From Salinispora vitiensis (lineage in GTDB: Bacteria; Actinomycetota; Actinomycetes; Mycobacteriales; Micromonosporaceae), in contig NZ_KB900388.1 of NCBI RefSeq assembly GCF_000378825.1, positions 3,374,426 to 3,438,425 on the forward strand: a stretch of 64,000 nt of DNA, given 5' to 3'. The translations under genes and the position numbers were made by a program. Shown piece after piece: positions 1-64,000 of the stretch (the first letter of the stretch is position 1; every line of letters starts with the position of its first letter). Below the pieces are notes generated by a model. It made no database searches. It saw only the letters and a program-made list of their open reading frames with translations, and was not told where the DNA came from.

Positions 1-92
1 CGCCAGGCTCGCACCAAGGGAACGTGTAAACGCGCGCTTGCTCATGTCGCAGATCGGGCGTAGGTCACTGCTGCAAGCCGCCACCGATAGGA

Positions 93-614
93 CTACCGGC
101 TGTCTTCCCACCGTGCGGCTGCCCACGCTCTTTCGAACTCATCACGATCGATTTCCTGGTTCGGCAACTGCGGATCGAAAAGATCTACCATCGGCGGATT
201 CAAGGGCCAATCATCGGCATCCGTCTTAATCCCGGTGCCGTCCTCGGCGACCTCCACCTGCCGGACACGGCGACCGTCCGGCCCGACCTCCATCAGGTAC
301 GTCGCCGGCTCGTCGTCGTCCCACAACTGGCGCAAGAACAGCACCTGCTTGTCGGCGAGCGCGCCGAAACCGGGCAGCGCGCGCTGCTTGTCGCGCATCG
401 CGCGTAGTCCGTCCAAACCAGCAGGAAGAGTCGCCGCACCGATGTCCACCTCGTCGAGATCCCAGCCCTCGGCGCGCGCGACAGCGGCGGGGTCGTCGAC
501 GACCTCAACCTCGGCGAAGGCTTCCTGCACCTCGCGGACCGACCTGGCGCGAATCCACCACCACAGGCCGCCCATGCCGTAGTCGTGAAGAACGAGGTAT
601 CGCTGCGTCGACAT
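93..614 (-). CDS. Conserved hypothetical protein, 173 aa
   Basis: No function recognised. The protein begins MSTQRYLVLHDYGMGG and is acidic and tryptophan-rich, with a WWW run near residue 19 and many Asp/Glu in its second half. It has no signal peptide or membrane segment and looks like a small soluble cytoplasmic protein. The frame stays open upstream to 713, but residue composition becomes less protein-like there, so I use the ATG at 614; no strong ribosome site decides the start. It lies on the tRNA-distal side of an integrase remnant, so it may be cargo of an old integrated element (inference). Confidence 0.6.
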   Translation of the reverse strand: MSTQRYLVLHDYGMGGLWWWIRARSVREVQEAFAEVEVVDDPAAVARAEGWDLDEVDIGAATLPAGLDGLRAMRDKQRALPGFGALADKQVLFLRQLWDDDEPATYLMEVGPDGRRVRQVEVAEDGTGIKTDADDWPLNPPMVDLFDPQLPNQEIDRDEFERAWAAARWEDSR

Positions 615-827
615 CACATCATCATGCCTAGCAAGCGTTCCATGCTGCCGACTGGGGCGACTGGTCGCTGCCCCTTCGCTCATGCCGCCGATCGTGCGTT
701 CGCCGGCCGTCACTTTTGCGTGGATCGGGTTGGGCTACCGCCGTAGAGCCGGACAGTTCCTCTTGGGCCTCTCTCCGCCGCGGTAACCGGCGGGACGCAC
801 GCCAGGCGAGAGCCACACCAACCAGCG

Positions 828-1217
828 GTGGCAGCCGCGATGAGAGCGACCCCACCAGTCATCTCGACCAAGGACCATGGGCTGGTGTTCTGTCGCCCGG
901 ACGGGCTACCCCTTCGACCGGATCGGATCACGGTGGAGTTCGAGCAGCATGTGGTGGAGTGCGGCCTACCGATGGTTCGGTTGCCTGACACGCGGCATGG
1001 CGCGTGTTCGCTGATGCTGGCTGGTGGCGTTGCAATCGAGGTCGTTCAGTTGATCCTCGGGCATTCGACGCCGGAGGTCACGCGCCGGGTGTACGCGCAC
1101 CTGATGCGCCGGACAACCGCGCAACAGGTCGAAGAAGCGGTCAAACTCTTGACTCGTTACCGGCCCCACAGAGAGCCGCGTGAGCAATCCGTGAGCAACC
1201 CCGGGGCTGAACGGTGA
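828..1217 (+). pseudogene. Tyrosine recombinase (integrase) C-terminal remnant
   Basis: Only the C-terminal part of the catalytic domain of a phage/ICE-type tyrosine recombinase remains. Box II survives as LPDTRHGACSLMLAGG, where the usual H-x-x-R histidine is replaced by proline. The region LGHSTPEVTRRVYAHL keeps the Leu-Gly-His and the nucleophilic tyrosine. The N-terminal core-binding domain and the first catalytic arginine are missing. Upstream DNA (about 620-827) holds no continuing frame of this type. It points toward the 3' end of the minus-strand tRNA-Phe 77 bp away, the usual integrase/attachment-site layout. The visible protein is probably non-functional. Confidence 0.75.
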
Positions 1218-1240
1218 GCCGACCACCAGCAAAGCAAAGA

Positions 1241-1268
1241 TCCCCACCTACGTTTCCGCTGGTGGGGA
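1241..1268 (+). terminator. Possible hairpin after the integrase remnant
   Basis: TCCCCACC (1241-1248) pairs perfectly with GGTGGGGA (1261-1268) across a 12-nt loop. A competing pairing CCACCAGC/GCTGGTGG overlaps it. There is no T tract, so termination is plausible but unproven. Confidence 0.35.
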
Positions 1269-1293
1269 CCGTATAGCCCGGCGAAAGGCTATG

Positions 1294-1367
1294 TGGCCAG
1301 GGACGGGGTCGAACCGTCGACCTTCCGATTTTCAGTCGGACGCTCGTACCAACTGAGCTACCTGGCC
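1294..1367 (-). tRNA. tRNA-Phe (GAA)
   Basis: The reverse strand folds as a full cloverleaf. The acceptor GGCCAGG pairs with CCTGGCC, followed by discriminator A. The anticodon arm TCCGA-CTGAAAA-TCGGA gives anticodon GAA. The T arm is GACGG/CCGTC around a GGTTCGA-type loop. CCA is not encoded. An integrase remnant next to the 3' end marks this as a likely attachment site of an old integrative element. Confidence 0.96.
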
Positions 1368-1468
1368 GCGCTTCGGGTCATGATACCCGCCCGTCGAGGT
1401 CGCCGATGGCCGGGGCACCTGCCCGATATGTCGAAGGCCGCGCGTGCTGGCGCGGCCTTCGACGTTTG

Positions 1469-1542
1469 CGGTCCTGACGGGACTTGAACCCGCGACCTCC
1501 GCCTTGACAGGGCGGCGAGCACTCCAACTGCTCCACAGGACC
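1469..1542 (-). tRNA. tRNA-Asp (GTC)
   Basis: The acceptor GGTCCTG pairs with CAGGACC and the discriminator is G, as expected for tRNA-Asp. The anticodon arm CCGCC-CTGTCAA-GGCGG gives GTC. CCA is not encoded. It sits in a same-strand tRNA group with Phe and Glu. Confidence 0.96.
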
Positions 1543-1568
1543 TTGCTCATCCGACCGAGGTCGGACCG

Positions 1569-1641
1569 TGCCCCCAACGGGATTCGAACCCGTGCTACCG
1601 CCTTGAAAGGGCGGCGTCCTGGGCCGCTAGACGATGAGGGC
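1569..1641 (-). tRNA. tRNA-Glu (TTC)
   Basis: The acceptor GCCCTCA pairs with TGGGGGC (one G-T pair) and the discriminator is A. The anticodon arm CCGCC-CTTTCAA-GGCGG gives TTC. CCA is not encoded. This is the first gene of the leftward Glu-Asp-Phe tRNA group. Confidence 0.96.
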
Positions 1642-1824
1642 GGCCCCGCCATCATTGCACACTCACAACTTCTGACGGTCTTGCTCCCATCCGGCCCCGC
1701 CGGAGGCTTAGAAAGCATACGTGATGGCCGGCCGCTCAACCAAACCGGTCCCGGCGCTCCCCGCCGGAACGGAAACCCGCAGGTGAGACCCAGGCTCCGG
1801 GCCGGCTCGGCACCGCAGCCGCCC

Positions 1825-2799
1825 CTACCCCGCGGCCGGCTGGTCCAGCGAGTCGCGTACGGCTGCGGCGAGCGAGAGCGCCTCGGCGAGGTCCACCGGA
1901 CGCACCACCCCGGCAGGGAGGCTGTCCGCCCGCCAGCCCGGTCCGACCGCGAAGACCAGCAGCGGCCGATGGGGGCCCGCGAGCAGGGCGGTGAGCTGGG
2001 TGGGATCGGCGGTGCTCCGCGTCTGCGACCACAGCACGACCGCAGCCGGCCCGGTACGGTTGACCGCCTCCAGCAGCGCCCGCACCGGCACTCGGGCCCC
2101 GAGCAGCCGGTGGGCGATCCCAGTTTCGGCCAGCGCCGCGCCGAGCGCCTCCAGCGGCAGACTGTGCTGCTCCTCGTCGGCGCAGGAGAGCAGGATGCGA
2201 GGCGGCCCGTGGGGCGCGTGCGCGCGGACCACGGCGGCGAACGCCTCCGACACGCAGCGGGACACCAGGTGCTCGACCTCGATCAGCGCCGCGGTGGCGG
2301 CGTGCCGTTCACCGATCCCGGCGAGCACTGGTCGCAGCAGCGTGTCCCAGGTGGTGACCACGCCGTCGGTGCGAATGGCGCGGTCGATCACCTCGTTGAT
2401 GGCGTTGGAGTCAAGTCGCATGGCGGCCCGGGCCAGCCCCCGGGCGGCCGGGCCGGACCGGCCCACCGGGATTGTCGCGCCGCCGCCGTCGCGCGCCCCC
2501 CGCCTCTCGATCCGGGGACCGGGACCGGGAGCGGGAGCGGGAGCGGGAGCGGGAGCGGGAAGCGCGGCGTCGGGGGCCTGGACGGCCCAACGGGCGGCCT
2601 CGGCCGGGGCGACCCCGTTGGCGGTGAGCCGCCGCATGGTCTCCAGGCGGGCGAGGTCGGCCGGGGTGTAGCGGCGGTGGTGCCCGGGGACGTGCTCACT
2701 GGGCCCGAGCCCGTAGCGCTGATGCCAGGTGCGCAGGGTCGTCACCGCGACGCCCAGCCGGCGGGCGACGGTGCCAGCGCTCAGTGCCTCATCCGCCAC
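1825..2799 (-). CDS. MerR-family regulator with B12-binding domain (CarH/LitR type)
   Basis: An N-terminal winged-helix MerR domain (about residues 7-55, with RRLGVAVTTLRTWHQRYG) is followed by a Pro-Ala linker (79-95) and a C-terminal cobalamin-binding module (about 120-320). CarH/LitR proteins repress carotenoid genes in the dark through adenosylcobalamin and release DNA in light. The E-Q-H at 200-202 fits the lower-ligand His. E166-H167 fits the E-H of the W-x9-EH motif, but the conserved Trp is His156 here. The GTG at 2799 has GGAG 7 nt upstream and lies inside the 3' end of idi (11-bp overlap), so it is the last gene of the crtE-crtI-idi operon. Control of the crt genes is inferred from context. 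Confidence 0.83.
   Translation of the reverse strand: MADEALSAGTVARRLGVAVTTLRTWHQRYGLGPSEHVPGHHRRYTPADLARLETMRRLTANGVAPAEAARWAVQAPDAALPAPAPAPAPAPGPGPRIERRGARDGGGATIPVGRSGPAARGLARAAMRLDSNAINEVIDRAIRTDGVVTTWDTLLRPVLAGIGERHAATAALIEVEHLVSRCVSEAFAAVVRAHAPHGPPRILLSCADEEQHSLPLEALGAALAETGIAHRLLGARVPVRALLEAVNRTGPAAVVLWSQTRSTADPTQLTALLAGPHRPLLVFAVGPGWRADSLPAGVVRPVDLAEALSLAAAVRDSLDQPAAG
2526..2559 (-). repeat. Hexanucleotide repeat in the MerR linker
   Basis: About five and a half tandem copies of CGGGAG (plus strand) encode the alternating Pro-Ala linker between the DNA-binding and cobalamin domains. A pure in-frame hexamer repeat of this sort could change length without changing frame. Confidence 0.8.
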
Positions 2800-3403
2800 C
2801 TGGCCGCTCCGGAGCGTCCTCGGCCGCCAGCGGGGGCTGACGCAGGTCTGGCTGACGCAGGGTGGGCCCGCCCGGGTGAAGCAGCCGGTTGAGCACCCCA
2901 CCCAACCACGGGGCGTACGCGGGAGGGTCGGCGTCGAGCTCCGCGGCGAGCACGGCCGGGGGCACCCAGCGCAGCTCGGCGACCTCCTCCGGATCCGGAC
3001 GCAGCGGGGCGTGGGCCGGCAGGTCGCCCCGGAGGACGTGGTCGTACTCGAACTCGACCCTGCCGGTGGTCGGGTCCTCGGCCCGGTAGATGTAGCTGCC
3101 GACCTCGGTCAGCTCGACCGGGGCGGCGCCCAGCTCCTCGCCGAGCCGGCGGTTGGCGGCGATCGTCAACGGCTCGCCGGGCAGCGGGTGGCCGCAGCAG
3201 GCATTGGCCCAGCGCAGCGGGAAGCGGGTCTTCACCGCGGCCCGGCGCTGGAGCAGGACTCGGCCGTCGGGGTCGACGAGTAGCACCGAGAAGGCCCGGT
3301 GCAGCCGCCCCGGCGGCTGGTGCGCGGCCCGCACCGTGGTCTGACCGGTCACCACGCCGGCCTCGTCCACCAGCTCGACCAGGTGGGCTTCCCGGCCGGT
3401 CAC
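2789..3403 (-). CDS. idi: Isopentenyl-diphosphate delta-isomerase, type 1
   Basis: This 204-aa NUDIX-fold protein interconverts isopentenyl and dimethylallyl diphosphate, balancing substrates for GGPP synthesis by the neighbouring CrtE. Visible motifs are WANACCGHP (residues 65-73, active-site Cys69 as in TNTCCSHP of the family) and FEYDHVL with the catalytic Glu region. The length is slightly above the E. coli enzyme. The GTG start at 3403 has AGGAG 7 nt upstream and overlaps the crtI stop codon as GTGA, indicating translational coupling. The 3' end overlaps the MerR gene by 11 bp. The frame remains open far upstream, but that part is antisense to crtI. Confidence 0.93.
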   Translation of the reverse strand: MTGREAHLVELVDEAGVVTGQTTVRAAHQPPGRLHRAFSVLLVDPDGRVLLQRRAAVKTRFPLRWANACCGHPLPGEPLTIAANRRLGEELGAAPVELTEVGSYIYRAEDPTTGRVEFEYDHVLRGDLPAHAPLRPDPEEVAELRWVPPAVLAAELDADPPAYAPWLGGVLNRLLHPGGPTLRQPDLRQPPLAAEDAPERPGGG

Positions 3404-4878
3404 GAAGGGTCTCCTGTCACCCGCGCGGCGGCGAGCTTGCCGGAGATCAGCACCATCGGCACCCCGACTCCGGGCTGGGTGCCCGAGCCGACGAAGACCA
3501 CGTTCGCGAGGCCGCGGTGCAGGGTGGGCGGGCGGAACGGCCCGGTCTGGAAGAGGCTGTGCGCGGCGGCGAACGGCGTGCCGGCGGCCATGCCCTGCTC
3601 CGCCCACTCGGCGGGGGTGACCGTCCGCAGCACCTCGATGCCGTCGCCGAAGCCCACGTAGCCCCGCTCCTCCAGTGTTCGCACCAGCCGGTCGGCGTAG
3701 CGGTCGGCGAGGCCACCCCGCCAGTCGAAGGGGGCCCGGTCGAGGTTCGGCACCGGCGCCAGCACGTAGTAGGCGTGCCGGTCGGCGGGGGCCACCGACG
3801 GGTCGGTCCGGCTCGGGTTGGTGACCAGCAGCGACGGGTCGCTCATCAGTTCGCCCCGACGGATGACTTCGTCAAAGGTGCCGCGCCACGCCCGCCCGAA
3901 GTGGATGTTGTGGTGGGCGATCTTCGCATAGCCCTGCGTCGACCCGACGTGCAGGACCACGCAGGAGGGGGAGTAGGTCAACCGGCGGTGCCGGGTCTGG
4001 AGCAGTTCCCGGTGCGCCACCGGCAGGTCCGGGTTGAGCACCACCACGTCGGCGGGGACGAACTCCCCGCTGGCGGTACGGACACCGGTCGCCCGGTCGG
4101 CGGCGGTCTCCACCTGGGTCACGGTGGTGTCGTACCGGAGCTGCACCCCGTGTTTCTCGGCGGCGCCGGCCATGGCCCGGGAGACGGCGTGGATGCCGCC
4201 GCGCGGAAAGTGCACCCCGGCGACGGAGTCGAGGTACGCGATAACCGCGTAGATGGCGAGCGCGTCGTGCGGCGCGAGCCCGGCGTACATCGCCTGGAAG
4301 GAGAAGACGCGCTGGGTACGCGGGTCCCGGAAGAACTGGTTGATCTTCGTTTGGAGCCGCCGGAAGGCGCCGCCGGCGAGTAGCTTCAGCAGGTTCCCGG
4401 TGAGCAGGTCGGTGGGGGCGTCCAGGTTGCGTTCGATGAAGTCGGCCCGTTCGAGGCGCCACAGCTCGCGGGCGTAGTCGACGAAGCGGAGGTAGCCGTC
4501 GGCCTCCCGCGGACCGCAGACCTTCGCGATCTCGGCGGCCATCCGGGTCGTGTCGGTGATCACGTCCAGGGTGGAGCCGTCCGGATAGTACGCCCGGTAG
4601 GCGGGGTCGAGTGGGCTCAGTTCGAGCCAGTCGTCGAGCTCCTCACCGACGGCGTGCAGCGCCTCGGCGATCAGGTCCGGCATGGTCAGCACCGTGGGTC
4701 CGGTGTCGAAGTCGTACCCGTTGACGCTGAGCCGACCGGCCCGACCACCCGGCACCGGCTCGCGTTCCAGCACTGTCACCTGGCGACCGCTGCCGGCTAG
4801 GTGCAGCGCGCAGGCCAGCCCGCCGAGCCCGGCACCGACGATCACCACTCGGTCCGTACGCCCGCGTACCGTGCGCAC
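3400..4878 (-). CDS. crtI: Phytoene desaturase
   Basis: FAD-dependent phytoene desaturase of about 492 aa, the usual CrtI length. It introduces double bases-forming desaturations into phytoene to give coloured carotenes at the membrane. The N-terminal dinucleotide fold is VVIVGAGLGGLACALHLAGSG (GxGxxG at residues 15-20), followed by a PGGRAG motif. The C-terminal CrtI signature VGSGTQPGVGVPMVLISGK is present. I prefer the GTG at 4878, which has a perfect AGGAGG 7 nt upstream; an in-frame ATG at 4911 would overlap the crtE stop and add 11 residues. It sits second in the crtE-crtI-idi-merR operon. Confidence 0.92.
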   Translation of the reverse strand: MRTVRGRTDRVVIVGAGLGGLACALHLAGSGRQVTVLEREPVPGGRAGRLSVNGYDFDTGPTVLTMPDLIAEALHAVGEELDDWLELSPLDPAYRAYYPDGSTLDVITDTTRMAAEIAKVCGPREADGYLRFVDYARELWRLERADFIERNLDAPTDLLTGNLLKLLAGGAFRRLQTKINQFFRDPRTQRVFSFQAMYAGLAPHDALAIYAVIAYLDSVAGVHFPRGGIHAVSRAMAGAAEKHGVQLRYDTTVTQVETAADRATGVRTASGEFVPADVVVLNPDLPVAHRELLQTRHRRLTYSPSCVVLHVGSTQGYAKIAHHNIHFGRAWRGTFDEVIRRGELMSDPSLLVTNPSRTDPSVAPADRHAYYVLAPVPNLDRAPFDWRGGLADRYADRLVRTLEERGYVGFGDGIEVLRTVTPAEWAEQGMAAGTPFAAAHSLFQTGPFRPPTLHRGLANVVFVGSGTQPGVGVPMVLISGKLAAARVTGDPS

Positions 4879-4907
4879 CTGACCACCTCCTCGGGAAGAC
4901 GCGCCCA

Positions 4908-6074
4908 TCATGCTCGCCGGTGGGTGGCGACGGTCGCGAGGCCGGCGAGCGCGGTCCGCGCGGTGTCATCGATCGCTGGAGCGGCGAGGGCGTCGAGCGC
5001 CTCGGCGACCCGATCGGAGATCATCTGCTCGACCTGGGCGACGGCACCGGTCGCCGCGACCACCTCCGCCAGTCGGGTGACCTCCCGGTCGTCCGCGCCC
5101 GCGCCGACTTGGTCCAGGGCGCGACGCTGCGCGGAGTCGGCCCGACTGCGGGCCAGCATCAGCAGCGCGGTCGGCTTGCCGGTACGCAGATCGTCACCGG
5201 CGGGTTTACCGGTGGTGGCCGGGTCGCCGTAGACGCCGAGCAGGTCGTCGCAGAGTTGGAACGCCTCGCCGACGGCCTGGCCGTAGCGGGTGTACGCCGC
5301 GAGCAGTGGGGAGTCGGCGCCGACGCCGGCCAGCCGGGCGCCGAAGAGCAGCGGCCACCGCACCGTGTAGCTGGCGGTTTTGTAGCGGGCGACCTGCAGG
5401 GCCCGCTCCACCGACCAGTTCGTCGGGTCGCTCTCGCCGAGGACGTCGAGGTATTGCCCGGCGACGGTCTCCACCCGCATCTGGTCGTAGCAGCGCCGGA
5501 CCTCCAGCAGCCGGGCCGGCGGCAGGGCGGCCTGCGCGAGGAGCCGGTCGGCCCAGACCAGGCAGAGGTCGCCGACGAGGATGGCGACGTTCTCGCCGAA
5601 TTTGTCGGAGTCGCCGCGCCGCCCGGCCGCGGCGTGCTGGGCGGCGACCGCGACGTGTGCGGTGGGCCGGCCACGTCGGGTGGCGGAGGAGTCCATCACG
5701 TCGTCGTGGGTGAGCGCGAAGGCGTGCAGCAACTCCAGCGCGGCGAGCGCCGGCAGCACGGGGGGCAGCGGCTCGGCGTCGCCGACCACGCCCCGCCATC
5801 CCCAGTAGGCGAAGGTCGGACGGAGCCGTTTTCCGCCGGCCAACACGCTGTCGCGGGCGATGGTGGCGAACTCGCCGGCGCTCGGGTCGATCGCGGCCAG
5901 TGCGTCGATCTCGGTGTTGAGGAAGTCGACGAGGGTGTCGTCAACCGCGGCGACGATCTCCCCGGTGTAGGCGGCCAAGCGGGCGCGGACCGAGTCGGTT
6001 TCGCCACCACGGCGGGCCGGGATGACCCGGGGGGCTTTACCCACAACTGCGTCGTTGGCCATGCGCGGGAGCAT
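4908..6074 (-). CDS. crtE: Polyprenyl (GGPP) synthase
   Basis: Class I trans-prenyltransferase, 388 aa. GGKRLRP is at residues 80-86, the first Asp-rich motif DDVMD at 124-128, and the second (DDLLGVYGD) at 276-284. These bind Mg-diphosphate during condensation of IPP with allylic diphosphate. Given crtI and crtB beside it, the product is most likely geranylgeranyl diphosphate for carotenoids; chain length is inferred. It is the first gene of the leftward crt operon. The ATG at 6074 has no convincing Shine-Dalgarno site and directly follows TAGGAT, so the message may be leaderless or may start at the second ATG (6062). Confidence 0.9.
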   Translation of the reverse strand: MLPRMANDAVVGKAPRVIPARRGGETDSVRARLAAYTGEIVAAVDDTLVDFLNTEIDALAAIDPSAGEFATIARDSVLAGGKRLRPTFAYWGWRGVVGDAEPLPPVLPALAALELLHAFALTHDDVMDSSATRRGRPTAHVAVAAQHAAAGRRGDSDKFGENVAILVGDLCLVWADRLLAQAALPPARLLEVRRCYDQMRVETVAGQYLDVLGESDPTNWSVERALQVARYKTASYTVRWPLLFGARLAGVGADSPLLAAYTRYGQAVGEAFQLCDDLLGVYGDPATTGKPAGDDLRTGKPTALLMLARSRADSAQRRALDQVGAGADDREVTRLAEVVAATGAVAQVEQMISDRVAEALDALAAPAIDDTARTALAGLATVATHRRA

Positions 6075-6127
6075 ATCCTAGGGTTACGAGTTGCGTCGAT
6101 TCATGCGTCGATTTTAGGGAGGGGCCG
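6075..6127. promoter_or_regulatory. Divergent crtE/crtB control region with direct repeats
   Basis: Only 53 bp separate the divergent starts of crtE and crtB. It contains two identical direct repeats TGCGTCGATT (6092-6101 and 6104-6113, 12-bp period). TAGGAT on the minus strand abuts the crtE ATG and resembles a -10 element. Tandem direct repeats are the operator type used by CarH-like regulators (described with an 11-bp period), and such a regulator is encoded in this operon. The assignment is inference. Confidence 0.5.
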
Positions 6128-7060
6128 GTGGACACGGATCTCACCGCCGCCTACGACCGATGCCGTGAGCTGCACCGTCACCACGGCCGCACCTACTATC
6201 TCGCCACCCGGCTGCTTCCCACGTGGAAACGGCGACATGTACATGCTTTGTACGGTTTCACCCGCTACGCGGATGAGATTGTTGACCGAACCGAGGAGTT
6301 GCCCGCGGCGCTGCGGGCCGCCCAGCTGGACGACTGGGCCGCGCGGTTCCTCGCCGGCCTGCACGGTGAGCCGGTCACCGACCCACTGCTCCCCGCCGTG
6401 CTACACACCATCGCCGTCTTCGACCTGAACCGAGACGACTTCGCGTCGTTTCTGCGCAGCATGGCGATGGACCTGACCGTCAGCTCCTACCCCACCTACG
6501 CCGACCTGCTCCACTACATGGAGGGCTCCGCCGCCGTCATCGGCACGATGATGCTGCCGATCCTCGGCAGTGCCGACCCGGTCGCCGCCCGCGAGCCCGC
6601 CCGCCAGCTCGGCTTCGCCTTCCAACTGACAAACTTCATCCGGGACGTTGCCGAAGACCTCGACCGTGGCCGGACGTACCTGCCGGACGCGGACCTGGCC
6701 CGCTTCGACGTCACCCGCGACGATCTCCTGGCCGCGCGCGCCGCCGGCCGGACCAGCGAACCGATCCGGGAACTGATCCGCTACGAGGTGACTCGGGCCC
6801 AGGCGCACTACGCCGCCGCCGCACCCGGGGTCACCCTGCTCGACCCCGCCTCGCAGGCCTGCATCCGCACCGCCTACACGCTCTACGGCGGCATCCTCGA
6901 CGAGGTCGCCGAGCAGGACTTCGATGTCTTCGCCCGCCGGGCCCGGGTGCCGCAGCACCACCGGCTCACGGAGACCGCCCGGGCCCTGCTCACCCGAACC
7001 GGCACTCCCGTCCGGGTGCCCGGTCCACCATTGATGACACTCACCCGGACCGGTCCCTAG
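6128..7060 (+). CDS. crtB: Phytoene synthase
   Basis: Squalene/phytoene synthase family, 310 aa, joining two GGPP molecules to phytoene. The two Asp-rich substrate-binding motifs are DEIVD (residues 49-53) and DVAED (173-177, within NFIRDVAEDLDRGRTYLP). The GTG start at 6128 is preceded by a strong GGGAGGGG ribosome site. It is transcribed away from crtE, probably from the shared divergent control region, and supplies the substrate for CrtI. No cyclase or glycosyltransferase for carotenoid tailoring is visible in this window, so the end product cannot be told. Confidence 0.94.
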   Translation: MDTDLTAAYDRCRELHRHHGRTYYLATRLLPTWKRRHVHALYGFTRYADEIVDRTEELPAALRAAQLDDWAARFLAGLHGEPVTDPLLPAVLHTIAVFDLNRDDFASFLRSMAMDLTVSSYPTYADLLHYMEGSAAVIGTMMLPILGSADPVAAREPARQLGFAFQLTNFIRDVAEDLDRGRTYLPDADLARFDVTRDDLLAARAAGRTSEPIRELIRYEVTRAQAHYAAAAPGVTLLDPASQACIRTAYTLYGGILDEVAEQDFDVFARRARVPQHHRLTETARALLTRTGTPVRVPGPPLMTLTRTGP

Positions 7061-7069
7061 GCTGACAGG

Positions 7070-8500
7070 ATGGAGCCGGAGCTGGTGGACGTGGTCGTCG
7101 TCGGGCTCGGAGTCGGCGGCGAGGAGGTGGCCGGCCGGCTCGCCGAGGCCGGGCTCAGCGTCGTCGGTATCGAGCGGGACCTGGTCGGTGGCGAGTGCCC
7201 GTACTGGGGATGCGTGCCCAGCAAAATGATGATCCGGGCGGCGAACACCCTCGCCGAGGCACACCGGGTGCACGAATTCGCCGGATCGACGCGGGTATCG
7301 CCCGACTGGGCACCCGTGGCGGACCGGATCCGCGCGCAGGCCACCGACAACTGGGACGACCGGGTCGCGGTGGAACGGTTCCGCAACCAGGGTGGACGCT
7401 TCATCCGGGGCAGCGGACGGCTCGACGGACCGGGTCGGGTCCGCGTCAACGACCAGGTCTTCCAGGCCCGGCACGGAATCGTACTGGGCACCGGTACCCG
7501 CCCCGCCGCGCCGCCCGTCGACGGGCTGGCCGAGACCCCCTACTGGACGAATCACCAGGCGATCGAGGTAGCCCGGCTACCGGAGTCGCTACTGGTACTC
7601 GGCGGCGGCGCGATCGGGCTGGAGCTGACGCAGGTCTTCGCGCGATTCGGCGTCCAGGTCACCGTGGTCGAGGCGCTGGACCGGGTGCTGGCGACCGAGG
7701 AGCCGGAGTCGTCCGAGGTGGTCGCCGCCGCACTCCGCGCCGACGGCGTCAATATCCACACCGGCGTGCTGGCGGACCGGGTCGACCACGACGGGCAGAA
7801 ATTCACCCTGCGGGCGAACGACGCCCGGTACACCGCCGACCGGCTGCTGGTGGTGACCGGGCGCCGGGCGCACCTGGACGAACTAGGCCTGGACACCGTC
7901 GGCGTCCGCGCCGACCAGCGCTTCCTACCCGTTGACGACCGACTGCGCGTCACCGAGGGAATCTGGGCGGTCGGCGACGTGACCGGTGCCGGCGCCTTCA
8001 CCCACGTCGCGACCTACCAGGCGGGCATCGTCGTCGCCGACCTGCTCGACCGCGTCCGTCGAGCTGATGCCGTCGAAGGCCCCGAGCTCGATCGATCCGA
8101 CACCGGAGCGGGGACGGACCCGAACGGCACGGCCGTCCCCCGGGCCGACTACCGGGCGCTGCCCCGGGTCACCTTCACCGACCCGGAGGTCGGGGCGGTC
8201 GGGCTCACCGAGTCGCAGGCCCGCCAGCGGGGGATCAACGTCCAGGTCGGCCGCGTGTCGCTGGGCTCCTCGGCCCGCGGTTGGATCCACCGCGCCGACG
8301 GCCTGATCAAACTCGTCGCCGACGCCGACCGGGGGGTGCTGGTCGGCGGAACGTCGGTCGGGCCAGCCGGCGGCGAGGTGCTCTCCGGGCTGGCGGTCGC
8401 CGTGCACGCGGCGGTACCGCTGGCCGAACTCCGCAGCATGATCTACGCGTACCCGACCTTCTACCGGGCCATCTCCGACGCCCTGCGGGACCTGGGCTGA
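7070..8500 (+). CDS. FAD/NAD(P) disulfide-oxidoreductase family protein
   Basis: Dihydrolipoamide dehydrogenase / mercuric reductase-like flavoprotein of 476 aa. An FAD-binding GLGVGG (12-17), a redox-active CX4C (C43-PYWG-C48), an NAD(P)-binding GGGAIGLE near residue 180 and the second FAD motif IWAVGDVTG near 305 are all present. The C-terminal dimerisation domain lacks the His-Pro-Thr...Glu pair of lipoamide dehydrogenases; it reads AYPTFYRAI instead, so it should not be called LpdA. The substrate is unknown. It begins 9 bp after crtB and could be co-transcribed with it, followed 28 bp later by the PrpD-like gene. Confidence 0.82.
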   Translation: MEPELVDVVVVGLGVGGEEVAGRLAEAGLSVVGIERDLVGGECPYWGCVPSKMMIRAANTLAEAHRVHEFAGSTRVSPDWAPVADRIRAQATDNWDDRVAVERFRNQGGRFIRGSGRLDGPGRVRVNDQVFQARHGIVLGTGTRPAAPPVDGLAETPYWTNHQAIEVARLPESLLVLGGGAIGLELTQVFARFGVQVTVVEALDRVLATEEPESSEVVAAALRADGVNIHTGVLADRVDHDGQKFTLRANDARYTADRLLVVTGRRAHLDELGLDTVGVRADQRFLPVDDRLRVTEGIWAVGDVTGAGAFTHVATYQAGIVVADLLDRVRRADAVEGPELDRSDTGAGTDPNGTAVPRADYRALPRVTFTDPEVGAVGLTESQARQRGINVQVGRVSLGSSARGWIHRADGLIKLVADADRGVLVGGTSVGPAGGEVLSGLAVAVHAAVPLAELRSMIYAYPTFYRAISDALRDLG

Positions 8501-8528
8501 TCCGGCCGGGCGAGGAACGGAGACGACA

Positions 8529-9929
8529 ATGGCCGGTGCGACACCGACCGACCCGGACGGGCCAACGGGTCGGCTCGTCACCTGGTTGGCGGAGACCTCG
8601 ATCGACGCCATCCCCGCCGACGTCACCACCCGGGCCCGGCACCTGATCCTGGACGGCATCGGCTGCCTCCTGGTCGGCGCCCGGCTGCCCTGGTCCCAGA
8701 TCGCCGTGCGGAGCCTGACCGTGGAGCCCGGCTCCAGCCTGGTCGCCGGATGGGACCGCAGCACCGACGCGTCCACGGCGGTGCTGTTGAACAGCAGCTT
8801 CATCCAGGGCTTCGAGCTCGACGACGTGTCGTACCGGACTCCCTGGCACGCCAACGCGGTGCTGTTGCCGGTGCTGCTGGCCGTGGCCGGCCGGCGGGCG
8901 ACGGTCACCGGGGTCGACCTCCTGCGGGCCGAGGTGTTGGGCTTCGAGGCCGGCGTCCGGGTCGGCCGCGCGCTGGGCGGGCCAGCGCTGATAACCCGGG
9001 GCTGGCACTCCGGCGCGGTCTTCGGCGGGCTGGGGGCCGCAGCGGCCGGCGGGGTGCTGTACGACCTGACCCCCGCCCGGTTCGAAGACGCGCTGGGCAT
9101 CGCCGCGACCCAGTCGGGTGGGTTGATGGCCGCACAGTACGAGTCGATGGTCAAGCGCATGCAGCACGGCTTCGCGGCCCGCAACGGCCTGGTCGCGGCG
9201 ACCCTGGCGGCCGGCGACTACATCGGGATCAAGCGGGTCTTCGAACGCGGCTACGGCGGATACCTGGCGGCCTTCACGGCGCGGCACGACACCGACCCGT
9301 CGGCGATCGGCGACGCGCTGGGCGAACACTGGTATCTGCCGGAACAGACAATCAAACCGTACGCGGCGATGGCGTACACCCACCCGGCGATCGACGCGGC
9401 GCTGGCGCTGCGGACGACAGACGGCTTCGACCCCGCCACCATCGAACGGATCGAGATCGAGGTCGCCGAGTCCGTCTTCGACCACGCGGTCTTCCCGCTG
9501 CACCGGCCGATCGAGAGCGTCGCCGCGCAGATGTCCGTCTGCTACACGACGGCGGCGGCGCTGCTGGACGGCGCGGTCTCGGTGGAACAGTTCCGACCGG
9601 AGCGGCTGGAGCAGGACGACGTGTGGCGGCTGATCGACCGGATGACCGTGAACCGCGGGTCCGGGCCGGCGTCCACCGGGCGGGTGCGCCTGACCACCGA
9701 TGCTGGTCAGACCTACGAGCAGCACACCGAAACGCCGCTCGGCTCGGTGCGGCGTCCACTCAGTAACGCCGACATCGTGGACAAGTATCGGGACCTGACC
9801 GGGCGCATCCTGGACCGGCACCGACAGCGGGCGATCGAGGACCTGGTGCTGCACCTGGACGAGCGCCGGGACGCCCCGGCGGCGCTGCTCGCGCTGCTCG
9901 CCCCGGCGGTCGGCGGCGCGCTGGACTGA
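8529..9929 (+). CDS. MmgE/PrpD family protein
   Basis: This 466-aa protein resembles the 2-methylcitrate dehydratase / cis-aconitate decarboxylase superfamily (all-helical MmgE/PrpD fold). Characteristic stretches include LVTWLAETSIDAIP at the N-terminus, ARHLILDGIGCLLVG, a GFELDDV segment and the central WHSGAVFGGLGAAAAGG. No methylcitrate synthase or lyase gene is nearby, so a propionate-pathway role is not supported by context. The ATG follows GGAACGGAGACGACA. It is probably transcribed with the upstream flavoprotein. Confidence 0.82.
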   Translation: MAGATPTDPDGPTGRLVTWLAETSIDAIPADVTTRARHLILDGIGCLLVGARLPWSQIAVRSLTVEPGSSLVAGWDRSTDASTAVLLNSSFIQGFELDDVSYRTPWHANAVLLPVLLAVAGRRATVTGVDLLRAEVLGFEAGVRVGRALGGPALITRGWHSGAVFGGLGAAAAGGVLYDLTPARFEDALGIAATQSGGLMAAQYESMVKRMQHGFAARNGLVAATLAAGDYIGIKRVFERGYGGYLAAFTARHDTDPSAIGDALGEHWYLPEQTIKPYAAMAYTHPAIDAALALRTTDGFDPATIERIEIEVAESVFDHAVFPLHRPIESVAAQMSVCYTTAAALLDGAVSVEQFRPERLEQDDVWRLIDRMTVNRGSGPASTGRVRLTTDAGQTYEQHTETPLGSVRRPLSNADIVDKYRDLTGRILDRHRQRAIEDLVLHLDERRDAPAALLALLAPAVGGALD

Positions 9930-9949
9930 CCCGTCCGGCCTCGGCCCCG

Positions 9950-10711
9950 TCAGGCACCGGCGCCGTGCCGGCCGGCACCCGCGGCGAACCGGGCCGCCCC
10001 GGCCGCCGCGTCGGCGGCCAACGACTCCATCCCGTACGCCAGCTCGGTCGCCAGCGCCGCCGGCTCCGGCAGCGCCGCCGTGGCCAGCACCGCGGCCCGG
10101 TCGTTGCGCAGACAGGTCTGCGGGTGCCCGGCGAGCTCCGCGGCCAGCTGCTCGGCCGCGGTCCGAGCCGTACCGGGGGCGACCAGCCGGTTCACCAAAC
10201 CCATCGCGTACGCCTCGGGCGCCGGCACCGGACGGCCGGTGAGGATCAGGTCCATCGCCCGGCTCTCGCCGATCAGTCGGGACAGCCGAAACGTCCCGCC
10301 GTCGATCAGCGGTACGCCCCAACGCCGGCAGAAGACGCCGAGCACCGCGTCCTCCTCGGCGACCCGGAGGTCGCACCAGAGCGCCAGCTCCAGCCCGCCC
10401 GCCACCGCGTACCCGGAGATCGCCGCGATCACCGGCTTGGACAGCGTCATCCGGGTCGGGCCCATCGGGCCATCCCCGTCCGGTGTGACCCGGTTGCCGG
10501 TACGGGTGCCGATGGCCTTCAGGTCGGCACCGGAGCAGAACGTGCCGCCCGCACCGCAGAGCACCGCCACCGCCGCGTCCGGGTCAGCCTCGAAGGCGCG
10601 GAAAGCGTCGGCCAGCTCCCGCGCGGTCGGACCGTCCACGGCGTTCCGCGCCGACGGCCGATCCAGGATCACTGTGGTCACCGTCGCGGACCGTTCGACG
10701 CGTACGCCCAT
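9950..10711 (-). CDS. Enoyl-CoA hydratase/isomerase family protein
   Basis: Crotonase-fold protein of 253 aa. The oxyanion-hole residues are in CSGADLKAIG, and the second CoA-ester loop is in GYAVAGGLELALWCDLRVAEE. The canonical second catalytic Glu position is hard to assign because the following stretch reads VFCRRWGVPLIDGGT, so hydratase versus isomerase or another crotonase activity cannot be decided. The ATG at 10711 is the family-typical start (MGVRVERS); the frame is open further upstream. It is convergent with the PrpD-like gene (20-bp gap) and divergent from bluB. Confidence 0.83.
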   Translation of the reverse strand: MGVRVERSATVTTVILDRPSARNAVDGPTARELADAFRAFEADPDAAVAVLCGAGGTFCSGADLKAIGTRTGNRVTPDGDGPMGPTRMTLSKPVIAAISGYAVAGGLELALWCDLRVAEEDAVLGVFCRRWGVPLIDGGTFRLSRLIGESRAMDLILTGRPVPAPEAYAMGLVNRLVAPGTARTAAEQLAAELAGHPQTCLRNDRAAVLATAALPEPAALATELAYGMESLAADAAAGAARFAAGAGRHGAGA

Positions 10712-10857
10712 CGGGACAGCATGACCCCGGCGGTGTCCGGCCCGCCAGAGCCAGCCCACCTGCGGGGTGCCGGGGCGCCCGATCTCGGCGTGCGGGCTGG
10801 CATCGTCCCTGGAGATCGGATTAGATTGCTCGGCGACGTGATCATGTGAGGTGCCCG

Positions 10858-11487
10858 ATGGACCTGTACGACGTCATCCACCGCCGCCGGGACGTGCGGG
10901 CGCAGTTCACCGGGGCGCCGGTGCCCGCCGAGGCCCTGGACCGGGTGCTCGCCGCCGCCCACGCGGCCCCGAGCGTCGGCTACTCGCAGCCGTGGGACTT
11001 CATCGTGGTCCGCGACCCGGAGCTGCGCCGCGCCTTTCACGAGCACGTCAGCGCCGAGCGGGAGGTCTTCGCCGCGACCCTGACCGGGGAGGCGGCCGAG
11101 AGGTTCGCCCGGATCAAGATCGACGGGGTGTTGGAGTCCAGCCTGTCGATCGTGGTCACCTACGACCCGGCCCGGGGCGGACCGGCGGTGCTCGGCCGGC
11201 ACGCCATCGCCGACACCGGGCTCTACTCGGCCTGCCTGGCCATCCAGAACCTCTGGCTCGCCGCGACCGCCGAGCAGCTCGGTGTCGGCTGGGTGTCGTT
11301 CTACCGGGAGCAGTGGCTCGCCGAACTGCTCCGGATCCCGGCCGGGATCCGTCCGGTGGCCTGGCTCTGCCTCGGCCCGGTCACCCACTTCGAAGCCGTA
11401 CCCGATCTGGCCCGGCACGGCTGGCGGAGCAAGCGCCCGTTGGCCGAGGCCGTGCACACCGACTGCTGGGGCGACCCGCCGGCGTAG
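10858..11487 (+). CDS. bluB: 5,6-dimethylbenzimidazole synthase
   Basis: Nitroreductase-fold flavodestructase that converts FMNH2 to dimethylbenzimidazole, the lower ligand of vitamin B12. The 209-aa length and typical segments (RRDVRAQFTG, APSVGYSQPWDFIVV, GLYSACLAIQNLWLAATAEQLGVGW) support BluB rather than a generic nitroreductase. The ATG at 10858 is the family start; an upstream GTG at 10846 is weaker. No other cobalamin gene and no recognisable cobalamin riboswitch is adjacent. A B12-type regulator lies 8 kb away in the crt operon, which may be coincidence. Confidence 0.88.
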   Translation: MDLYDVIHRRRDVRAQFTGAPVPAEALDRVLAAAHAAPSVGYSQPWDFIVVRDPELRRAFHEHVSAEREVFAATLTGEAAERFARIKIDGVLESSLSIVVTYDPARGGPAVLGRHAIADTGLYSACLAIQNLWLAATAEQLGVGWVSFYREQWLAELLRIPAGIRPVAWLCLGPVTHFEAVPDLARHGWRSKRPLAEAVHTDCWGDPPA

Positions 11488-11497
11488 GGGCCGGGAA

Positions 11498-11533
11498 CAG
11501 TCGTAGGGGCGGAGTCAGTCGTAGGGGCGGAGT
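11498..11533. repeat. 18-bp tandem repeat between bluB and the LysM gene
   Basis: Two exact copies of CAGTCGTAGGGGCGGAGT (11498-11515 and 11516-11533) end at the stop codon of the minus-strand LysM gene; a further partial copy follows. The repeat fills the convergent gap after bluB. Confidence 0.85.
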
Positions 11534-12753
11534 CAGTCTCGCCGGTGCCGGCCAGCCGGCAGTTCCCACCGCCGTTGACCGCCTGGCAGCGCGCGACGGT
11601 CGGTCCCGGTGCGAGCGGTCGCCGGGCGTCGACGCAGGCCGAGCGCCGCGCCGATCTGCGCGCCGACGATGCTCGACACGGCGAGGACGGCCGAGACGGC
11701 GAGCGGCCGGTTCACCCGGTTCGGATCGCCAGGGCCGGCCGCGCCCACGGCCACGACCGGCGCCTCCGCCGCCGGGTCCGGAGCGGTCTGCTCCGGAGCT
11801 GCCGTATCCGTCGAGGACGCGTCCGAAACCGCCGTCCCCGAAACCGCCGAGTCCGAACCAGCCAAGTCTGAACCAGCCGAATCCGAACCAGCCGAGTCCG
11901 AACCAGCCGACTCCACCGGCGACGGCGGTGTTGACTGCTCGGCCGACGCCGGTGCCGGCGCGGGTGGCTGGGGTGGGGTCGGTCGGGCGACCAGCCGTCC
12001 GGTGGCGTGGGGGCCGGGGCCACGGTCGTGCGCCTCGGCGGGCAGCCGCAGAAGCTGACCCGGGTGGATGCGGTCGGGGTCGGCCAGCCGGTTCAGCGTG
12101 GCCAGGCTCCGGTAGTCCTCGAACCCGTCCAGGTACCGCGCGGCGATCGACCCGAGGTAGTCGCCCCTGGCCACCCGATAGACGGGTGCCCGCTCCGGCG
12201 CGTCTGCGGGCGATGTGGTTGAGGCAGTGGATGCGACGGTCGATGCGGCCACAGCCCTGGGTGCTGTTGGGCCTGCCGCCGCTTGGGCTGTTGGGCCTGC
12301 CGCCGCTTGGGCTGTTGGGTCCGCTACCACCGTCACCGTGGATGCTGGCGGACCCGCCGCCACCGCCGCCGCGCTGGCCGCCACCGGACTCGCCACCAAG
12401 ATCAATGCTACTGAGCCGACCAGTGCGGCGGCGGCCCGCTGTTGCCGGCCCATCCCCGGCAACCGGGGGGCGGGGCGACGGACGGCGAGGGCGCCCAACT
12501 CGACCAGCACCGAGAGGGCGAAGGTGGCCCAGCCAACCCAGCCGGCCACCGCCAGCACCCGGATGAAGAGCTGGCCGTCGTCGCGGCTGATCAGCACCGT
12601 GCCGATCTCCCCGAGGGTCGGCACCTGCGCCGGCAGGGGGTTACCGGCGAACGCGAGCAGCGCCACCGGGGCGCCGACCAGCAGCACACCGAGCAGGGCG
12701 AGGGCACCGAATCCGGTGAGCACCCGGCCAAGGAGACGAGCCGATGTGGACAT
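11533..12753 (-). CDS. Membrane protein with LysM domain (Tad locus)
   Basis: A 406-aa protein with three N-terminal hydrophobic helices (about 12-35, 65-85, 107-127), then an Ala/Thr/Pro-rich low-complexity stretch. A LysM domain follows (about 190-238, YRVARGDYLGSIAARY to IHPGQLLRLP), then Ser-Ala-Gly-Ser-Asp pentapeptide repeats and a C-terminal hydrophobic helix (about 345-368). LysM domains bind peptidoglycan, so an envelope-anchoring role for the pilus system is plausible. Related proteins next to actinobacterial tad genes often carry a transcription-factor-like C-terminal domain, which is absent here. The ATG is preceded by AAGGAAGG. It is last in the leftward pilus cluster. Confidence 0.75.
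   Translation of the reverse strand: MSTSARLLGRVLTGFGALALLGVLLVGAPVALLAFAGNPLPAQVPTLGEIGTVLISRDDGQLFIRVLAVAGWVGWATFALSVLVELGALAVRRPAPRLPGMGRQQRAAAALVGSVALILVASPVAASAAAVAAGPPASTVTVVADPTAQAAAGPTAQAAAGPTAPRAVAASTVASTASTTSPADAPERAPVYRVARGDYLGSIAARYLDGFEDYRSLATLNRLADPDRIHPGQLLRLPAEAHDRGPGPHATGRLVARPTPPQPPAPAPASAEQSTPPSPVESAGSDSAGSDSAGSDLAGSDSAVSGTAVSDASSTDTAAPEQTAPDPAAEAPVVAVGAAGPGDPNRVNRPLAVSAVLAVSSIVGAQIGAALGLRRRPATARTGTDRRALPGGQRRWELPAGRHRRD
11850..11910 (-). repeat. 15-bp in-frame repeat encoding SAGSD pentapeptides
   Basis: About four near-identical 15-bp units (core GAACCAGCCGAGTCC on the plus strand) encode Ser-Ala-Gly-Ser-Asp repeats in the LysM protein. Units differ at one or two positions. 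Confidence 0.85.
12263..12323 (-). repeat. 24-bp in-frame tandem repeat in the LysM gene
   Basis: Two exact 24-bp copies (12263-12286 and 12287-12310) and a partial third encode the octapeptide QAAAGPTA repeated in the linker before the LysM domain. Confidence 0.85.
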
Positions 12754-12767
12754 GGCGGCCTTCCTTC

Positions 12768-13217
12768 CTACAGTCCACCGGTCAGCGCCCGAGCGGTCGC
12801 CTCCCCGGTGACGTTGACGGTGTCTTCGAAGCCGACGAGGCCGAGCAGCGACCTCTCGTAGGTGACGGTGACCTGCACCCGAACCACGGACTCCCCGTCA
12901 ACCACGGGGAAGCTGACGGTGTGTGCGCTGGCACCGGCGGCGGCGAGATACTCGGCCACCGACCGCCGTGCTTGCGGCTGGTCGATCCGCTTCGGCCCTC
13001 CCTCGATCGCGGTGGCCAGGTCGATCGACTGCCCCCCGGCGCGGGCGGCTTCGCTGGCGAGGTTGTCAGCTCGCTGCAGCGCGCGTAGCTGCCCGGCCCC
13101 GTCGAAGGCGAGCGCCACCACGGTGAGAATGCCCAGGGCGGCGATGGCCAGGAAGACACTGACCCGACCCGAGTCGTCCCGGCCCGAGGCGCTGCGGCGG
13201 GTAGGCACGGCGGTCAT
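12768..13217 (-). CDS. TadG/TadE-like pilus assembly protein
   Basis: A 149-aa protein with a single N-terminal membrane helix (about residues 19-40, RVSVFLAIAALGILTVVALA) preceded by a DDSGRVS segment and followed by an extracytoplasmic domain. This is the layout of pseudopilin-like TadE/TadG proteins of actinobacterial Tad/Flp systems. It is separated from the other tad genes by the oppositely oriented MOSC gene. It ends 15 bp before the LysM gene on the same strand. The start at ATG 13217 versus GTG 13229 is uncertain. Confidence 0.72.
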   Translation of the reverse strand: MTAVPTRRSASGRDDSGRVSVFLAIAALGILTVVALAFDGAGQLRALQRADNLASEAARAGGQSIDLATAIEGGPKRIDQPQARRSVAEYLAAAGASAHTVSFPVVDGESVVRVQVTVTYERSLLGLVGFEDTVNVTGEATARALTGGL

Positions 13218-13259
13218 TGGGGACACCACCGGTACGGCGTCACCGCTAGCGTGCCTTCG

Positions 13260-13976
13260 ATGAAGGTGGCTGAGATTCGTAGATACCCGATCAAGTCACT
13301 GCTCGGCGAGCGGCTCGACGACGTCGAGATCGAGCAGCGAGGACTCATCGGCGACCGGCTCTGGGCGGTCCGCGACGTTGACGGCAAAATCGGCAGCGGC
13401 AAGAACACCCGCCGGTTCCGGCGCATGCCCGGCCTGCTCCACCTTCGTGGGCGCTTCGGCGAGCGCGTACCCACTGTGGAGCTGCTGGCCGGAGAGGTGT
13501 TCGCCGCCGATGACCCGGCCGGGCACGCCGCGATCAGCCGCGTCCTCGGCAGGGACGTCACCATCGCCCGTGAGGCGGGAGTCCAGCACCACGACGAGGG
13601 GCCCGTCAGCCTGATCACCACGGCCGGGCTGCGCCAACTCGCCACGATGATCGGAGGACCAGTCGACCCGGCACGGTTCCGCGCCAACCTCGTCATCGAC
13701 CTACCCGGCGTCGGCTTCCCCGACGACAGCTGGCTCGGCCAGGACCTACAGGTCGGGCCGACCGTCATTCTGCGGCCACAGAAGCTGCAGACCCGGTGCA
13801 TCATGATCGACATGGCGCAGGGCGACCTACCCGAGGATGGCCGGCTCCTCAAGGCCGTCGCCGAGCGGCCGGACCTGACCTTCGGCGTGTGGGGGACCGT
13901 CGTCCGCCCCGGCCGCCTCGCCGTGGGTGACACCGTTACCGTGAGGTCCCGCACGCTCATCACCGCCCGCCCGTAG
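13260..13976 (+). CDS. MOSC domain protein
   Basis: A 238-aa protein with an N-terminal beta-barrel part (MKVAEIRRYPIKSLLGE, then RGLIGDRLWAV) and a C-terminal MOSC domain (about 100-235, including DLQVGPTVILRPQKLQTRCIM with the conserved Cys). MOSC proteins handle sulfur or Mo-cofactor chemistry (mARC, YcbX type). No molybdenum gene is adjacent. It lies on the opposite strand inside the tad operon and its 3' end overlaps that of a TadE-like gene by 17 bp, so it is probably an insertion into the operon (inference). ATG 13260 is preferred; a GTG at 13251 is possible. Confidence 0.85.
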   Translation: MKVAEIRRYPIKSLLGERLDDVEIEQRGLIGDRLWAVRDVDGKIGSGKNTRRFRRMPGLLHLRGRFGERVPTVELLAGEVFAADDPAGHAAISRVLGRDVTIAREAGVQHHDEGPVSLITTAGLRQLATMIGGPVDPARFRANLVIDLPGVGFPDDSWLGQDLQVGPTVILRPQKLQTRCIMIDMAQGDLPEDGRLLKAVAERPDLTFGVWGTVVRPGRLAVGDTVTVRSRTLITARP

Positions 13977-14535
13977 CCGGGTTCGGCACCGGTACGGCGG
14001 CGTTCGCGAACCCGAGAGCTCGGCTCCGGTAACGGTCCAGCGGTGAGGTGAAGCTGGCGGACACCCGCCGGCTGTTCGGCACCCCCGGAATGGTGTCCAG
14101 CCGCAGGTCGGACAGGTCGACGGTGCAGGAGAGGCGAACGGTCACCGCTGCCTGCTGGCCGATCGGGCTCCGGAACGCGGCGGCGAAGCTGGTCGCCTGC
14201 CCGTTGACGGTGCCACTGAGGTCGACCGTCGGCGTACTCGTGCAGTTCAGACCGCGCCAGTCGAGCTGTCGGACGGCCGCCTCCCGGGCCCGCTCGGCGG
14301 CGGTGCCCGCGTCGCGGGAGATGGAGGCGGCGCGGGCGGCGTCGTGCGCCGCCGCCTCGACGGCCTCGGCCGCGACCGCGGTACGACCGGCGACTCCGGC
14401 GAGGACCATCAGCCCGATGAAGGCCGGCGCGAGGATCGCCGCCTCGACGGAGACCGACCCGCGGTCGCGCTGCCGGTCGCCGCGTCGGCCTCGGTCGCGT
14501 TGCGGGCCGCGGCGTCGGCCACGGTCGCGGATCAT
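13960..14535 (-). CDS. TadE-like pseudopilin
   Basis: A 191-aa protein. After an Arg-rich start comes the TadE signature DRGSVSVEAAILAPAFIGLMVL with a single membrane helix (about residues 28-50), then an extracellular domain with two cysteines. TadE-like proteins are minor pseudopilins of Tad secretion/pilus machines, processed by the prepilin peptidase. The ATG at 14535 overlaps the upstream TadE gene stop (ATGA), so the two are coupled. The 3' end overlaps the convergent MOSC gene by 17 bp. Confidence 0.82.
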   Translation of the reverse strand: MIRDRGRRRGPQRDRGRRGDRQRDRGSVSVEAAILAPAFIGLMVLAGVAGRTAVAAEAVEAAAHDAARAASISRDAGTAAERAREAAVRQLDWRGLNCTSTPTVDLSGTVNGQATSFAAAFRSPIGQQAAVTVRLSCTVDLSDLRLDTIPGVPNSRRVSASFTSPLDRYRSRALGFANAAVPVPNPATGGR

Positions 14536-14951
14536 GGCTCCGTCCACCGTTCCACCGTCCCGTGTGCGCTCTCGCTGATCGGGAAGTCGACGCCGGGTAC
14601 GACGGAGAGCGAACGGCCGCGGACGGTGCAGGTCACGTCGGTCGCGTCGGTCTGGCAACTTGGGCCCGGGGAGTCCCAGTCGACCAGCCAGCCGCCGGCC
14701 GCGTCGAGGAAGCGGCGCGCCCGGTCCGCGCCCGCGTCCGGCGGGGCGTTGAGCACCCGCTGCGCGTTGACCCCGCTCTGCGCCGCGTGCATCGCCGTGG
14801 ATCGGGCGATGAAGACGGCGGCGACCTGGATCGCCCCGAAGAGCAGCACGAAGATCACCGGCATCACCACCGCCAGCTCCACCGGGTTGGCGCCCCGGTC
14901 CGTGCCGCCGAGCCGGCGGCGCAGGGCGAGGTAGGCCCGTCGCAGATGCAT
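14532..14951 (-). CDS. TadE-like pseudopilin
   Basis: A 139-aa protein with the TadE signature DRGANPVELAVVMPVIFVLL and one membrane helix (about residues 25-47), then a short periplasmic/extracellular part with two Cys. The usual Gly/Glu at the start of the helix is represented by NPVE. It overlaps the next TadE-like gene by 4 bp and follows the small Flp-like gene by 4 bp; it is part of the leftward pilus operon. Confidence 0.82.
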   Translation of the reverse strand: MHLRRAYLALRRRLGGTDRGANPVELAVVMPVIFVLLFGAIQVAAVFIARSTAMHAAQSGVNAQRVLNAPPDAGADRARRFLDAAGGWLVDWDSPGPSCQTDATDVTCTVRGRSLSVVPGVDFPISESAHGTVERWTEP

Positions 14952-14955
14952 CGGA

Positions 14956-15150
14956 TCAGGGCGCGGCCGGAATGGCGTTCATCCAGTCCTCCGCCCGGGT
15001 GGCGACGAGCGCCGTCACGGTGATCGCGGCGGCCACCAGACCAAAGATGATCACGGCGGTGGGGACGGGACTGTCCCCCCGCTCACGGTCGGAGCGCAGC
15101 TCGGCCAGGCGCGCGGCCAGCGCGACCTGTAGGTGAACGAGGAAGGACAT
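14956..15150 (-). CDS. Small Flp-like membrane protein
   Basis: A 64-aa protein with a charged N-terminus (RSDRERGDSPVPT), one strong hydrophobic helix (about 30-52, AVIIFGLVAAAITVTALVA) and a short tail ending DWMNAIPAAP. Size and position between tadC and the tadE genes suit the Flp-type structural pilin or its small accessory. The classic Flp Gly-x-x-x-x-Glu-Tyr processing site is not obvious, so the exact role is uncertain. Confidence 0.7.
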   Translation of the reverse strand: MSFLVHLQVALAARLAELRSDRERGDSPVPTAVIIFGLVAAAITVTALVATRAEDWMNAIPAAP

Positions 15151-15174
15151 GGCGGGCTCCTTGTCGGACGGTCG

Positions 15175-16044
15175 TCAGAGACGGGCGAGGAACGGGTAGG
15201 TGGCGAAACCAAGCAGTACGAAGACGAGCAGGGCACCCGGGATATCCAGTCGGCCGGTCACCCCCTCCGCCCGCGCCAGGTTGTCGGTGCGGATCTGGTC
15301 GCGCAGCGAATCGGCCCGGCTGCGCAGGGTCTCGTGCACCTGCGCGCCCTCGCTGCCCGAGGAGCGCATGATCGCGCCCACGTCACCGAGCTCGGGAATG
15401 CCGATCCGGTCGGCGAGGTCCCGCAGCTCGTCCCAGGGTGAGTGCATCTGGAGCTGGGCGAGGCGCAGCGACTCCCGGATCCGGTCGAAGACCCAGCCGT
15501 CGCAGACCTCCGCCGCCCGCTCCAGCGACTGCACCGGCCCGTGCGCGGCGGAGAGCTGCAACGCCACCAGATCCAGGTAGGTGCAGACGGCGGCGCGGAA
15601 CTCGCCGCGGGCCGCCTCCGCCTTGGTCAGCACCGCGCGGTGCGCGAGCCACGCGCAGATCAACGCCAGGCCGAGACTGCCCAGCACCGGTACGGCCACC
15701 GGCAGCGCGACGCCGGTGGCGGCGAAGGTGACGCTGAGCAGGGTCGGCGAGGCGAGTCCGATCAACGCGGAGAGCAGCAGCGACAGGGCGTACTGCTCGG
15801 GGGTACGGCCGAGCAGGGCGAGTTGCTGGTGCGGGGGACGCAGCCACCGGGTGAGCCCGGTCAGCCACTCCAGCCGCTGGCCGGCGGCCCCGGACGGGTG
15901 GGACGTTCCCGGCGGCTGGTGCAGCCGCCGCAGCGCGGGACCGAGCGCGGGGGTCGCCGGAAGGAGCTCCTGGACCACCAGGAAGACCCCAAGCCCGACC
16001 AGCGCCCCAGCGGTCACCGCGATGGTCAACAGCCAGTCCGTCAC
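15175..16044 (-). CDS. tadC: Tad system inner-membrane platform protein TadC
   Basis: A type II secretion GspF-domain protein of 289 aa. Hydrophobic segments lie near residues 5-27, 95-140 and 265-289, flanking a cytoplasmic helical domain with ELRDLADRIGIPELGDVGAIMRSS and the GSEGAQVHETLRSRADSLR segment typical of TadC. With TadB it forms the membrane platform driven by the TadA ATPase. GTG start 16044 has AGGAGG 6-7 nt upstream and overlaps the tadB stop as GTGA. A longer open frame upstream is antisense to real coding and is not used. Confidence 0.88.
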   Translation of the reverse strand: MTDWLLTIAVTAGALVGLGVFLVVQELLPATPALGPALRRLHQPPGTSHPSGAAGQRLEWLTGLTRWLRPPHQQLALLGRTPEQYALSLLLSALIGLASPTLLSVTFAATGVALPVAVPVLGSLGLALICAWLAHRAVLTKAEAARGEFRAAVCTYLDLVALQLSAAHGPVQSLERAAEVCDGWVFDRIRESLRLAQLQMHSPWDELRDLADRIGIPELGDVGAIMRSSGSEGAQVHETLRSRADSLRDQIRTDNLARAEGVTGRLDIPGALLVFVLLGFATYPFLARL

Positions 16045-16943
16045 GTCAGCACCTCCTGCGGCTCGGGCGCCGGCAGGAAACGGGCCGGCCGCTGCGGCTG
16101 ACTCATCGCGCGGACCCAGGCCAGCAGGACGATGAAGGACACCCCGAGCACCGCCATCACGAGCTGCCCGGTCGGGGTGCCGTACGGGCGGATGTAGTCG
16201 GTGTTCAGCAGCCCGTACGCGAGCACCGCCAGGGTCATGCCGGTGAGGAAGCGGACCGCGAACCGGGGCTGGGTACGTTTGGCCTCGATCTCCCGCCGGG
16301 TGGCGACCTCGGCGCTGGCGGCCGCGGCGATCGAGCCGAGTACGTCGCCGAGGCGCTCCCCCCGATCGGTCAGGTGCAGAATCAGCGCCGCCACCACCTG
16401 GTCGCAGACCGGGTCGGCGATCTCGTCGGCGAAGGCCAGCAGGGCGGGCCGGGCCAGCCAGCCGGCCTGGAGGCGGGCGGCGAGCAGCCGTACCTCCTCC
16501 TGGATCTCCTCCGGCGCGGTGGCGACGGTGCCGGTGATCGCGGCCTGCAGGCCCTGCCCGGTGGCCGAGATGTCCTTGAGTCGTCGGGTCCACTCTCCGA
16601 CCGCCTCGATCCGGGCGATGGCCCGTTGCTCGGCCCGGCCCACCGAGAAGAGCCAGGGTGTGCCGGGAACCGCGACGGCGACCAGCAGGCCGACCACCGG
16701 GAGCCCCGTCAGCAAGAAGCCCAGCGCGCCGGCGAACACCGCGCCGACCAAAAGCATCTGGTGGAAGCGGCGTTCCCGCGCGGTGGTGCCGAAGCCAAAC
16801 CGGCTGAGCCCGCGCCGGGCTCCGGGGCCCGGCCCGGGTGGGCGGCGGGTGCCGACGATCGCGACGACGGCCAGCAGCAGCCCGGCCACGCAGGCGGCGC
16901 CGGAGAGCACCGCGAGGAGTTCGATGTCGACGGCGGCGTTCAT
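16041..16943 (-). CDS. tadB: Tad system inner-membrane platform protein TadB
   Basis: A 300-aa GspF-domain protein. An N-terminal helix pair (about 7-30 and 60-105) and C-terminal helices (about 235-285) surround a cytoplasmic segment with ISATGQGLQAAI, SEVATRREIEAKR and QPRFAVRFLTGM. It partners TadC. The ATG at 16943 overlaps the tadA stop by 4 bp (ATGA), and tadB likewise overlaps tadC, so the three are translationally coupled. Confidence 0.88.
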   Translation of the reverse strand: MNAAVDIELLAVLSGAACVAGLLLAVVAIVGTRRPPGPGPGARRGLSRFGFGTTARERRFHQMLLVGAVFAGALGFLLTGLPVVGLLVAVAVPGTPWLFSVGRAEQRAIARIEAVGEWTRRLKDISATGQGLQAAITGTVATAPEEIQEEVRLLAARLQAGWLARPALLAFADEIADPVCDQVVAALILHLTDRGERLGDVLGSIAAAASAEVATRREIEAKRTQPRFAVRFLTGMTLAVLAYGLLNTDYIRPYGTPTGQLVMAVLGVSFIVLLAWVRAMSQPQRPARFLPAPEPQEVLT

Positions 16944-18466
16944 CGTTGGGCCAGCCGCGTCGCCCGGGGGCGCCGCCAGGCGCCGCTGCCCGCCTCGATC
17001 CACCGGCTCAGCAGTCGGGTGTCGTAGCCGACCCGCAGGAGCTGCGCGCGGATCCGCTCCGGTAGGTGCCGGGGCACCGCCCGCCCGTCCGGGCCGGGCC
17101 CGAAGACCGTGGTGGTGGTGATCCGGTCGCTGTCGCCGACACCGATCACCTCCTCGATGTGGGAGACGAAGCGGTGCTTGCGACCACCGATCGCGGTCTC
17201 GTCCTCAATGGTGACGTAGACGATCAGGTCGAGGGCGTTGCCAGCCATCCGGCGGGCCTGCTCCACGGTCATCTCCCGGCCGTGTGCCAGGGCCAGCTCG
17301 ATGATCCGGTCGCCGACGCCGGCCGGGGTACGGGCGTGGATCGTGCACATCGAGCCGCGGCTGGTGGTCATCGCCTGGAGCATCGGCACGATCTCCCGGG
17401 AGCGGACCTCGCCGACGATGATCCGCAGGACGCCCATCCGCAGCGACACCGGGATGAGGTCGGCGATGCTGACCTCGCCGGCGGGACGGCCGTCCGGCCC
17501 GCGTTCGCCGTGCCCCTCGCGGGCTTCGAAGCTCATCACCGCGCGGTGCCGGTCGCCGCGGCGGGCCGGTAGCAGCTCCCGGCTCTCCTCCAGCAGCACG
17601 TACGGCTCATCGGCTGGGATCTCGTTCATCAGGGCCCGGATGACGGTTGTCTTACCCGCCCCGGCCAGGCCGGCGACCATGATGTTCAGGCCGGCGCGCA
17701 GGGCGGCGCGGAGGAAGTCGCGCAGCAGCGGGTCGAGCATCTCGTCCAGGTCGTTCCGGCCGCCGGCGAGGTCGTCCAGCCCCACGTCGAGGGTGTTGTG
17801 CTTGCGGATCACCGCGTAGGGGCGGTGGCTGACCAGGAACACCGCGGCGAGCCGGCTGCCGTCGGGCAGTTGCAGGTCGAGGGTGGGCTTGGAGGTGGAG
17901 AGCGAGCGTTCGGTGGCGCCCGCCCGCCGGGCCGCCGCCTGCAGGATCTCCACCAACTCCTCGTCGCTGTCGGCGATCGGATCGATCCAGTCGACTCCGC
18001 CGCCGCGTCGGGTGACCCGCACCTGGTCGCAGCCGAGGATGTGCACCTCTTCGATGCTCTCGTCCACCAGCAGGGTCTGGAGCCGGCCGAGCCCGGCCAG
18101 CTCGGCGGTCACCTGGTCGAGCAGGATCCGTTCCTCGTCGGCGGTGAGCGGGGTGCCGGCCCGACGGACCGCGTCGGCGTACGCGGAGACGACCGCGACC
18201 GCCAGCCGGGCGCGCTCGGTGTCCTCGGCGTCGGGGTCGAACTCCCGGCCGCGCTGCCAGTGGGTGAGCCGTTCGCTGAGCTCTCGGCGCAGCTCCCGGA
18301 CGACCTGGAAGTCGACCCGGGGGCGGGGCGGTGGCTCCGGCCGGGCGGTGGTGGACCCCGGCTGCCGGCCGTTCGGCGGGGCCAGCGGCGGCGCGGTCGA
18401 GGTGGCGGCCGGGGCGGCGGCCGGGGGGTGCCGCCGGGGGTCGGCGGAGACGGGTTCAAATCGCAT
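16940..18466 (-). CDS. tadA: Tad/Flp pilus assembly ATPase (CpaF family)
   Basis: Type II/IV secretion-type hexameric ATPase, 508 aa. A Pro/Ala-rich leader (1-50) precedes an N-terminal domain with LLVDESIEEVHILG. The ATPase core has Walker A GLAGAGKTT (266-274), an Asp box around LLEESRELL, and a Walker B/His-box region LRIIVGEVRSREIVPMLQAM then SMCTIHA. It powers assembly of the pilus on the cytoplasmic face of TadB/TadC. It overlaps the CpaE-like gene by 11 bp. Confidence 0.92.
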   Translation of the reverse strand: MRFEPVSADPRRHPPAAAPAATSTAPPLAPPNGRQPGSTTARPEPPPRPRVDFQVVRELRRELSERLTHWQRGREFDPDAEDTERARLAVAVVSAYADAVRRAGTPLTADEERILLDQVTAELAGLGRLQTLLVDESIEEVHILGCDQVRVTRRGGGVDWIDPIADSDEELVEILQAAARRAGATERSLSTSKPTLDLQLPDGSRLAAVFLVSHRPYAVIRKHNTLDVGLDDLAGGRNDLDEMLDPLLRDFLRAALRAGLNIMVAGLAGAGKTTVIRALMNEIPADEPYVLLEESRELLPARRGDRHRAVMSFEAREGHGERGPDGRPAGEVSIADLIPVSLRMGVLRIIVGEVRSREIVPMLQAMTTSRGSMCTIHARTPAGVGDRIIELALAHGREMTVEQARRMAGNALDLIVYVTIEDETAIGGRKHRFVSHIEEVIGVGDSDRITTTTVFGPGPDGRAVPRHLPERIRAQLLRVGYDTRLLSRWIEAGSGAWRRPRATRLAQR

Positions 18467-19283
18467 TCGACGCCTCCTGCGTTACCGCGCCGGCGCCCTC
18501 ATGGCCCGCCGCCGGCCAGGCCAGGCGGGCCCGCCGCCGGTCCAGCAGCGTCCCGATCGGCACCTCCAGCTCGCTGGCGGCGCGCAGCAGCGGCCGACCG
18601 ATCCGCACGGTCCCACCGAGGGTCAACACCTCGGCGGTACGCGGGTCGTGCGGCAGCCGCGCGACGACCGGCACCTGCAACGCCTTGCTGATCTCGCCGC
18701 TCCCGTGCCCGTCGCCGACCAGCAGCAACCGCAGGGTGCCCGGGGCGACCCGGTGCTCGGTGAGGTCCCGCTGGATGGTCCGGACCAGCGCGCGGGTGGC
18801 TGAGACCTCGGGCAGCCGCGCCCGGGTGACCACCAGCACCACCGAGGCGGCGCGCAGGAGCGGCCAGGGCGGGCCGGGTACGTGCAGGCGGCCACAGTCG
18901 ACGAGGACGTCGTACGGCGGGTCGCCGCGGTCGAGTTCGGCGAAGAAGTCGGCGAACCGTTGCCAGAGCGGGGTGACGCTGCCGGCCTGGGCGGGGTCGA
19001 CCACGCCGGGCAGCAGCAGCCGTTCCCGTTTCGGCGCGTCCAGGTCGACCAGCTGCGACCAGAACGTCGCCTCCAGGTTGCCGTCCCGCAGCTCCCCGAC
19101 GGCCAGCTCGCCGATGCCCCGGGGCCCGTCGAGCGTGCCACCGAGGTAGCCGGCGAGCAGGGATCCGCCCGCCGGATCGCACTCGGCGAGCACCAGCCGC
19201 CGGTGCCAGGTCAGGGCGCAGGCTAACGCCGAGGTGGTGACCCCGGGCGAGCCCTTCGCGGCGACCAGCGCGATGATCGCCAT
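18456..19283 (-). CDS. CpaE-like MinD/ParA-family protein
   Basis: A 275-aa protein with a deviant Walker A (AAKGSPGVTTSALA, residues 8-21) and an Asp switch (ECDPAGGSL, 34-42). These are features of MinD/ParA ATPases that localise Tad machinery (CpaE/TadZ). The N-terminal receiver-like domain of CpaE is absent, as is common in actinobacterial versions. Start MAIIALVAAKG places the P-loop at the extreme N-terminus as expected. It sits between the SAF-domain gene (2-bp gap) and tadA. Confidence 0.83.
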   Translation of the reverse strand: MAIIALVAAKGSPGVTTSALACALTWHRRLVLAECDPAGGSLLAGYLGGTLDGPRGIGELAVGELRDGNLEATFWSQLVDLDAPKRERLLLPGVVDPAQAGSVTPLWQRFADFFAELDRGDPPYDVLVDCGRLHVPGPPWPLLRAASVVLVVTRARLPEVSATRALVRTIQRDLTEHRVAPGTLRLLLVGDGHGSGEISKALQVPVVARLPHDPRTAEVLTLGGTVRIGRPLLRAASELEVPIGTLLDRRRARLAWPAAGHEGAGAVTQEASNAI

Positions 19284-19285
19284 GC

Positions 19286-19945
19286 TCAGGCCGCCTCGGT
19301 GAGCACGATGGCGATCCGGTCCTGGGCCACCAGCGCCGCCACCGCCGGCACGTCCCGTACGGCGAGCGCCAGGTAGACCACCATCTCGTCGTCGTTTCCG
19401 ACAATGTCGGCGTCGATCACGGTGGCCTCGAACCGGGTCGCCGTGGTGACTGACCGGTCGTCGTTGCCGGCGGGGGTGCTGACCAGGGACACCTTGTCAC
19501 CGGGGTGCAGTTGGCGGGCCGGCGCCTGGGCCAGGTCCAGGCCCACCGAGAGTTGCTGCTGGCCGGCGGCGAGCAGCGGTTTGTCGGTGAGCTGCTCCAT
19601 GGTGAGCAGCGTTCCGGGGACGAGCGACACCTTCGCCCGCTTCCCGACCACCTCGCCCTGCTGCCCGGCCGGCACCGGGGAGAGCCCCGCCCCACCGGCG
19701 ACCTGCACGGTCACCAGGTCGTCGGCGCTGACCACGCGGCCGACCTCGACCGGTCGGGCCACCGCCAGGTAGCTGCCGGTGGCGCGGACCGCGTTGACGG
19801 CGAAGGCCGAGCCGAGCCCGCCGAGGGCGATCAGGAGGACGGCGAGGCCGAGCAGGCCGGGGCGCATCCGGCGCTGCCGGAGCACCTTGGGCGGGGTGAT
19901 CGGGGCGTCGGCTGTCGCCGCCGCGTTGCTGGTCGCGAGGCTCAC
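19286..19945 (-). CDS. SAF-domain protein (CpaB/RcpC-like)
   Basis: A 219-aa protein with one N-terminal membrane helix (about 31-52, LGLAVLLIALGGLGSAFAV) followed by a SAF domain (about 60-125, with VGRVVSADDLVTVQVAGG and KVSLVPGTLLTMEQL). CpaB/RcpC proteins of Tad systems have this layout and guide the pilus through the envelope. It overlaps the upstream secreted-protein gene by 4 bp (ATGA). Confidence 0.83.
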   Translation of the reverse strand: MSLATSNAAATADAPITPPKVLRQRRMRPGLLGLAVLLIALGGLGSAFAVNAVRATGSYLAVARPVEVGRVVSADDLVTVQVAGGAGLSPVPAGQQGEVVGKRAKVSLVPGTLLTMEQLTDKPLLAAGQQQLSVGLDLAQAPARQLHPGDKVSLVSTPAGNDDRSVTTATRFEATVIDADIVGNDDEMVVYLALAVRDVPAVAALVAQDRIAIVLTEAA

Positions 19946-21021
19946 TGGGTTACCACCTGAAGCTCATCGATTTCGATCGTCACGGTGCCGCTGGTCCGGG
20001 TGACCTCGAAGCTGCCGCTCTCGCCGCCGCCGCTCCAGCTCACCGTCCAGTGCGTGGTCGCCTGGATCTGGTACGTGCCGCGCTCCGGGTAGCCGCTGTG
20101 GTAGCCGCAGTCCGGGGAACGCTTTCCGGCCAGTGGGCTATCCGACTCGTACGCCGTTCCGGCGCCGGAGCAGGTCACCTTGGTGCCGTTGCCCATGTCC
20201 CAGCGCACCCGGGTGACTTCCGCCGCGATCTGAACGGTCAGCCCCCGGTCGCTGGCGGAGGCCTGCTGCGGGCCGAAGTAGTGGCGGGGCTGGCCGGACC
20301 CGGCCGTGCTGGCCCACATCCACACCGGCAGGCCGACCAGCCCGGCGCCGATATGCCGGCGAGGGGCGACGGCCACCCGCGGCGGGAGCAGGTCGATCGA
20401 GGCGAGCGCTTCCCGGGCGAGTTCCGCCGGGTCGGGCGGGGTGCCGAAGCCGGGCGGCGGGGCGTCGAGCAGCTCCGACCGCTGCGAGCCGAGGTCGCCC
20501 CCGTTGCAGGTCAGCACATACCAGTCGAAGCCCTCCGGGGTTCCCTCGGGCCGCGGCTCGATCAGCTTGTAGTAGCAGCCGTCGCCGTTGTGGAACCAGC
20601 CGAGCACCTCGTCGTAGCAGGGGATGACCTGGCCGTCCCACTGGCAGGTCGCACCGCCGCCCCCGCCGTCACCGGGGCCGCCGTCTCCCGGGCCTCCGCC
20701 GTCACCGGGCTCGTCGTCCCAGACCTCGCAGGTGGTCTGCGAGGGCGGGCAGATCACATCCGGCGGATCGGCAGCCGACACGACGGCAACGGGCGGCGCG
20801 GCGGCAACGGGCGGCGCGGCGGCAACGGGCGGCGCGGCGGCTGGCATTGCGGCAACGGGAGGTGCGGCGGCGAGCACGGGCGGTGCGGCGGCGAGCACGG
20901 GCGGTGCGGCGGCGGCCGGCGCGGCGGCAGCGGCCAGGCCGATGGTGATCAGCGCTGCCAGCCCGCTGGTGATCAGCCCCGGCAGCGGGGTGCGGCGCGA
21001 TCGGGCGGCCCGGGTCAGCAC
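19942..21021 (-). CDS. Secreted Pro/Ala- and Gly-rich protein of the Tad operon
   Basis: A 359-aa protein. A Sec-type signal (about 10-40, ending AAAAPAAAAP) is followed by Ala-Pro-Pro-Val repeats and an Asp-Gly-rich stretch. A cysteine-containing C-terminal domain (about 140-359) includes DEVLGWFHNGDGCYYK, VRWDMGNGTKVTCSG and GYPERGTYQIQATTHWTVSW. I do not recognise a named family, although such proteins recur in actinobacterial tad operons. Start GTG 21021 has GAGGA upstream and overlaps the lipoprotein gene by 7 bp. It is exported and probably surface-exposed. Confidence 0.77.
   Translation of the reverse strand: MLTRAARSRRTPLPGLITSGLAALITIGLAAAAAPAAAAPPVLAAAPPVLAAAPPVAAMPAAAPPVAAAPPVAAAPPVAVVSAADPPDVICPPSQTTCEVWDDEPGDGGGPGDGGPGDGGGGGATCQWDGQVIPCYDEVLGWFHNGDGCYYKLIEPRPEGTPEGFDWYVLTCNGGDLGSQRSELLDAPPPGFGTPPDPAELAREALASIDLLPPRVAVAPRRHIGAGLVGLPVWMWASTAGSGQPRHYFGPQQASASDRGLTVQIAAEVTRVRWDMGNGTKVTCSGAGTAYESDSPLAGKRSPDCGYHSGYPERGTYQIQATTHWTVSWSGGGESGSFEVTRTSGTVTIEIDELQVVTQ
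20640..20925 (-). repeat. Short in-frame repeats in the secreted Tad-operon protein
   Basis: Consecutive low-complexity tracts encode Gly-Asp-Gly-Gly units (20650-20705), three 18-bp Ala-Ala-Pro-Pro-Val-Ala units near 20785-20840 and two 21-bp units near 20873-20915. Lengths are multiples of three, so copy-number changes would keep the frame. Confidence 0.75.
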
Positions 21022-21581
21022 GGCTGGTCCTCGTGGGCGGCACCGGTGTTGACCAGCCAGCGACCATCCGGATATCGGGCCACGGTCACGGTGGCAAGGT
21101 GCCGGGTGCTCTCGCTGCCGGGGACGTCCCGCTCGTCTTCTGCGTAGACCAGCCGCCACCCGGTCGCGTCGAGGCAGTCCTGGATCTCGACGGTGGGCGG
21201 GACACTCACGACGTCAACGGCGGTCACGACGGGGTCCGAACGGAGGGTACCGATGCGGATGGCGCCGTGCTCTTTGGCGGTGCGGATGGTGAACCGGACC
21301 CGGGTCAACAACGGGTCGGCCAGGTAGGTGGTGAGTTCCGGGTGGTGTGGGTCGCTGTCGCCACTCGCTTCCTGGGTCACCGCGAGATATCCGGAATAGG
21401 CGGCGAGCGCGGCTCTCCGAGCATTTCGCTCGTCCACTTCCCCGGATGCCGGGGCAGGTTGATCCACCACACCCACCGCCTCTACCGGCGCTTCCCGGTC
21501 GGTGCCGCAGCCGGCCACGGCACCCAACACCGCGCCCACCACCAGGTACGCCGACACGCCCCTGCGCTGCCTTCCTCGCAC
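21015..21581 (-). CDS. Putative lipoprotein, first gene of the Tad operon
   Basis: A 188-aa protein with a lipoprotein signal peptide (VRGRQRRGVSAYLVVGAV, then lipobox AVAGC with Cys near residue 25). The mature part resembles a small NTF2-like alpha+beta domain (AAYSGYLAVTQEASG, RFTIRTAKEHGAIRIG, DATGWRLVYAEDERDV). GTG 21581 has a strong GAGGAGGG site 8 nt upstream; the open frame beyond it is not used. It overlaps the next secreted-protein gene, so it heads the leftward pilus operon. The function is unknown. Confidence 0.75.
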   Translation of the reverse strand: MRGRQRRGVSAYLVVGAVLGAVAGCGTDREAPVEAVGVVDQPAPASGEVDERNARRAALAAYSGYLAVTQEASGDSDPHHPELTTYLADPLLTRVRFTIRTAKEHGAIRIGTLRSDPVVTAVDVVSVPPTVEIQDCLDATGWRLVYAEDERDVPGSESTRHLATVTVARYPDGRWLVNTGAAHEDQPC

Positions 21582-21937
21582 TGTCCCGGCCCTCCTCGTC
21601 GACCTCCACCGGGCGGTCGCTACCCGGGGATTCGGACATGCGGAAGCGCGGCCGGATGCTGCCATCCGGGCCCCATACAAGGCATCCGCATTTACCGTTA
21701 CCGACTTGTAAGAAAGATGACTCCCACCCCGCCCACAGTTTCTTGATCGAATGATTGCAGGGTCACCTTGCACTCAATGGGCGAGCATAGGCTGACGACA
21801 GCCGATACAACAGGGGCAATTCAGTTGAACACGCTCAGTAATGAAAGGTGGTGGGGCGTGGAGCCCTCAGGTCAGGTCAGTCGAGACCGAAGCGCCACCC
21901 AACAATTACTGTCTGTATTCAGTCGATGGAGTTCGAC
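21582..21937. other. Divergent intergenic region (Tad operon / prepilin peptidase)
   Basis: This 356-bp stretch separates the leftward tad operon from the rightward prepilin peptidase gene. Its centre (about 21690-21850) is clearly less GC-rich than its flanks, as expected for promoters. I see no confident -35/-10 pair, hairpin or small gene in it. Confidence 0.5.
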
Positions 21938-22687
21938 ATGACGGTGGCCGGTTCCCGCCGTACCGCGCCCCGCTCACTGCTGGCCGCGCTCACGATCACC
22001 CCGGTGCTCCGGCTCGCCGCCGTACGGCACTCCGTACCGGTGGGGGTGGGGGCCCGGCTCGGCTGCGACGCCTGCGGCGCCCCGATCAGCCTGACCCAAC
22101 CGGGGCCGGCGATCGGGCCCCGTGCCCGGTGCGGCGGGTGCGGCGCGCGGGTCGGCCCCCCACCCGGCACGGTGGAGGTCGCCGCGCTCGCCGCCGGCCT
22201 GATGCTGCTGCTGGCCGGCGGACCCATCATCGAGCTGGCCGCGGTGGCCTGGTGGCTCGGCTGGGCGGTGCCGCTCGCCTTCGTTGACACCGCGGTGCAC
22301 CGGCTGCCGGACCGACTCACCGGCCCCGCCACGCTCGGCACCTGGCTGCTGCTCGGACTGGCCGCGACCCTCGACGCCGGGTACGCCCCCTGGCTGCGCG
22401 CCACCGCCGCCGGGCTCGGCCTGGGCCTGCTCTTCGCCACCAGCACCCTCCTGCTCGGCCGGCGGGGCTTCGGGCTCGGCGACGCGAAGCTCGCGGTCGG
22501 GGTGGGTCTGCTCCTGGGCTGGCACGGCTGGCCGTTCCTGGTGCTCGGGCTGCTGCTGGCCTTCACCCTCGCCGCCGGGACCGCCCTGGCGCTGCTCGCC
22601 ACCGGGCGGGCCCGCTGGTCCAGCCACCTGCCCTTCGGCCCGTTCCTCCTGCTCGCCACCCCGATCACGCTCCTGCTCACCGGGTGA
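21938..22687 (+). CDS. Type IV prepilin peptidase (A24 family)
   Basis: A membrane-embedded aspartic protease of 249 aa that cleaves prepilin leaders. Two CxxC pairs (C43/C46 and C65/C68) form the cytoplasmic zinc-ribbon-like part typical of PilD. The catalytic Asp residues are D107 (FVDTAVHRLPD) and D172 (GFGLGDAKLAVG). About six or seven helices follow. Start ATG 21938 has GGAG 6 nt upstream. It is divergent from the tad operon and is the likely processing enzyme for its pseudopilins. A strong hairpin follows the gene. Confidence 0.9.
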   Translation: MTVAGSRRTAPRSLLAALTITPVLRLAAVRHSVPVGVGARLGCDACGAPISLTQPGPAIGPRARCGGCGARVGPPPGTVEVAALAAGLMLLLAGGPIIELAAVAWWLGWAVPLAFVDTAVHRLPDRLTGPATLGTWLLLGLAATLDAGYAPWLRATAAGLGLGLLFATSTLLLGRRGFGLGDAKLAVGVGLLLGWHGWPFLVLGLLLAFTLAAGTALALLATGRARWSSHLPFGPFLLLATPITLLLTG

Positions 22688-22743
22688 CAGGAGAGTGCCG
22701 CCGGGCCGCCAACGCGGCCAGCGAGTGGCACCAGGACGACGAA

Positions 22744-22782
22744 GCGCCCGTCCCCTGGGAAGCTGCCCGGTGGGACGGGCGC
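22744..22782 (+). terminator. Strong hairpin downstream of the prepilin peptidase gene
   Basis: GCGCCCGTCCC (22744-22754) pairs perfectly over 11 bp with GGGACGGGCGC (22772-22782) across a 17-nt loop. It lies between the prepilin peptidase gene and the convergent DUF397 gene. There is no U tract, as is common for terminators of high-GC actinomycetes. Confidence 0.65.
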
Positions 22783-22859
22783 AGGTCGGGTCGACACCCG
22801 GGTCGGGATGGCCTCGTTGGTGCCGGGGTGGGTCAGTCTGTCGCTGCTGCCGCGGTGGG

Positions 22860-23051
22860 TCAGTCGCGGCCGGGCAACTGGGCGACGAACGCCCGCCACG
22901 CCCCCGGCCCGAAAACCAGCGCCGGCCCGGTCGGGTCCTTGGAATCCCGCACCCCGACGACGCCGGGAAGGTTGCCGGCGACCTCGACGCAGTCGCCGCC
23001 GCTCGTGCCGCTACGAGTGGACTTCTTCCAGCGAGCGTTACTGAGGTTCAT
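22860..23051 (-). CDS. DUF397 domain protein
   Basis: A small 63-aa protein with the DUF397 pattern: W-x-K-S-T-x-S (WKKSTRSGTSGGDCVEV), then VGVRDSKDPTGPALVF and a W-x-x-F end. DUF397 proteins are partners of the XRE/DUF5753 regulators common in actinomycetes and can act as small accessory or toxin-like components. The gene overlaps the upstream XRE gene by 14 bp, so they form one unit. The ATG is preceded by GGAG. Confidence 0.88.
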   Translation of the reverse strand: MNLSNARWKKSTRSGTSGGDCVEVAGNLPGVVGVRDSKDPTGPALVFGPGAWRAFVAQLPGRD

Positions 23052-23835
23052 GCAGGTACTCCGCTTCTTTGATCAGCGCGACCGATGAGACTTGGGGGAG
23101 GGCGACGCCCCGCACAGTCTCCCACCTGGCCTGAAGGGTCGCCACCCCTTCCTCGGTGGTGACAACCTCGCCGGCAAGCTGGTCTTCCAGGTGTACGACC
23201 CGGCCTCCATCCGGGAGCATCGCCAGGGCGAGCGGACCGGAGAGCCCGGCGTGCAGGCCCGCAGCCGTGGGAATCACGTGAATGTGGAGGTACGGCAGCT
23301 CCGCCATCCGGAGCAGATGCGCGAGCTGCTCGGCCATGATGGCGTCCCCGAGCCGCAGCGCCCCCTCGTTGATGACGGCCACGACCTGCGGCGGTCGGTC
23401 GCGAGTCAGGATCTTCTGCCGCTCCAGCCGAGCCGAGACCTGCTGCTCCACCTCGAACTCGGGCCGGGTGTCGTCAAACCGCAGGACCGTGCGGGCGTAG
23501 TTCTCGGTCTGCAGCAGGCCCGGAATCAGATTCGGGTGAAAGTAGCGGAGTTGCCGCGCGACCGCCTCGGCCTCCAGCCAGGGCTTGAACCAGGCCGGCT
23601 GCTCGTCCCGATGCGCCAGCCGCAGCAGCGACTCGAAGAGGCCGCCGGTCTCCAGGATCTCGTCCGCCCGACACGCGTACGGCAGGTCAGTCATCCGGGT
23701 GCCGGTCTCCACCGCCGACACGGTTGACGCCGAGTAGTTCGTACGACGCCCGAACTCCTCCTGACTCATGCCGGCGAGCGCCCGCTGTCGACGGAGCTGC
23801 ACCCGGATGAGATCAGCGGCACGTTCAGATTCCAT
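23038..23835 (-). CDS. XRE-family regulator with DUF5753 domain
   Basis: A 265-aa protein. An N-terminal helix-turn-helix (about residues 8-60, RRQRALAGMSQEEFGRRTNYSASTVSAVETG) is followed by a DUF5753 domain (about 85-260, with YFHPNLIPGLLQTENYARTVL and PYLHIHVIPTAAGLHAGLSG). It pairs with the downstream DUF397 gene, as in many actinomycete regulators of development or morphology. ATG 23835 has GGAGGG 3 nt upstream; the open frame that continues to 23979 is repeat DNA rather than coding. Five regularly spaced repeats lie just upstream and could be its operators. Confidence 0.88.
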   Translation of the reverse strand: MESERAADLIRVQLRRQRALAGMSQEEFGRRTNYSASTVSAVETGTRMTDLPYACRADEILETGGLFESLLRLAHRDEQPAWFKPWLEAEAVARQLRYFHPNLIPGLLQTENYARTVLRFDDTRPEFEVEQQVSARLERQKILTRDRPPQVVAVINEGALRLGDAIMAEQLAHLLRMAELPYLHIHVIPTAAGLHAGLSGPLALAMLPDGGRVVHLEDQLAGEVVTTEEGVATLQARWETVRGVALPQVSSVALIKEAEYLHEPQ

Positions 23836-23856
23836 CGGCCCTCCAGAGATTCTTCT

Positions 23857-23999
23857 AGATCGCCAAGCGCCGCCAGCCGAATCGCCAAGATCGCCAAACG
23901 CCGCCAGAAAACGAGCAAGATCGCCAGACTTCGCCAGCCCTACCAGCAAGATCGCCAAGCGCCGCCAGGAAAAGAGCACGATCGCCAGACCCTCGCCAG
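23857..23999. repeat. Five 20-bp repeats with 30/31-bp period upstream of the XRE gene
   Basis: Units of AGATCGCCAAGCGCCGCCAG (exact at 23857-23876 and 23949-23968) recur with a few changes at 23888-23907, 23918-23937 and about 23979-23999. Start-to-start distances are 31, 30, 31 and 30 bp, with 10-11 bp AC-rich spacers. The array covers the 5' flank of the XRE/DUF397 operon. A partial copy (CCGCCGCCAG) follows at about 24020. The spacing of roughly three helical turns would place every unit on the same DNA face. Confidence 0.85.
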
Positions 24000-24065
24000 G
24001 ATCAGCATGAAGCCCTTCCGCCGCCAGGTGGTTAACACAGAGAGTGAATTGAGACGGCGTGAGCC

Positions 24066-24143
24066 GGTGGAGGACTTTCCCGCCGGAGACGCCTGTCGGA
24101 CCGCCCCCACCCCCCGCGCTGTCAGTGGGGGCGGTCCTCCACC
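24066..24143 (+). promoter_or_regulatory. Nested hairpins in the leader of the small gene pair
   Basis: GGACCGCCCCCAC (24098-24110) pairs perfectly with GTGGGGGCGGTCC (24125-24137), a 13-bp stem with 14-nt loop. An outer pairing GGTGGAGGA (24066-24074) with TCCTCCACC (24135-24143) shares the TCC and so competes with it. The ribosome site AGGAGG of the next gene begins only 6 nt further on. Either a terminator for upstream reading or a leader structure is possible. Confidence 0.5.
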
Positions 24144-24161
24144 AACGTCAAGGAGGTCCAA

Positions 24162-24392
24162 ATGCGAATTCGCTGGTTTGGTTGGCGTCGGCGAAACACC
24201 GCGCCGCCCCGCCCGCACGGCACGAACGCCAGGCCGTACCGGGAAGGCGGGCCGTACCGGGGAAGCGGGCCTGACCGCCCCACGAACCTGCCGGCATGGA
24301 TGACCCAACCCACCCTCGCCGAACCCCAACCCGGACGCGTCGGCTGGCTCACCCCCGCCCAACAATGGCGCGCAAACGGAGGCCGCTGGTGA
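24162..24392 (+). CDS. Small conserved actinobacterial protein, 76 aa
   Basis: Function unknown. It begins MRIRWFGWRRRN, is rich in Arg/Pro/Trp and ends LTPAQQWRANGGRW. The pattern of a basic WRRR start, a central Pro-rich region and a Trp-containing end recurs in small actinomycete proteins encoded next to XRE/DUF397 pairs. A perfect AGGAGGTCC site precedes the ATG, and the stop overlaps the GTG of the next gene, arguing for a real translated gene. Confidence 0.68.
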   Translation: MRIRWFGWRRRNTAPPRPHGTNARPYREGGPYRGSGPDRPTNLPAWMTQPTLAEPQPGRVGWLTPAQQWRANGGRW

Positions 24393-24727
24393 ACCACCAC
24401 CACCTCCCCCAACCACGACTCGGCCCCCACCCCCAACACCCACGCCACCGCACCAGAAACCAACCACCCCACACACCCCTACGACCCACCTGGACCTGCC
24501 GCGCCTGCGGCCACCCCTGGCCCTGCGCCGAAGCCCGCCTCCTCCTCAAAGCCGAATACGACACCCGACAGTCGAGCCTATCGATCTACCTCGCCGGACT
24601 CTGCTACGAAGCCATGCACGACCTCTACCACCTCAACCCCCACGACGGACCAAACCCCCGCGAACTATTCGAACGCTTCGTCGCCTGGGGGCCGTTCCGG
24701 CGGTCGGCGCGGAAGCTCCCGGATTGA
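24389..24727 (+). CDS. Small conserved actinobacterial protein with CRACGHPWPC motif
   Basis: A 112-aa protein. After a His/Pro-rich leader it has TWTCRACGHPWPC (a Cys-x2-Cys...Cys zinc-like motif) and a conserved helical stretch, SIYLAGLCYEAMHDLYHLNP, ending FERFVAWGPFRR. Similar proteins follow the small WRRR protein in other actinomycetes; they are sometimes loosely named, but no activity is supported here. The GTG at 24389 overlaps the preceding stop (GTGA) and has GGAGG upstream. Confidence 0.68.
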   Translation: MNHHHLPQPRLGPHPQHPRHRTRNQPPHTPLRPTWTCRACGHPWPCAEARLLLKAEYDTRQSSLSIYLAGLCYEAMHDLYHLNPHDGPNPRELFERFVAWGPFRRSARKLPD

Positions 24728-24763
24728 GGCTTCGACGCCGAGGCGAGGCGGGGACCGTCGTCG

Positions 24764-24812
<49 letters not shown>

Positions 24813-25259
24813 TCAACCGGCCCGGACCAACTGGCGGTACTCCGCCGAGCCCAGGAAACGCGGCACAATCTCCGCGTTGGCCCGCCCGAACTCCAGGGTG
24901 AGCACGTCATCCCGGTCAACGAATCGCATCGCCGCCCCCTCCCCACACACCACATCCGCATCGGTGGCGCTGGTCGGCGCGTAGAAGATCGAAAACTCGC
25001 CGACCACGCCGGGGAAGCCCCCCGCCGGAGCCAAGCCCCGCCAGAACAGGCGCAGCTCATCGACTTTGAGACCGGTCTCCTCATAGAGCTCTCGATGGGC
25101 AGCCACCAGCGGCTCCTCGCCCGGATCCAGGTGACCACCCGGTAGAGACCATCGGTGCGGATCTACTTCGGTGTTACCGTCCCGAAGCTGCAACAACAAC
25201 CGACCCCGGGGATCAACCAAGATCACACCGGCGATCCGTACGTCCACTCGCGTCACCAT
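24813..25259 (-). CDS. NUDIX hydrolase
   Basis: A 148-aa pyrophosphohydrolase of unknown substrate. The NUDIX box G-x5-E-x7-R-E-x2-E-E-x-G is complete (GHLDPGEEPLVAAHRELYEE then TG, about residues 42-64). It resembles MutT-like nucleotide or nucleoside-diphosphate-derivative hydrolases. The stop codon lies 2 bp from a (CAG)14 tract. It is divergent from a membrane-protein gene. Confidence 0.87.
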   Translation of the reverse strand: MVTRVDVRIAGVILVDPRGRLLLQLRDGNTEVDPHRWSLPGGHLDPGEEPLVAAHRELYEETGLKVDELRLFWRGLAPAGGFPGVVGEFSIFYAPTSATDADVVCGEGAAMRFVDRDDVLTLEFGRANAEIVPRFLGSAEYRQLVRAG

Positions 25260-25335
25260 GCGCGCAGCCTAATCCAGCTCGGGTACGGGTATGGATAGCT
25301 TGCCCGACTACCGTGATTGGCTCCGGAGGTTCGAA

Positions 25336-25932
25336 GTGACATCCACGTCCCGCACCACGCCTCCCATTCCGTCCGCCACGGATGCCGAGTGCCGCACCCT
25401 TACCCGCACACTTCGCCGCCGAGGCGTACTGGTGCTCTCCGTCTTCGGTCTGGTCTGGGCCGTAGCGGCGGCCACCGGGACCGGCACAGCAACGGATGTC
25501 GCGCCGCTTGCAATCGAGGTGGTAGCGCTGCTACTCACCGCGGCGGCGCTCTATCTGGGGTACCGCAAGGGCGCCGCGCCCTCGCCACGAATGGTGAACC
25601 TGCCGGCCAACTGGGCACGCAACGTGGGAATCGTCAACGCCGTCGAGCTGACGGCGATCCTCACCGTCATCGCCACCTCCAACGCCATGGGCCGTCCCGA
25701 GGTGATCCCCGCCGGCATCGCCCTCGTGGTGGGCCTGCACTTCTTCCCACTCGCCCGGCTGTATGACCAGTGGCAGTACCGGTGGACCGCGTCCCTGCTG
25801 ACCGTCGTCGCGGTCGTCGGCTTCTTGCTCGTCGTGGCCGGCTTCGCGAACGAGACCGTACGGATCGTGGTCGGCCTGGGCTGCGCCGTGGTGCTGTGGG
25901 CCTCGTCGTACCATCTCGCCCTGCGCGGCTGA
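25336..25932 (+). CDS. Multi-pass membrane protein, unknown function
   Basis: A 198-aa protein with five or six predicted helices after a polar 30-residue start (VLVLSVFGLVWAVAA, DVAPLAIEVVALLLTAAALYLG, IVNAVELTAILTVIA, VIPAGIALVVGLHFFPLA, LTVVAVVGFLLVVAG, VGLGCAVVLWASSYHLAL). Family not recognised. The GTG at 25336 has GGAGG 6 nt upstream and is preferred to an ATG at 25291 that lacks a ribosome site. Confidence 0.7.
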   Translation: MTSTSRTTPPIPSATDAECRTLTRTLRRRGVLVLSVFGLVWAVAAATGTGTATDVAPLAIEVVALLLTAAALYLGYRKGAAPSPRMVNLPANWARNVGIVNAVELTAILTVIATSNAMGRPEVIPAGIALVVGLHFFPLARLYDQWQYRWTASLLTVVAVVGFLLVVAGFANETVRIVVGLGCAVVLWASSYHLALRG

Positions 25933-26121
25933 CGGCAGTCGCCAGCGCTCCGAACCCGACACGAGGCTTGAGGAGACGCGAAGGACCGCCTACGTTTACA
26001 CCCGCGCGGCGACCACGACGGTGACTGCCTCCAAAAGCGCCCCATGCGCGGCAAGGCCGCCCCCGTCTCCATGACCGGCTGGGAGGCAAAGCATGCGGAG
26101 GTCCACCTGCGTGGTGATGAA

Positions 26122-26439
26122 ATGAGCCGCGTCCTTCCGTTCATCGCGGGCGGCGCACTGCTCGGTGCCGTCGCCGGGCTCTCCTTCGGCCTGAGTAACT
26201 ACACGGCCGCATGGATCGTCTGGCTCCTGTACTTCGGCGTGGTCGAAGTGACGGCGGTGCTCAACAGTCGCGACGGCGACACCCTGTCCGAGCACGTCTG
26301 GTTGTGGTTCGGCACGCAGCGCCGCAAGCCCGGCGAGCCAGCCCGGAAGGTCACGGGCTGGGTGTGGCTGCGGCGGTTCGCGCTGCTGGCATTCGTGACC
26401 TGGCTCGCCCTGCACTTCCTCACCGGGGGCCTCGTCTGA
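26122..26439 (+). CDS. Small membrane protein with GEP...TGWVW C-terminal motif
   Basis: A 105-aa protein with two N-terminal helices (about 4-48) and one C-terminal helix (about 82-102). Its C-terminal segment WFGTQRRKPGEPARKVTGWVW followed by LRRFALLAF is almost the same as in the two larger membrane proteins at 28922 and 29831. Function unknown; the motif links it to the T7SS-like module 1 kb downstream. Start uncertain (ATG 26122; an upstream ATG at 26044 is also in frame). Confidence 0.62.
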   Translation: MSRVLPFIAGGALLGAVAGLSFGLSNYTAAWIVWLLYFGVVEVTAVLNSRDGDTLSEHVWLWFGTQRRKPGEPARKVTGWVWLRRFALLAFVTWLALHFLTGGLV

Positions 26440-26442
26440 CCG

Positions 26443-26886
26443 CTAATCCAGGATCCAGCTCCGCAGGTCCGAAAACACCTCGGTGCTGCCGAGCACAGCG
26501 ACGACCGCAGACCCGCAGAGCGCCACGAAGACCAGTGAATGCCTTGTTGAGTCCGCTCGCACTCGCCGACTCACCGCGTAGCCGAGCAGAACCAGGGAGC
26601 CAAGCACAACCCCGGTGAAGGGACTCATCACTGCCGCAGCCATGCCGAGCGCGTGCAGAGCCCTCGCAAGCAGGTTGCCGAGACCCGCACCCAAATCCTT
26701 CGGATCGTTTTCCCCGCCGGTTACGGCCTCGTGGCTCCCCAACACCAGTCGAGCGAAGCCATAAAGAAGGAGCACGGAAAGATAGCTCATCCCGAACGCC
26801 AATTGAAGCCAGGTCGCGCACCGCACAACCAAGGACCACGGGCGGGGAAATTCGTCGGCCTCAGCAACACTGACCGAACTGCTCAT
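26443..26886 (-). CDS. Membrane protein, unknown function
   Basis: A 147-aa protein with four hydrophobic segments (about 18-45, 70-85, 88-108, 118-138) in a row (LQLAFGMSYLSVLLLYGFA; ALGMAAAVMSPFTGVVLGSLVLLG; SLVFVALCGSAVVAVLG). Family not recognised. The ATG at 26886 has GGAGG 9 nt upstream. It is convergent with the small membrane protein, 3 bp away. Confidence 0.65.
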   Translation of the reverse strand: MSSSVSVAEADEFPRPWSLVVRCATWLQLAFGMSYLSVLLLYGFARLVLGSHEAVTGGENDPKDLGAGLGNLLARALHALGMAAAVMSPFTGVVLGSLVLLGYAVSRRVRADSTRHSLVFVALCGSAVVAVLGSTEVFSDLRSWILD

Positions 26887-27195
26887 CCCTAAACACCTCC
26901 GGCCCGTCGATAGTTCGGAGCGACCGTACGTACCGCCGCTCAGAACCTCAAGCCACACCAGACAACGGTGCCGTTCCGGAGACTACCTCGCTGCCAACGC
27001 ACGGGTTCAAGCTGCCGGCTACCGACACGGTTTCCCACGCTGACCCCTTCCATCCACTTCGGAGTACCCGCAGGTAGAGGATGGACGATCAGCGTGGATT
27101 GAGGGCGGCCTGCGGTCGCACCATAGCCGAATCGGGCAGGGCCACACCCTTGGCCACCGTGGCCTAGACTCCTCGAACACACGAGGGGAGAGGTA
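26887..27195. other. Upstream region of the T7SS-like module
   Basis: This 309-bp stretch is noncoding as far as I can see. TAGACT at 27165-27170 could be a -10 element for the module (no good -35). A short dyad CCTCG...CGAGG (27171-27186) sits just before the ribosome site GGGGAGAGG of the next gene. Confidence 0.4.
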
Positions 27196-27585
27196 ATGCC
27201 GCTGAATTCCGAAGATCTACTCCACGACTGGCAGCAACGTGCGGACCAACATGCCCAGCTGAGCCTGGAGATGAGCCGGCGCATGCAGGAGGTCACCGCC
27301 ACCGCCAGGTCGACCGACGATGAGGTCGAGGTCACCGTCGACCACACCGGCTCGATGACGGCCCTAAGGATCGCCGACTACGCGATGCGGTTGCCAGCAG
27401 CCGATCTCTCCTCGCTCGTCCTAGCCACCAGTCAACAGGCCCAGGCCAAGATGGCCCAGCAGGTCGGCGAGCTCGTGCAGGGCATGTACGGCTCGGACTC
27501 CCCCACCGCCGCCTTCGTGACCGGTGCCTACAACCAGCAGTTCCCGCAGCCGCCGGACGAGGAGCAGGAGCGCAGCCGCCGATGA
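27196..27585 (+). CDS. YbaB/EbfC-like protein (T7SS-associated type)
   Basis: A 129-aa protein of the YbaB/EbfC-like fold used in actinobacterial ESX-associated loci: a helical N-terminus (DLLHDWQQRADQHAQLSLEMSR) leads into EVTVDHTGSMTALRIAD and a long C-terminal helix (LVLATSQQAQAKMAQQV). The tail is polar and Gln/Pro/Glu-rich. YbaB proteins bind DNA, but ESX-linked relatives are of unsettled role. The ATG is preceded by GGGGAGAGG. It overlaps the next gene by 4 bp. Confidence 0.75.
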   Translation: MPLNSEDLLHDWQQRADQHAQLSLEMSRRMQEVTATARSTDDEVEVTVDHTGSMTALRIADYAMRLPAADLSSLVLATSQQAQAKMAQQVGELVQGMYGSDSPTAAFVTGAYNQQFPQPPDEEQERSRR

Positions 27586-27896
27586 GTCAGCCCGCGATGG
27601 AAATGGACCCGCAGGCCCTGCGCGAGCACGCCCGGGCGATCGACCAGTGGGCCGACAAGCTTGATCAAGCGACCTCAGCCGCCGGCCAGATCGCCACACA
27701 CCACGAGGTGTACGGGCTTTTTGCCGGACCGTACATTGTTCCGCTGATGGACCTGGTTCAGGGCGACGCGATAGACGAGTTGCGGAGCACCACCGACGCC
27801 ATCATGCAGCTGTCAGATGCCGTGCGCTCGGTCGCTTACAACACCGAGGTCACCGACGGCCAGGCAGCGCATTCCTTTTGGGAGGCCGGAGCATGA
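27582..27896 (+). CDS. EspC-like type VII secretion-associated protein
   Basis: A 104-aa helical protein with a long N-terminal helix (MDPQALREHARAIDQWADKL), a central GLFAGPYIVPLMDLVQ segment and a second long helix (IDELRSTTDAIMQLSDAV). This is the helical-hairpin layout of the small EspC/WXG100-like family exported with ESX systems. Between the helices, no classic WXG is present. It ends GQAAHSFWEAGA. It is coupled to both neighbours by 4-bp overlaps (ATGA). No ESX core component (EccC, EccD) is in the window. Confidence 0.75.
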   Translation: MSQPAMEMDPQALREHARAIDQWADKLDQATSAAGQIATHHEVYGLFAGPYIVPLMDLVQGDAIDELRSTTDAIMQLSDAVRSVAYNTEVTDGQAAHSFWEAGA

Positions 27897-28906
27897 CCAA
27901 CGGGGACTTCCTCCTCGCAGCTGAGGAGCAAACCAATACATTCGAGGGCGCCGGCATCTTCGAATCTTTTCAGGGCATGATGGAGGCCAATAACCAATGG
28001 GCGTTAAATGGAAACACTGCAGCTGCCGCGCTCGGGGCCCTCGGCGCAGTCATGGACCCACTACAATCGATCTTCTCAGCCGGCGTGGGCTGGCTCATGG
28101 AGCACGTCAGCTTCCTGCGTGAACCACTCGATGCGCTCATGGGAGACCCGAAAGCTATCGACAGCCACGCGGCGAGCTGGAGGAATATTCAAGCTCACAT
28201 TTACCAGGCCACCGACGAGTTCGCCCACGAGGTCAACAAGAGCACCGCAGCATGGGCAGCCGCATCCGCGGACGCATACCGCAACCTCGCCCGTGAGCAC
28301 GCAGAAAGCACCCGGGCCTTGGGTCAGATTGCCGATAACCTCAGCGTCCTCACCACCAGCATCGGCGCCACCGTCGGGGTGGTCCGTAACACCGTCCGCG
28401 ACATCGTCGCCGATGTCATTGGCGCCTGCATCTCCAAAGCCCTGCAAGCAGCCACGGTGGTACTCATCCCGAAAGTCGTCACCGAGGTCGCCATCCTGGT
28501 CAGCAAGACCATCGCCAGAATCTTCAACGTGCTCGAGGGACTGCTGGCCCGGCTGCAGGAGCTCGGCAAAGCCGCCAACCTTCTAGTCTCCTGCCTGGAG
28601 ATGGTCGGACAGGTCAATCGCAAGGTGACACTCGAAGTAAACACCCGCACTGAAGTGGCAGGAACGGGCGACATTAGCTTCAGCGCCTTTAAGGACGCCT
28701 ATAAGCAACTGCCCGGCCAAGGCCAAGATACAGCGTATGGGACGCCGTCCGAACTCGCTTCCCCAAGCGCCAAACTATACAATCAGCAAGGAAATATCGA
28801 CTCAACCGCACTTTCTGCCAGTTCCAACGCCTTACAGAACGCCGGCTCGGTCGGAGCCACTCTCACCGAAGACGACGAATACCGGCCGGTCGAAATTAAA
28901 CCCTGA
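27893..28906 (+). CDS. WXG100/PPE-like large T7SS substrate candidate
   Basis: A 337-aa protein. A helical N-terminal domain has LMGDPKAIDSHAASWRNIQ and STAAWAAASADAYRNLA (W121-A-A in the WXG turn position), the arrangement of long WXG/PPE-like ESX substrates. A hydrophobic stretch (about 160-215) follows, then a polar, low-complexity C-terminus (about 265-337) ending DDEYRPVEIKP. No enzymatic toxin domain is recognisable at the C-terminus. ATG 27893 overlaps the EspC-like stop and has GGAGG upstream. The two membrane proteins downstream may be its partners or immunity proteins (inference). Confidence 0.7.
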   Translation: MTNGDFLLAAEEQTNTFEGAGIFESFQGMMEANNQWALNGNTAAAALGALGAVMDPLQSIFSAGVGWLMEHVSFLREPLDALMGDPKAIDSHAASWRNIQAHIYQATDEFAHEVNKSTAAWAAASADAYRNLAREHAESTRALGQIADNLSVLTTSIGATVGVVRNTVRDIVADVIGACISKALQAATVVLIPKVVTEVAILVSKTIARIFNVLEGLLARLQELGKAANLLVSCLEMVGQVNRKVTLEVNTRTEVAGTGDISFSAFKDAYKQLPGQGQDTAYGTPSELASPSAKLYNQQGNIDSTALSASSNALQNAGSVGATLTEDDEYRPVEIKP

Positions 28907-28921
28907 CAGAAAGAACCAGCC

Positions 28922-29707
28922 TTGGACTCCTATCAGCAACGGCTCGCCAAACGCAAGGCCGAATCCGAAGCGCTGCGGGCCAAGCGGGATAAAGAGCTCT
29001 CCGGACGCCAGGTTGAGCGCACCACACGGGAACCTACTGCCATCCGACAGCAACCGACTTCCACCGGCAGCGCGCCGATCCGGAAGATCATTTACGCCAT
29101 CGGCCTCTCTTTGCTCGCAGTTGCCCTCACGCTTACCGGCGCAACCCTGGACAGGATCGCCGGCAGGGACTCTAGCGACCCCTACCGGACCGGCACCGGA
29201 CACGTCACCAAGTGCACGCAACAGGGCCCGCTGACGTGGTATCAGGGCTTCGGCTACTGGGAGCAATGCACCCTTGCCGTCGATTGGGGCGATGGATTCC
29301 CCGACCAAGTCCAAATCGATGCCACGCTCACCAGCGCCGACATCGGCACGGACGTTCCCATCGGAGAACACAAGTACAAAGGGGCGCTAAGTTACGTTGT
29401 TGTAGGCGCACCACACCGGCCGTGGCTGGATGCATCCGGCAAGTCTATGTTCATGCTCGGCTATCTTCCGCTTATAGCGACGCCAATACTCATTGCCTTT
29501 TATTGGCAGCCCATTCTCAGTTGGTACTGGTTCGGCATGCAGCGCAGATACCCCGGCGAACCAACCCCGAAGCCAACGGGCTGGGTGTGGTTCCGGAGAA
29601 TCGCACTGCTGGCATTGACGGCCTGGCTCGTCTTTTATGTCGGCACCGGACTCCTCAGGATCCTCCGGCATCTCGCCGATTTCCTCACCACGCTCGGGCT
29701 GATGTAG
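28922..29707 (+). CDS. Membrane protein, paralogue 1 of a tandem pair
   Basis: A 261-aa protein. A charged N-terminus (MDSYQQRLAKRKAESEALR, probable short coiled coil) precedes a helix (about 56-76) and an extracytoplasmic domain (about 80-170) with two Cys (HVTKCTQQGP; GYWEQCTLAVDW) and LTSADIGTDVPIGEH. Two C-terminal helices (about 178-200, 226-248) flank the cytoplasmic motif YWFGMQRRYPGEPTPKPTGW. The start is TTG, as in the paralogue, whose upstream sequence is nearly identical. Family not recognised; position after the T7SS-like substrate suggests a functional link. Confidence 0.72.
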   Translation: MDSYQQRLAKRKAESEALRAKRDKELSGRQVERTTREPTAIRQQPTSTGSAPIRKIIYAIGLSLLAVALTLTGATLDRIAGRDSSDPYRTGTGHVTKCTQQGPLTWYQGFGYWEQCTLAVDWGDGFPDQVQIDATLTSADIGTDVPIGEHKYKGALSYVVVGAPHRPWLDASGKSMFMLGYLPLIATPILIAFYWQPILSWYWFGMQRRYPGEPTPKPTGWVWFRRIALLALTAWLVFYVGTGLLRILRHLADFLTTLGLM

Positions 29708-29794
29708 TGGCCCGAATATTTCCGGTGTCCGGGCGGAAACCGTCATCCGGAAAGGCCGACAACTGACGGCTATTCCAAGATCCAGCCACCCCGG

Positions 29795-29815
29795 GCTATC
29801 GATATCAAGCCCTGA
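29795..29815 (+). pseudogene. Vestigial 3' end of a substrate-like gene
   Basis: In-frame codons read A-I-D-I-K-P-stop just 15 bp before the second TTG start. This matches V-E-I-K-P-stop, the end of the WXG-type gene, which lies 15 bp before the first membrane-protein start. The shared DNA (CCCTGAC then AGAACCAGC) continues into the start codon. It looks like the last codons of a duplicated substrate gene whose body is gone. Confidence 0.55.
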
Positions 29816-29830
29816 CCGAGAGAACCAGCA

Positions 29831-30619
29831 TTGGACTCCTACAAGCAGCGGCTAGCCAAACGCAGAGCCGAATCCGAAGCGCGGCGGGACAAGTGGAGTG
29901 AAGAGTTCGCCGGACCCCAGGCTGAGCGCACCACACCGAAACCTGCCGGCATCCGGAAGAAACTTCCTGCCACCCGCGGGAAGCGCGGTCGGATTGTCAT
30001 GTACGTCATCGGTGTTTACCTGCTCGCCGGCGCCGTACTGCTTACCGCCCTGACCCTGTCAAGGCTTGGCGGCGAGGAGTTCAGCGACGATCATCGTACT
30101 GGTACCGCACACGTCACCCAATGCACGGAGCAGGGCCCCGTGACGTCTCGGGGCTTCGGCTACTGGGAACGATGCACCGTGAAAGTCGACTGGGACAACG
30201 GCCTCCACGACACTTTGAGCCTAGAAGCCGTGCTTACCAGCGCCGACATCGGCACGGACATACGCATCAGCGAGAGGAACGTAAGCACCCGCACGAAAAG
30301 CGGGTTCAAGCGGAACGACAAGACGTATGCTGTCGAAGACGCACCAACCCGGCCCTGGTTAGCCCGAGCCGGCTTCGTCCTTAGCTTGATCGCCATCATC
30401 CCGTTCATTCTGCTGATGTTGGTCATCGTCTTCACTCTGAAGTCCACGATGAAATGGTATTGGTTCGGCCCACAGCAGCAAAAGTCCGGCGAGCCGGTCC
30501 GGAAGGTAACGGGCTGGGTGTGGTTACGACGAATCGCACTGCTGGCGTTGGCGGCCTGGCTCGCCTTTCGGCTAGTCACCTGGTTTGAACCGTTGTTATC
30601 TATCCTGACATTCCCATAA
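29831..30619 (+). CDS. Membrane protein, paralogue 2 of a tandem pair
   Basis: A 262-aa paralogue of the preceding protein, sharing the start (MDSYKQRLAKRRAESEARR), the first membrane helix, the ectodomain cysteines (HVTQCTEQGP; GYWERCTVKVDW) with LTSADIGTDIRISE, and the C-terminal motif YWFGPQQQKSGEPVRKVTGW then VWLRRIALLALAAWL. Divergence is greatest in the middle of the ectodomain (a KRNDKTYAVEDAP insertion region). The start is TTG at 29831. Both copies have lower GC than the chromosomal backbone and look recently acquired. Function unknown. Confidence 0.72.
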   Translation: MDSYKQRLAKRRAESEARRDKWSEEFAGPQAERTTPKPAGIRKKLPATRGKRGRIVMYVIGVYLLAGAVLLTALTLSRLGGEEFSDDHRTGTAHVTQCTEQGPVTSRGFGYWERCTVKVDWDNGLHDTLSLEAVLTSADIGTDIRISERNVSTRTKSGFKRNDKTYAVEDAPTRPWLARAGFVLSLIAIIPFILLMLVIVFTLKSTMKWYWFGPQQQKSGEPVRKVTGWVWLRRIALLALAAWLAFRLVTWFEPLLSILTFP

Positions 30620-30791
30620 TAAAGTCGGTGGAATGCCATCCGGAAATGACACCGAGTCCCCGACAAACTCTGCCGCCCATTTGCCGCAACCAGTGAGCCC
30701 AAGCGGTCCCAAGCGAGACCCGCTCGCCTGCTGCCGGCACGCCCCTGACCTGCGTTTGCGCCGGCTAGGGGGCGTTTGCTGCCCAGGTGAG

Positions 30792-30878
30792 CGGAGGGTG
30801 TGGGATTCGAACCCACGAAGACATCACTGCCTTACCGGTTTTCAAGACCAGCGCCATCGGCCACTAGGCGAACCCTCC
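30792..30878 (-). tRNA. tRNA-Ser (TGA)
   Basis: The acceptor GGAGGGT pairs with ACCCTCC, discriminator G, a long variable arm, and the anticodon arm CTGGT-CTTGAAA-ACCGG give anticodon TGA. Length 87 nt, class II as expected for serine. It marks the right border of the accessory region. Confidence 0.95.
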
Positions 30879-31025
30879 CGGCGTGCCACCCCGCGGGGCG
30901 GCGACCGTGCCCAGTCTGCCACGCCGGCCCTGCCGGTGGGCAGGCACGCCCACCACATGCCGTCCACAGTGCGGGTTAGCAGTACGGGCTCCCGGGCGAG
31001 TACCGGCGTCGGGTAGACAGGGACC

Positions 31026-32003
31026 ATGCAGGCGATCACGATCCAGAAGTTCGGCGGGCCCGAGACGTTGGTCTGGACCGAGGTGCCCGACCCGGTGCCC
31101 GGCCCCGGCGAGGTGATCGTCGACGTACGGGCCAGCGCGGTCAACCGGGCCGACGTGCTGCAACGGCAGGGCTTCTACCCGCCACCCCCGGGCGCGCCCC
31201 CGTACCCCGGTCTGGAGTGCTCCGGGGTGATCAGCGCGGTCGCCGACGACGTCTCCGGTTGGGCGGTGGGGCAGCCGGTCTGCGCGCTGCTGGCCGGCGG
31301 CGGGTACGCGGAGCGGGTGGCGGTGCCGGCCGGTCAGCTGCTGCCGGTGCCGGACGGCATGGATCTGGTGGAGGCGGCGGCGCTGCCGGAGGTGGCCTGC
31401 ACGGTCTGGTCGAACGTCGTGCAGCGGGCGAAGCTGGCCGCCGGGGAGACGCTGCTGGTGCACGGCGGCGGCAGTGGGGTCGGCACCTTCGCGATCCAGC
31501 TCGGCGCGGCCCTCGGGGCGACGGTGCTGGTGACCGCGCGGTTGGCCAAGCACGACCGGCTGCGGGCACTCGGCGCCGCCCACACGATCGACTATCGGGA
31601 GCAGGACTTCGCCGCGGAGGTTCGCCAGCTCACCGGCGGCCGGGGCGCGGACGTGATCCTCGACATCATGGGCGCGGCCTATCTGGGGCAGAACGTGGCC
31701 GCGCTCGCCACCGCCGGCCGGCTGCTGGTGATCGGCCTGCAGGGCGGCCGGAAGGGGGAGTTGGATCTCGGTGCGCTGCTGGTGAAGCGGGGGACGGTGA
31801 TCGCGACCGCGCTGCGTTCCCTCCCGCTGGCCCAGAAGGCGGAGATCGTCGAGGGGGTACGCGAGCAGGTGTGGCCGCTGATCGTGACCGGCCAGGTCCA
31901 CCCGGTCGTGGACCGCCGGCTGCCGATAACCGACGTGGCCGAGGCCCACCGCCTCGTCGAGTCAAACGAGCACGTCGGCAAGGTGCTGCTGACCGTCGGC
32001 TAG
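31026..32003 (+). CDS. NAD(P)H quinone oxidoreductase (PIG3/zeta-crystallin type)
   Basis: A medium-chain dehydrogenase/reductase of 325 aa without structural or catalytic zinc ligands. Signatures are the N-terminal GroES-like part with VRASAVNRADVLQRQG and PYPGLECSGVI, and the nucleotide-binding LVHGGGSGVGTFAIQLG (about 143-160). Such enzymes reduce quinones with NADPH. It is convergent with soxR, which responds to redox-cycling compounds, a suggestive neighbour. Confidence 0.9.
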   Translation: MQAITIQKFGGPETLVWTEVPDPVPGPGEVIVDVRASAVNRADVLQRQGFYPPPPGAPPYPGLECSGVISAVADDVSGWAVGQPVCALLAGGGYAERVAVPAGQLLPVPDGMDLVEAAALPEVACTVWSNVVQRAKLAAGETLLVHGGGSGVGTFAIQLGAALGATVLVTARLAKHDRLRALGAAHTIDYREQDFAAEVRQLTGGRGADVILDIMGAAYLGQNVAALATAGRLLVIGLQGGRKGELDLGALLVKRGTVIATALRSLPLAQKAEIVEGVREQVWPLIVTGQVHPVVDRRLPITDVAEAHRLVESNEHVGKVLLTVG

Positions 32004-32021
32004 CGCGACGGACCCTCATCG

Positions 32022-32080
32022 GCTAGCGCGGCACGGCCAGGCGTGGCCCTCGCGTCGCTAGCGCGGCACGGCCAGGCGTG
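32022..32080. repeat. 24-bp direct repeat at the 3' end of soxR
   Basis: Two exact 24-bp copies (32022-32045 and 32057-32080; start GCTAGCGCGG, end CCAGGCGTG) with 35-bp period. A 10-bp partial copy (GGCTAGCGCG) lies at 31999-32008 at the stop codon of the quinone reductase. The second full copy forms the last codons of soxR, so the SoxR C-terminus may have been rewritten by repeat spread. Confidence 0.85.
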
Positions 32081-32495
32081 CACCGGGGCCCTCGGCGGCG
32101 ACTTGGTCGCCCGGGTTGCTGAGAATGCAGCGACGCAACGACAGGCACCCGCAGCCGATGCACCCGTCGAGGTCGTCCCGGAGCCGGGTCAGCAGCGTGA
32201 TCTTCTCGTCCAGCCGGTTGCGCCACAGTTTGGAGAGCTGGGTCCAGTCCTCCGGGGTCGGGGTCCGGGCGGCCGGCAGGGATTCGAGCGCCTCGCGGAT
32301 CTCCTCCAGCGAGATGCCGACCTGTTGGGAGATCCGGATGAACGCCACCCGGCGCAGCTCACCGCGCGCGTACCGGCGCTGGTTGCCGCCGGTACGGTCG
32401 GCGCGGAGCAGCCCCATCCGCTCGTAGTAGCGCAGGGCGGATGTCGCCACCCCGCTGCGCGCGGAGAGCTGGCCGATGGTCAATAAATCCTGCAT
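32058..32495 (-). CDS. soxR: Redox-sensitive regulator SoxR
   Basis: MerR-family regulator of 145 aa with an N-terminal HTH (LTIGQLSARSGVATSALRYY), a dimerisation helix and the [2Fe-2S] cluster motif C112-x2-C115-x-C117-x5-C123 (CIGCGCLSLRRC), diagnostic for SoxR. In actinomycetes SoxR senses redox-active metabolites. It is divergent from a split transketolase, with a perfect dyad in the 46-bp gap. The last residues (GPGARLAVPR) are encoded by a directly repeated sequence. Confidence 0.93.
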   Translation of the reverse strand: MQDLLTIGQLSARSGVATSALRYYERMGLLRADRTGGNQRRYARGELRRVAFIRISQQVGISLEEIREALESLPAARTPTPEDWTQLSKLWRNRLDEKITLLTRLRDDLDGCIGCGCLSLRRCILSNPGDQVAAEGPGARLAVPR

Positions 32496-32503
32496 CACGT
32501 CAC

Positions 32504-32515
32504 CTTGAGCTCAAG
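32504..32515. promoter_or_regulatory. Palindrome between soxR and the transketolase genes
   Basis: CTTGAGCTCAAG is a perfect 12-bp dyad in the 46-bp divergent gap. Its half-sites match those of SoxR boxes (CTCAAG / CTTGAG). TTGAGC inside it and AGGCTA about 20 bp downstream could form a MerR-type promoter with a long spacer toward the transketolase. SoxR binding here is inference. Confidence 0.5.
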
Positions 32516-32541
32516 TGGGCTTCAAGTTGCAGGCTAGCCGC

Positions 32542-33270
32542 ATGACAGCCACCACGACCACCACAGCGATCGCCGAGGCCGCCGCGCCGCTCGACGGCCG
32601 ACCGCCGGTCGCCCCCCTGCTGGAGCGAATCCGGGCCGGCCGGGAGTTCGGCGCGAACGTCTACTCCACCATCGACGTGCTCCAGGTGCTCTACCACCGC
32701 GTCCTGCGGGTCCACCCGACGACCGTTGACGACCCGGACCGGGACCGGTTCCTGCTCTCCAAGGGGCACGCGGTCGCCGGGTACTACGCGGTGCTCGCCG
32801 CCGCGGAGTTCTTTCCCGCCGACTGGCTCGACGACCAGGGTGGGCCGGCGAGCCGGCTCGGCGAGCACCCCGACCGGATGCTCGTACCCGGCGTGGAGAT
32901 CGGCTCCGGCTCCCTCGGCCACGGCCTCGGCCTCGGCGTCGGAACCGCACTCGGGCTACGCGCCCAAGGCCGGCTCGAACCCCGGGTGTACGTGCTGCTC
33001 GGCGACGCCGAACTGGACGAGGGTTCCAACCACGAGGCGATCACCTACGCCGGGACGAACAGCCTGGCCAACCTCACCGCGATCGTGATCGACAACGCCT
33101 CCGCCACCCACGGCTGGCCGGGCGGACCGGCAGCCCGGTTCACCGTGGACGGCTGGACCGCTGCGACCGTCGACGGGCGCGACCACGACGCCCTGCACAC
33201 CGCCCTGACCGGGCATGACGGCAACCGGCCCCACGTCGTCGTGGCGGTCGTCGACCCCAAGGAGGACTAG
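32542..33270 (+). CDS. Transketolase, N-terminal subunit
   Basis: A 242-aa protein corresponding to the thiamine-diphosphate-binding half of transketolase. It has LSKGHAVAGYYAVLA, GSLGHGLGLGVGTALGLR and the ThDP/Mg motif GDAELDEGSNHEA with the following LTAIVIDN. The C-terminal subunit gene overlaps it by 1 bp. Split transketolases are known in archaea and some bacteria. Start ATG 32542 directly follows a putative promoter, so translation may be leaderless. Divergent from soxR. Confidence 0.9.
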   Translation: MTATTTTTAIAEAAAPLDGRPPVAPLLERIRAGREFGANVYSTIDVLQVLYHRVLRVHPTTVDDPDRDRFLLSKGHAVAGYYAVLAAAEFFPADWLDDQGGPASRLGEHPDRMLVPGVEIGSGSLGHGLGLGVGTALGLRAQGRLEPRVYVLLGDAELDEGSNHEAITYAGTNSLANLTAIVIDNASATHGWPGGPAARFTVDGWTAATVDGRDHDALHTALTGHDGNRPHVVVAVVDPKED

Positions 33271-34160
33271 TGCGCGACACCTTCGTCGACACCACCACCG
33301 CGCTGCTCGCCGACGACCCGCGTACCGCGCTGGTGCTGGCCGACATCTCCGCCGGCCTCTTCGTCCCGGCGGCGGACCGGCACCCGGACCGGGTACTGAA
33401 CGTCGGAATCCGGGAACAGCTGATGGTCGGGGTCGCCGGCGGGCTGGCGTTGACCGGTCTGCGGCCGATCGTGCACACCTACGCGCCGTTCCTGGTCGAG
33501 CGGGCGTACGAGCAGCTCAAGCTCGACCTGGACCACCAGGGCGCGAGCGCGGTGCTGGTCAGCGTGGGCGCCTCGTACGACCGGCCGGAGGCGGGCCGGA
33601 CCCACCTGTCGCCGGCGGATGTCTCGCTGATCGACACCCTGCACGGCTGGACGGTGCACGTGCCCGGCCACCCCGGTGAGGTCGCGCCGCTGCTGCGGAC
33701 CGCGGTAGCCGCGGAGACCTCGGCGTACCTGCGGTTGTCGGTGCTGAGCAACGACCGGCCGCTGGGCGGCGACGGAGCGTTGCAGGTGGTACGGGACGCC
33801 GGGCCGGGAGCGCCCCTGGTGGTGGCCGTCGGACCGACCCTGGACGCGGCCACCGCAGCGCTGGCCGACCTGCCCGTCACGGTGGCGTACACCAACCGGC
33901 CGCGGCCGTTCGACACCGCCGGGCTCCGCGACCGGGCCGGCACCGAGGTGATCCTCGTCGAGCCCTACCTCGCCGGGACCTCCAGCCGGGTGGTCTCGGC
34001 GGCGCTGGCGGACCGCCCGCACCGGCTCCTGGCACTCGGCGTCGGGCGCGAAGAACTCCGGCGGTACGGGTCAGCCGACGACCACGCCCACTGGCATGGC
34101 CTGGACGCGTCGGGGCTGCGCCGATCGGTGCTGGACTTCGTCTCACCAGCGCTGCGCTGA
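33270..34160 (+). CDS. Transketolase, C-terminal subunit
   Basis: A 296-aa protein with the pyrimidine-binding and C-terminal domains of transketolase: ADISAGLFVPAA, RVLNVGIREQLMVGVAGGLA (with the catalytic Glu of the pyrimidine-activating site) and the HTYAPFLVERAYEQLKLD segment. The GTG start overlaps the TAG stop of the N-terminal subunit by one base, so the two are coupled. Together they should catalyse ketol transfer in the pentose phosphate pathway or in a specialised branch. Confidence 0.9.
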   Translation: MRDTFVDTTTALLADDPRTALVLADISAGLFVPAADRHPDRVLNVGIREQLMVGVAGGLALTGLRPIVHTYAPFLVERAYEQLKLDLDHQGASAVLVSVGASYDRPEAGRTHLSPADVSLIDTLHGWTVHVPGHPGEVAPLLRTAVAAETSAYLRLSVLSNDRPLGGDGALQVVRDAGPGAPLVVAVGPTLDAATAALADLPVTVAYTNRPRPFDTAGLRDRAGTEVILVEPYLAGTSSRVVSAALADRPHRLLALGVGREELRRYGSADDHAHWHGLDASGLRRSVLDFVSPALR

Positions 34161-34225
34161 CCTACCGTCCCGGCAGCCGACGAGAGCTCGGCGGTCATCG
34201 CGCCGAGCCGCCGCCGGCGGGTGAA

Positions 34226-34801
34226 CTACCCGCTCTTGGGCAGCACGATCAATCGGGCCGCACCGTTCTCCCCGTCCTTCGTGCCGGCCACACCGAGCAC
34301 CCGGCCAACCTCAACCGCCTCCGGCTGAACCGTCTGGCGGCGCTCCACCACCCGCAGCTCCGGCCCGAAGGTCCAGGTCATCTCGAAGCCGTCGGACGAC
34401 CGGACGGTCATCTCCTGCCCGTCGACAGCGACCACCTCGCCACGTTGGACCGCCACCGTTCTCGGACCGTCCTCTTTCGTCTGCACCACGACCTCGCCGT
34501 GCAGGGTGTTCTTCCGCAGCATCACCCGCGCCGGCCGCCGCTTGCGCCACTCCTCGGCCCGTTCCTTCCGGCCCGGCTCCGCGTCCGAAGACGGCGGTTC
34601 CGACGCGGCGGCGGGCACCACGTCCAGCTCGGCGGGGTCCAGGCCCAGCGCGGCCAGCGCCTGACCCTCCACGCCCAACGCCGCGGCGACCTCGACGGCC
34701 TGCTCTCCGCCCGGCCCGGCCACCTGCGCCGCACCGCAGCCGCTGAGCCCGAGCGTGACCGCCGCGAACAGCGTGGTGGCGGCGACTCCCCAACGTGCCA
34801 T
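34226..34801 (-). CDS. Putative lipoprotein, 191 aa
   Basis: The lipoprotein signal MARWGVAATTLFAAVTLGLSGC (Cys22) is followed by a polar linker and a beta-rich domain (about 110-191: GEVVVQTKEDGPRTVAVQRG, EVVAVDGQEMTVRSSDG). The beta part resembles small DUF5666-type repeats. It follows a two-component system on the same strand (62-bp gap) and may be its target or accessory. The ATG at 34801 fits the signal peptide; longer upstream starts do not. Confidence 0.72.
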   Translation of the reverse strand: MARWGVAATTLFAAVTLGLSGCGAAQVAGPGGEQAVEVAAALGVEGQALAALGLDPAELDVVPAAASEPPSSDAEPGRKERAEEWRKRRPARVMLRKNTLHGEVVVQTKEDGPRTVAVQRGEVVAVDGQEMTVRSSDGFEMTWTFGPELRVVERRQTVQPEAVEVGRVLGVAGTKDGENGAARLIVLPKSG

Positions 34802-34862
34802 GACTCTCCCTCTCATCCCTGTGGGTGGGAGTCCAGCCTGGCCGGTCTCGGCGAGCGCCAGG

Positions 34863-36335
34863 TCAGGTCGATGTTCGGGCCTGGTAAGGATCCGGCGGCA
34901 GCGAGACGACGAACGCGGCCCCGCCCTCGGCCGCGTGCCCCGCGCTGATCTCGCCACCGAGCCGCCGGACCAAGCCGGCGGCGAGGGCCAGGCCCAGCCC
35001 ACTACCGACCTTGCGCACCCCCCGGTACCGCTGGTGCAGCGCACCCCGCTGGAAGACCACCGCCAGGTCGTCGTCGGTCAGGCCGGGGCCGCCGTCCCGA
35101 ACCTCGATCACCCCGCCGGCAGCCGGGTCCGCGCCCGCCCACCGGGTCGCCAGCACCACCGGCGCCCCCGGCGGCACCACCCGCAACGCGTTCTCCAGCA
35201 GCCCATCCACCACCTGCCGGATCCGCCCCGGATCCGTGTGCACCGGCACCGTCGGATCCGGCGCCTCGACCCGGAACGCCACCGAGACGGCCGCGCACCG
35301 CGCCGCCCACGTCCGCTCCGCCTCCGCGGCCAGCCGAACCAGGTCGACCCGTACCGGCTCCAGCGGGAAATCCACGGCCTCCAGCCGGGCCAAGGCCAGC
35401 AGGTCCCGTACCAGCCGGTCCAGGTGCTCCGCCTCGGCCAGCACCGTACGCCCGGTTCCGGCCACCTCCGCCGAGTCGATCACCCCGTCCGCCAACGCCT
35501 CCGCGTACCCGCGAATGGCGGTCAGCGGGGTCCGCAGCTCATGCGAGACGGAGAGCAGGAACTCTCGCTGCCGTCCCTCACTGGTGGTGAGCGCGGCGGC
35601 CAGGCCGTTGAGGGCCTCCGCCAGGTCCGCCACCTCGTGCGGGGGCTCCACCGGTACGCGAACGGCACGCTCGCCCGCCCGCAGCCGAGCGGCGGCGTCC
35701 GCCGCCCGCCGGATCGGCCGGGCCAGGCGACGGGCGAGCAGCAGGCCGGCGACCACCCCGGCCGCCAGCCCAGCCAGCAGGGGCAGCCAGAGGCTCTGGG
35801 CGACCTGCCGCCACATGCCGCCGAGCGAGCCGGCCCGCGCGAGCACCACCCCGTCGCCGCCGGGCAGGGCGCGCCCCTGCACCAGCGCCGGTCGTCCGGC
35901 GACCAAATGCCGGTCGGCGACGTGCCGCCCCTCGGCGATCCGCTCCACCACCTGGGCCGGCAGTCCCGGCCGGTCCACCACCCCGTTTCGCACCAGGTAC
36001 GCCTCGATGCCCTGCGCCCGCAGCTGGCGTAGCAACCGGTCCTCGTCCACGGTGCGCGGGGTGTCCAACCGACTGCGTAACGCCTCGGCGGCGAGTCGGG
36101 ACTGGGCGGCCAGCGCCTGCTGCTCGCGGTGTTCCACGCCACGGACCGCGAGCGGCACCGCGACGATCGCGGTGACCAGGACCGAGACCAGGGCGACCGC
36201 GCAGGTGACCAGCACCGCCCGGACGGTCAGGGTCGGCCCACGGCGGGTGCGATCACGCCGGGCGGATCGGGTGCGGGCGGGCCGCGAGGCGTCGGACGTC
36301 GGCACGGTCGAAGGGTCGGCCTGGTGCTCACCCAT
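34863..36335 (-). CDS. Sensor histidine kinase
   Basis: A 490-aa membrane kinase. A basic N-terminus precedes TM1 (about 40-62), then an extracytoplasmic domain (65-180), TM2 (about 183-201) and HAMP (about 202-250). The HisKA phospho-acceptor H265 lies in LLSVSHELRTPLTAIRGY. A HATPase domain (N box LLENALR, G1 DGGPGL, G2 GSGLGLALA) completes the kinase. The start ATG 36335 overlaps the response-regulator stop by 8 bp; a TTG at 36350 is possible. Signal unknown. Confidence 0.9.
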   Translation of the reverse strand: MGEHQADPSTVPTSDASRPARTRSARRDRTRRGPTLTVRAVLVTCAVALVSVLVTAIVAVPLAVRGVEHREQQALAAQSRLAAEALRSRLDTPRTVDEDRLLRQLRAQGIEAYLVRNGVVDRPGLPAQVVERIAEGRHVADRHLVAGRPALVQGRALPGGDGVVLARAGSLGGMWRQVAQSLWLPLLAGLAAGVVAGLLLARRLARPIRRAADAAARLRAGERAVRVPVEPPHEVADLAEALNGLAAALTTSEGRQREFLLSVSHELRTPLTAIRGYAEALADGVIDSAEVAGTGRTVLAEAEHLDRLVRDLLALARLEAVDFPLEPVRVDLVRLAAEAERTWAARCAAVSVAFRVEAPDPTVPVHTDPGRIRQVVDGLLENALRVVPPGAPVVLATRWAGADPAAGGVIEVRDGGPGLTDDDLAVVFQRGALHQRYRGVRKVGSGLGLALAAGLVRRLGGEISAGHAAEGGAAFVVSLPPDPYQARTST

Positions 36336-37014
36336 CGGCGGCGTACCCAACCCCCCGGTGGGTACGGATCACACTCGCCGCGCCGAGCTTCGCCCGTACC
36401 TGCGCCACGTGCACGTCAACGGTTCGGGTACCCGCGGGAACGGCGTACCCCCACACCCGGGCGAGCAGCTCCTCCCGGGTGAACACCCGACCGGGGCGGG
36501 CCATCAGGTGGGCAAGCAGGTCGAACTCGGTGGAGGTCAACTGCACCGGATCCCCCGCGGCGGTCACCGTACGGCGGTCGAGGTCCAGCCTGACCGCGCC
36601 GACGGTCCGCGGCTGGCCCGGCGGCGGCCCGGCGACCCGGCGCAGCACCGCCCGCACCCGGGCCACCAGTTCCCGCGGGCTGAACGGCTTGGTGACGTAG
36701 TCGTCGCCGCCGAGTTCCAGCCCGACGACGCGGTCCACCTCGTCGTCGCGGGCGGTGAGGAAAATGACCGGCGTCCAGTCTCCGGACTCGCGTAACCGGC
36801 GGCAGAGCTCGGTGCCGGGCAGACCGGGCAGTGCGATGTCGAGAACGCAGGCCACCGGCCGGAGCCGGCGGGCGGCGGCGAGGCCGGCGTCGCCGTCCCG
36901 CTCCAGGTGTACGCCGAACCCGTCCCGGGTCAGATAGAGCCGGACCAGATCGGCGATGGCCGGTTCGTCCTCGACGAGGAGGACGAGCCCGCGATGCGGC
37001 GCGTCAACGGTCAC
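36328..37014 (-). CDS. OmpR-family response regulator
   Basis: A 228-aa regulator: receiver domain with acidic pair near E15-D16, phospho-acceptor D59 (ACVLDIALPG) and Lys in YVTKPFSP, then a winged-helix output domain (about 130-226: DPVQLTSTEFDLLAHLM; VDVHVAQVRAKLG; IRTHRGVGYA). It is transcribed ahead of and overlapping its histidine kinase. The GTG start at 37014 has no strong ribosome site. Confidence 0.92.
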   Translation of the reverse strand: MTVDAPHRGLVLLVEDEPAIADLVRLYLTRDGFGVHLERDGDAGLAAARRLRPVACVLDIALPGLPGTELCRRLRESGDWTPVIFLTARDDEVDRVVGLELGGDDYVTKPFSPRELVARVRAVLRRVAGPPPGQPRTVGAVRLDLDRRTVTAAGDPVQLTSTEFDLLAHLMARPGRVFTREELLARVWGYAVPAGTRTVDVHVAQVRAKLGAASVIRTHRGVGYAADG

Positions 37015-37083
37015 CGGCTCATGATGGCCGACTGGGATGGCCCGGCATTGCTCGGGACATGTTCGGGTTCGGTAAGGAGACGG

Positions 37084-37602
37084 TCAGCGGACGGCGGCGG
37101 GTCGGAAGGCGGCCGGCCGGGCCAGGGCCGGACCGGGGTCGCCGATCGTGGCGACGAGCCGCTCGCGCGCGGCGCGGACGCGGGTCCGGAAAGCGTGGTT
37201 GAGCAGCTCGTCGAGCTGCCACACCTGCTTCGGGTGCCGCGTCCGGATGACGAACCGCTCCCGGACGCCATCGATAGCGGTGGCGGCCAGCTCCAGGCAG
37301 TGCAGCCGCGGGTCCGGCCCCCAGGTGACGTCGCTCAGCTCGCGCAGCTCGGTGTTGAGGTGCAGGCGGAGCCGGTGCAGCACCCGGGTCTGCCGGGTGA
37401 CGACCAGCCGTCGGTGGGTCAACAGCAGGAGGTACTCGTCGGCGGTGCCCGACCGGTTCGGGCGGCGGCACCGGGTGACCAGGATGGGGGCGTCACCCGA
37501 GCCGACGCAACGCCGGAAGACGGGCAGGTGTCGGTTGGCGGTCTGGGTCGCGATACCAGCCTCGGCCGCAGCGGGAAGGAACGTTCGGGAGAAGACGTCC
37601 AT
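37084..37602 (-). CDS. Hypothetical protein with possible PH-like domain
   Basis: A 172-aa soluble protein starting MDVFSRTFLPAAAEAG. The central part (DEYLLLLTHRRLVVTRQTRVLHRLRL... then ELRELSDVTWG) has the alternating strands and the T-x-R-R-L-V-V pattern seen in bacterial PH-like domains. No enzyme motif is visible. It precedes the response-regulator gene on the same strand (69-bp gap). The ATG at 37602 has GGGCAGGG upstream. Confidence 0.65.
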   Translation of the reverse strand: MDVFSRTFLPAAAEAGIATQTANRHLPVFRRCVGSGDAPILVTRCRRPNRSGTADEYLLLLTHRRLVVTRQTRVLHRLRLHLNTELRELSDVTWGPDPRLHCLELAATAIDGVRERFVIRTRHPKQVWQLDELLNHAFRTRVRAARERLVATIGDPGPALARPAAFRPAAVR

Positions 37603-37722
37603 GCCCTGCCCAACGACGCCCCGACACGGGGTGATATGGGCGGGACGGCCGAACCTTGCATCTTCCACGCCCCCCGGTGTTCCTGACCACCGGGAGACGT
37701 GACCACGCCGGGGCGGGGTGGT

Positions 37723-38895
37723 TCAGAGCAGCTCGACGATGGTCGCGTTGGCCATGCCGCCGCCCTCGCACATGGTTTGCAGGCCGTACCGGAGGTTCTC
37801 GTCTCGCATGTGCGCCAACATGGTGGTCATGATCCGGGCCCCGGACCCGCCGAGCGGATGCCCGAGGGCGATGGCGCCGCCGCGCGGGTTCAGCCGCTGC
37901 GGGTCGGCCTCGGTCTCCGCGAGCCAGGCCAGCGGCACCGGGGCGAACGCCTCGTTGACCTCGTACACCCCGATCTCCTCGATGCCCAGCCCCGCCCGGC
38001 GCAGCGCCTTGGCGGTGGCCGGGATGGGCGCGGTCAACATGGCGACCGGATCGTCGGCGCAGACCACCGCGGTGTGGATGCGGGCGAGCGGGCGCAGGCC
38101 GTGCTTGCCGGCCCACTCGGTGGTGGTGACCGCGAGCGCCGCCGCGCCGTCGGAGATCTGGGACGCGGATCCGGCGGTCACCACGCCGTCGGCCCGGAAC
38201 GGGGTGGCGAGCTCGGCCAGCTTCGCCAGGGACGTGTCCCGACGGATGCCCTCGTCGGCGGCGGCCGTGCCCCCGTCGGCGAGGGGGACCGGTGCCAGCT
38301 CGGCGTCGAAGGCGCCGGCGTCCTGCGCCGCGCCCGCCTTCTCGTGGCTGGCGAGGGCGAACTCGTCGAGCTGGCTGCGGGTCAGTCGCCACCGGCGGGC
38401 GATCAGCTCCGCGCCGACGCCCTGGCTGAACGGGAGCGGGTCATCCTCCGCCACCCCCTCCACGCCCCGGTAGCGGTCCAGGATCGCCGCGCTGAACGGC
38501 ACGCCCCCGGCCACGCTGGAGCCCATCGGCACCCGGGTCATCGACTCGACCCCGCCCGCCACCACCAGGTCGGCCTGCCCGGAGAGCACGGTCGCGGCGG
38601 CGAAGTGCAGCGCCTGCTGGCTGGACCCGCACTGCCGGTCGAGGGTGGTGCCGGGAACCGTCTCGGGCCAGCCGGCCGCGAGGACGGCGTTGCGGGCGAC
38701 GTTCCACGACTGCTCACCGACCTGCGAGACGCAGCCCCAGAAGACGTCATCCACCTGGCCCGGATCGATGCCGGTCCGTTCGGCGAGGGCGCGCAGCACG
38801 TGCGCCGACAAGTCGACCGGGTGTACGTCGGCGAGGCTGCCCTTGCGCCGCCCGACGGGGGTGCGTACCGCGCCGACGATGACTGCGTCACTCAT
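37723..38895 (-). CDS. Acetyl-CoA acetyltransferase (thiolase)
   Basis: A 390-aa thiolase. The acyl-enzyme Cys89 lies in LDRQCGSSQQAL; the NEAFA motif, the His of GGAIALGHPLGGSGAR and the C-terminal Cys in CEGGGMANA are all present. It condenses or cleaves acyl-CoA in fatty-acid degradation or acetoacetyl-CoA formation. Start ATG 38895 (MSDAVIVGAVRTPVG) has GGGGAG upstream. No partner beta-oxidation gene is adjacent. Confidence 0.92.
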   Translation of the reverse strand: MSDAVIVGAVRTPVGRRKGSLADVHPVDLSAHVLRALAERTGIDPGQVDDVFWGCVSQVGEQSWNVARNAVLAAGWPETVPGTTLDRQCGSSQQALHFAAATVLSGQADLVVAGGVESMTRVPMGSSVAGGVPFSAAILDRYRGVEGVAEDDPLPFSQGVGAELIARRWRLTRSQLDEFALASHEKAGAAQDAGAFDAELAPVPLADGGTAAADEGIRRDTSLAKLAELATPFRADGVVTAGSASQISDGAAALAVTTTEWAGKHGLRPLARIHTAVVCADDPVAMLTAPIPATAKALRRAGLGIEEIGVYEVNEAFAPVPLAWLAETEADPQRLNPRGGAIALGHPLGGSGARIMTTMLAHMRDENLRYGLQTMCEGGGMANATIVELL

Positions 38896-38975
38896 GTCTA
38901 CTCCCCGGTAACTTGGTGTGGCGTCGATGCTACGCGGCCGGCCCGGCAACCCGCTGCCCTGGCATGCTGGGCAAT

Positions 38976-39404
38976 ATGGATACGACTTCGTCCGAGATCC
39001 GGCAGTGGCGGGTTTCGGCCGCCCTACCAGCGGTCAAGGCCGGCGGGGCCGGGGCGCTGGTCGCGCTCGGTCTCCTGCTCGCCGACGGCGACCCGGTCCG
39101 GCTCACGTTGGCCGTGCTGGCCGCCGCCGCGCTCCTGGTCTGGGCCGCGCGGGACCTGCTGGTACCGGTCCGCCTCGCGGTCGACCCGGAAGGGCTGACG
39201 GTGGTCAGCGGCTTCGCCGGCCGTCGGCGGCTGCCGTGGTCGCAGGTGGCGGAGATCCGGGTGGACCAGCGGGCCCGGCTCGGCCGGTCGAACGCCGCCC
39301 TGGAGGTGGATGCCGGGGAGACACTGCACCTGTTCGGCCGGTTCGACCTGGACGCCGACCCGGTTGATGTCGCGGCGCAGCTACGGGCGGCCCGCCCGAC
39401 CTGA
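38976..39404 (+). CDS. Membrane protein with PH-like domain
   Basis: A 142-aa protein. Two close N-terminal helices (about 22-38 and 43-62, GAGALVALGLLLA; LAVLAAAALLVWAARDLL) are followed by a PH-like domain (VRLAVDPEGLTVVSGFAGRR, LPWSQVAEIRVD). This layout matches the actinobacterial family that includes mycobacterial low-molecular-weight antigen 6. Function unknown; convergent with the rhomboid gene (3-bp gap). Confidence 0.75.
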   Translation: MDTTSSEIRQWRVSAALPAVKAGGAGALVALGLLLADGDPVRLTLAVLAAAALLVWAARDLLVPVRLAVDPEGLTVVSGFAGRRRLPWSQVAEIRVDQRARLGRSNAALEVDAGETLHLFGRFDLDADPVDVAAQLRAARPT

Positions 39405-39407
39405 TCG

Positions 39408-40319
39408 TCAGGCGAGCAGGGTCGCGGTCCGGATCAGGGCCAGGCCGAGTAGGGCCACCACGAGCACCGTACCGCCGCCCACCTGCACCAACGTACGCCG
39501 CGACGGTGGGGCGTGGGCGAGGACGAAGGCCATCAGGCCGCCGACCACGAGACCGCCCAGGTGACCCGGGATCGAGATCCCGGGCACAGTTATCGTGAAG
39601 ACCAGGTTGATCACCAGGATCGGGAGCACCTGGGAGACGTCCCGCCCCAACCGCCGGCCGACGACGAACAGGGCCGCGAAGAGCCCGAAGACGGCCGTCG
39701 ACGCGCCCGCGGTGGCCGCGTTCGGCGCGCTGAACAGGTAGGCCGCGACGTTCCCGCCGAGGCCGGCGATCAGATAGAGGGCCAAAAACCGGGCCGGGCC
39801 GAGACTCGCCTCCAGGGTTCGGCCGAGAATCCACAACGCGTACATATTCAGCAGCAGGTGGATCACGCCGTAGTGCAGGAACATCGCGGTGACCAGGCGG
39901 TACCACTCGCCATCGGCGACGCCACCCACGGTGCCGTTGGGAAAGACCGCGAGCCCGATCACGGCTCCCCACTCGGTCAACGGGGTGCTGCCGCCGAGCA
40001 GGCCGCCGAAGCCGGAGCCCCCCACCGCCGCGTCGCCGCCCCGGTCGGTGCCGATGGAGAGCAGCATCACCAGGGCGTTGAACGCGATCAACGCCTTGGT
40101 GACGTAGCCGTGTTGGCCGGCGAGACCACCACCGAAGGCGGTCCGCGCCGGCCGCACACTGCGGCGCCCTTCGTTGACGCACTCCGGGCATTGGAAGCCC
40201 ACCGAGGCCTCCCGCATGCAGTCCGGGCAGATGACCCGGTCGCAGCGGTTGCACCGGATGTAGGCCTCCCGGCCGGGGTGGCGGTAGCAGACCGGGGTGG
40301 TCGGTGGTGATTCACTCAC
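39408..40319 (-). CDS. Rhomboid family intramembrane serine protease
   Basis: A 303-aa protein. An N-terminal zinc-ribbon/B-box-like part (CYRHPGREAYIRCNRCDR, then CPDCM and CPEC) precedes at least six membrane helices. The catalytic Ser is in AGASTAVFGLFAAL (rhomboid GxSx) and the catalytic His in IPGHLGGLVVGG. HYGVIHLLLNMYALWILG carries the conserved His/Asn helix. Substrate unknown. GTG start. Confidence 0.9.
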   Translation of the reverse strand: MSESPPTTPVCYRHPGREAYIRCNRCDRVICPDCMREASVGFQCPECVNEGRRSVRPARTAFGGGLAGQHGYVTKALIAFNALVMLLSIGTDRGGDAAVGGSGFGGLLGGSTPLTEWGAVIGLAVFPNGTVGGVADGEWYRLVTAMFLHYGVIHLLLNMYALWILGRTLEASLGPARFLALYLIAGLGGNVAAYLFSAPNAATAGASTAVFGLFAALFVVGRRLGRDVSQVLPILVINLVFTITVPGISIPGHLGGLVVGGLMAFVLAHAPPSRRTLVQVGGGTVLVVALLGLALIRTATLLA

Positions 40320-40378
40320 CGGACAGCCCAGGTGCCCGAGCGCTCAGTCATGCGAGCAAAGGTACCCTGTCCGCGCCT

Positions 40379-40909
40379 TCAGGAGCCGGAGCGCTCGATC
40401 TCGACCCGCTCGATGACGACGTCGCGCAGCGGGCGGTCGGCGGGGTTCGTCGGGGTGTTGGCGATGGCGTCGACGACCTTCACCGACTCCTCGTCGGCGA
40501 CCTGCCCGAAGATGGTGTGCCGGTTGGTCAGGTGCGGGGTCGGCGCCACCGTGATGAAGAACTGCGAACCGTTGGTGCCCGGCCCGGCGTTCGCCATCGC
40601 CAGCAGGTACGGCCGGTCGAACCGCAGCTCGGGGTGGAACTCGTCGGCGAAGGTGTAGCCCGGGCCGCCCCGGCCGGTACCGGTCGGGTCACCCATCTGG
40701 ATCATGAAACCGCTGATCACGCGGTGCGAGATGGTGCCGTCGAAGTACGGGCCGCTGCCCGGCTGGCCGGTCCGCGGGTCGGTGTACTGCTTGGTGCCGT
40801 CGGCCAACTCCACGAAGTTGCGAACGGTCTTCGGCGCGTGATTCGGAAAAAGCTGCAGCCGAATCGGGCCGGCGTTGGTGTGCAGGGTGGCGTAGAGATC
40901 CTCGGCCAC
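40379..40909 (-). CDS. Peptidyl-prolyl cis-trans isomerase (cyclophilin type)
   Basis: A 176-aa single-domain cyclophilin with no signal peptide. It carries FDGTISHRVISGFMIQMGD (catalytic Arg in SHRVI), ANAGPGTNGSQFFIT and the conserved HTIFGQV near the C-terminus. It should act as a cytoplasmic folding catalyst. The GTG start has GAGGAG 5 nt upstream. Confidence 0.93.
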   Translation of the reverse strand: MAEDLYATLHTNAGPIRLQLFPNHAPKTVRNFVELADGTKQYTDPRTGQPGSGPYFDGTISHRVISGFMIQMGDPTGTGRGGPGYTFADEFHPELRFDRPYLLAMANAGPGTNGSQFFITVAPTPHLTNRHTIFGQVADEESVKVVDAIANTPTNPADRPLRDVVIERVEIERSGS

Positions 40910-41026
40910 GGGTACTCCTCACTAGGTGTTCAGTTCCATGCGGATCCTCCCATGTGCCCGATCTGGCCATGCGGAGGCATCCGAGGGTGGAGGATGACGA
41001 AGGGACAACTCCGAGGAGGTGGGACC

Positions 41027-41854
41027 GTGTTTGGAAACGGGCGGCGTAAGACCCAGAGCCAGCTTGCCAAGATCGAGCTTGGTCGAAGCTTCGGTCACCT
41101 GAAGCGGGCGGCGGGGCACGCCACGAACGGCACCGGCGCCACGGTCGGCCCACGGGTGCGGGCGGCCCGCAGCGCTGTTGCCCCGACCGCGCTGGTCATG
41201 CGAGACCGGGCGGCGAGCGGCTACGTCTCGACCGTGGCGGCCCTCGCGCCGCTGGCCATCGCCGTCCGCGAGGCCCAGGCGGAGGCGGCCGGCCGGGCCG
41301 CCGCCGGCCGGCGGACCGGCGCGGGCAGTTCGACCGCCACCAGCAAGAAAGTGCAGGAGAAGAGGATGCGGGCGACACGCGCGAAGAAGCGGTCCGGGCG
41401 GGGCAGGATGACCGGCCTGCTGGCGGCCAGCGTCGTGGTGGGGCTGGTCGGCGCGATGGCGTTGCGACGCCGCTACGAGCGGCGGGAGTGGGTCGAGTAC
41501 GACGCGGTTCCCAGCCTGGACCCGATGCAGGCCGAGGTGGACATGATCGAGGTCACCACTCGGACCCCGGCCGAGCAGACCACCCCGGCGCCGGCCGAGA
41601 AGGCCACCCCGACGCCGAACGAGAAGGTGCCGCCACCGGCCGCCGCCAAGGCGTCCGCGACACCGACCGAGAAGGTCCGCGCGACGACCGCCGACAAGGC
41701 CCCCGCGGCACCAACCGAGAAGGTCCGCGCGACGACCACCGACAAGGCCCCCGCGACACCGACCAAGACGGCCTCCGCGACGACCGAGGGGAAGAGCTCC
41801 ACCGGCCGGACCCCCAACGACCTCTCCAAGGCCATGAAGAACGGTCGCCGCTGA
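41027..41854 (+). CDS. Membrane-anchored protein with Lys/Thr-rich repeat tail
   Basis: A 275-aa protein: a basic N-terminal region (FGNGRRKTQSQLAKIELG), a helical Ala-rich stretch, one membrane helix (about 129-148, TGLLAASVVVGLVGAMALRR), then a cytoplasmic or extracytoplasmic tail with TPTEKVRATT(A/T)DKAPA repeats. The repeat DNA has a 57-bp period near 41660-41775. Family not recognised. The GTG at 41027 has GGAGGTGGGACC upstream; the open frame extending left to 40304 is antisense to the cyclophilin gene and is not used. Confidence 0.72.
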   Translation: MFGNGRRKTQSQLAKIELGRSFGHLKRAAGHATNGTGATVGPRVRAARSAVAPTALVMRDRAASGYVSTVAALAPLAIAVREAQAEAAGRAAAGRRTGAGSSTATSKKVQEKRMRATRAKKRSGRGRMTGLLAASVVVGLVGAMALRRRYERREWVEYDAVPSLDPMQAEVDMIEVTTRTPAEQTTPAPAEKATPTPNEKVPPPAAAKASATPTEKVRATTADKAPAAPTEKVRATTTDKAPATPTKTASATTEGKSSTGRTPNDLSKAMKNGRR

Positions 41855-41861
41855 CCCCGGG

Positions 41862-43010
41862 TCAGAGCCAGCCGTGCCGGCGGAACCAGCGGTACAGCGC
41901 CAAACTGACCCCGAGCATCAGGGCCAGCACCGTGGGGTAGCTGTAGGCCCACCCCAGTTCCGGCATGAACTCGAAGTTCATGCCGTAGATGCCGGCGATG
42001 GCGGTCCAGACCGCGGCGATGGCCGCCCACGCCGCGATCTTGCGCATGTCGTCGTTCTGGTCCACGGTGACCTGGGCCAACCGCACCTGAAGGATTGAGT
42101 TGAGCAGGTCGTCAGCGGAGTTGACCTGCTCAACGGTACGGCTGAGGTGGTCCTGCACGTCCCCGAAATACCGGCGGATCTCCATCGGCACCTCGCGGTT
42201 GCGCTCAGCGGTGATCCGCAGGAGCGGGCGCTGGAGCGGCATCACCGCCCGCTTGAACTCGACCAGCTCCCGCTTCACCTGGTAGATCCGCTGGATCCGA
42301 TCGCCGCCCGGCCGACGGTCGAAGACGTCGGCCTCCAGCGTGTCCAGGTCGTCCTCCAGCCGGTCGACGGCCTCCAGGTACTGGTCAACCACCCGGTCGG
42401 TCACCGCGTACGCCACCGCCCACGGGCCGTGCGGCAACAACTCCCCCCTCGCCTCCAGGTCGGCGCGCACCGGCGCCAGCCGGCAGGCGTCCCCGTGCCG
42501 GACGCTGACCAGGAAATTCGGGCCGATGAAGAGCAGCACCTGGCCGGTCTCGACGACCTCGGAGTGCTCGGTCAGCTCGGCCTGGTCGCGGTAGTGGGCG
42601 GTTCGCAGCACCAGGAAGCTCACCGCACCGAACTGCTCCAGCTTGGGCCGCTGCTGGGCTTTGACCGCATCCTCGACGGCCAGTTCGTGCAGGCCATAGG
42701 TGGCCGCGATCTCGGTCATCTGGGCCAAGTCGGGCTCGTGCAGGCCAAGCCAGACGAAGCCGTTGCCCGCCTCGCGCGCCGCCGCCAGCGCCTCGGCGTG
42801 GTGCCGGTGGCCGGGTTGCCGCTCCCCGTCCAGGTAGAGCGCACAGTCAACGACCGCATCATGGGGTGCGGCCGGCGCCGGTGGCCGGGCCGCGCTGTCA
42901 GAGCTGAGCCGGCGGGTCATCGCCCGCACCGGGGCCGCCCAGTCCCGCGGTCGGATCACCCGGCCGTCCGACCGGGTGCCCCTGGGTCCGCGCCGCAACC
43001 GGTCCGCCAT
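41862..43010 (-). CDS. CorA-type magnesium/divalent-cation transporter
   Basis: A 382-aa protein with a long soluble N-terminal domain and two C-terminal helices. The first ends with the GMN signature (YGMNFEFMPEL, about residue 344), the Mg selectivity loop of CorA; the second is TVLALMLGVSLALYRWF. ATG 43010 has GGAGGGT upstream; the frame open further left is not used. It would form a pentameric channel for Mg or other divalent cations. Confidence 0.92.
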   Translation of the reverse strand: MADRLRRGPRGTRSDGRVIRPRDWAAPVRAMTRRLSSDSAARPPAPAAPHDAVVDCALYLDGERQPGHRHHAEALAAAREAGNGFVWLGLHEPDLAQMTEIAATYGLHELAVEDAVKAQQRPKLEQFGAVSFLVLRTAHYRDQAELTEHSEVVETGQVLLFIGPNFLVSVRHGDACRLAPVRADLEARGELLPHGPWAVAYAVTDRVVDQYLEAVDRLEDDLDTLEADVFDRRPGGDRIQRIYQVKRELVEFKRAVMPLQRPLLRITAERNREVPMEIRRYFGDVQDHLSRTVEQVNSADDLLNSILQVRLAQVTVDQNDDMRKIAAWAAIAAVWTAIAGIYGMNFEFMPELGWAYSYPTVLALMLGVSLALYRWFRRHGWL

Positions 43011-43090
43011 CGCACCCTCCCCGCTCGACGACGCGTTGCAGCGTACGCCGCCAACCGGGTCAACGGCGGTGCCGCGGGGGTCGGGGCGAG

Positions 43091-43156
43091 CGCCGGACCG
43101 ACCGAGTCGCACCAGCCCGGCGCCGGACCGACCGAGTCGAACCAGCCCGGCGCCGG
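43091..43156. repeat. 30-bp tandem repeat upstream of the corA-like gene
   Basis: Two 30-bp copies (43091-43120 and 43121-43150; start CGCCGGACCGACCGAGTCG, differing at one base) and a 6-bp partial third copy fill the gap between the CorA and aminotransferase genes. Confidence 0.85.
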
Positions 43157-43165
43157 TGGCGGAGG

Positions 43166-44260
43166 TCAGCCGCGTACGGCCGCCATCGCCGCCGCGAGTC
43201 GACGCGCACCCTCGTCGATCTGGTCCACGGTCACCGCCGAGTACGCCAGCCGCAGCGCGTGCTGCCCGCCGTCGAGCACGAAGTCACTGCCCTTCACGAC
43301 GGCGACCCCGCGCTCCGCCGCCGCCGGAGCCAGCCGGTCCACCTCGACGTCCTCCGGCAACTCCACCCAGAGGAAGTAGCCGCCGTCCGGCTCGACGAAC
43401 CGGGCCTCCGGGAGGTGCCGCCGCAGCGCCTCGGCCAGCGCCTGGGCCCGCTCGCCGAGGGCCCGGCACACGGTAGCGATCGAGCGGTCGATGTCCCCGG
43501 AGACGCAGAACTGGTGCACGGTCGCCTCGGAGACCATGCCCGGCGAGATGTAGAGGTTGGTCGCCTTCTTGGCGATGTCGGCGATCAGGTCCGCCGGCCC
43601 GACCAGGTAGCCGACCCGGACGCCCGGGCAGACCGTCTTGGTGAAGCTGGAGGCGTGCACCACCCGGTTGTGGGTGTCCAACGAGAGCATCGAGGGCAGC
43701 GCCTCGCCGCGGAACCGGACGTCGGCGTACGGGTCGTCCTCAAAGATCGTGAAATCGAACTCGACGGCGAGATCCAGCAACTCCCGCCGCTTGTCGATAC
43801 TCAGCGTCACCCCGGCCGGGTTCTGGTAGTTCGGAATGACGTGCGCCAGCCGGGGCCGCACCCCGGACTCCAGCAGCTTACGCAGCTCGGAGGTGTCCAG
43901 ACCGTCCGGCTGGATGGTGATCCCGTGCAGCTCGCTGCCCATCCGCCTCAGGTTCAGCAGGGTCCGGTCGTAGGTCGGACGCTCCACCACCACCGCGTCA
44001 CCGGGTCGGACGAGGTGGTCGAAGAGGAACGCGTCGGCCTGCAACGAACCGTTGGTCACCAGGACCTGGTCCGTCCCCACTCCGTGCTTCTTCGCGATCC
44101 ACTCCCGCAACGGAAGGTACCCAGCGGAGGGGCCGTACGCCGTCACACCGGTGGGATCGGCGTCGAACGCACGGACGGCGGCGGCCTTCAGCCCCTCGAC
44201 ATCGACGATGTCCAACGAGGGAGCGCCACGGGCGAAGGAGATCAACTGCTCGGCGGTCAT
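43166..44260 (-). CDS. PLP-dependent class I/II aminotransferase
   Basis: A 364-aa fold-type I aminotransferase of the 2-aminoadipate/MocR-domain type. It has TNGSLQADAFLFDHLV, VIPNYQNPAGVTLS, the Asp-binding DDPYADVRFRG and the Schiff-base Lys in SSFTKTVCPGVRVGYL. There is no N-terminal GntR domain, so it is a free enzyme. Substrate cannot be set from sequence alone. Confidence 0.88.
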   Translation of the reverse strand: MTAEQLISFARGAPSLDIVDVEGLKAAAVRAFDADPTGVTAYGPSAGYLPLREWIAKKHGVGTDQVLVTNGSLQADAFLFDHLVRPGDAVVVERPTYDRTLLNLRRMGSELHGITIQPDGLDTSELRKLLESGVRPRLAHVIPNYQNPAGVTLSIDKRRELLDLAVEFDFTIFEDDPYADVRFRGEALPSMLSLDTHNRVVHASSFTKTVCPGVRVGYLVGPADLIADIAKKATNLYISPGMVSEATVHQFCVSGDIDRSIATVCRALGERAQALAEALRRHLPEARFVEPDGGYFLWVELPEDVEVDRLAPAAAERGVAVVKGSDFVLDGGQHALRLAYSAVTVDQIDEGARRLAAAMAAVRG

Positions 44261-44345
44261 GGCTGTTCAGCGTACGGAAGGCGGCAGCGGATCCGCCGAC
44301 GGCACGACGAGTGCCGTCGCGGAGCCACCGGATGGGTGACCGGCC

Positions 44346-44735
44346 TCACCCGGGGACGACCCGTTCGGTCGCCCAGACCCGGACCACGTCGCGGAGCGAG
44401 ATCACCCCGGCCACCTCCCGCCCGTCGAGCACCACCAGGTGCCGAAACCCGCCTCGGGCCATCGCGGTCGCCGCTTCCTCGACCGTCCACTCCGGCCCCG
44501 CGTACACCACGTCCCAGGTCAGGTGGGCTCCGGTCGGCTCGTTGTCGCAGTCCAGCCCGCGCCCGATCGCGTTGAGTAGGTCCCGCTCGGTCATGATCCC
44601 GACCCCTTCGGAGTCCGGATCGATCACGACGGCCGACCCGATGCCCCGCTCCGACATCATTCGCGCCGCCTGCCGGAGCGTGTGCTCCGGGCCGACTACC
44701 AAAACCTGACTGGACATCACTTCCCGAACCTGCAT
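44346..44735 (-). CDS. CBS-domain pair protein
   Basis: A 129-aa protein made of two CBS motifs (QVREVMSSQVLVVGPEHTLR ... GSAVVIDPDSEGVGIMTERDLL; and VVYAGPEWTVEEAATAMARG ... HLVVLDGREVAGVISLRDVV). Such stand-alone pairs bind adenine nucleotides and may regulate other proteins. ATG 44735 is preferred; the GTG at 44738 is also in frame. Confidence 0.9.
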   Translation of the reverse strand: MQVREVMSSQVLVVGPEHTLRQAARMMSERGIGSAVVIDPDSEGVGIMTERDLLNAIGRGLDCDNEPTGAHLTWDVVYAGPEWTVEEAATAMARGGFRHLVVLDGREVAGVISLRDVVRVWATERVVPG

Positions 44736-44915
44736 CACACATCAACCCCTGCGGAATGGTGGCACTCGGTAAAAACATGGTGCACCTAGTGTGTTACCGG
44801 GACAAGGCTGCCGCATGCGATCTGACCAGCCCGATTCAGTCGAGCGGCGCCAGCAGCGCTGCGCTACCGCCGGTCGGTCGCCCCGGCTCCCGTTCGACAG
44901 CGCTATCCTCCTCCG

Positions 44916-45680
44916 GTGACAGCCGAACGAACGCAAAAAGACGCCGGAATGGTCGGAATGGTGCTAGCGGCTGGGGCGGGACGCCGTCTACGCCCGCACA
45001 CCGACACGCTGCCGAAGGCGCTGGTACCGGTCGACGGCGCGACAACCATCCTCGACATTGCGCTACGTAATCTGGCCGAGGTCGGACTCACCGAGATCGT
45101 CGTCGTGGTCGGCTACGCCGCCGACGCGGTTCGGGAACGTCAGGCGGACCTGGAGCAGAAGTACGGCGTCACGCTCACCCTGGTACCCAACGACCGGGCC
45201 GAGGAGTGGAACAACGCGTACTCGCTCTGGCTGGCCCGCAGCTGGTTCGCCCGCGGGGTTCTGTTGGTCAACGGAGACACCGTCCATCCGGTCAGCGTGG
45301 AGAAGACCCTGCTCGCCGAGCGCGGGCCGGGGATCCTGCTGGCGATCGACACGATCAAGACGCTGGCCGAGGAGGAGATGAAGACCACCTTCGACGCCGA
45401 CGGCCAGCTCACCCGGATCACCAAGCTGATGGACCCGGACGAGGCCCGCGGGGAGTACATCGGTGCGACGCTGATCGAGCCACACGTCGCCGAGGCGCTC
45501 GCCGACGCGCTGGAGGCGACCTGGCGACACGACCCGAACCGCTACTACGAGGACGGCTACCAAGAGTTCGCCGACCGAGGTGGCGAGGTACGCGGGGCGC
45601 CGATCGGCGACGTCGACTGGGTCGAGGTCGACAACCACGACGACCTGGCACGGGCTCGGGAGATCGCGTGCCGCTACTAG
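44916..45680 (+). CDS. CTP:phospho-alcohol cytidylyltransferase (LicC-like)
   Basis: A 254-aa nucleotidyltransferase. The NTP-binding signature VLAAGAGRRLRPHTDTLPKAL is near residues 15-35. NNAYSLWLAR, the metal-binding region around VNGDTV, and a C-terminal DWVEVDNHDDLARA follow; these resemble phosphocholine-type cytidylyltransferases more than glucose-1-phosphate enzymes. With the two following genes it could make a CDP-activated glycerol (inference). GTG start 44916; the stop lies 13 bp inside the next gene. Confidence 0.8.
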   Translation: MTAERTQKDAGMVGMVLAAGAGRRLRPHTDTLPKALVPVDGATTILDIALRNLAEVGLTEIVVVVGYAADAVRERQADLEQKYGVTLTLVPNDRAEEWNNAYSLWLARSWFARGVLLVNGDTVHPVSVEKTLLAERGPGILLAIDTIKTLAEEEMKTTFDADGQLTRITKLMDPDEARGEYIGATLIEPHVAEALADALEATWRHDPNRYYEDGYQEFADRGGEVRGAPIGDVDWVEVDNHDDLARAREIACRY

Positions 45681-46735
45681 CCCGTACCGTCGCCACTCCG
45701 CTGGCCATCGAGGTCCGCCGGGGGGCGGTCGCCAACCTCGGCGGGCTCCTCGCCGACCGGCGGATCTCCGCCGGCGGCGACGTGGCCGTGGTGGTCGGAC
45801 CGGGACAGGGCGAGAAGATCGCCGAGCTGTGCCGGCCGACGCTGGGCTCAGCCGACGTCTTCACCGTCACCGGCGGCAGTGTCGACGCCGCCAACGAGTT
45901 GGGCGACCGAATCCGCCGCCGGCACTACGACGCGGTGGTCGGGATCGGCGGCGGCCGGACGATCGACACCGCGAAGTACGCCGCCACCCGCTACGGCATC
46001 CCGATGGTCACGGTCGCCACCAGCCTCGCCAACGACGGCATCGCCTCCCCGGTGGCGTCGCTGACCCACGACGGCGGCAAAGGCTCGTACGGGGTCCACA
46101 TCCCGATCGCCGTCCTGGTCGACCTCGACTTCGTGGAAAACGGCCCGGACCGGCAGACCCAGGCCGGGATCGGTGACGCGGTGAGCAACCTCAACGCCTG
46201 CGCCGACTGGGAGCTCGCCCACGAGCTGCGCGGCGAGCCGATCGACGGCCTCGCCGTGACGCTGGCCCGGACCGGCGCCGAGGCGCTGCTGAACCACCCC
46301 GGCAAATTCACCGACGACGCCTTCCTCACCACGCTGGCGGAGGCGTTGATCCTCGGCGGCATCGCTATGTCGATCTCCGGTTCGAGCCGGCCGGCCAGCG
46401 GCGGCGACCACGAGATCTCACACGCCATCGACCACCTCTGGCCCGGCACCGGCGCCCACGGCGAGCAGGCCGGGCTCGGGGCCCTCTTCTGCACCTGGCT
46501 GCACGGCGACCGGGACCGGTTCGGCCAGCTCGCCCGCTGCCTGCACCGGCATGGCCTGGCTACCCGCCCCGCCGAACTTGGTCTCACCGACGAGCAGTTC
46601 GTCGAGGCGGTGCACTTCGCGCCCCGGACCCGGCCGGACCGATACACGATCCTCGAACACCTCGCCCTCTCCCCCGACGAGCTCCGGTCTCGGTTGGGAG
46701 ACTGCCTGGACGCCCTCGGTGAACACCTTGCCTGA
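45668..46735 (+). CDS. Glycerol-1-phosphate dehydrogenase family (EgsA/AraM-like)
   Basis: A 355-aa iron/zinc-type dehydrogenase of the sn-glycerol-1-phosphate dehydrogenase family. GGGRTID (94-100), VTVATSLANDGIASPVASL and the metal ligands D170 (AGIGDAVSN), H248 (SGGDHEISH) and H264 (TGAHGEQ) match the archaeal EgsA / Bacillus AraM pattern, not glycerol dehydrogenases. Such enzymes reduce dihydroxyacetone phosphate to the G1P enantiomer used in archaeal lipids. GTG 45668 has GGGAG upstream and overlaps the cytidylyltransferase by 13 bp. Confidence 0.85.
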   Translation: MPLLARTVATPLAIEVRRGAVANLGGLLADRRISAGGDVAVVVGPGQGEKIAELCRPTLGSADVFTVTGGSVDAANELGDRIRRRHYDAVVGIGGGRTIDTAKYAATRYGIPMVTVATSLANDGIASPVASLTHDGGKGSYGVHIPIAVLVDLDFVENGPDRQTQAGIGDAVSNLNACADWELAHELRGEPIDGLAVTLARTGAEALLNHPGKFTDDAFLTTLAEALILGGIAMSISGSSRPASGGDHEISHAIDHLWPGTGAHGEQAGLGALFCTWLHGDRDRFGQLARCLHRHGLATRPAELGLTDEQFVEAVHFAPRTRPDRYTILEHLALSPDELRSRLGDCLDALGEHLA

Positions 46736-47435
46736 ACTGTCCCGGCCAACCGCGGCCGACTTCTACCGGACCAACCGGGGCGGCGGGCTGTTCAGCGAGA
46801 CGATCAGCCAGTGGATCGGGGCCGCCCTCGCCAGCGGCGCACACCGGCTCGGGCTGCGGCCCACCACGCTGAGCATCACCAACCTGCTCCTCGGCCTAAT
46901 CACCTCGGTGATCGTGGCGACGCTGGCCGAGCCGGTCGCCACGGGCCGCGTATCGGCCTGGCTGGTCGGGCTGGTGGCGCTGGTCGGCTGGCAGGTGGCG
47001 TACGCGCTGGACTGCGCGGACGGGCAACTCGCCCGGGTCACCGGCCAGGGCAGCCCGGCCGGGGCGCGGGTGGATGTGCTCAGCGACGTGGCGGCCCAGA
47101 TCGCCCTGGTCGCCGCACTCGGTGCGACCGCGGTCGCGCAGTCACCGTCGATCCCCGCCTGGCTGATCGCGGCCTTCGCCGGCACCTGGATGGTGAACCT
47201 GGTCACCTCGGTGATGCAGGCCGGGCCGAACGCGACCAGCATGGTCACCTCGACCTCGCTGCTGGTGCGGCTGGTGAAGCTGATCCGCGACTACGGCGCG
47301 GTGATCTTCGTTGCCGCGCTGGTGCTGCTCTTCGCGCCCGGCCTGACCAGCTGGGTGATCGTCGCCTTCACCGCGATCAACGGCGGCTTCCTGCTCGCCA
47401 GCATCGCCTTCGCCGCTCGGGCCTCACTGCGCTGA
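46719..47435 (+). CDS. CDP-alcohol phosphotransferase family membrane enzyme
   Basis: A 238-aa integral membrane protein. The signature is exact: D98-x2-D101-G102-x2-A105-R106-x8-G115-x3-D119-x3-D123, with about six helices. These enzymes transfer a phospho-alcohol from a CDP-alcohol to a second alcohol. It overlaps the G1P-dehydrogenase gene by 17 bp, so all three should be one transcript. Start GTG 46719 is a best guess (a TTG lies a few codons downstream). The acceptor is unknown. Confidence 0.85.
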   Translation: MNTLPELSRPTAADFYRTNRGGGLFSETISQWIGAALASGAHRLGLRPTTLSITNLLLGLITSVIVATLAEPVATGRVSAWLVGLVALVGWQVAYALDCADGQLARVTGQGSPAGARVDVLSDVAAQIALVAALGATAVAQSPSIPAWLIAAFAGTWMVNLVTSVMQAGPNATSMVTSTSLLVRLVKLIRDYGAVIFVAALVLLFAPGLTSWVIVAFTAINGGFLLASIAFAARASLR

Positions 47436-48620
47436 CCGGCGGCCCGACTCGGCCGTCCGGGCGGTGTCGGCGTAGATGTCGAGCAGTCGCCGGGTGACCA
47501 CGTCCGGGTGGAAGGTGCGCTCGTAGCGGGCCCGAGCAGCCGGTGCCCGGCTGGCGGCTTCGGCGGCTGCCGCCGGCAGCGCGGCGGCCAGCGCGGCCGG
47601 GTCCGGCGGCACCACCCAACCGGCCGGTTCCGGAGTGTCGGCACCGACCAGGAACGGGATACCGCCGAGGGCGGTGCCGAGCACCGGCCGACCGGCGGCC
47701 AGCGCCTCGATGATCACCGTCGGCAGCACGTCGTGCCAGGTGGAGGTGGCCAGCACCACCGCGCTCGCCGCCAAGGCGGCGTGCACCCCGTCCCGGCCCA
47801 GCGGACCGAGGAAGGTCACATCTGCCCGCTCGGCCGCCGCCGCCTCCACCAGGGGTCGCAGCTCACCGTCCCCGGCGACCCGGAGCGGGCCGAGCGCACC
47901 CTCCGGATGCCGACGCCAGGCATCCAGCAGCAGGTCCAGCCCCTTCTCCGGGCTGAGCCGGCCGAGGAAGAGGAAGCCGGTGCCCAGCGGCGCCGGGGCA
48001 CCCGGGTCGGGGATCGCGTTCGGCTTCACCACAATCCGTTGCTCCGGGATGCCGTAGTCCCGGAGGTGCTCCGCGATCGAGGTGGTCAGCGCGATGAACC
48101 GGTCCACCGAACGCCAGGTACCCCGATGCACGGCGAGCGTCGTCGCCATCAACGCGCTCTGCGCCCGCGACCCCCGGTAGCAGCGGTGCACGACCGCCGG
48201 TACGCCCAGCGCCCGCCCCCGGCAGTCCTGGCAGATCGCCCCGTCCCGGAAGTACAGCCCGGACGAGCAGACCTGCCGGTAGTTGTGCACCGTCTGCACC
48301 ACCGGCACGCCGTACTGGTGCGCGGTCCGCACCACCCAGGGCGAGAGCAGCGGGTACGGGTTGTGCAGGTGCAGCACGTCCGGTTGGTGCTCGGCGAGCA
48401 GGCGACCCAGCTCCCGCTGGGCTCGTGGGGCGTAGATCGGGGAGATCGGCAGCAGCGCCTTCGCGGGCCGGGACATCGACGCGATCTCGTCGGAGCTACG
48501 CAGGAACGGCAGCACCTCAACCCCGGCCGCGGTCAGCTGGGCGATCTCCGCGTCGACGATGGTGTTCTCGCCGGACGGCTGAGCCTCCCGGTACCGGTTG
48601 TGCGCCACCACGATTTTCAT
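47424..48620 (-). CDS. GT4-family glycosyltransferase
   Basis: A 398-aa GT-B glycosyltransferase. The N-terminal acceptor domain has PDVLHLHNPYPLLSP and VQTVHNYRQVC with CRGRALG cysteines. The donor domain has FLGRLSPEKGLDLLLDAW and the E-x7-E region PTVIIEALAAGRPVLGTALG. It is oriented against the three-gene G1P/CDP-alcohol operon and overlaps its end by 12 bp. It may decorate the product of that operon or act on a cell-wall glycan. Confidence 0.88.
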   Translation of the reverse strand: MKIVVAHNRYREAQPSGENTIVDAEIAQLTAAGVEVLPFLRSSDEIASMSRPAKALLPISPIYAPRAQRELGRLLAEHQPDVLHLHNPYPLLSPWVVRTAHQYGVPVVQTVHNYRQVCSSGLYFRDGAICQDCRGRALGVPAVVHRCYRGSRAQSALMATTLAVHRGTWRSVDRFIALTTSIAEHLRDYGIPEQRIVVKPNAIPDPGAPAPLGTGFLFLGRLSPEKGLDLLLDAWRRHPEGALGPLRVAGDGELRPLVEAAAAERADVTFLGPLGRDGVHAALAASAVVLATSTWHDVLPTVIIEALAAGRPVLGTALGGIPFLVGADTPEPAGWVVPPDPAALAAALPAAAAEAASRAPAARARYERTFHPDVVTRRLLDIYADTARTAESGRRSAQ

Positions 48621-48644
48621 GGAACTTGAGGCTACCGTTGGTGG

Positions 48645-49505
48645 GTGCCCGAGCTACCAGAGGTGGAGGCGCTCGCCGACTACCTGCGCCAACGCGCCGT
48701 AGGCCGCCGGGTTGACCGGCTGGAGATCTCCGCGATCAACGCCCTGAAGACGTACGACCCGGCGCTCACGGCCGCGGCCGGCCGACCGGTCACCGACGCC
48801 CGGCGCCACGGCAAGTTCCTCGACCTGGTGCTCGGCGCCGACCTGCACCTGGTCGTTCACCTGGCCCGCGCCGGTTGGCTGCACTTCCGGGAAGAGTTCT
48901 CCACCCGCGTTCCGCTGCGCCCGGGCAAGGGACCGGTGGCGCTACGGGCCCGTCTCGACGACGGCTCCGGGTTCGACCTGACCGAGGCCGGCACCCAGAA
49001 AAGCCTCGCCGTCTATCTGGTGACCGATCCAACGGTGGTGCCCGGGGTGGCCCGGCTCGGTCCGGACGCGCTCACCGTGGACGCGGCCACCTTCGCCGAG
49101 CGGATCCGCAGCCGAAAAGGCCAGGTCAAGGGGGTACTCACCGACCAGACGGTGCTCGCCGGAGTGGGTAACGCGTACTCCGATGAGATTCTGCACACGG
49201 CGCGGCTGTCCCCGTTCGCGCTGACCACCCGGCTGACCGACGACCAGCTCGCCACCCTGCACGCGGCGACCCGGGATGTGCTCGGCGACGCGGTGTCCCG
49301 GTCGGTGGGGCAACGAGCCGCCGAGCTCAAGAGCGAGAAGCGCTCCGGTCTGCGGGTACACGCCCGCACCGGGTTGCCCTGCCCCGTCTGCGGCGACACC
49401 GTACGGGAGGTCTCGTTCGCCGACTCCAGCCTCCAGTACTGCCCCAGTTGTCAGACCGGCGGAAAGCCCCTCGCGGACCGACGGTTGTCGAGAATTGTAC
49501 GGTGA
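48645..49505 (+). CDS. Fpg/Nei family DNA glycosylase
   Basis: A 286-aa bifunctional DNA glycosylase/AP lyase. The N-terminal catalytic proline is followed by Glu (PELPEVEALADYL), the helix-two-turns-helix is in TDQTVLAGVGNAYSDEILH, and a zinc finger ends the protein (CPVC...CPSC). The Fpg/Nei class excises oxidised bases; the finger intercalates DNA. GTG start. Divergent from the glycosyltransferase gene (24-bp gap). Confidence 0.9.
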   Translation: MPELPEVEALADYLRQRAVGRRVDRLEISAINALKTYDPALTAAAGRPVTDARRHGKFLDLVLGADLHLVVHLARAGWLHFREEFSTRVPLRPGKGPVALRARLDDGSGFDLTEAGTQKSLAVYLVTDPTVVPGVARLGPDALTVDAATFAERIRSRKGQVKGVLTDQTVLAGVGNAYSDEILHTARLSPFALTTRLTDDQLATLHAATRDVLGDAVSRSVGQRAAELKSEKRSGLRVHARTGLPCPVCGDTVREVSFADSSLQYCPSCQTGGKPLADRRLSRIVR

Positions 49506-49593
49506 GTGAGGACGCTCACTTCTGGGCGTAAATAATCCGCCCGGCTGTGACGAAGGTCGGGATTGGGGTTCTACTCGAACGGCCATCCATCGG

Positions 49594-49599
49594 TATAGT
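49594..49599 (+). promoter_or_regulatory. Possible -10 element before the glycosylphosphotransferase gene
   Basis: TATAGT matches the -10 consensus well in an otherwise GC-rich 266-bp gap. No convincing -35 hexamer is seen. The remaining gap carries no gene that I can support. Confidence 0.35.
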
Positions 49600-49771
49600 G
49601 GCCCGGTCCCGGCTTCCGCAAAGGTCCGGAGCCGGCCAGCTGCCGATCGCCACCCCCCAGAAGCGAGGTCCTACCGGTCCGCGCTCGGGCCCGGGTGACG
49701 CATGGGAGACTGAAGTGGTGGGCGACACGGTCCCTCACTCCGAGTGAGCGGTCCGCGTCCTGCGGGAGGAC

Positions 49772-51337
49772 ATGAATGAGGTGACGACAAGCCTCCAGCG
49801 CCCGGTAACCAACGGAGGCCAAAGCAGAACGGTGCCGCACGTCGACAGCTTCGAGATCCAGCCGCCGGCACCGCCGTCTCACAACGGCGTACCTCGGTCG
49901 GCCTGGGCCCGTAGCCATCGTCGGGTCTCCCGTTGGCACCGCCCCTACACCGCGGCCCTGGTGCTCCTGGACTTCGCCGCCGCCGCCTTCGCGAGCTTCA
50001 CCGCCATCCGCGCCTTCGACCAGGCACGGTCCGGGTTCTACAACGACGGCCCGACCTGGTTCTACACCGTGGCGTGCCTGTTGCTACCGCTCGGCTGGCT
50101 GGCGATCCTCTGGTTCAACGGGTCCTACGACCGGCGCTACCTGGGCCTCGGTCCGGATGAGTTCAAGCGGGTGCTCCGGGCCGGCGTGGCGGTCTGCGCG
50201 ACCGTCTCCTTCCTGGCGTTCGCCACCAAGACAGATCTGTCCCGATATTCGGTCGGCACCGCGCTACTCCTCGCCCTGCTGCTGATTCTGCTGGTCCGGA
50301 TCCTGGCCCGATTCGTGCTGCACGTGCTCCGGCGCAACGCTGGCCGGGCCGCGCACCGAATGGTCCTGGTCGGCACCCTGCCCGAGTGCCTGGAGGTCCA
50401 CCGCCAGGTCACGCGGAGCCCCGCCGCCGGCCTGGTGCCGGTCGCCATCCACCTCACCGACGGCTACGCGGCTGCCCGCGGCGTGGAGACCCCGGTCCCG
50501 GTCTACGCGGGGCGGGACCTCCTCACCCTGGTTCGTGAGGTCGGCGGCGACACGATCGCGGTCTGCGGGTCAGCCAGCGCCGAGCCCGGCGAGCTGCGCC
50601 GGATGGCCTGGCAGCTCGAAGGCTCCGGCGTCGACCTGGCGGTGGTGCCGCAGCTGACCGACATCGCCGGGCCCCGGGTGCACATCCGCCCGATCGAGGG
50701 CCTGCCGCTGCTGCACGTGGAGGAGCCGACCCTCTCCGGTCCGGCGCTGCTGGCGAAGAACATGCTCGACCGGGTGGCCGCCGGACTCGGCCTGTTGGTC
50801 CTGCTACCGGTCTTTCTCGCGATCGCGGTCGCGATCCGGATCTCCGACCCGGGCCCGGTCTTCTTCCGACAGCCCCGGGTGGGCCACGAGGGGCGGACCT
50901 TCCGGGTCTGGAAGTTCCGCACCATGTACGTGGACGCCGAGGAGCGGCTGGCCAGCCTCGTTGACCAGAACGAGACCGACGGCATGCTGTTCAAGATGAA
51001 GCGGGACCCGCGGGTCTTCCCGGTGGGCCGCTTCCTGCGCGCCTCGTCCCTGGACGAGCTGCCCCAGCTGATCAACGTGTTGAAGGGGGAGATGTCGTTG
51101 GTCGGGCCCCGTCCGCTGCCCGCCGACGACGGTGACTTCCTCGGCGACGTACGCCGCCGGCTGCTGGTCAAGCCGGGCATCACCGGCCTCTGGCAGGTCT
51201 CCGGCCGCTCCGACCTCTCCTGGGACGAGGCGGTCCGCCTCGACCTCTACTACGTCGACAACTGGTCGCTGGCGTACGACCTGAGCATCCTGTGGCGCAC
51301 GGTCGGAGTGGTGCTCGCCCGCAAGGGCGCGTACTAG
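49772..51337 (+). CDS. Polyprenyl glycosylphosphotransferase (exopolysaccharide)
   Basis: A 521-aa priming enzyme. Four N-terminal helices (about 50-175) are followed by a cytoplasmic middle domain, a further helix (about 335-355, AAGLGLLVLLPVFLAIAVA) and the catalytic bacterial-sugar-transferase domain (PVFFRQPRVGHEGRTFRVWK, ASSLDELPQLINVLKGEMSL, VGPRP, PGITGLWQVSGRSD). It transfers a sugar phosphate to undecaprenyl phosphate to start a polysaccharide. The ATG is preceded by GGGAGGAC. A strong hairpin follows. Confidence 0.92.
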   Translation: MNEVTTSLQRPVTNGGQSRTVPHVDSFEIQPPAPPSHNGVPRSAWARSHRRVSRWHRPYTAALVLLDFAAAAFASFTAIRAFDQARSGFYNDGPTWFYTVACLLLPLGWLAILWFNGSYDRRYLGLGPDEFKRVLRAGVAVCATVSFLAFATKTDLSRYSVGTALLLALLLILLVRILARFVLHVLRRNAGRAAHRMVLVGTLPECLEVHRQVTRSPAAGLVPVAIHLTDGYAAARGVETPVPVYAGRDLLTLVREVGGDTIAVCGSASAEPGELRRMAWQLEGSGVDLAVVPQLTDIAGPRVHIRPIEGLPLLHVEEPTLSGPALLAKNMLDRVAAGLGLLVLLPVFLAIAVAIRISDPGPVFFRQPRVGHEGRTFRVWKFRTMYVDAEERLASLVDQNETDGMLFKMKRDPRVFPVGRFLRASSLDELPQLINVLKGEMSLVGPRPLPADDGDFLGDVRRRLLVKPGITGLWQVSGRSDLSWDEAVRLDLYYVDNWSLAYDLSILWRTVGVVLARKGAY

Positions 51338-51366
51338 CCGGCACCACACCGCTCCACCACCCGCGC

Positions 51367-51405
51367 GGTGCCGGCCGGAGCCCCTTGGCACCTCCGGCCG
51401 GCACC
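51367..51405 (+). terminator. Strong terminator-like hairpin
   Basis: GGTGCCGGCCGGAG (51367-51380) pairs perfectly over 14 bp with CTCCGGCCGGCACC (51392-51405), 11-nt loop. It lies between the glycosylphosphotransferase and the LytS-like kinase gene, which starts 8 bp later, and may also occlude that gene's leader. Confidence 0.7.
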
Positions 51406-51412
51406 GGCCAGG

Positions 51413-52648
51413 ATGCACCCCGTGAGTGGCAGCCTCTCCGCCGTCTTCGGTGTCGTCGCACTGGCGACCGCGCTGACGGCGACCCTCGTCGCGGTGCTGC
51501 GCCCGCGCGGCCGCCGCACCATCGCCACCGCCGCCCAGCGGGCCACCTACGAGGTGCTGCACACCGCCGGCCTCGCCGCCGAGCCGCTCCGCGCCGGGCT
51601 GACCGCCACGAACGCCACCAAGGCCGTACGCCACCTCCGGGTCCTGGTCGGGGCGGCCGGGCTGGCGCTGACCGACACCGCGGCGTTGCTCGCCCTCGAC
51701 GGGCGCGGCGCACACCACCAGGCCCAGCTCGTCGCGGCGGCCCGCCGGGTCGTGGCGGCCGGCCGATCGACCGTGCTCGGGGAGGCGGAGCTGCCCTGCG
51801 ACCGGGTGGACTGCCCGGTCCGGGGTGCCGTGGTCGCACCGTTGACCGGCGCGGATCGGCGGATCGTCGGCGCGCTGTTGGCCATCGCGGACGGGGCACC
51901 CGCGCCCGGCCTGGTGCAGGCGACGCTGGAGACCGCGCACTGGGCCGGTAGCCAGCTCGCCCTCGCCGAGCTGGACTCCTCCCGAGAGCGGCTGGCCCGC
52001 GCCGAGGTTCGCGCGCTGCGGGCACAGATAAGCCCACACTTCATCTACAACGCGCTGACGGCGATCGGGTCCTTCGTCCGCACCGACCCGGACCGGGCCC
52101 GGGAGTTGATCCTCGAGTTCGCCGAGTTCACCCGCTACTCGTTCCGGGCGCACGGCGACTTCACCACCCTGGCCGAGGAGCTCCGGTCGATCAATCACTA
52201 CCTGACCATCGAACGGGCCCGGTTCGGCGAGCGGCTCCAGGTGCGGCTCCAGGTCGCCCCCGAGGTACTGCCGGTGACCCTGCCCTTCCTCTGCCTGCAA
52301 CCACTGGTCGAGAACGCGGTCCGGCACGGGTTGTCCGGCAAGCCCGGCACGGGCATGGTGAGCATCGAGGCCCGGGACGCGGGCACCGAGTGCCACATCA
52401 CGGTGGAGGACGACGGGGTGGGGATGGATCCAGCCACGCTGACCGCCGGCATCGCCGAACTGGCCGCCGCCGGGAGCGCCCCGACGGGGGCACCGGGCGG
52501 GCAGGTGGGCCTGTCCAACGTTGACGAACGACTTCGGGCGGTTTTCGGGGACGAGTTCGGCCTGGTGGTGGAGACCGGCCTCGGCTTGGGTACGCGGGTG
52601 AGCATGCGGGTGCCGAAGTTCCATCCCGGCGTACGGGCGGGGTCGTGA
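51413..52648 (+). CDS. LytS-type sensor histidine kinase
   Basis: A 411-aa kinase. One N-terminal helix (about 8-30, SAVFGVVALATALTATLVAVL) precedes a GAF-like sensor part (about 60-185, with CDRVDCPVRGAVVAPL cysteines). The His_kinase domain (H209 in ISPHFIYNAL) and an HATPase domain (LQPLVENAVRHGL; DDGVGM) follow. Overlaps its LytTR partner by 4 bp. Such LytS/LytTR pairs next to a cation/acetate symporter are common in actinomycetes and may control it. Confidence 0.87.
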   Translation: MHPVSGSLSAVFGVVALATALTATLVAVLRPRGRRTIATAAQRATYEVLHTAGLAAEPLRAGLTATNATKAVRHLRVLVGAAGLALTDTAALLALDGRGAHHQAQLVAAARRVVAAGRSTVLGEAELPCDRVDCPVRGAVVAPLTGADRRIVGALLAIADGAPAPGLVQATLETAHWAGSQLALAELDSSRERLARAEVRALRAQISPHFIYNALTAIGSFVRTDPDRARELILEFAEFTRYSFRAHGDFTTLAEELRSINHYLTIERARFGERLQVRLQVAPEVLPVTLPFLCLQPLVENAVRHGLSGKPGTGMVSIEARDAGTECHITVEDDGVGMDPATLTAGIAELAAAGSAPTGAPGGQVGLSNVDERLRAVFGDEFGLVVETGLGLGTRVSMRVPKFHPGVRAGS

Positions 52649-53397
52649 CCGGGTTCCTCCGGGTCCTGGCGGTTGACGACGAACCACCGGCCCTCGACGA
52701 GCTGGCGTACCACCTGCGGGGCGACCCCCGGGTCGCCCGGCTACACACCGCCGGTGACGCCACCGAGGCGTTACGGGTGCTCCGGGACGGCGATGTGGAC
52801 GTGGTCTTCCTGGACATCCGGATGCCGGGGCTGGACGGGATGGAGCTGGCCCGGGTACTCCGCCGCTTCGCCCGGCCGCCGGCCATCGTCTTCGTCACCG
52901 CCTACGACGACGGCGCGGTGGACGCGTTCGACCTCGGTGCTACGGACTACGTCCGCAAACCGGTCCGGGCGCAACGGTTGGCCGAGTCGCTGCGTCGGGT
53001 GGTCGGAGCGCGGCGGGTGACCGTGCAGCCGGCGGCGCCGGCGTGGGATGAGGACCCGACGATCCCGGTCGAGCTGGCCGGGACGACCCGGATGCTGCCC
53101 CGGTCGGCGGTGCGCTGGGTGGAGGCGCAGGGTGACTACGTGCGACTGCACACCATCGACGATTCCCACCTGGTCCGGGTCTCCTTGGCGACCCTCGCCG
53201 AGCGGTGGGCTGACGCCGGCTTCGTCCGGATCCACCGCTCCTATCTGGTCCAGTTACGGCTCATCGCCGAGCTGCGGCTGGTGAACTCCGGCTACGTGGT
53301 GGTGGTCGACGCGACCGAGTTGCCGGTCAGCCGGCGGCACACCCGCGAGCTGAAGGAGAAGCTGATCCGGGCGGCCAAGCAGGACTGGGCCCGCTGA
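52645..53397 (+). CDS. LytTR-family response regulator
   Basis: A 250-aa regulator with a receiver domain (DDEPPALDEL, phospho-acceptor D57 in VVFLDIRMPGLDG, Lys in YVRKPV) and a LytTR DNA-binding domain (about 145-245: AVRWVEAQGDYVRLHT, GFVRIHRSYLVQLRLI). GTG start overlapping the kinase gene stop (4 bp). Probable local target: the symporter operon, with the prepilin peptidase gene in between on the other strand. Confidence 0.9.
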   Translation: MTGFLRVLAVDDEPPALDELAYHLRGDPRVARLHTAGDATEALRVLRDGDVDVVFLDIRMPGLDGMELARVLRRFARPPAIVFVTAYDDGAVDAFDLGATDYVRKPVRAQRLAESLRRVVGARRVTVQPAAPAWDEDPTIPVELAGTTRMLPRSAVRWVEAQGDYVRLHTIDDSHLVRVSLATLAERWADAGFVRIHRSYLVQLRLIAELRLVNSGYVVVVDATELPVSRRHTRELKEKLIRAAKQDWAR

Positions 53398-53401
53398 CCC
53401 G

Positions 53402-54124
53402 CTAGCGCAGCACGGCGACGAGCGCCGCCCCGAGCAGCGCCGGCCCGTACGGGATGGGGGTTCGCCGGCCGGCACGACCGGTCGCCAGCAGGACGCCGAC
53501 CAGCGGAAGGTTGACCAGCGGAGCGAGCAACACTCCGGTGACCACGGTCGGCCACCCCAGCCAGCCGAGGTAGAGCCCGAGCGCCGCACCGAGCTTCACG
53601 TCGCCGAAGCCGAGTGGGGACCGGGGCAGCAGCGTGAGCGTCAGGTAGCCAACCCCGCAGAGTACGGCGGCGAGCAGGGCCCGGCCCAGCGCCGGGAGCG
53701 CCGGGTCGGCCACCGCGGCGAGCAGCAGTAGCGCCAGCCCACCGCCGGCGGCGGCCCCCACCAACGGGTCGGGTAGCCGCAGCACCCGCAGGTCGACGGC
53801 GGCCAGTGGCACCCCGAGGGCAGCGAGCAGCAGAAACGCCGGCAGCGCCCAGGTGGCTCCGACGCCGGCCCCCACGATGCCGGTGACGGCGGCGCTGAGG
53901 GGCACGGTGATCGCCCATCCCGGAGTCAGTGGACGACGACAGTCCGGGCACCGCCGGGGTGCCCGCCACCAGGGTGGCCGCGTGCCGGCGCAGTCCGGGC
54001 AGGCGCTCCGCCAGGCGGGTCGGGGCAGACCGGTGGGCCAGTCGACCGCGTACCGGTCAATCAGCCCGGGCAGCAGCAGCCCCCAGCCGGCACCGGCGAC
54101 GGCGGCAACGAGGGGGAGCAGCAC
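53402..54124 (-). CDS. Second type IV prepilin peptidase-like protein (A24)
   Basis: A 240-aa integral membrane aspartic protease. Two CxxC pairs (C42/C45, C59/C62) and catalytic Asp residues at D111 (VDLRVLRLPD) and in LGFGDVKLGAAL (about 180) match the prepilin peptidase family. No pilin gene is adjacent, so it is an orphan here; it could process the Tad pseudopilins 30 kb away or others. The start is uncertain: GTG 54124 fits the family, but the frame is open to 54268. Confidence 0.8.
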   Translation of the reverse strand: MLLPLVAAVAGAGWGLLLPGLIDRYAVDWPTGLPRPAWRSACPDCAGTRPPWWRAPRRCPDCRRPLTPGWAITVPLSAAVTGIVGAGVGATWALPAFLLLAALGVPLAAVDLRVLRLPDPLVGAAAGGGLALLLLAAVADPALPALGRALLAAVLCGVGYLTLTLLPRSPLGFGDVKLGAALGLYLGWLGWPTVVTGVLLAPLVNLPLVGVLLATGRAGRRTPIPYGPALLGAALVAVLR

Positions 54125-54195
54125 GGCGGGAGCGTAGCGTCCGTCCGCCTCGCCCCGGCGTCTTCGCCCGTCCCACCCCGGCGTCTTCCCCGCGC

Positions 54196-54280
54196 CGGTC
54201 CACAAGTCCCGCCGCAGGTCAGAGCGGTTGTGGGTCGAAGTTATCCACAACAAGGAGCGCTTGTGCACAAGTTATCCACA
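54196..54280. promoter_or_regulatory. Cluster of DnaA boxes
   Basis: Two perfect DnaA boxes TTATCCACA lie on the plus strand at 54241-54249 and 54272-54280 (31 bp apart). Between them is the palindrome TTGTGCACAA (54261-54270), one mismatch from a box on each strand. A weaker CGGTCCACA lies at 54196-54204. No dnaA, dnaN, gyrB or parB gene is in the window, so this is not the usual oriC neighbourhood. Confidence 0.75.
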
Positions 54281-54351
54281 GGGCGGTGCGCTGCTTCACC
54301 GGCCAGCAGGGCAGCGCTTGACTTTCCCCGGAATCGAGCGAGACTGCCGGG

Positions 54352-54756
54352 GTGGTCGCCGCCGATGACCGCGTCTCCGCGCGGACCCGCATCGTGCTGG
54401 CCAATGTGGTCCGGCGCGAGCCCGACAGCGAGCGTCCCCGCACCGAGCACCCCCGCACCGAGCTCGCCGAGCAGACCCGGGTCGGCGAGGCGCTGGTCCG
54501 CGGCCTGGTCCGGGCGCAGCTGTCCCTGGCGTTGCGGCTCTGGCTGGTGGTGGCCGTCGGGCTCGGCGGCCTGCCGTGGCTGTTCGCCATCGCGCCATCG
54601 GTCAGCCGGGTCACCGTGCTCGGGGTGCACCTGCCGTGGGTGCTGCTCGGAGTGCTCCCCTTCCCGTTCCTGGTCCTGGTCGGCTGGGCGTACGTGCGCC
54701 TGGCCGAACGCAACGAGCAGGACTTCACCGACCTGATCCAGCGGCCGGAGCGCTGA
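54352..54756 (+). CDS. DUF485-like small membrane protein
   Basis: A 134-aa protein. A polar N-terminus is followed by two hydrophobic helices (about 58-80, LALRLWLVVAVGLGGLPWLF; about 95-117, PWVLLGVLPFPFLVLVGWAYV) and a charged C-terminal tail with RLAERNEQDFTDLI. Size and position directly before a sodium:solute symporter match the DUF485 (YjcH-like) partners of acetate permeases. GTG start 54352; it ends 2 bp before the symporter start. Confidence 0.75.
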   Translation: MVAADDRVSARTRIVLANVVRREPDSERPRTEHPRTELAEQTRVGEALVRGLVRAQLSLALRLWLVVAVGLGGLPWLFAIAPSVSRVTVLGVHLPWVLLGVLPFPFLVLVGWAYVRLAERNEQDFTDLIQRPER

Positions 54757-54758
54757 GT

Positions 54759-56393
54759 GTGGGCAACGGCTACGTCGCCACGGCGCTCGTCGCGGTCACC
54801 CTGATCACCGTCGGCATTGGCTTCTACGGTCTGCGCCTAGCCCGCACCACCTCGGACTTCCTGGTGGCGTCCCGGGCGGTCAGCCCGACCTGGAACGCCG
54901 CCGCGATCGGCGGGGAGTACCTGTCGGCGGCGAGCTTCCTCGGCGTCGCCGGTCTGATCCTCAAGCACGGCGTGGACGTGCTCTGGTATCCGGTCGGCTT
55001 CGCCGCCGGGTACCTGGCGCTGCTGCTCTTCGTCGCCGCGCCGCTGCGCCGCTCCGGGGCGTTCACCCTGCCCGACTTCTGTGAGCTCCGGCTGGGCTCC
55101 CGGCGGCTGCGCACCCTCGCCACCGCCTTCGTGATCTTCATTGGTTGGCTCTACCTCGTCCCCCAGCTGCAAGGCGCCGGGCTGACCCTGGCCACGTTGA
55201 CCGGCTCGCCCTACCCGCTGGGAGCCCTCCTGGTCGCGGCGGTGGTCACCGCGAACGTGGCGCTCGGCGGCATGCGCGCGATCACCTTCGTCCAGGCATT
55301 CCAGTACTGGCTCAAGCTGACCGCCCTCGCCGTACCGGCGATCTTCCTGGTGTTGCAGTGGCAGGCCGACGCCCGCCCTGCGGTGACCCCAGTGGAGGGT
55401 CCGACCTTCCGCACCGCGACCACCGTCGTGGTCGAACATCCCGCCACCCTCACCCTCCCCGACGGCCAGCTGCGGCAGGTACGCCCCGGTGACGAGCTGA
55501 CCTTCGCCGCCGGGCAACCGGTGCCCGACGTGGCCGGGGTCGCCACCGACCCGGCCGACTGGTTGCTGCCCGGCACCGGAGCCGACGAGCAGGGCATGTT
55601 CACCACCTACTCGCTGATCCTCGCCACCTTCCTCGGCACGATGGGCCTACCGCACGTGCTGGCACGCTTCTACACCAACCCGGACGGCGCCGCCGCCCGC
55701 CGCACCACCCTGGTGGTCCTGGCCCTGGTCGGCGCCTTCTACCTGCTGCCGACCATCTACGGGACACTCGGCCGGATCTACACCCCGCACCTGCTGCTCA
55801 CCGGGGAGACCGACGCGGTGGTGCTGCTCCTGCCCGGCGCGGCCCTGGGTACGGGGACCACCGGCCGGCTCCTCGCCGCGCTGGTCGCCGCCGGCGCGTT
55901 CGCGGCGTTCCTCTCCACCTCCTCCGGCCTGCTCACCAGCGTCGCCGGAGTGATCTCCACGGATGTGCTGGGCCGCGGCTCGGTACGCGGGTTCCGACTC
56001 GCCACCGTGCTCGCCGGCAGCGTGCCCACGGTGTTCGCGCTCAACGTCTCCGGGCTGGAGGTGTCCCAGGTGGTGGGGTTGGCGTTCGCGGTGGCCGCGT
56101 CGAGCTTCTGCCCGCTGCTGGTGCTGGGCATCTGGTGGCGGGGGCTGACCGCCCGCGGCGCCGCCGTCGGGGTGCTCGCCGGTGGGGGCGCCGCAGCCGG
56201 GGCGGTACTGGTGACCGTGCTCGGCCCCCCGCTGACCGGATGGCCGGCCACGCTCCTCGCGCAGCCAGCCGCCTGGACGGTCCCGCTCGCCTTCACCGTC
56301 ATGGTGGCGGTGTCGACGGCCACCCGCCGCCGCGTCCCGACCGATGTCGGCGCCACGATGCTCCGCCTGCACACCCCCGAAGCCCTGCGATAG
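54759..56393 (+). CDS. Cation/acetate symporter (SSS family)
   Basis: A 544-aa sodium:solute symporter with about 13 membrane helices, of the ActP/MctC type (EYLSAASFLGVAGLI, then QGMFTTYSLILATFLGTMGLPHVLARF, then AAFLSTSSGLLTSVAGVISTD). A long extracytoplasmic insertion (about 205-285) is rich in charged residues. GTG 54759 has GGAG upstream. With the DUF485-like gene and the LytS/LytTR pair it forms a monocarboxylate-uptake locus. Two pieces of this gene are duplicated downstream. Confidence 0.92.
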   Translation: MGNGYVATALVAVTLITVGIGFYGLRLARTTSDFLVASRAVSPTWNAAAIGGEYLSAASFLGVAGLILKHGVDVLWYPVGFAAGYLALLLFVAAPLRRSGAFTLPDFCELRLGSRRLRTLATAFVIFIGWLYLVPQLQGAGLTLATLTGSPYPLGALLVAAVVTANVALGGMRAITFVQAFQYWLKLTALAVPAIFLVLQWQADARPAVTPVEGPTFRTATTVVVEHPATLTLPDGQLRQVRPGDELTFAAGQPVPDVAGVATDPADWLLPGTGADEQGMFTTYSLILATFLGTMGLPHVLARFYTNPDGAAARRTTLVVLALVGAFYLLPTIYGTLGRIYTPHLLLTGETDAVVLLLPGAALGTGTTGRLLAALVAAGAFAAFLSTSSGLLTSVAGVISTDVLGRGSVRGFRLATVLAGSVPTVFALNVSGLEVSQVVGLAFAVAASSFCPLLVLGIWWRGLTARGAAVGVLAGGGAAAGAVLVTVLGPPLTGWPATLLAQPAAWTVPLAFTVMVAVSTATRRRVPTDVGATMLRLHTPEALR

Positions 56394-56403
56394 AGCGCGT
56401 AAC

Positions 56404-56521
56404 CCGCAGGTACGCCCCGGCGACGAGCAGACCTTCGCCGCCGGACAACCGGTGCCCGAGGTCGCCGGGGCCGCCACCGACGCGGGCGACTGGCTGCTGC
56501 CCGGCGCCGACAAGCAGGGTG
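56404..56521 (+). pseudogene. Duplicated fragment of the symporter gene
   Basis: This stretch, starting about 10 bp after the symporter stop, is a diverged copy of the symporter segment around 55478-55597 (GTACGCCCCGGTGACGAG..., encoding the extracytoplasmic loop). Base differences and small indels interrupt the reading, and it cannot encode a functional protein. Confidence 0.8.
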
Positions 56522-56546
56522 CCAACGACTCGCCACACCAACAGTC

Positions 56547-56558
56547 CACAATGTTGTG
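56547..56558. promoter_or_regulatory. Inverted repeat CACAA-TG-TTGTG
   Basis: A perfect 5-bp dyad with a 2-bp centre lies in the AT-richer 5' region of the pseudoprotease gene. It overlaps TTGTGC, a possible -35 with TACTAG 17 bp downstream. Operator function is inference. Confidence 0.35.
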
Positions 56559-56639
56559 CAAAACGTTACAAAGCAATACTAGCCACTCTGACCTTTTACA
56601 CTTAGCATGTAACCGCCCTAAAAGTGATGAACGAAGGGA

Positions 56640-57617
56640 ATGAGGATGAAACCGCCCCTGCGCTGGTCTGCCGCAGCCGGCATAACGCTCGCGCTGATCG
56701 CGACCGCACCTGTGAACGCCAACCCAGCACCAACCACGACTGACCCTGACAGCATCGCTAGTAGCGTCGCCCTCACCAACAGTAATCGGATGGTCGCCAG
56801 CGACGAGACCATCAACGAGGTCATTGAATACTGGACACCTGAACGGATGAACAACGCCACCCCTCTCGAGGTGGAGTGGGCACCCACGGCGACGCGGCAG
56901 GCACCCCAGCCGGACGGGCCGCCGACGATCGTCAGCTCACCAGTACCACCAAGCACCACCCACAACCGCAACAACGCAATCAACACCCGCTCGACAGCTG
57001 TCGGGAAACTCTTTTTCGTGCATAGCGGCATTGATCGTTGGTGTTCGGCGAGTACGATAACCAGCCCCAAGGGCCGCTTGATCTTCACCACTGGGTCTTG
57101 TTTACACTCGGGGCCTACCGGCGAATGGCACAGTAATATTGTCTTTGTGCCAGCCTACGACAATGGAAAAGAACCCCACGGGAAATGGCCGATTGTGCAT
57201 AAGCACTCCTTCAAGGGGTGGACGGTAAACGGAAAAGCGGAATGGAATGTCGGGTTTGCTGAAACGGCTACCATAAATGGCAAGACGGTCAAAAGTCAGG
57301 TTGGAGCTCACGGGTTTGTCTACAACTGGTCGGTGGAAAGAACTACCCGCATCAGCTATCCTTACAATAACGGCCAGGAGCAGGTGACCTGCGAAGATAA
57401 CCACCCAGACATCCACTCCGACCCGGACGGGAACATCGAAATGATCGAAGTTGAGTGCGACTCGCGTGCCCAAGGTGGCGGGCCCTTCCTGCACAATTTG
57501 GATGCCGGCTCAAACTTGGGGTACATCATCGGCGTCGCTCAATCTGACTGGGGGCCGTATTTCGACGCTGACGTTAAGGGTCTCTACGATGCTGCAGAGA
57601 AAGCTTCCGACGGCTGA
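56640..57617 (+). CDS. Secreted trypsin-fold protein lacking the catalytic triad
   Basis: A 325-aa secreted protein. Signal peptide 1-27 (cleavage after VNA). The mature domain (about 118-320) matches actinomycete V8/trypsin-like proteases (VGKLFFVHSGIDRWCSAS; LIFTTGSCLHSG; NIVFVPAYDNG), with disulfide-type Cys135/154 and 251/273. All three triad positions are replaced: His by Ser153 (usual AGHC reads TGSC), Asp by Asn203 (EWNVGFA), Ser by Gly279 (AQGGGP). A binding or decoy role is inferred. Codon use is less GC-rich than neighbours, suggesting transfer. ATG 56640; a second ATG at 56646 is possible. Confidence 0.82.
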   Translation: MRMKPPLRWSAAAGITLALIATAPVNANPAPTTTDPDSIASSVALTNSNRMVASDETINEVIEYWTPERMNNATPLEVEWAPTATRQAPQPDGPPTIVSSPVPPSTTHNRNNAINTRSTAVGKLFFVHSGIDRWCSASTITSPKGRLIFTTGSCLHSGPTGEWHSNIVFVPAYDNGKEPHGKWPIVHKHSFKGWTVNGKAEWNVGFAETATINGKTVKSQVGAHGFVYNWSVERTTRISYPYNNGQEQVTCEDNHPDIHSDPDGNIEMIEVECDSRAQGGGPFLHNLDAGSNLGYIIGVAQSDWGPYFDADVKGLYDAAEKASDG

Positions 57618-57862
57618 GCCGCCTCGCTACGGCCCAGGGCCCTGGCAAAGTCGTGACGCTGTCCGATTTTAGGATTCTGAAGTAGCGGCGCCAGTTTGGT
57701 GGCAGCAAGACGGGCATGGCTGACTCGGAAAGTCATCAAGGTTCCTACACCACAATGACCGATCCGAATCCAGTCATGCCCGCTCTGTCATCACCGCTGA
57801 TATCGCCTTACCCTGCAAGTATTCATCGACGAGTCCGGTCCCGGCCGACTACGGTCGTACAC

Positions 57863-58255
57863 ATGACAGCAGAGCAGCACCCCGCCCTCGCGCTGCGCAG
57901 TCTGGTGAAGCGCTTCGACGCGAAGATGGCGGTGGCGGGCGTTGACCTGACCGTGCCGGCCGGCTCGTTCTACGGGCTCCTCGGGCCCAACGGCGCCGGC
58001 AAGACGACCACGTTGTCGATGGCCGTGGGGCTGCTCCGGCCGGATGCCGGCGGCGCCTGGGTGCTCGGCCACGACGTCTGGGCCGACCCGGTACGGGCGA
58101 AGCAGCTCCTCGGCGTCATGCCCGACGGCGTACGCCTCTTCGACCGCCTCAGCGGCGCCGAGCTGCTCGCGTACCACGGCCTGTTGCGTGGCATGGACCC
58201 GGCGGTGGTCGACCAGCGCGCCGCGGAGAACAGACACTGGAGCAGGTCTTCGTGA
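57863..58255 (+). pseudogene. Truncated ABC transporter ATPase copy
   Basis: The first 120 codons match the intact ATPase at 60818 almost base for base (Walker A GLLGPNGAGKTTTL). A deletion of about 320 bp then joins the sequences on either side of a shared GCGGAG, removing the signature motif and Walker B and shifting the frame, which ends NRHWSRSS. Non-functional. It heads the mosaic pseudogene cassette. Confidence 0.92.
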
Positions 58256-58295
58256 CGGTCGTCGGCGGACGCACCGCCACCGGTGAGGAGCTGGC

Positions 58296-58979
58296 GTGGC
58301 TGTCGCGGTAACCGACGCGGTATCCGATGTGGGGGCGGCCCGGCGGGTCTCGGCCTGGCACTTCGTCCGGCTCAAGCTGCGGGTGATGGGCAACAACTTC
58401 CGGGGCCAGAATTGGCGGGTCGGCCTCTTCGTGCTCGGTGCGTTCCTTGGGCTCTGGCTCGCCGCCTTCGGCTTCTCCATCTTCGCCGCCCCGGGCCTCG
58501 CCGGCAACGACCAGTACGCGACGCTGCTGGCGGCCATGGGCGGCGGGCTGCTGGTGCTGTGCTGGCTCCTGCTGCCGCTGGTCTTCTTCGGGGTCGACGA
58601 GACGCTGGACCCGGCCCGCTTCGCGTTGCTTCCGCTGCCCCGCCGGACCCTGGCCGTGGTCGGCCTCTTCGTCCCGGTCATACTCAACCTCGGCAACGCC
58701 AGCCTCACCGGGGGCGGCGGCACCCCGGAAAGCCCGTCCCCAGTCCTGGCCACTCTCTCCATGGTCCTCGTCGGGGTGCTCACCGCCACGACCCTGGCCA
58801 ACCAGTTCGGCTTCGACGGCAGCGCGTACGCGACGCACGTGGTCGTGGGGATACCGGGCGCGGAGGAACTACGGGCCCGGATCGCGGCATCCTCGCTCTA
58901 CGACCCGCCACCGTGCTCGCCGGCAGCGTGCCCACGGTGTTCGCGCACAACGTCTCCGGGCTGGAGGTGTCCCAGGTAG
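58296..58979 (+). pseudogene. Truncated ABC permease copy with internal deletion
   Basis: A copy of the permease at 61570. After residue about 120 (PRRTL) an in-frame deletion of about 663 bp joins directly to the AVVGLFVPV segment (58653). At about 58905 the sequence switches to symporter DNA in the wrong frame, so the original C-terminus is lost. Non-functional. Confidence 0.9.
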
Positions 58980-59299
58980 TGGGGCTGGCGTTCGCGGTGG
59001 CCGCCTCGAGCTTCTGCCCGCTGCTGGTGCTGGGCATCTGGTGGCGGGGGCTGACCGCCCGCGGCGCCGCCGTCGGCGTACTCGCCGGTGGGGGCACCGC
59101 AGCCGGAGCGGTACTGGCGACCATCCTCGGCCCCCCGCTGACCGGATGGCCGGCCACCCTCCTCGCGCAGCCAGCCACCTGAACGGTCCCACTCGCCTTC
59201 ACCGTCATGGTGGCGGTATCGACGGCCACCCGCCGCCGCGTCCCGACCGATGTCGGCGCCACGATGCTCCGCCTGCACACCCCCGAAGCCCTACGACCG
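58909..59299 (+). pseudogene. 3' remnant of a second cation/acetate symporter gene
   Basis: About 390 bp closely match the end of the intact symporter (56000-56393). A TGG codon of the intact gene (Trp in QPAAWTVPL) is a TGA stop here (59180-59182), and no start or N-terminal part exists. It is fused directly to the truncated permease copy. Confidence 0.92.
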
Positions 59300-59302
59300 T
59301 AG

Positions 59303-59332
59303 CCAGGGCCCTCCACTGCGGAAGGGCCCTGG
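59303..59332 (+). terminator. Perfect hairpin after the symporter remnant
   Basis: CCAGGGCCCT (59303-59312) pairs perfectly with AGGGCCCTGG (59323-59332), 10-nt loop. It lies between the pseudogene cassette and the convergent membrane-protein gene and could stop transcription from both sides. Confidence 0.65.
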
Positions 59333-59345
59333 CCGGGAAGTGATC

Positions 59346-60200
59346 TCAACAGGCGTCGGTACCGGCGCAGAGCCGGGCGGCGGTGCGCTCCGCGATCCGC
59401 TGGTCCTCGGCCGGATCAACGCCCTTGAGCCACACCTGGGCCACCAGTTCGCCCTGTCGCACGAAGAGCCAGCGGGATGTCGCCTGCTCGCCGCTCCGAC
59501 CAACCAGCAACGACTCGTCACCCGCGAGGCCGGAGGCGAAGACCTCCATCCCCTTGCTGTTGTCCGGGTTCAGGGGCTCACAGCCGGCCACCTCCCGCCG
59601 AACGTTCCCCATCGTGGTCTTCGCGGCTTCCTCCGAATGCCGCTCCACGCGCTCGATCACCGTGCCCTCGGTCCCCTGGTAGAAGACAGCTCCCCGGAAC
59701 GCCTTCTCCCCGGGCCACTTCTGTCCGTCTTCCTCGCAGGTGTAGCTGGTTCCCGCATGGAAGGACCAGTCGCCGTCCAGATCGTCGCCCGCCGCCCGGA
59801 AGCCGGTCGGGAGATCCTCGGTACGGAGCAGGGCCACGGCCGGAACATCCGGTGACGGCGGACTGAGGGTCGGTTGATCGGTGGTCTCCGGCGACTCGCT
59901 CGGCGGAGCCGTGCTCGGCGAGGGCGATGGGGTGGGTGGCGTCGTCGGCGTCGTCGGGATACCGGTGGGGCTGGGGGTGGGGCTGTTCGTTGCGGGTGCC
60001 GCTGGCGGTACGGGGTCTGGGCCCTCGGCTAGGGCCACGGCACCGGTGGCGACCACGGCGACGGCGACCGCGCTCGCCAAGCCGGCGACGAGGCGGGTAT
60101 GGCGGGTCCGCCGCCGAGCACGCGCACGCACCTGGTCGGCCGGGTCCCAGTTCAGGGTTTCGGTGTCGTCGTACAACTCGGCAAAAAGCGGATCAGGCAT
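59346..60200 (-). CDS. Membrane-anchored protein downstream of an ECF sigma factor
   Basis: A 284-aa protein: cytoplasmic N-terminus (PDPLFAELYDDTETLNWDPADQVRARARRRTRHTR), one membrane helix (about 37-57), a Pro/Thr/Ser-rich linker (about 60-125) and an exported domain with cysteines (ATSRWLFVRQGELVAQVWL). ATG 60200 has GGAGG 6 nt upstream and overlaps the sigma gene by 8 bp, so it is a likely regulator (anti-sigma-like) of that factor, although no canonical anti-sigma domain is recognisable. The open frame to 60317 is antisense. Confidence 0.75.
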   Translation of the reverse strand: MPDPLFAELYDDTETLNWDPADQVRARARRRTRHTRLVAGLASAVAVAVVATGAVALAEGPDPVPPAAPATNSPTPSPTGIPTTPTTPPTPSPSPSTAPPSESPETTDQPTLSPPSPDVPAVALLRTEDLPTGFRAAGDDLDGDWSFHAGTSYTCEEDGQKWPGEKAFRGAVFYQGTEGTVIERVERHSEEAAKTTMGNVRREVAGCEPLNPDNSKGMEVFASGLAGDESLLVGRSGEQATSRWLFVRQGELVAQVWLKGVDPAEDQRIAERTAARLCAGTDAC

Positions 60201-60693
60201 GAGTAACCTCCTCCGGAAACGAGGTGTCAAGAAGGGAAGCGAGGGCTTTCCGCCCACGGGCGAGGCGAGCCTTGACGGTGCCCGTCGGCGCATCCGTCTG
60301 GATCGCGATGTCAGCAACGGACAAATCCACCAAGTAATGCAGGACGACCGCCTCCCGCTGCTCGGTTGGCAACTGTCGCAGCGCGGCGACCAGCGCTACA
60401 GTGTTCTCTGATGGAGGTCCGGCGGCTGCGCCGGTACCGTGCCGGCGATACGCGGAAAGACCATTGCGGATTTTGCGCCAACGATTGACCAACCGCCGGT
60501 GCCCAACAGTCCGTACCCACGCCTCTGGGTCGTCGTACGTGCTGATAGTTGACCAACGCTGCCAGGCCCGCACGTACGCCTCCTGCGCGGCGTCCTGCGC
60601 CTCACCCATGTCACCACCGAGTGCGTAAAGAACTGTGACAACCCGATGTCGCGTGCTGCGGTAAAAATCCGCAAAGTTGTCTTCCGCATTCAC
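60193..60693 (-). CDS. ECF sigma factor (SigE family)
   Basis: A 166-aa ECF sigma factor. Region 2 (about 10-70) has FADFYRSTRHRVVTVLYAL, AQDAAQEAYVRAWQRW and WVRTVGHRRLVNRWRK; region 4 (about 100-155) has ALRQLPTEQREAVVLHYLVD and the helix-turn-helix SVADIAIQTDAPTGTVKARL. GTG 60693 is preceded by GAGAGGGG. It is followed by its probable membrane partner. It precedes an intact ABC cassette on the other strand. Confidence 0.88.
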   Translation of the reverse strand: MNAEDNFADFYRSTRHRVVTVLYALGGDMGEAQDAAQEAYVRAWQRWSTISTYDDPEAWVRTVGHRRLVNRWRKIRNGLSAYRRHGTGAAAGPPSENTVALVAALRQLPTEQREAVVLHYLVDLSVADIAIQTDAPTGTVKARLARGRKALASLLDTSFPEEVTHA

Positions 60694-60817
60694 TGCGTTC
60701 CACCCCTCTCGACTCAACCGGTATCACCCGCGACGAAGCAGGGCGGTTGCCGGAGACACCAAATATTTGTTGCCACAGTGGAAGGCCGGCTGGTCCTTGC
60801 CGGCTACGGTCGTACCC

Positions 60818-61585
60818 ATGACAGCAGAGCAGCACCCCGCCCTCGCGCTGCGCAGTCTGGTGAAGCGCTTCGACGCGAAGATGGCGGTGGCGGGCGTTGA
60901 CCTGACCGTGCCGGCCGGCTCGTTCTACGGGCTCCTCGGGCCCAACGGCGCCGGCAAGACGACCACGTTGTCGATGGCCGTGGGGCTGCTCCGGCCGGAT
61001 GCCGGCGGCGCCTGGGTGCTCGGCCACGACGTCTGGGCCGACCCGGTACGGGCGAAGCAGCTCCTCGGCGTCATGCCCGACGGCGTACGCCTCTTCGACC
61101 GCCTCAGCGGCGCCGAGCTGCTCGCGTACCACGGCCTGCTGCGTGGCATGGACCCGGCGGTGGTCGACCAGCGCGCGGCGGAGCTGCTGGACGTGCTCGC
61201 GCTCGCCGACGCCGGGCGGACCCTGGTGGTGGACTACTCGGCCGGGATGAAAAAGAAGATCGGCCTGGCCTGCGCGCTGCTGCACGGGCCCCGGCTGCTG
61301 GTGCTGGACGAGCCGTTCGAGGCGGTCGACCCGGTGTCGGCGGCGCTGATCCGAGACATCCTCGCGCGGTACGTGACCGGTGGCGGCACGGTCGTCTTCT
61401 CCAGTCACGTGATGGAGGTCGTGGAGCGGCTCTGCTCGCACGTGGCGATCCTCGCCGACGGCGCCATCAAGCGGGTCGGCACCCTGGACGAGGTCCGCGG
61501 AGAGCAGACGCTGGAGCAGGTCTTCGTGACGGTCGTCGGCGGACGCACCGCCACCGGTGAGGAGCTGGCGTGGCTGTCGCGGTGA
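60818..61585 (+). CDS. ABC transporter ATPase
   Basis: A 255-aa ABC ATPase with Walker A GLLGPNGAGKTTTL (about 38-51), a signature motif in YSAGMKKKIGLACAL, Walker B LLVLDEPFEAVDP and the H-loop SSHVMEVVERL. TACGGT lies 8 bp upstream of the ATG with no Shine-Dalgarno site, so the mRNA may be leaderless. It overlaps the permease gene by 16 bp. A deleted copy of the whole cassette lies 3 kb upstream. Confidence 0.92.
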   Translation: MTAEQHPALALRSLVKRFDAKMAVAGVDLTVPAGSFYGLLGPNGAGKTTTLSMAVGLLRPDAGGAWVLGHDVWADPVRAKQLLGVMPDGVRLFDRLSGAELLAYHGLLRGMDPAVVDQRAAELLDVLALADAGRTLVVDYSAGMKKKIGLACALLHGPRLLVLDEPFEAVDPVSAALIRDILARYVTGGGTVVFSSHVMEVVERLCSHVAILADGAIKRVGTLDEVRGEQTLEQVFVTVVGGRTATGEELAWLSR

Positions 61586-63261
61586 CCGACGCGGTATCCG
61601 ATGTGGGGGCGGCTCGGCGGGTCTCGGCCTGGCACTTCGTCCGGCTCAAGCTGCGGGTGATGGGCAACAACTTCCGGGGCCAGGATTGGCGGGTCGGCCT
61701 CTTCGCAGTCGGCGCGGCCGTTGGGTTCTGGCTCGCCGCCTTCGGCTTCTCCATCTTCGCCGCCCCGGGCTTCGCCGGCAACGACCAGTACGCGACGCTG
61801 CTGGCGGCCATGGGCGGCGGGCTGCTGGTGCTGTGCTGGCTCCTGCTGCCGCTGGTCTTCTTCGGGGTCGACGAGACGCTGGACCCGGCCCGCTTCGCGT
61901 TGCTTCCGCTGCCCCGCCGGACCCTGGTCACCGGTCTCTTCACGGCGGCGCTGGTCAGCGTTCCGGCGGTCGCCGTGCTGCTGGCCGCCAGCGGTTTGAT
62001 CTTCACCGCGGGTGTCTTCGGCGGCTGGCCGGCCGCCCTCACGCAAACAGTCGGGGTGCTGGCCGGCCTACTGCTCTGCGTCGCCGCTGCCCGCGCCGTC
62101 ACCAGCGGCTTCGCCACCATGCTGCGTTCTCGTCGGGTCCGCGACCTGGCCGCGGTCCTGCTGGCCGGGGCTGCCGCCCTGATCGCGCCGGTGCAGCTGG
62201 CCGCCACCGCCGCGCTGCAGGACGCGGACTGGGACCGGCTGGCCGCGGTGGCGGCCGTGGTCGGCTGGACGCCGTTCGGTGCGCCGTGGACGATGGGCAT
62301 CGAGGTCGCGCAGGGGCGGGTCTGGGCCGCACCGGTGAAGCTGCTGATCACAGCGGTGACCGTGGCGGCGCTGCTGCTCTGGTGGTCGCGCTCGCTGGAG
62401 TCGGCGATGATCGGCGCCGCGAGCAGCGGCCGGACGTCAACCCGGTCACCGACGACCGGCACCGCTGTCACGCAGCTCTTCCCCCGGCTGCTGGGCTGGC
62501 TCCCCCGGAGCCGCTTCGGCGCGTTGGTGGCGCGGGAGGCACGCTACTGGTGGCGGGACGCCCGCCGACGGGCGAACCTGATCACGCTGGCCGTGGTCGG
62601 CCTCTTCGTCCCGGTCATGCTCAACCTCGGCAGCGCCGGCCTCACCGGGGGCGGCGGCACCCCGGAAAGCCCGTCCCCGGTCCTGGCCACTCTCTCCATG
62701 GTCTTCGTCGGGGTGCTCGCCGCCGCGACCCTGGCCAACCAGTTCGGCTTCGACGGCAGCGCGTACGCGACGCACGTGGTGGTGGGGGTGCCGGGCGCGG
62801 AGGAGCTGCGGGCCCGGATCGCGGCGTTCTCGCTCTACCTGCTGCCGCTGGTTCTGGTCATCTCCGGGGTACTCGCCCTCCTGGTGCTGGGGCAGCCGGG
62901 GTGGATCGGCCTGACGGCGGGGAGCCTGCTCGCCACCTTCGGCGCCGGGCTCGCGATAAACACCCTGCTGTCGGTACTCGCGGCGTACTCCTTGCCGGAG
63001 ACGAGCAACCCGTTCGCGATGAACAGCGGCGCCGGGGTGGCCCGCAGCCTCCTGGCCATCCTGTCCTTGCTCGCCTCGGCGGTCGCGGCGATCCCGATGG
63101 TGGTGGCCGCCGCGTTACTCGGCGACGTCTGGCTCTGGCTGGCCCTGCCTTTCGGCGCGGCGTACGGGCTGGGGGCGGCGCTGCTCGGCGCCTACCTGGC
63201 CGGCGATGTGCTGGACCGGCGGCAGCCCGAACTACTGGCGACTATCACTCCCCGCCGTTGA
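61570..63261 (+). CDS. ABC transporter permease
   Basis: A 563-aa membrane protein with about 12 hydrophobic segments and a long cytoplasmic loop, of the ABC-2 permease type seen in actinomycetes. Substrate unknown; export of a lipid or small molecule is possible. GTG 61570 has GAGGAG 5 nt upstream and overlaps the ATPase gene. The truncated copy upstream lacks 221 codons of this protein. Confidence 0.85.
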   Translation: MAVAVTDAVSDVGAARRVSAWHFVRLKLRVMGNNFRGQDWRVGLFAVGAAVGFWLAAFGFSIFAAPGFAGNDQYATLLAAMGGGLLVLCWLLLPLVFFGVDETLDPARFALLPLPRRTLVTGLFTAALVSVPAVAVLLAASGLIFTAGVFGGWPAALTQTVGVLAGLLLCVAAARAVTSGFATMLRSRRVRDLAAVLLAGAAALIAPVQLAATAALQDADWDRLAAVAAVVGWTPFGAPWTMGIEVAQGRVWAAPVKLLITAVTVAALLLWWSRSLESAMIGAASSGRTSTRSPTTGTAVTQLFPRLLGWLPRSRFGALVAREARYWWRDARRRANLITLAVVGLFVPVMLNLGSAGLTGGGGTPESPSPVLATLSMVFVGVLAAATLANQFGFDGSAYATHVVVGVPGAEELRARIAAFSLYLLPLVLVISGVLALLVLGQPGWIGLTAGSLLATFGAGLAINTLLSVLAAYSLPETSNPFAMNSGAGVARSLLAILSLLASAVAAIPMVVAAALLGDVWLWLALPFGAAYGLGAALLGAYLAGDVLDRRQPELLATITPRR

Positions 63262-63356
63262 GAACTCGGCCCCGGATTGCCGCAACCGTTGATCGGGGCA
63301 AGGAGTCTGCTGAGTAGAGCCGCGATCAACGGCCAGCCAGTAGGGGAGACGCCATC

Positions 63357-63920
63357 GTGATGGTAAGCATGCACGGCCCAGGGGACACCCGGGAGGAACC
63401 GCCACCCGCGGTCACGGAGGGCGCGGGTGGTGTGGGTGACAGTTTCGAGGAGTTCTACGCCGCCACCTTTCAACCGTTGATGCTCCAGCTCTACGCCTAC
63501 ACAGCCGACATCGACCAGGCCCGCGACGCAGTCCAGGAGGCGTTCAGCCGAGCCTGGCCCCGCTGGAACAAACTCGTCCACTACGACCACCCAGCAGCCT
63601 GGATCCGCACCGTGGCCATGAACGTCGCCCGCAGCCGCTGGCGCCGGCTACGCGCCGCCCGCGCCCACGCCCGCTTCCGCCTCGACGACACCACCGAAGG
63701 ACCAAACCCAGACCGGATAGCGCTGGCCCACGCACTCGCCACCCTGCCGGAAAAACAACGGCGAGCAATCGTGCTCTTCCACATAGCCGACCTCAGCATC
63801 ACCGAGATCGCCGAACAAGAAGGCGCCGCTACCGGCACCGTGAAGTCCTGGCTACACCGAGGCCGCGCCGCACTCGCCACCGCACTCTCCGACTCGGGGA
63901 CGGAGGAAACCAATGCCTAA
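63357..63920 (+). CDS. ECF sigma factor
   Basis: A 187-aa ECF sigma factor. Region 2 (FEEFYAATFQPLMLQLYAYT; ARDAVQEAFSRAWPRW; WIRTVAMNVARSRWRR) and region 4 (ALATLPEKQRRAIVLFHIAD; SITEIAEQEGAATGTVKSWL) are present, with a polar N-terminal extension of about 28 residues. GTG 63357 has GGGGAG upstream; internal ATGs are possible starts. It overlaps the next gene by 8 bp, the same arrangement as the sigma operon at 60.2-60.7 kb. Confidence 0.87.
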   Translation: MMVSMHGPGDTREEPPPAVTEGAGGVGDSFEEFYAATFQPLMLQLYAYTADIDQARDAVQEAFSRAWPRWNKLVHYDHPAAWIRTVAMNVARSRWRRLRAARAHARFRLDDTTEGPNPDRIALAHALATLPEKQRRAIVLFHIADLSITEIAEQEGAATGTVKSWLHRGRAALATALSDSGTEETNA

Positions 63921-64000
63921 CAACGACAACACCCCAGACCTCGACAACATCTTCACCGCATACACCTCCGGCGGACCACTGGCAACCCCAGCCGGCGCCG
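63913..64000 (+). CDS. Partial CDS, probable partner of the ECF sigma factor
   Basis: Only the first 29 codons lie in the window (MPNNDNTPDLDNIFTAYTSG...). The ATG has GGAGGAA upstream and overlaps the sigma gene. By analogy with the paralogous sigma operon, a membrane-anchored regulator is likely, but the visible part shows no domain. Confidence 0.6.
   Translation, partial: MPNNDNTPDLDNIFTAYTSGGPLATPAGA

Follow-up and report, generated by a model that had tools for sequence, protein, structure and literature searches.

An operon with an archaeal-type dehydrogenase

What could an actinobacterium make with a homologue of sn-glycerol-1-phosphate (G1P) dehydrogenase that is encoded between a nucleotidyltransferase and a CDP-alcohol transferase? 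Textbooks present the G1P stereochemistry as a mark of archaea, and a sequence-only reading of the window, a stretch of 64,000 nucleotides from Salinispora vitiensis, had proposed that the three enzymes could make CDP-glycerol of the sn-1 configuration, taken as archaeal, and transfer it to an acceptor. Sn-1-glycerophosphate is not purely archaeal: according to a passage of PMC7086022, bacterial lipoteichoic acid and the phosphatidylglycerol headgroup contain it, by another route. Passages of PMC6431249 state that phylogeny found the G1P dehydrogenase (G1PDH) gene in actinobacteria and suggest archaea-like lipids as a possible product of those that carry the full set of three archaeal genes. 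In passages of a 2021 study (PMC8262930), it is argued that the great majority of bacteria lack free G1P and that CDP-1-glycerol likely does not occur in bacteria, so that a prediction of the latter is specific and testable. In the literature covered (titles, beginnings of abstracts and passages, with subscription journals mostly outside), no proposal of a CDP-1-glycerol pathway was found. We read the operon, with a probability of about 0.6, as supplying CDP-1-glycerol to cell-envelope synthesis, a teichoic-acid-like polymer being the most likely product.

The three overlapping genes announced by the sequence-only reading were all present. The first, NT (44916..45680, + strand; PF00483, 46.9 bits), encodes a LicC/PntC/IPCT-type nucleotidyltransferase, a putative CTP:glycerol-1-phosphate cytidylyltransferase. 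It overlaps by 13 nt with the gene of the EgsA/AraM-type G1PDH homologue (45668..46735, + strand; 355 aa, GTG start; PF13685, 108.3 bits), which in turn shares 17 nt with CAP (46719..47435, + strand; 238 aa, GTG start; PF01066, 30.3 bits for a cut-off of 22), encoding a CDP-alcohol phosphotransferase and putative glycerol-1-phosphate transferase. Only the start of NT had to be corrected. In its alignment (A2), 11 of the 23 rows reached further upstream, all with a real methionine at the place of ATG 44949; the other 12 started at the codon aligned to it, and residues 1-9 of the NT model had a pLDDT below 50. The true start is probably ATG 44949 instead of 44916, giving a protein of 243 aa. As also described earlier, a GT4 glycosyltransferase gene (47424..48620, - strand; PF13692, 80.4 bits) faces the operon and overlaps CAP by 12 nt. 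Of 71 loci (L046-L116), 59 had a GT4 match downstream on the opposite strand, at a distance of no more than 4 kb in 54; the gene is a conserved convergent neighbour in relatives, any role in the pathway being hypothetical.

A strong G1PDH homologue was detected in 112 of 150 Micromonosporaceae genomes, and of the 94 loci examined, 88 had NT preceding G1PDH on the same strand at no more than 300 nt (gene boundaries in the comparison loci were drawn with a simple purpose-made gene caller). This conservation across the family places the operon far beyond chance. In addition, the operon was found in Streptomyces and in more distant actinobacterial lineages. The earlier description of such a modification as not usual in actinobacteria is therefore not supported: the operon is normal in Micromonosporaceae and also occurs outside them.

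Family identity of the dehydrogenase

The metal ligands D170, H248 and H264 occupy the residues named by the sequence-only reading and did not vary among the 24 sequences aligned (A1); in a more distant locus outside this alignment (L132), Glu replaces Asp at the place of D170. Since these ligands are largely common to glycerol dehydrogenases too, they are insufficient, taken alone, to show a G1PDH. The GGGRTID and NDGIASP signatures were likewise present. When G1PDH-type motifs were searched as (N/H)DGxxS, S(R/x)PxSG and a C-terminal R(Y/F/W)TxL, the enzyme displayed NDGIASP, SRPASGGxH and RPDRYTIL, none of which was complete in the four glycerol dehydrogenases compared (27 rows). The first motif reads VDG in the AraM proteins of B. 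subtilis and Priestia and MDG in Rubrobacter, and is thus typical of G1PDHs without being strict.

In the phylogenetic tree, a branch with 100/100 support separated the dehydrogenase from HcxA and four glycerol dehydrogenases, one of which is named by similarity only. Among the 43 inner branches, 22 were well supported and 8 open, the operon clade being unplaced with respect to the archaeal G1PDHs. On a very long branch, E. coli AroB fell among the G1PDHs, a position taken as misplaced. Furthermore, when the predicted structure was aligned with 997 chains, the top six matches comprised 3ce9, which the tree places with the G1PDHs, and five G1PDH entries. Z scores ranged from 42.2 to 37.9 for 3ce9, the M. 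jannaschii and Pyrobaculum G1PDHs and B. subtilis AraM, all glycerol dehydrogenases ranking lower (35.0 at most). Tree, motifs and structure ranking ruled out a glycerol dehydrogenase, and the family call made earlier withstood both structure prediction and phylogeny: the enzyme groups with archaeal and bacterial G1PDHs. It is a G1PDH homologue on these three grounds and is predicted to produce sn-glycerol-1-phosphate.

Against NF002022, the NCBIfam G1PDH model, the dehydrogenase scored 253.9 bits, versus 63.4 for the glycerol dehydrogenase model. The NF002022 equivalog cut-off (413 bits) was missed, and it was reached by 0 of 396 phylum genomes and 3 of 14 control genomes; the enzyme is therefore filed as a G1PDH homologue only, and not as that equivalog. 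This low score and the missing Asp ligand of L132 count against the reading proposed here. With the EgsA/AraM enzymes it has in common the fold, the metal ligands and the DGxxS, SRPxSG and R(Y/F/W)TxL-type motifs, but it belongs to a tree subgroup of its own, distinct from that of B. subtilis AraM, and its gene adjoins NT and CAP, whereas Priestia AraM lies in an arabinose operon.

In B. subtilis, the G1P made by AraM enters heptaprenylglyceryl phosphate (passage of PMC5059525), and the Salinispora enzyme could in the same way feed a PcrB-like prenyltransferase for a Bacillus-type ether lipid. This route is highly improbable: PF01884 (PcrB/GGGPS) had no match in the Salinispora genome, when 7 of 14 control genomes matched, and the partners encoded in the operon are a nucleotidyltransferase and a CDP-alcohol transferase.

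The nucleotidyltransferase and the CDP-alcohol transferase

NT carries the N-terminal LAAGxGxRLxPxT...PK motif and a nucleotidyltransferase fold. Its best PDB sequence match was LicC (1jyk), and the model (pLDDT 90.4) was most similar to PntC (6pd2; Z 27.7, rmsd 2.4, 236 aligned residues), a CTP enzyme that supplied the two best structural rows. IPCT and LicC came about 2.5-3 Z units lower, in a tie with UTP- and dTTP-sugar enzymes, which followed from about 2 Z units lower. Fold, sequence match and structural matches thus bear out the LicC-type family assigned previously. A phosphonate pathway, considered in view of PntC, was disfavoured, no recognised phosphonate gene being present among the eight window proteins scanned. 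NT has the LicC/PntC fold but, unlike the LicC, PntC and CpgD cytidylyltransferases, it is paired with a G1PDH; specificity for CTP and G1P is predicted from this fold and pairing.

A different substrate is rather improbable, although part of the data would accommodate it: a diverged relative of the G1PDHs would reduce another ketose phosphate, from which NT would make another CDP-alditol. The NF002022 score lies well below its cut-off, which no phylum genome reaches, and LicC-type enzymes vary in substrate. CpgD, a CTP enzyme, takes phosphoglycerate and gave no product from glycerol-1-phosphate, as a passage of PMC12275187 reports. On the opposite side, the dehydrogenase retains the G1PDH-type motifs and its closest solved structures are G1PDHs.

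In CAP, the transferase signature, already described as perfect, is intact (D..DG..AR.{8}G...D...D, at residue 98). Its NCBIfam matches were all weak (25.5, 22.6 and 17.6 bits) and fell in the inositolphosphotransferase IPCT-DIPPS and the archaetidylinositol and phosphatidylinositol phosphate synthases; the Streptomyces CAP matched the same three models with 55.7, 47.9 and 42.5 bits, all under cut-off. The PDB sequence matches were choline- and choline/ethanolaminephosphotransferases, with an E value of 1.7e-7 for cholinephosphotransferase 1; the acceptor of such enzymes is a lipid. The likeness of CAP and its relatives to inositol-phosphate transferases counts against the polymer reading. As in the IPCT-DIPPS system for CDP-inositol of archaea and Thermotoga, a cytidylyltransferase is combined with a CDP-alcohol transferase; the operon differs in having separate genes, an additional G1PDH and an envelope context in relatives.

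These matches bear on two alternatives. CAP might use CDP-1-glycerol to place glycerol-1-phosphate on inositol-1-phosphate or another small acceptor of this kind, yielding a glycerophosphoinositol-type solute or headgroup. The NCBIfam families point in this direction, and archaeal glycerophosphoinositol synthesis requires CDP-1-glycerol (passage of PMC8262930), but the lipid acceptor of the PDB matches argues against a soluble product, which we consider unlikely. The acceptor might also be diacylglycerol or a glycolipid, in a Kennedy-type route to phosphatidylglycerol of ordinary configuration or a phosphoglycolipid, as the resemblance to cholinephosphotransferase 1 suggests. Against this, the normal bacterial route to phosphatidylglycerol is PgsA. 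The phosphatidylglycerol headgroup is sn-1 (passage of PMC7086022), so that a Kennedy-type route would yield the normal stereoisomer; it is nevertheless a doubtful explanation, in part for the reasons of gene context given below.

Gene context in other actinobacterial lineages

Among 29 loci surveyed in other lineages and in the family, a TagG-type gene lay within 10 kb of the NT-G1PDH pair in 11 (L118, L119, L121-L124, L138, L139, L130, L132 and L137). In one of these (L137) there is also a TagF, with 47% identity to Salinispora TagF over 732 aa. L125 has a TagF-type gene (PF04464, 313.8 bits) in divergent orientation to NT-G1PDH; in L127, the gene after G1PDH-CAP is of the TagA/WecG type (193.1 bits). 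In the Streptomyces-like L120, a second G1PDH is found about 6 kb from a TagF that is 47% identical over 741 aa to the Salinispora protein. This context of export and polymer synthesis (TagGH, TagF, TagA, GT2) would be needless for a solute, and a Kennedy-type lipid leaves the TagGH, TagF and TagA neighbours unexplained. The same gene families occur in the araM-tagGH syntenic region of Streptomyces, noted in PMC13118837 as linked to teichoic acid synthesis; the passage on this region proposes no pathway, CDP-1-glycerol or stereochemistry. Only weak matches to the Streptomyces GT2 were obtained in Salinispora, none of which was retained as its orthologue.

In Micromonosporaceae, Tag genes were absent from the six family loci of the survey, and no specific Tag gene was near the operon in L046, L050 and L074. 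In L048 the sole match is TagF-like, 90 aa long and 9 kb distant, and the window contains no specific Tag gene, but only a 28% ABC-ATPase match (60848-61495). For the family, the link to a polymer is thus carried over from the other lineages.

Teichoic-acid-type genes in the Salinispora genome

At a locus separate from the operon and outside the window, the Salinispora genome encodes TagG, TagH, a DUF5941/CDP-alcohol transferase and TagF in a row. The TagF-type polymerase scored 382.9 bits with PF04464 and 172.3 bits with the NCBIfam TarF model (cut-off 550). A second TagH and TagG share 70% and 50% identity, respectively, with their counterparts in the G1PDH cluster of Streptomyces; next to them is a GT2 protein, one part of which resembles TagF less strongly.

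TagD was not recognisable in this genome: both TIGR01518 matches are HldE-like heptose kinase/adenylyltransferases (321.7 and 251.3 bits; HldE cut-off 521), which disposed of a hidden TagD. Similarly, a duplicate IspD acting as TarI was rejected; besides one IspD, the second match lies inside a protein read as GlmU from its sequence. TagD above the TIGR01518 cut-off was found in 0 of 150 family genomes, versus 8 of 396 in the phylum. TagD-like matches of 60-89 bits occurred in 11 of the 150 genomes, of which seven carried G1PDH as well as TagF; in the phylum sample, 5 of the 11 Streptomyces-like genomes that have G1PDH gave matches of 59-66 bits. The MAG locus L115 combines NT-G1PDH with a near-cut-off TagD. 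These TagD-like matches count against the polymer reading.

With the line for a strong TagF set by us at 100 bits, 80 of the 150 genomes had both strong G1PDH and strong TagF, 6 TagF only, 32 G1PDH only and 32 neither, kinship being ignored; at the Pfam cut-off the counts, again ignoring kinship, were 97, 10, 15 and 28. These counts were read by hand from tables, and five genomes that had no G1PDH match and were missing by name from those tables were entered as negative. By genus (148 of the 150 genomes assigned), 21 had both, 3 TagF only, 7 G1PDH only and 13 neither (n=44; Fisher p 5e-4). The co-occurrence favours the polymer reading; against it, G1PDH is absent from 6 of the 86 genomes with a strong TagF and strong TagF is missing from 32 of the 112 with G1PDH, the latter count also speaking for a soluble product.

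Proposed pathway

From the observed families, motifs, operon and context, we infer specificity for CTP and G1P, the stereochemistry of the product and its acceptor. Given its family, motifs and fold, G1PDH would reduce dihydroxyacetone phosphate (DHAP) to sn-glycerol-1-phosphate, which NT, by its fold and gene pairing, would convert with CTP into CDP-1-glycerol, the donor for CAP. In Salinispora, this nucleotide would probably also serve the TagF-type polymerase and the DUF5941-type transferase of the TagG-TagH locus. Judging by gene context, priming or capping of a lipid-linked chain would fall to CAP and the DUF5941 enzyme, its extension to TagF and its export to TagGH. The product would resemble a teichoic acid, with glycerol phosphate of the opposite handedness to that in Bacillus wall teichoic acid. 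The sequence-only reading is thus upheld in part: its enzyme families hold, its supposed rarity in actinobacteria is not supported, and the use of CDP-1-glycerol for a glycerophosphate polymer is favoured by the other-lineage gene context and by the presence of TagF in a genome where TagD is not recognisable.

The logic resembles that of TarJ-TarI, in which a ketose phosphate is reduced and the product is activated with CTP to CDP-ribitol: a dehydrogenase and a cytidylyltransferase yield a CDP-alditol. The operon uses other enzyme families, however, and predicted DHAP in place of ribulose phosphate. The TagD-TagF pathway of Bacillus has in common a presumed CDP-glycerol donor, a TagF-type polymerase and TagGH-type exporters, but Salinispora has no recognisable TagD, would make its predicted donor, the opposite enantiomer, with a cytidylyltransferase from a different family, and encodes additional CDP-alcohol transferases.

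A broader proposal, for which we see the chances as evenly balanced, is that many actinobacteria make CDP-1-glycerol with an archaeal-type G1PDH and build sn-glycerol-1-phosphate teichoic acids in the cytoplasm, a mirror-image wall pathway. The groups named in it are Micromonosporaceae, Streptomyces, Actinomadura, Nonomuraea and several more distant lineages. If it is true, both statements of PMC8262930, on free G1P and on CDP-1-glycerol, fail for a major bacterial group, and the physiological purpose of actinobacterial G1PDHs is explained. Moreover, GlpQ is an sn-3-specific phosphodiesterase (passage of PMC7086022), and the wall polymer would be expected to resist it.

The operon and its dehydrogenase

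In the 5.1 Mb Salinispora genome that holds the window, three overlapping plus-strand genes were found where the sequence-only reading had placed them. They encode a nucleotidyltransferase (NT, 44916-45680), a homologue of glycerol-1-phosphate dehydrogenase (G1PDH, 45668-46735) and a CDP-alcohol phosphotransferase (CAP, 46719-47435), with overlaps of 13 nt between NT and G1PDH and of 17 nt between G1PDH and CAP. The GT4 glycosyltransferase said to face the operon is indeed convergent on the opposite strand. The NT start is probably the ATG at 44949, 33 nt downstream of the start first assigned, since this place is a real methionine in all 11 upstream-extending rows of alignment A2 and the start of the other 12 of its 23 rows, and since residues 1-9 of the NT model have a pLDDT below 50.

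On sequence and predicted structure, the dehydrogenase is a G1PDH homologue, in agreement with the earlier family call; in its closest named relatives at the locus, all Salinispora species, it is 95-98% identical. The top NCBIfam model was glycerol-1-phosphate dehydrogenase (253.9 bits, below its cut-off of 413), and glycerol dehydrogenase reached 63.4 bits. The top matches of a PDB sequence search were 3ce9 and the G1PDHs 4rgq, 4rfl and 5fb3. Structure prediction and phylogeny against EgsA, AraM and glycerol dehydrogenases, both proposed earlier as checks, were carried out. The predicted structure (pLDDT 90.8) was closest to 3ce9 (Z 42.2, rmsd 2.5, 336 residues aligned), followed by 4rgq, the M. 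jannaschii G1PDH (Z 41.3, rmsd 2.1, 316 aligned), 5fb3 (Z 39.8, rmsd 2.3, 317 aligned) and 9h4x, the B. subtilis AraM (Z 37.9, rmsd 2.7, 327 aligned), whereas glycerol dehydrogenases ranked below these at Z 35.0 and lower. 3ce9 was deposited as a glycerol dehydrogenase, yet it stands among G1PDHs in the tree and carries most G1PDH motifs. In this tree of 46 rows, a branch supported at 100/100 splits off E. coli HcxA and four glycerol dehydrogenases, one of them named by similarity only. The window dehydrogenase forms its own subgroup, separate from the B. subtilis AraM type. The position of AroB among G1PDHs was treated as an artefact (end branch 7.7).

The D/H/H metal ligands were invariant in 24 relatives and are largely common to glycerol dehydrogenases too; in the distant dehydrogenase of locus L132, Glu replaces the Asp ligand. 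Three further motifs, NDGIASP, SRPASGGxH and RPDRYTIL, mark G1PDHs in the comparison set, and B. subtilis AraM has VDG in the first of them.

The flanking enzymes

The top PDB sequence match of NT was LicC. Its model (pLDDT 90.4) was nearest to PntC, a phosphonate cytidylyltransferase (6pd2, Z 27.7, rmsd 2.4, 236 aligned; then 6pd1, Z 26.5). UTP- and dTTP-sugar enzymes, IPCT and LicC came next, with Z 25.6-24.8. This ranking favours CTP as the substrate, but does not prove it. The CDP-alcohol transferase signature claimed for CAP is complete, and the protein is weakly similar to cholinephosphotransferase 1 and to inositol-phosphate transferases.

Distribution and gene context

The sequence-only reading had called the predicted modification not usual in actinobacteria, which the distribution of the operon contradicts. 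A G1PDH match was present in 125 of 150 same-family genomes (E 0.001), a strong one (>350 bits) in 112, and the G1PDH model matched 95 of 396 phylum genomes at 1e-20, weaker rows included. Among 95 loci compared (L046-L140), all but L117 contain G1PDH. In 88 of these 94, NT is found on the same strand no more than 300 nt upstream (exceptions L120, L127, L131, L133, L134 and L136), although the loci are not independent, 71 coming from a single similarity search dominated by Micromonosporaceae. CAP follows G1PDH in 72/94 loci with the Salinispora query and in 14 more with a Streptomyces query.

The Streptomyces fungicidicus cluster reads DUF5941/CDP-AP, NT, G1PDH, CAP, GT2, ABC permease and ABC ATPase, and hopanoid genes come next. 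A gene of the TagG type (teichoic acid exporter) lies within 10 kb of the NT-G1PDH pair in 11 of 29 loci compared: L138 and L139 are from Streptomyces; L118, L119 and L121-L124 share 67-96% identity with S. fungicidicus in their cluster genes; and L130, L132 and L137 belong to other families. Within 12 kb, L137 holds NT, G1PDH, CAP, DUF5941, GT2, the polymerase gene tagF (product 47% identical to Salinispora TagF over 732 aa) and a partial tagG at the stretch end. In L125, a TagF-type gene (PF04464, 313.8 bits) is divergent from NT-G1PDH; in L127, G1PDH and CAP are directly followed by a TagA/WecG-type gene (193.1 bits), with an NT-like gene 3 kb off. A second G1PDH of the Streptomyces-like genome G482 (L120, 1-10006) adjoins neither NT nor CAP; about 6 kb away is a TagF that shares 47% identity with the Salinispora protein over 741 aa, with a second TagF-like stretch beside it.

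No specific Tag gene was found in six Micromonosporaceae loci (L047, L081, L088, L100, L113 and L135, the last with a 27% ABC-ATPase match only), nor in the window, L046, L050 and L074, which gave just 28% ABC-ATPase matches. L048 shows a TagF-like match of 90 aa at a distance of 9 kb.

In a metagenome-assembled genome labelled Gammaproteobacteria, L115 (3300-11100) combines LicD, methyltransferases, NT-G1PDH and a TagD at 165.1 bits (cut-off 165.4); lateral transfer or mis-binning of the pair is possible, because its G1PDH is nested among Micromonosporaceae in the tree. L134 (8279-9923) has a diverged G1PDH gene, without NT, in overlap with a gene for a CDP-alcohol transferase, and on the same contig another G1PDH (L133) lies behind a different NTP_transf_3 gene, near a WcaJ-type transferase.

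Wall genes of Salinispora and a candidate supplier for TagF

At 4.05 Mb of the Salinispora genome, an ABC-2 permease, an ABC ATPase, a DUF5941-type CDP-alcohol transferase and a GT2-TagF fusion follow in a row. The permease is 29% identical to Streptomyces TagG; among NCBIfam models a galactan exporter ranks first for it, far under cut-off. At 0.28 Mb, TagH (70%) and TagG (50%) resemble those of the Streptomyces G1PDH cluster and adjoin a GT2 protein with a weaker TagF-like part.

TagD, the cytidylyltransferase for glycerol 3-phosphate, was over the TIGR01518 cut-off in none of the 150 family genomes, although the same model picked up 8 of 396 phylum genomes. The genome has one IspD, a second match falling within a protein that reads as GlmU. 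Since there is no recognised TagD and a single IspD, NT appears to be the best candidate supplier for TagF when weighed against the TagD-like and IspD matches. Salinispora's own two TagD-like matches were rejected as HldE-like; these two heptose kinase/adenylyltransferases (L181, 603-2285; L182, 735-2246) suggest heptose-containing glycans. Weaker TagD-like matches (60-89 bits) occur in 11/150 family genomes, 7 of which carry G1PDH as well as TagF, and matches of 59-66 bits in 5 of 11 Streptomyces-like G1PDH genomes of the phylum sample. Some relatives may thus have both routes.

Co-occurrence and the proposed pathway

With kinship accounted for to genus level at most, G1PDH and TagF co-occur. 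For strong G1PDH and TagF at 100 bits or more, a line of our own choice, 80 of 150 genomes had both, 6 TagF only, 32 G1PDH only and 32 neither (Fisher p 2e-9). With TagF at the Pfam cut-off (107 genomes), the counts were 97, 10, 15 and 28 (p 1e-11), and at genus level with the stricter line 21, 3, 7 and 13 (p 5e-4). The G1PDH-only genomes establish that the operon does not require a strong TagF homologue. This leaves room for other explanations, namely a glycerophosphoinositol-type solute, a Kennedy-type lipid or phosphoglycolipid, or another ketose phosphate as substrate. A PcrB-type ether lipid is unlikely: a search of the Salinispora genome for PcrB found none.

Our preferred reading is that the operon supplies CDP-1-glycerol for a teichoic-acid-like polymer. 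From the families, motifs, operon structure and context observed, we infer each catalytic step and the acceptor. G1PDH would convert DHAP to sn-glycerol-1-phosphate, from which NT would form CDP-1-glycerol. CAP would use the latter to glycerophosphorylate a putative acceptor; TagF and the DUF5941 enzyme would probably also transfer from it, and TagGH would export the product. The suggestion of the sequence-only reading, that sn-1 CDP-glycerol is made and passed to a polymer or lipid, is thus partly supported and made more specific, its observation having been confirmed.

The available text of PMC8262930 considers CDP-1-glycerol likely absent in bacteria, and reports that the TagF-like polymerase Cps7D can make polymer from it, so that the chemistry is feasible. 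G1PDH is recorded in actinobacteria in the portions consulted of PMC6431249 and PMC5059525, in neither with this function. In the accessible part of PMC13118837, Streptomyces araM adjoins tagG, tagH, a CDP-alcohol transferase and a nucleotidyltransferase, and teichoic acid biosynthesis is mentioned; in that of PMC13400652, G1P in bacterial lipids is discussed, with AraM mentioned mainly for Bacillus. In the literature surveyed, as far as its text was available, no prior proposal of a G1PDH-NT pathway to CDP-1-glycerol was found. The operon would be of the same kind as known envelope systems with CDP-alditol supply, but its stereochemical prediction is unusual and easily testable: excerpts of PMC7086022, the source of a GlpQ test, give wall teichoic acid of Bacillus as sn-3 and lipoteichoic acid as sn-1.

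Other features of the window

At 49772-53397, a WcaJ-type sugar transferase is followed by a His_kinase protein (PF06580) and a LytTR response regulator. The WcaJ-type gene occurs in 56 of 71 related loci and the convergent GT4 in 59, some loci ending early. Between 24000 and 30600, three 2-kb windows have a G+C of 0.60-0.67, against 0.70-0.75 in most others. PADLOC gave no match among four proteins scanned from this stretch, which encodes a DUF7010-like protein, a WXG100-like protein under the Pfam cut-off (27878-28906) and a tandem pair of DUF6346 proteins (28922-29707 and 29831-30619).
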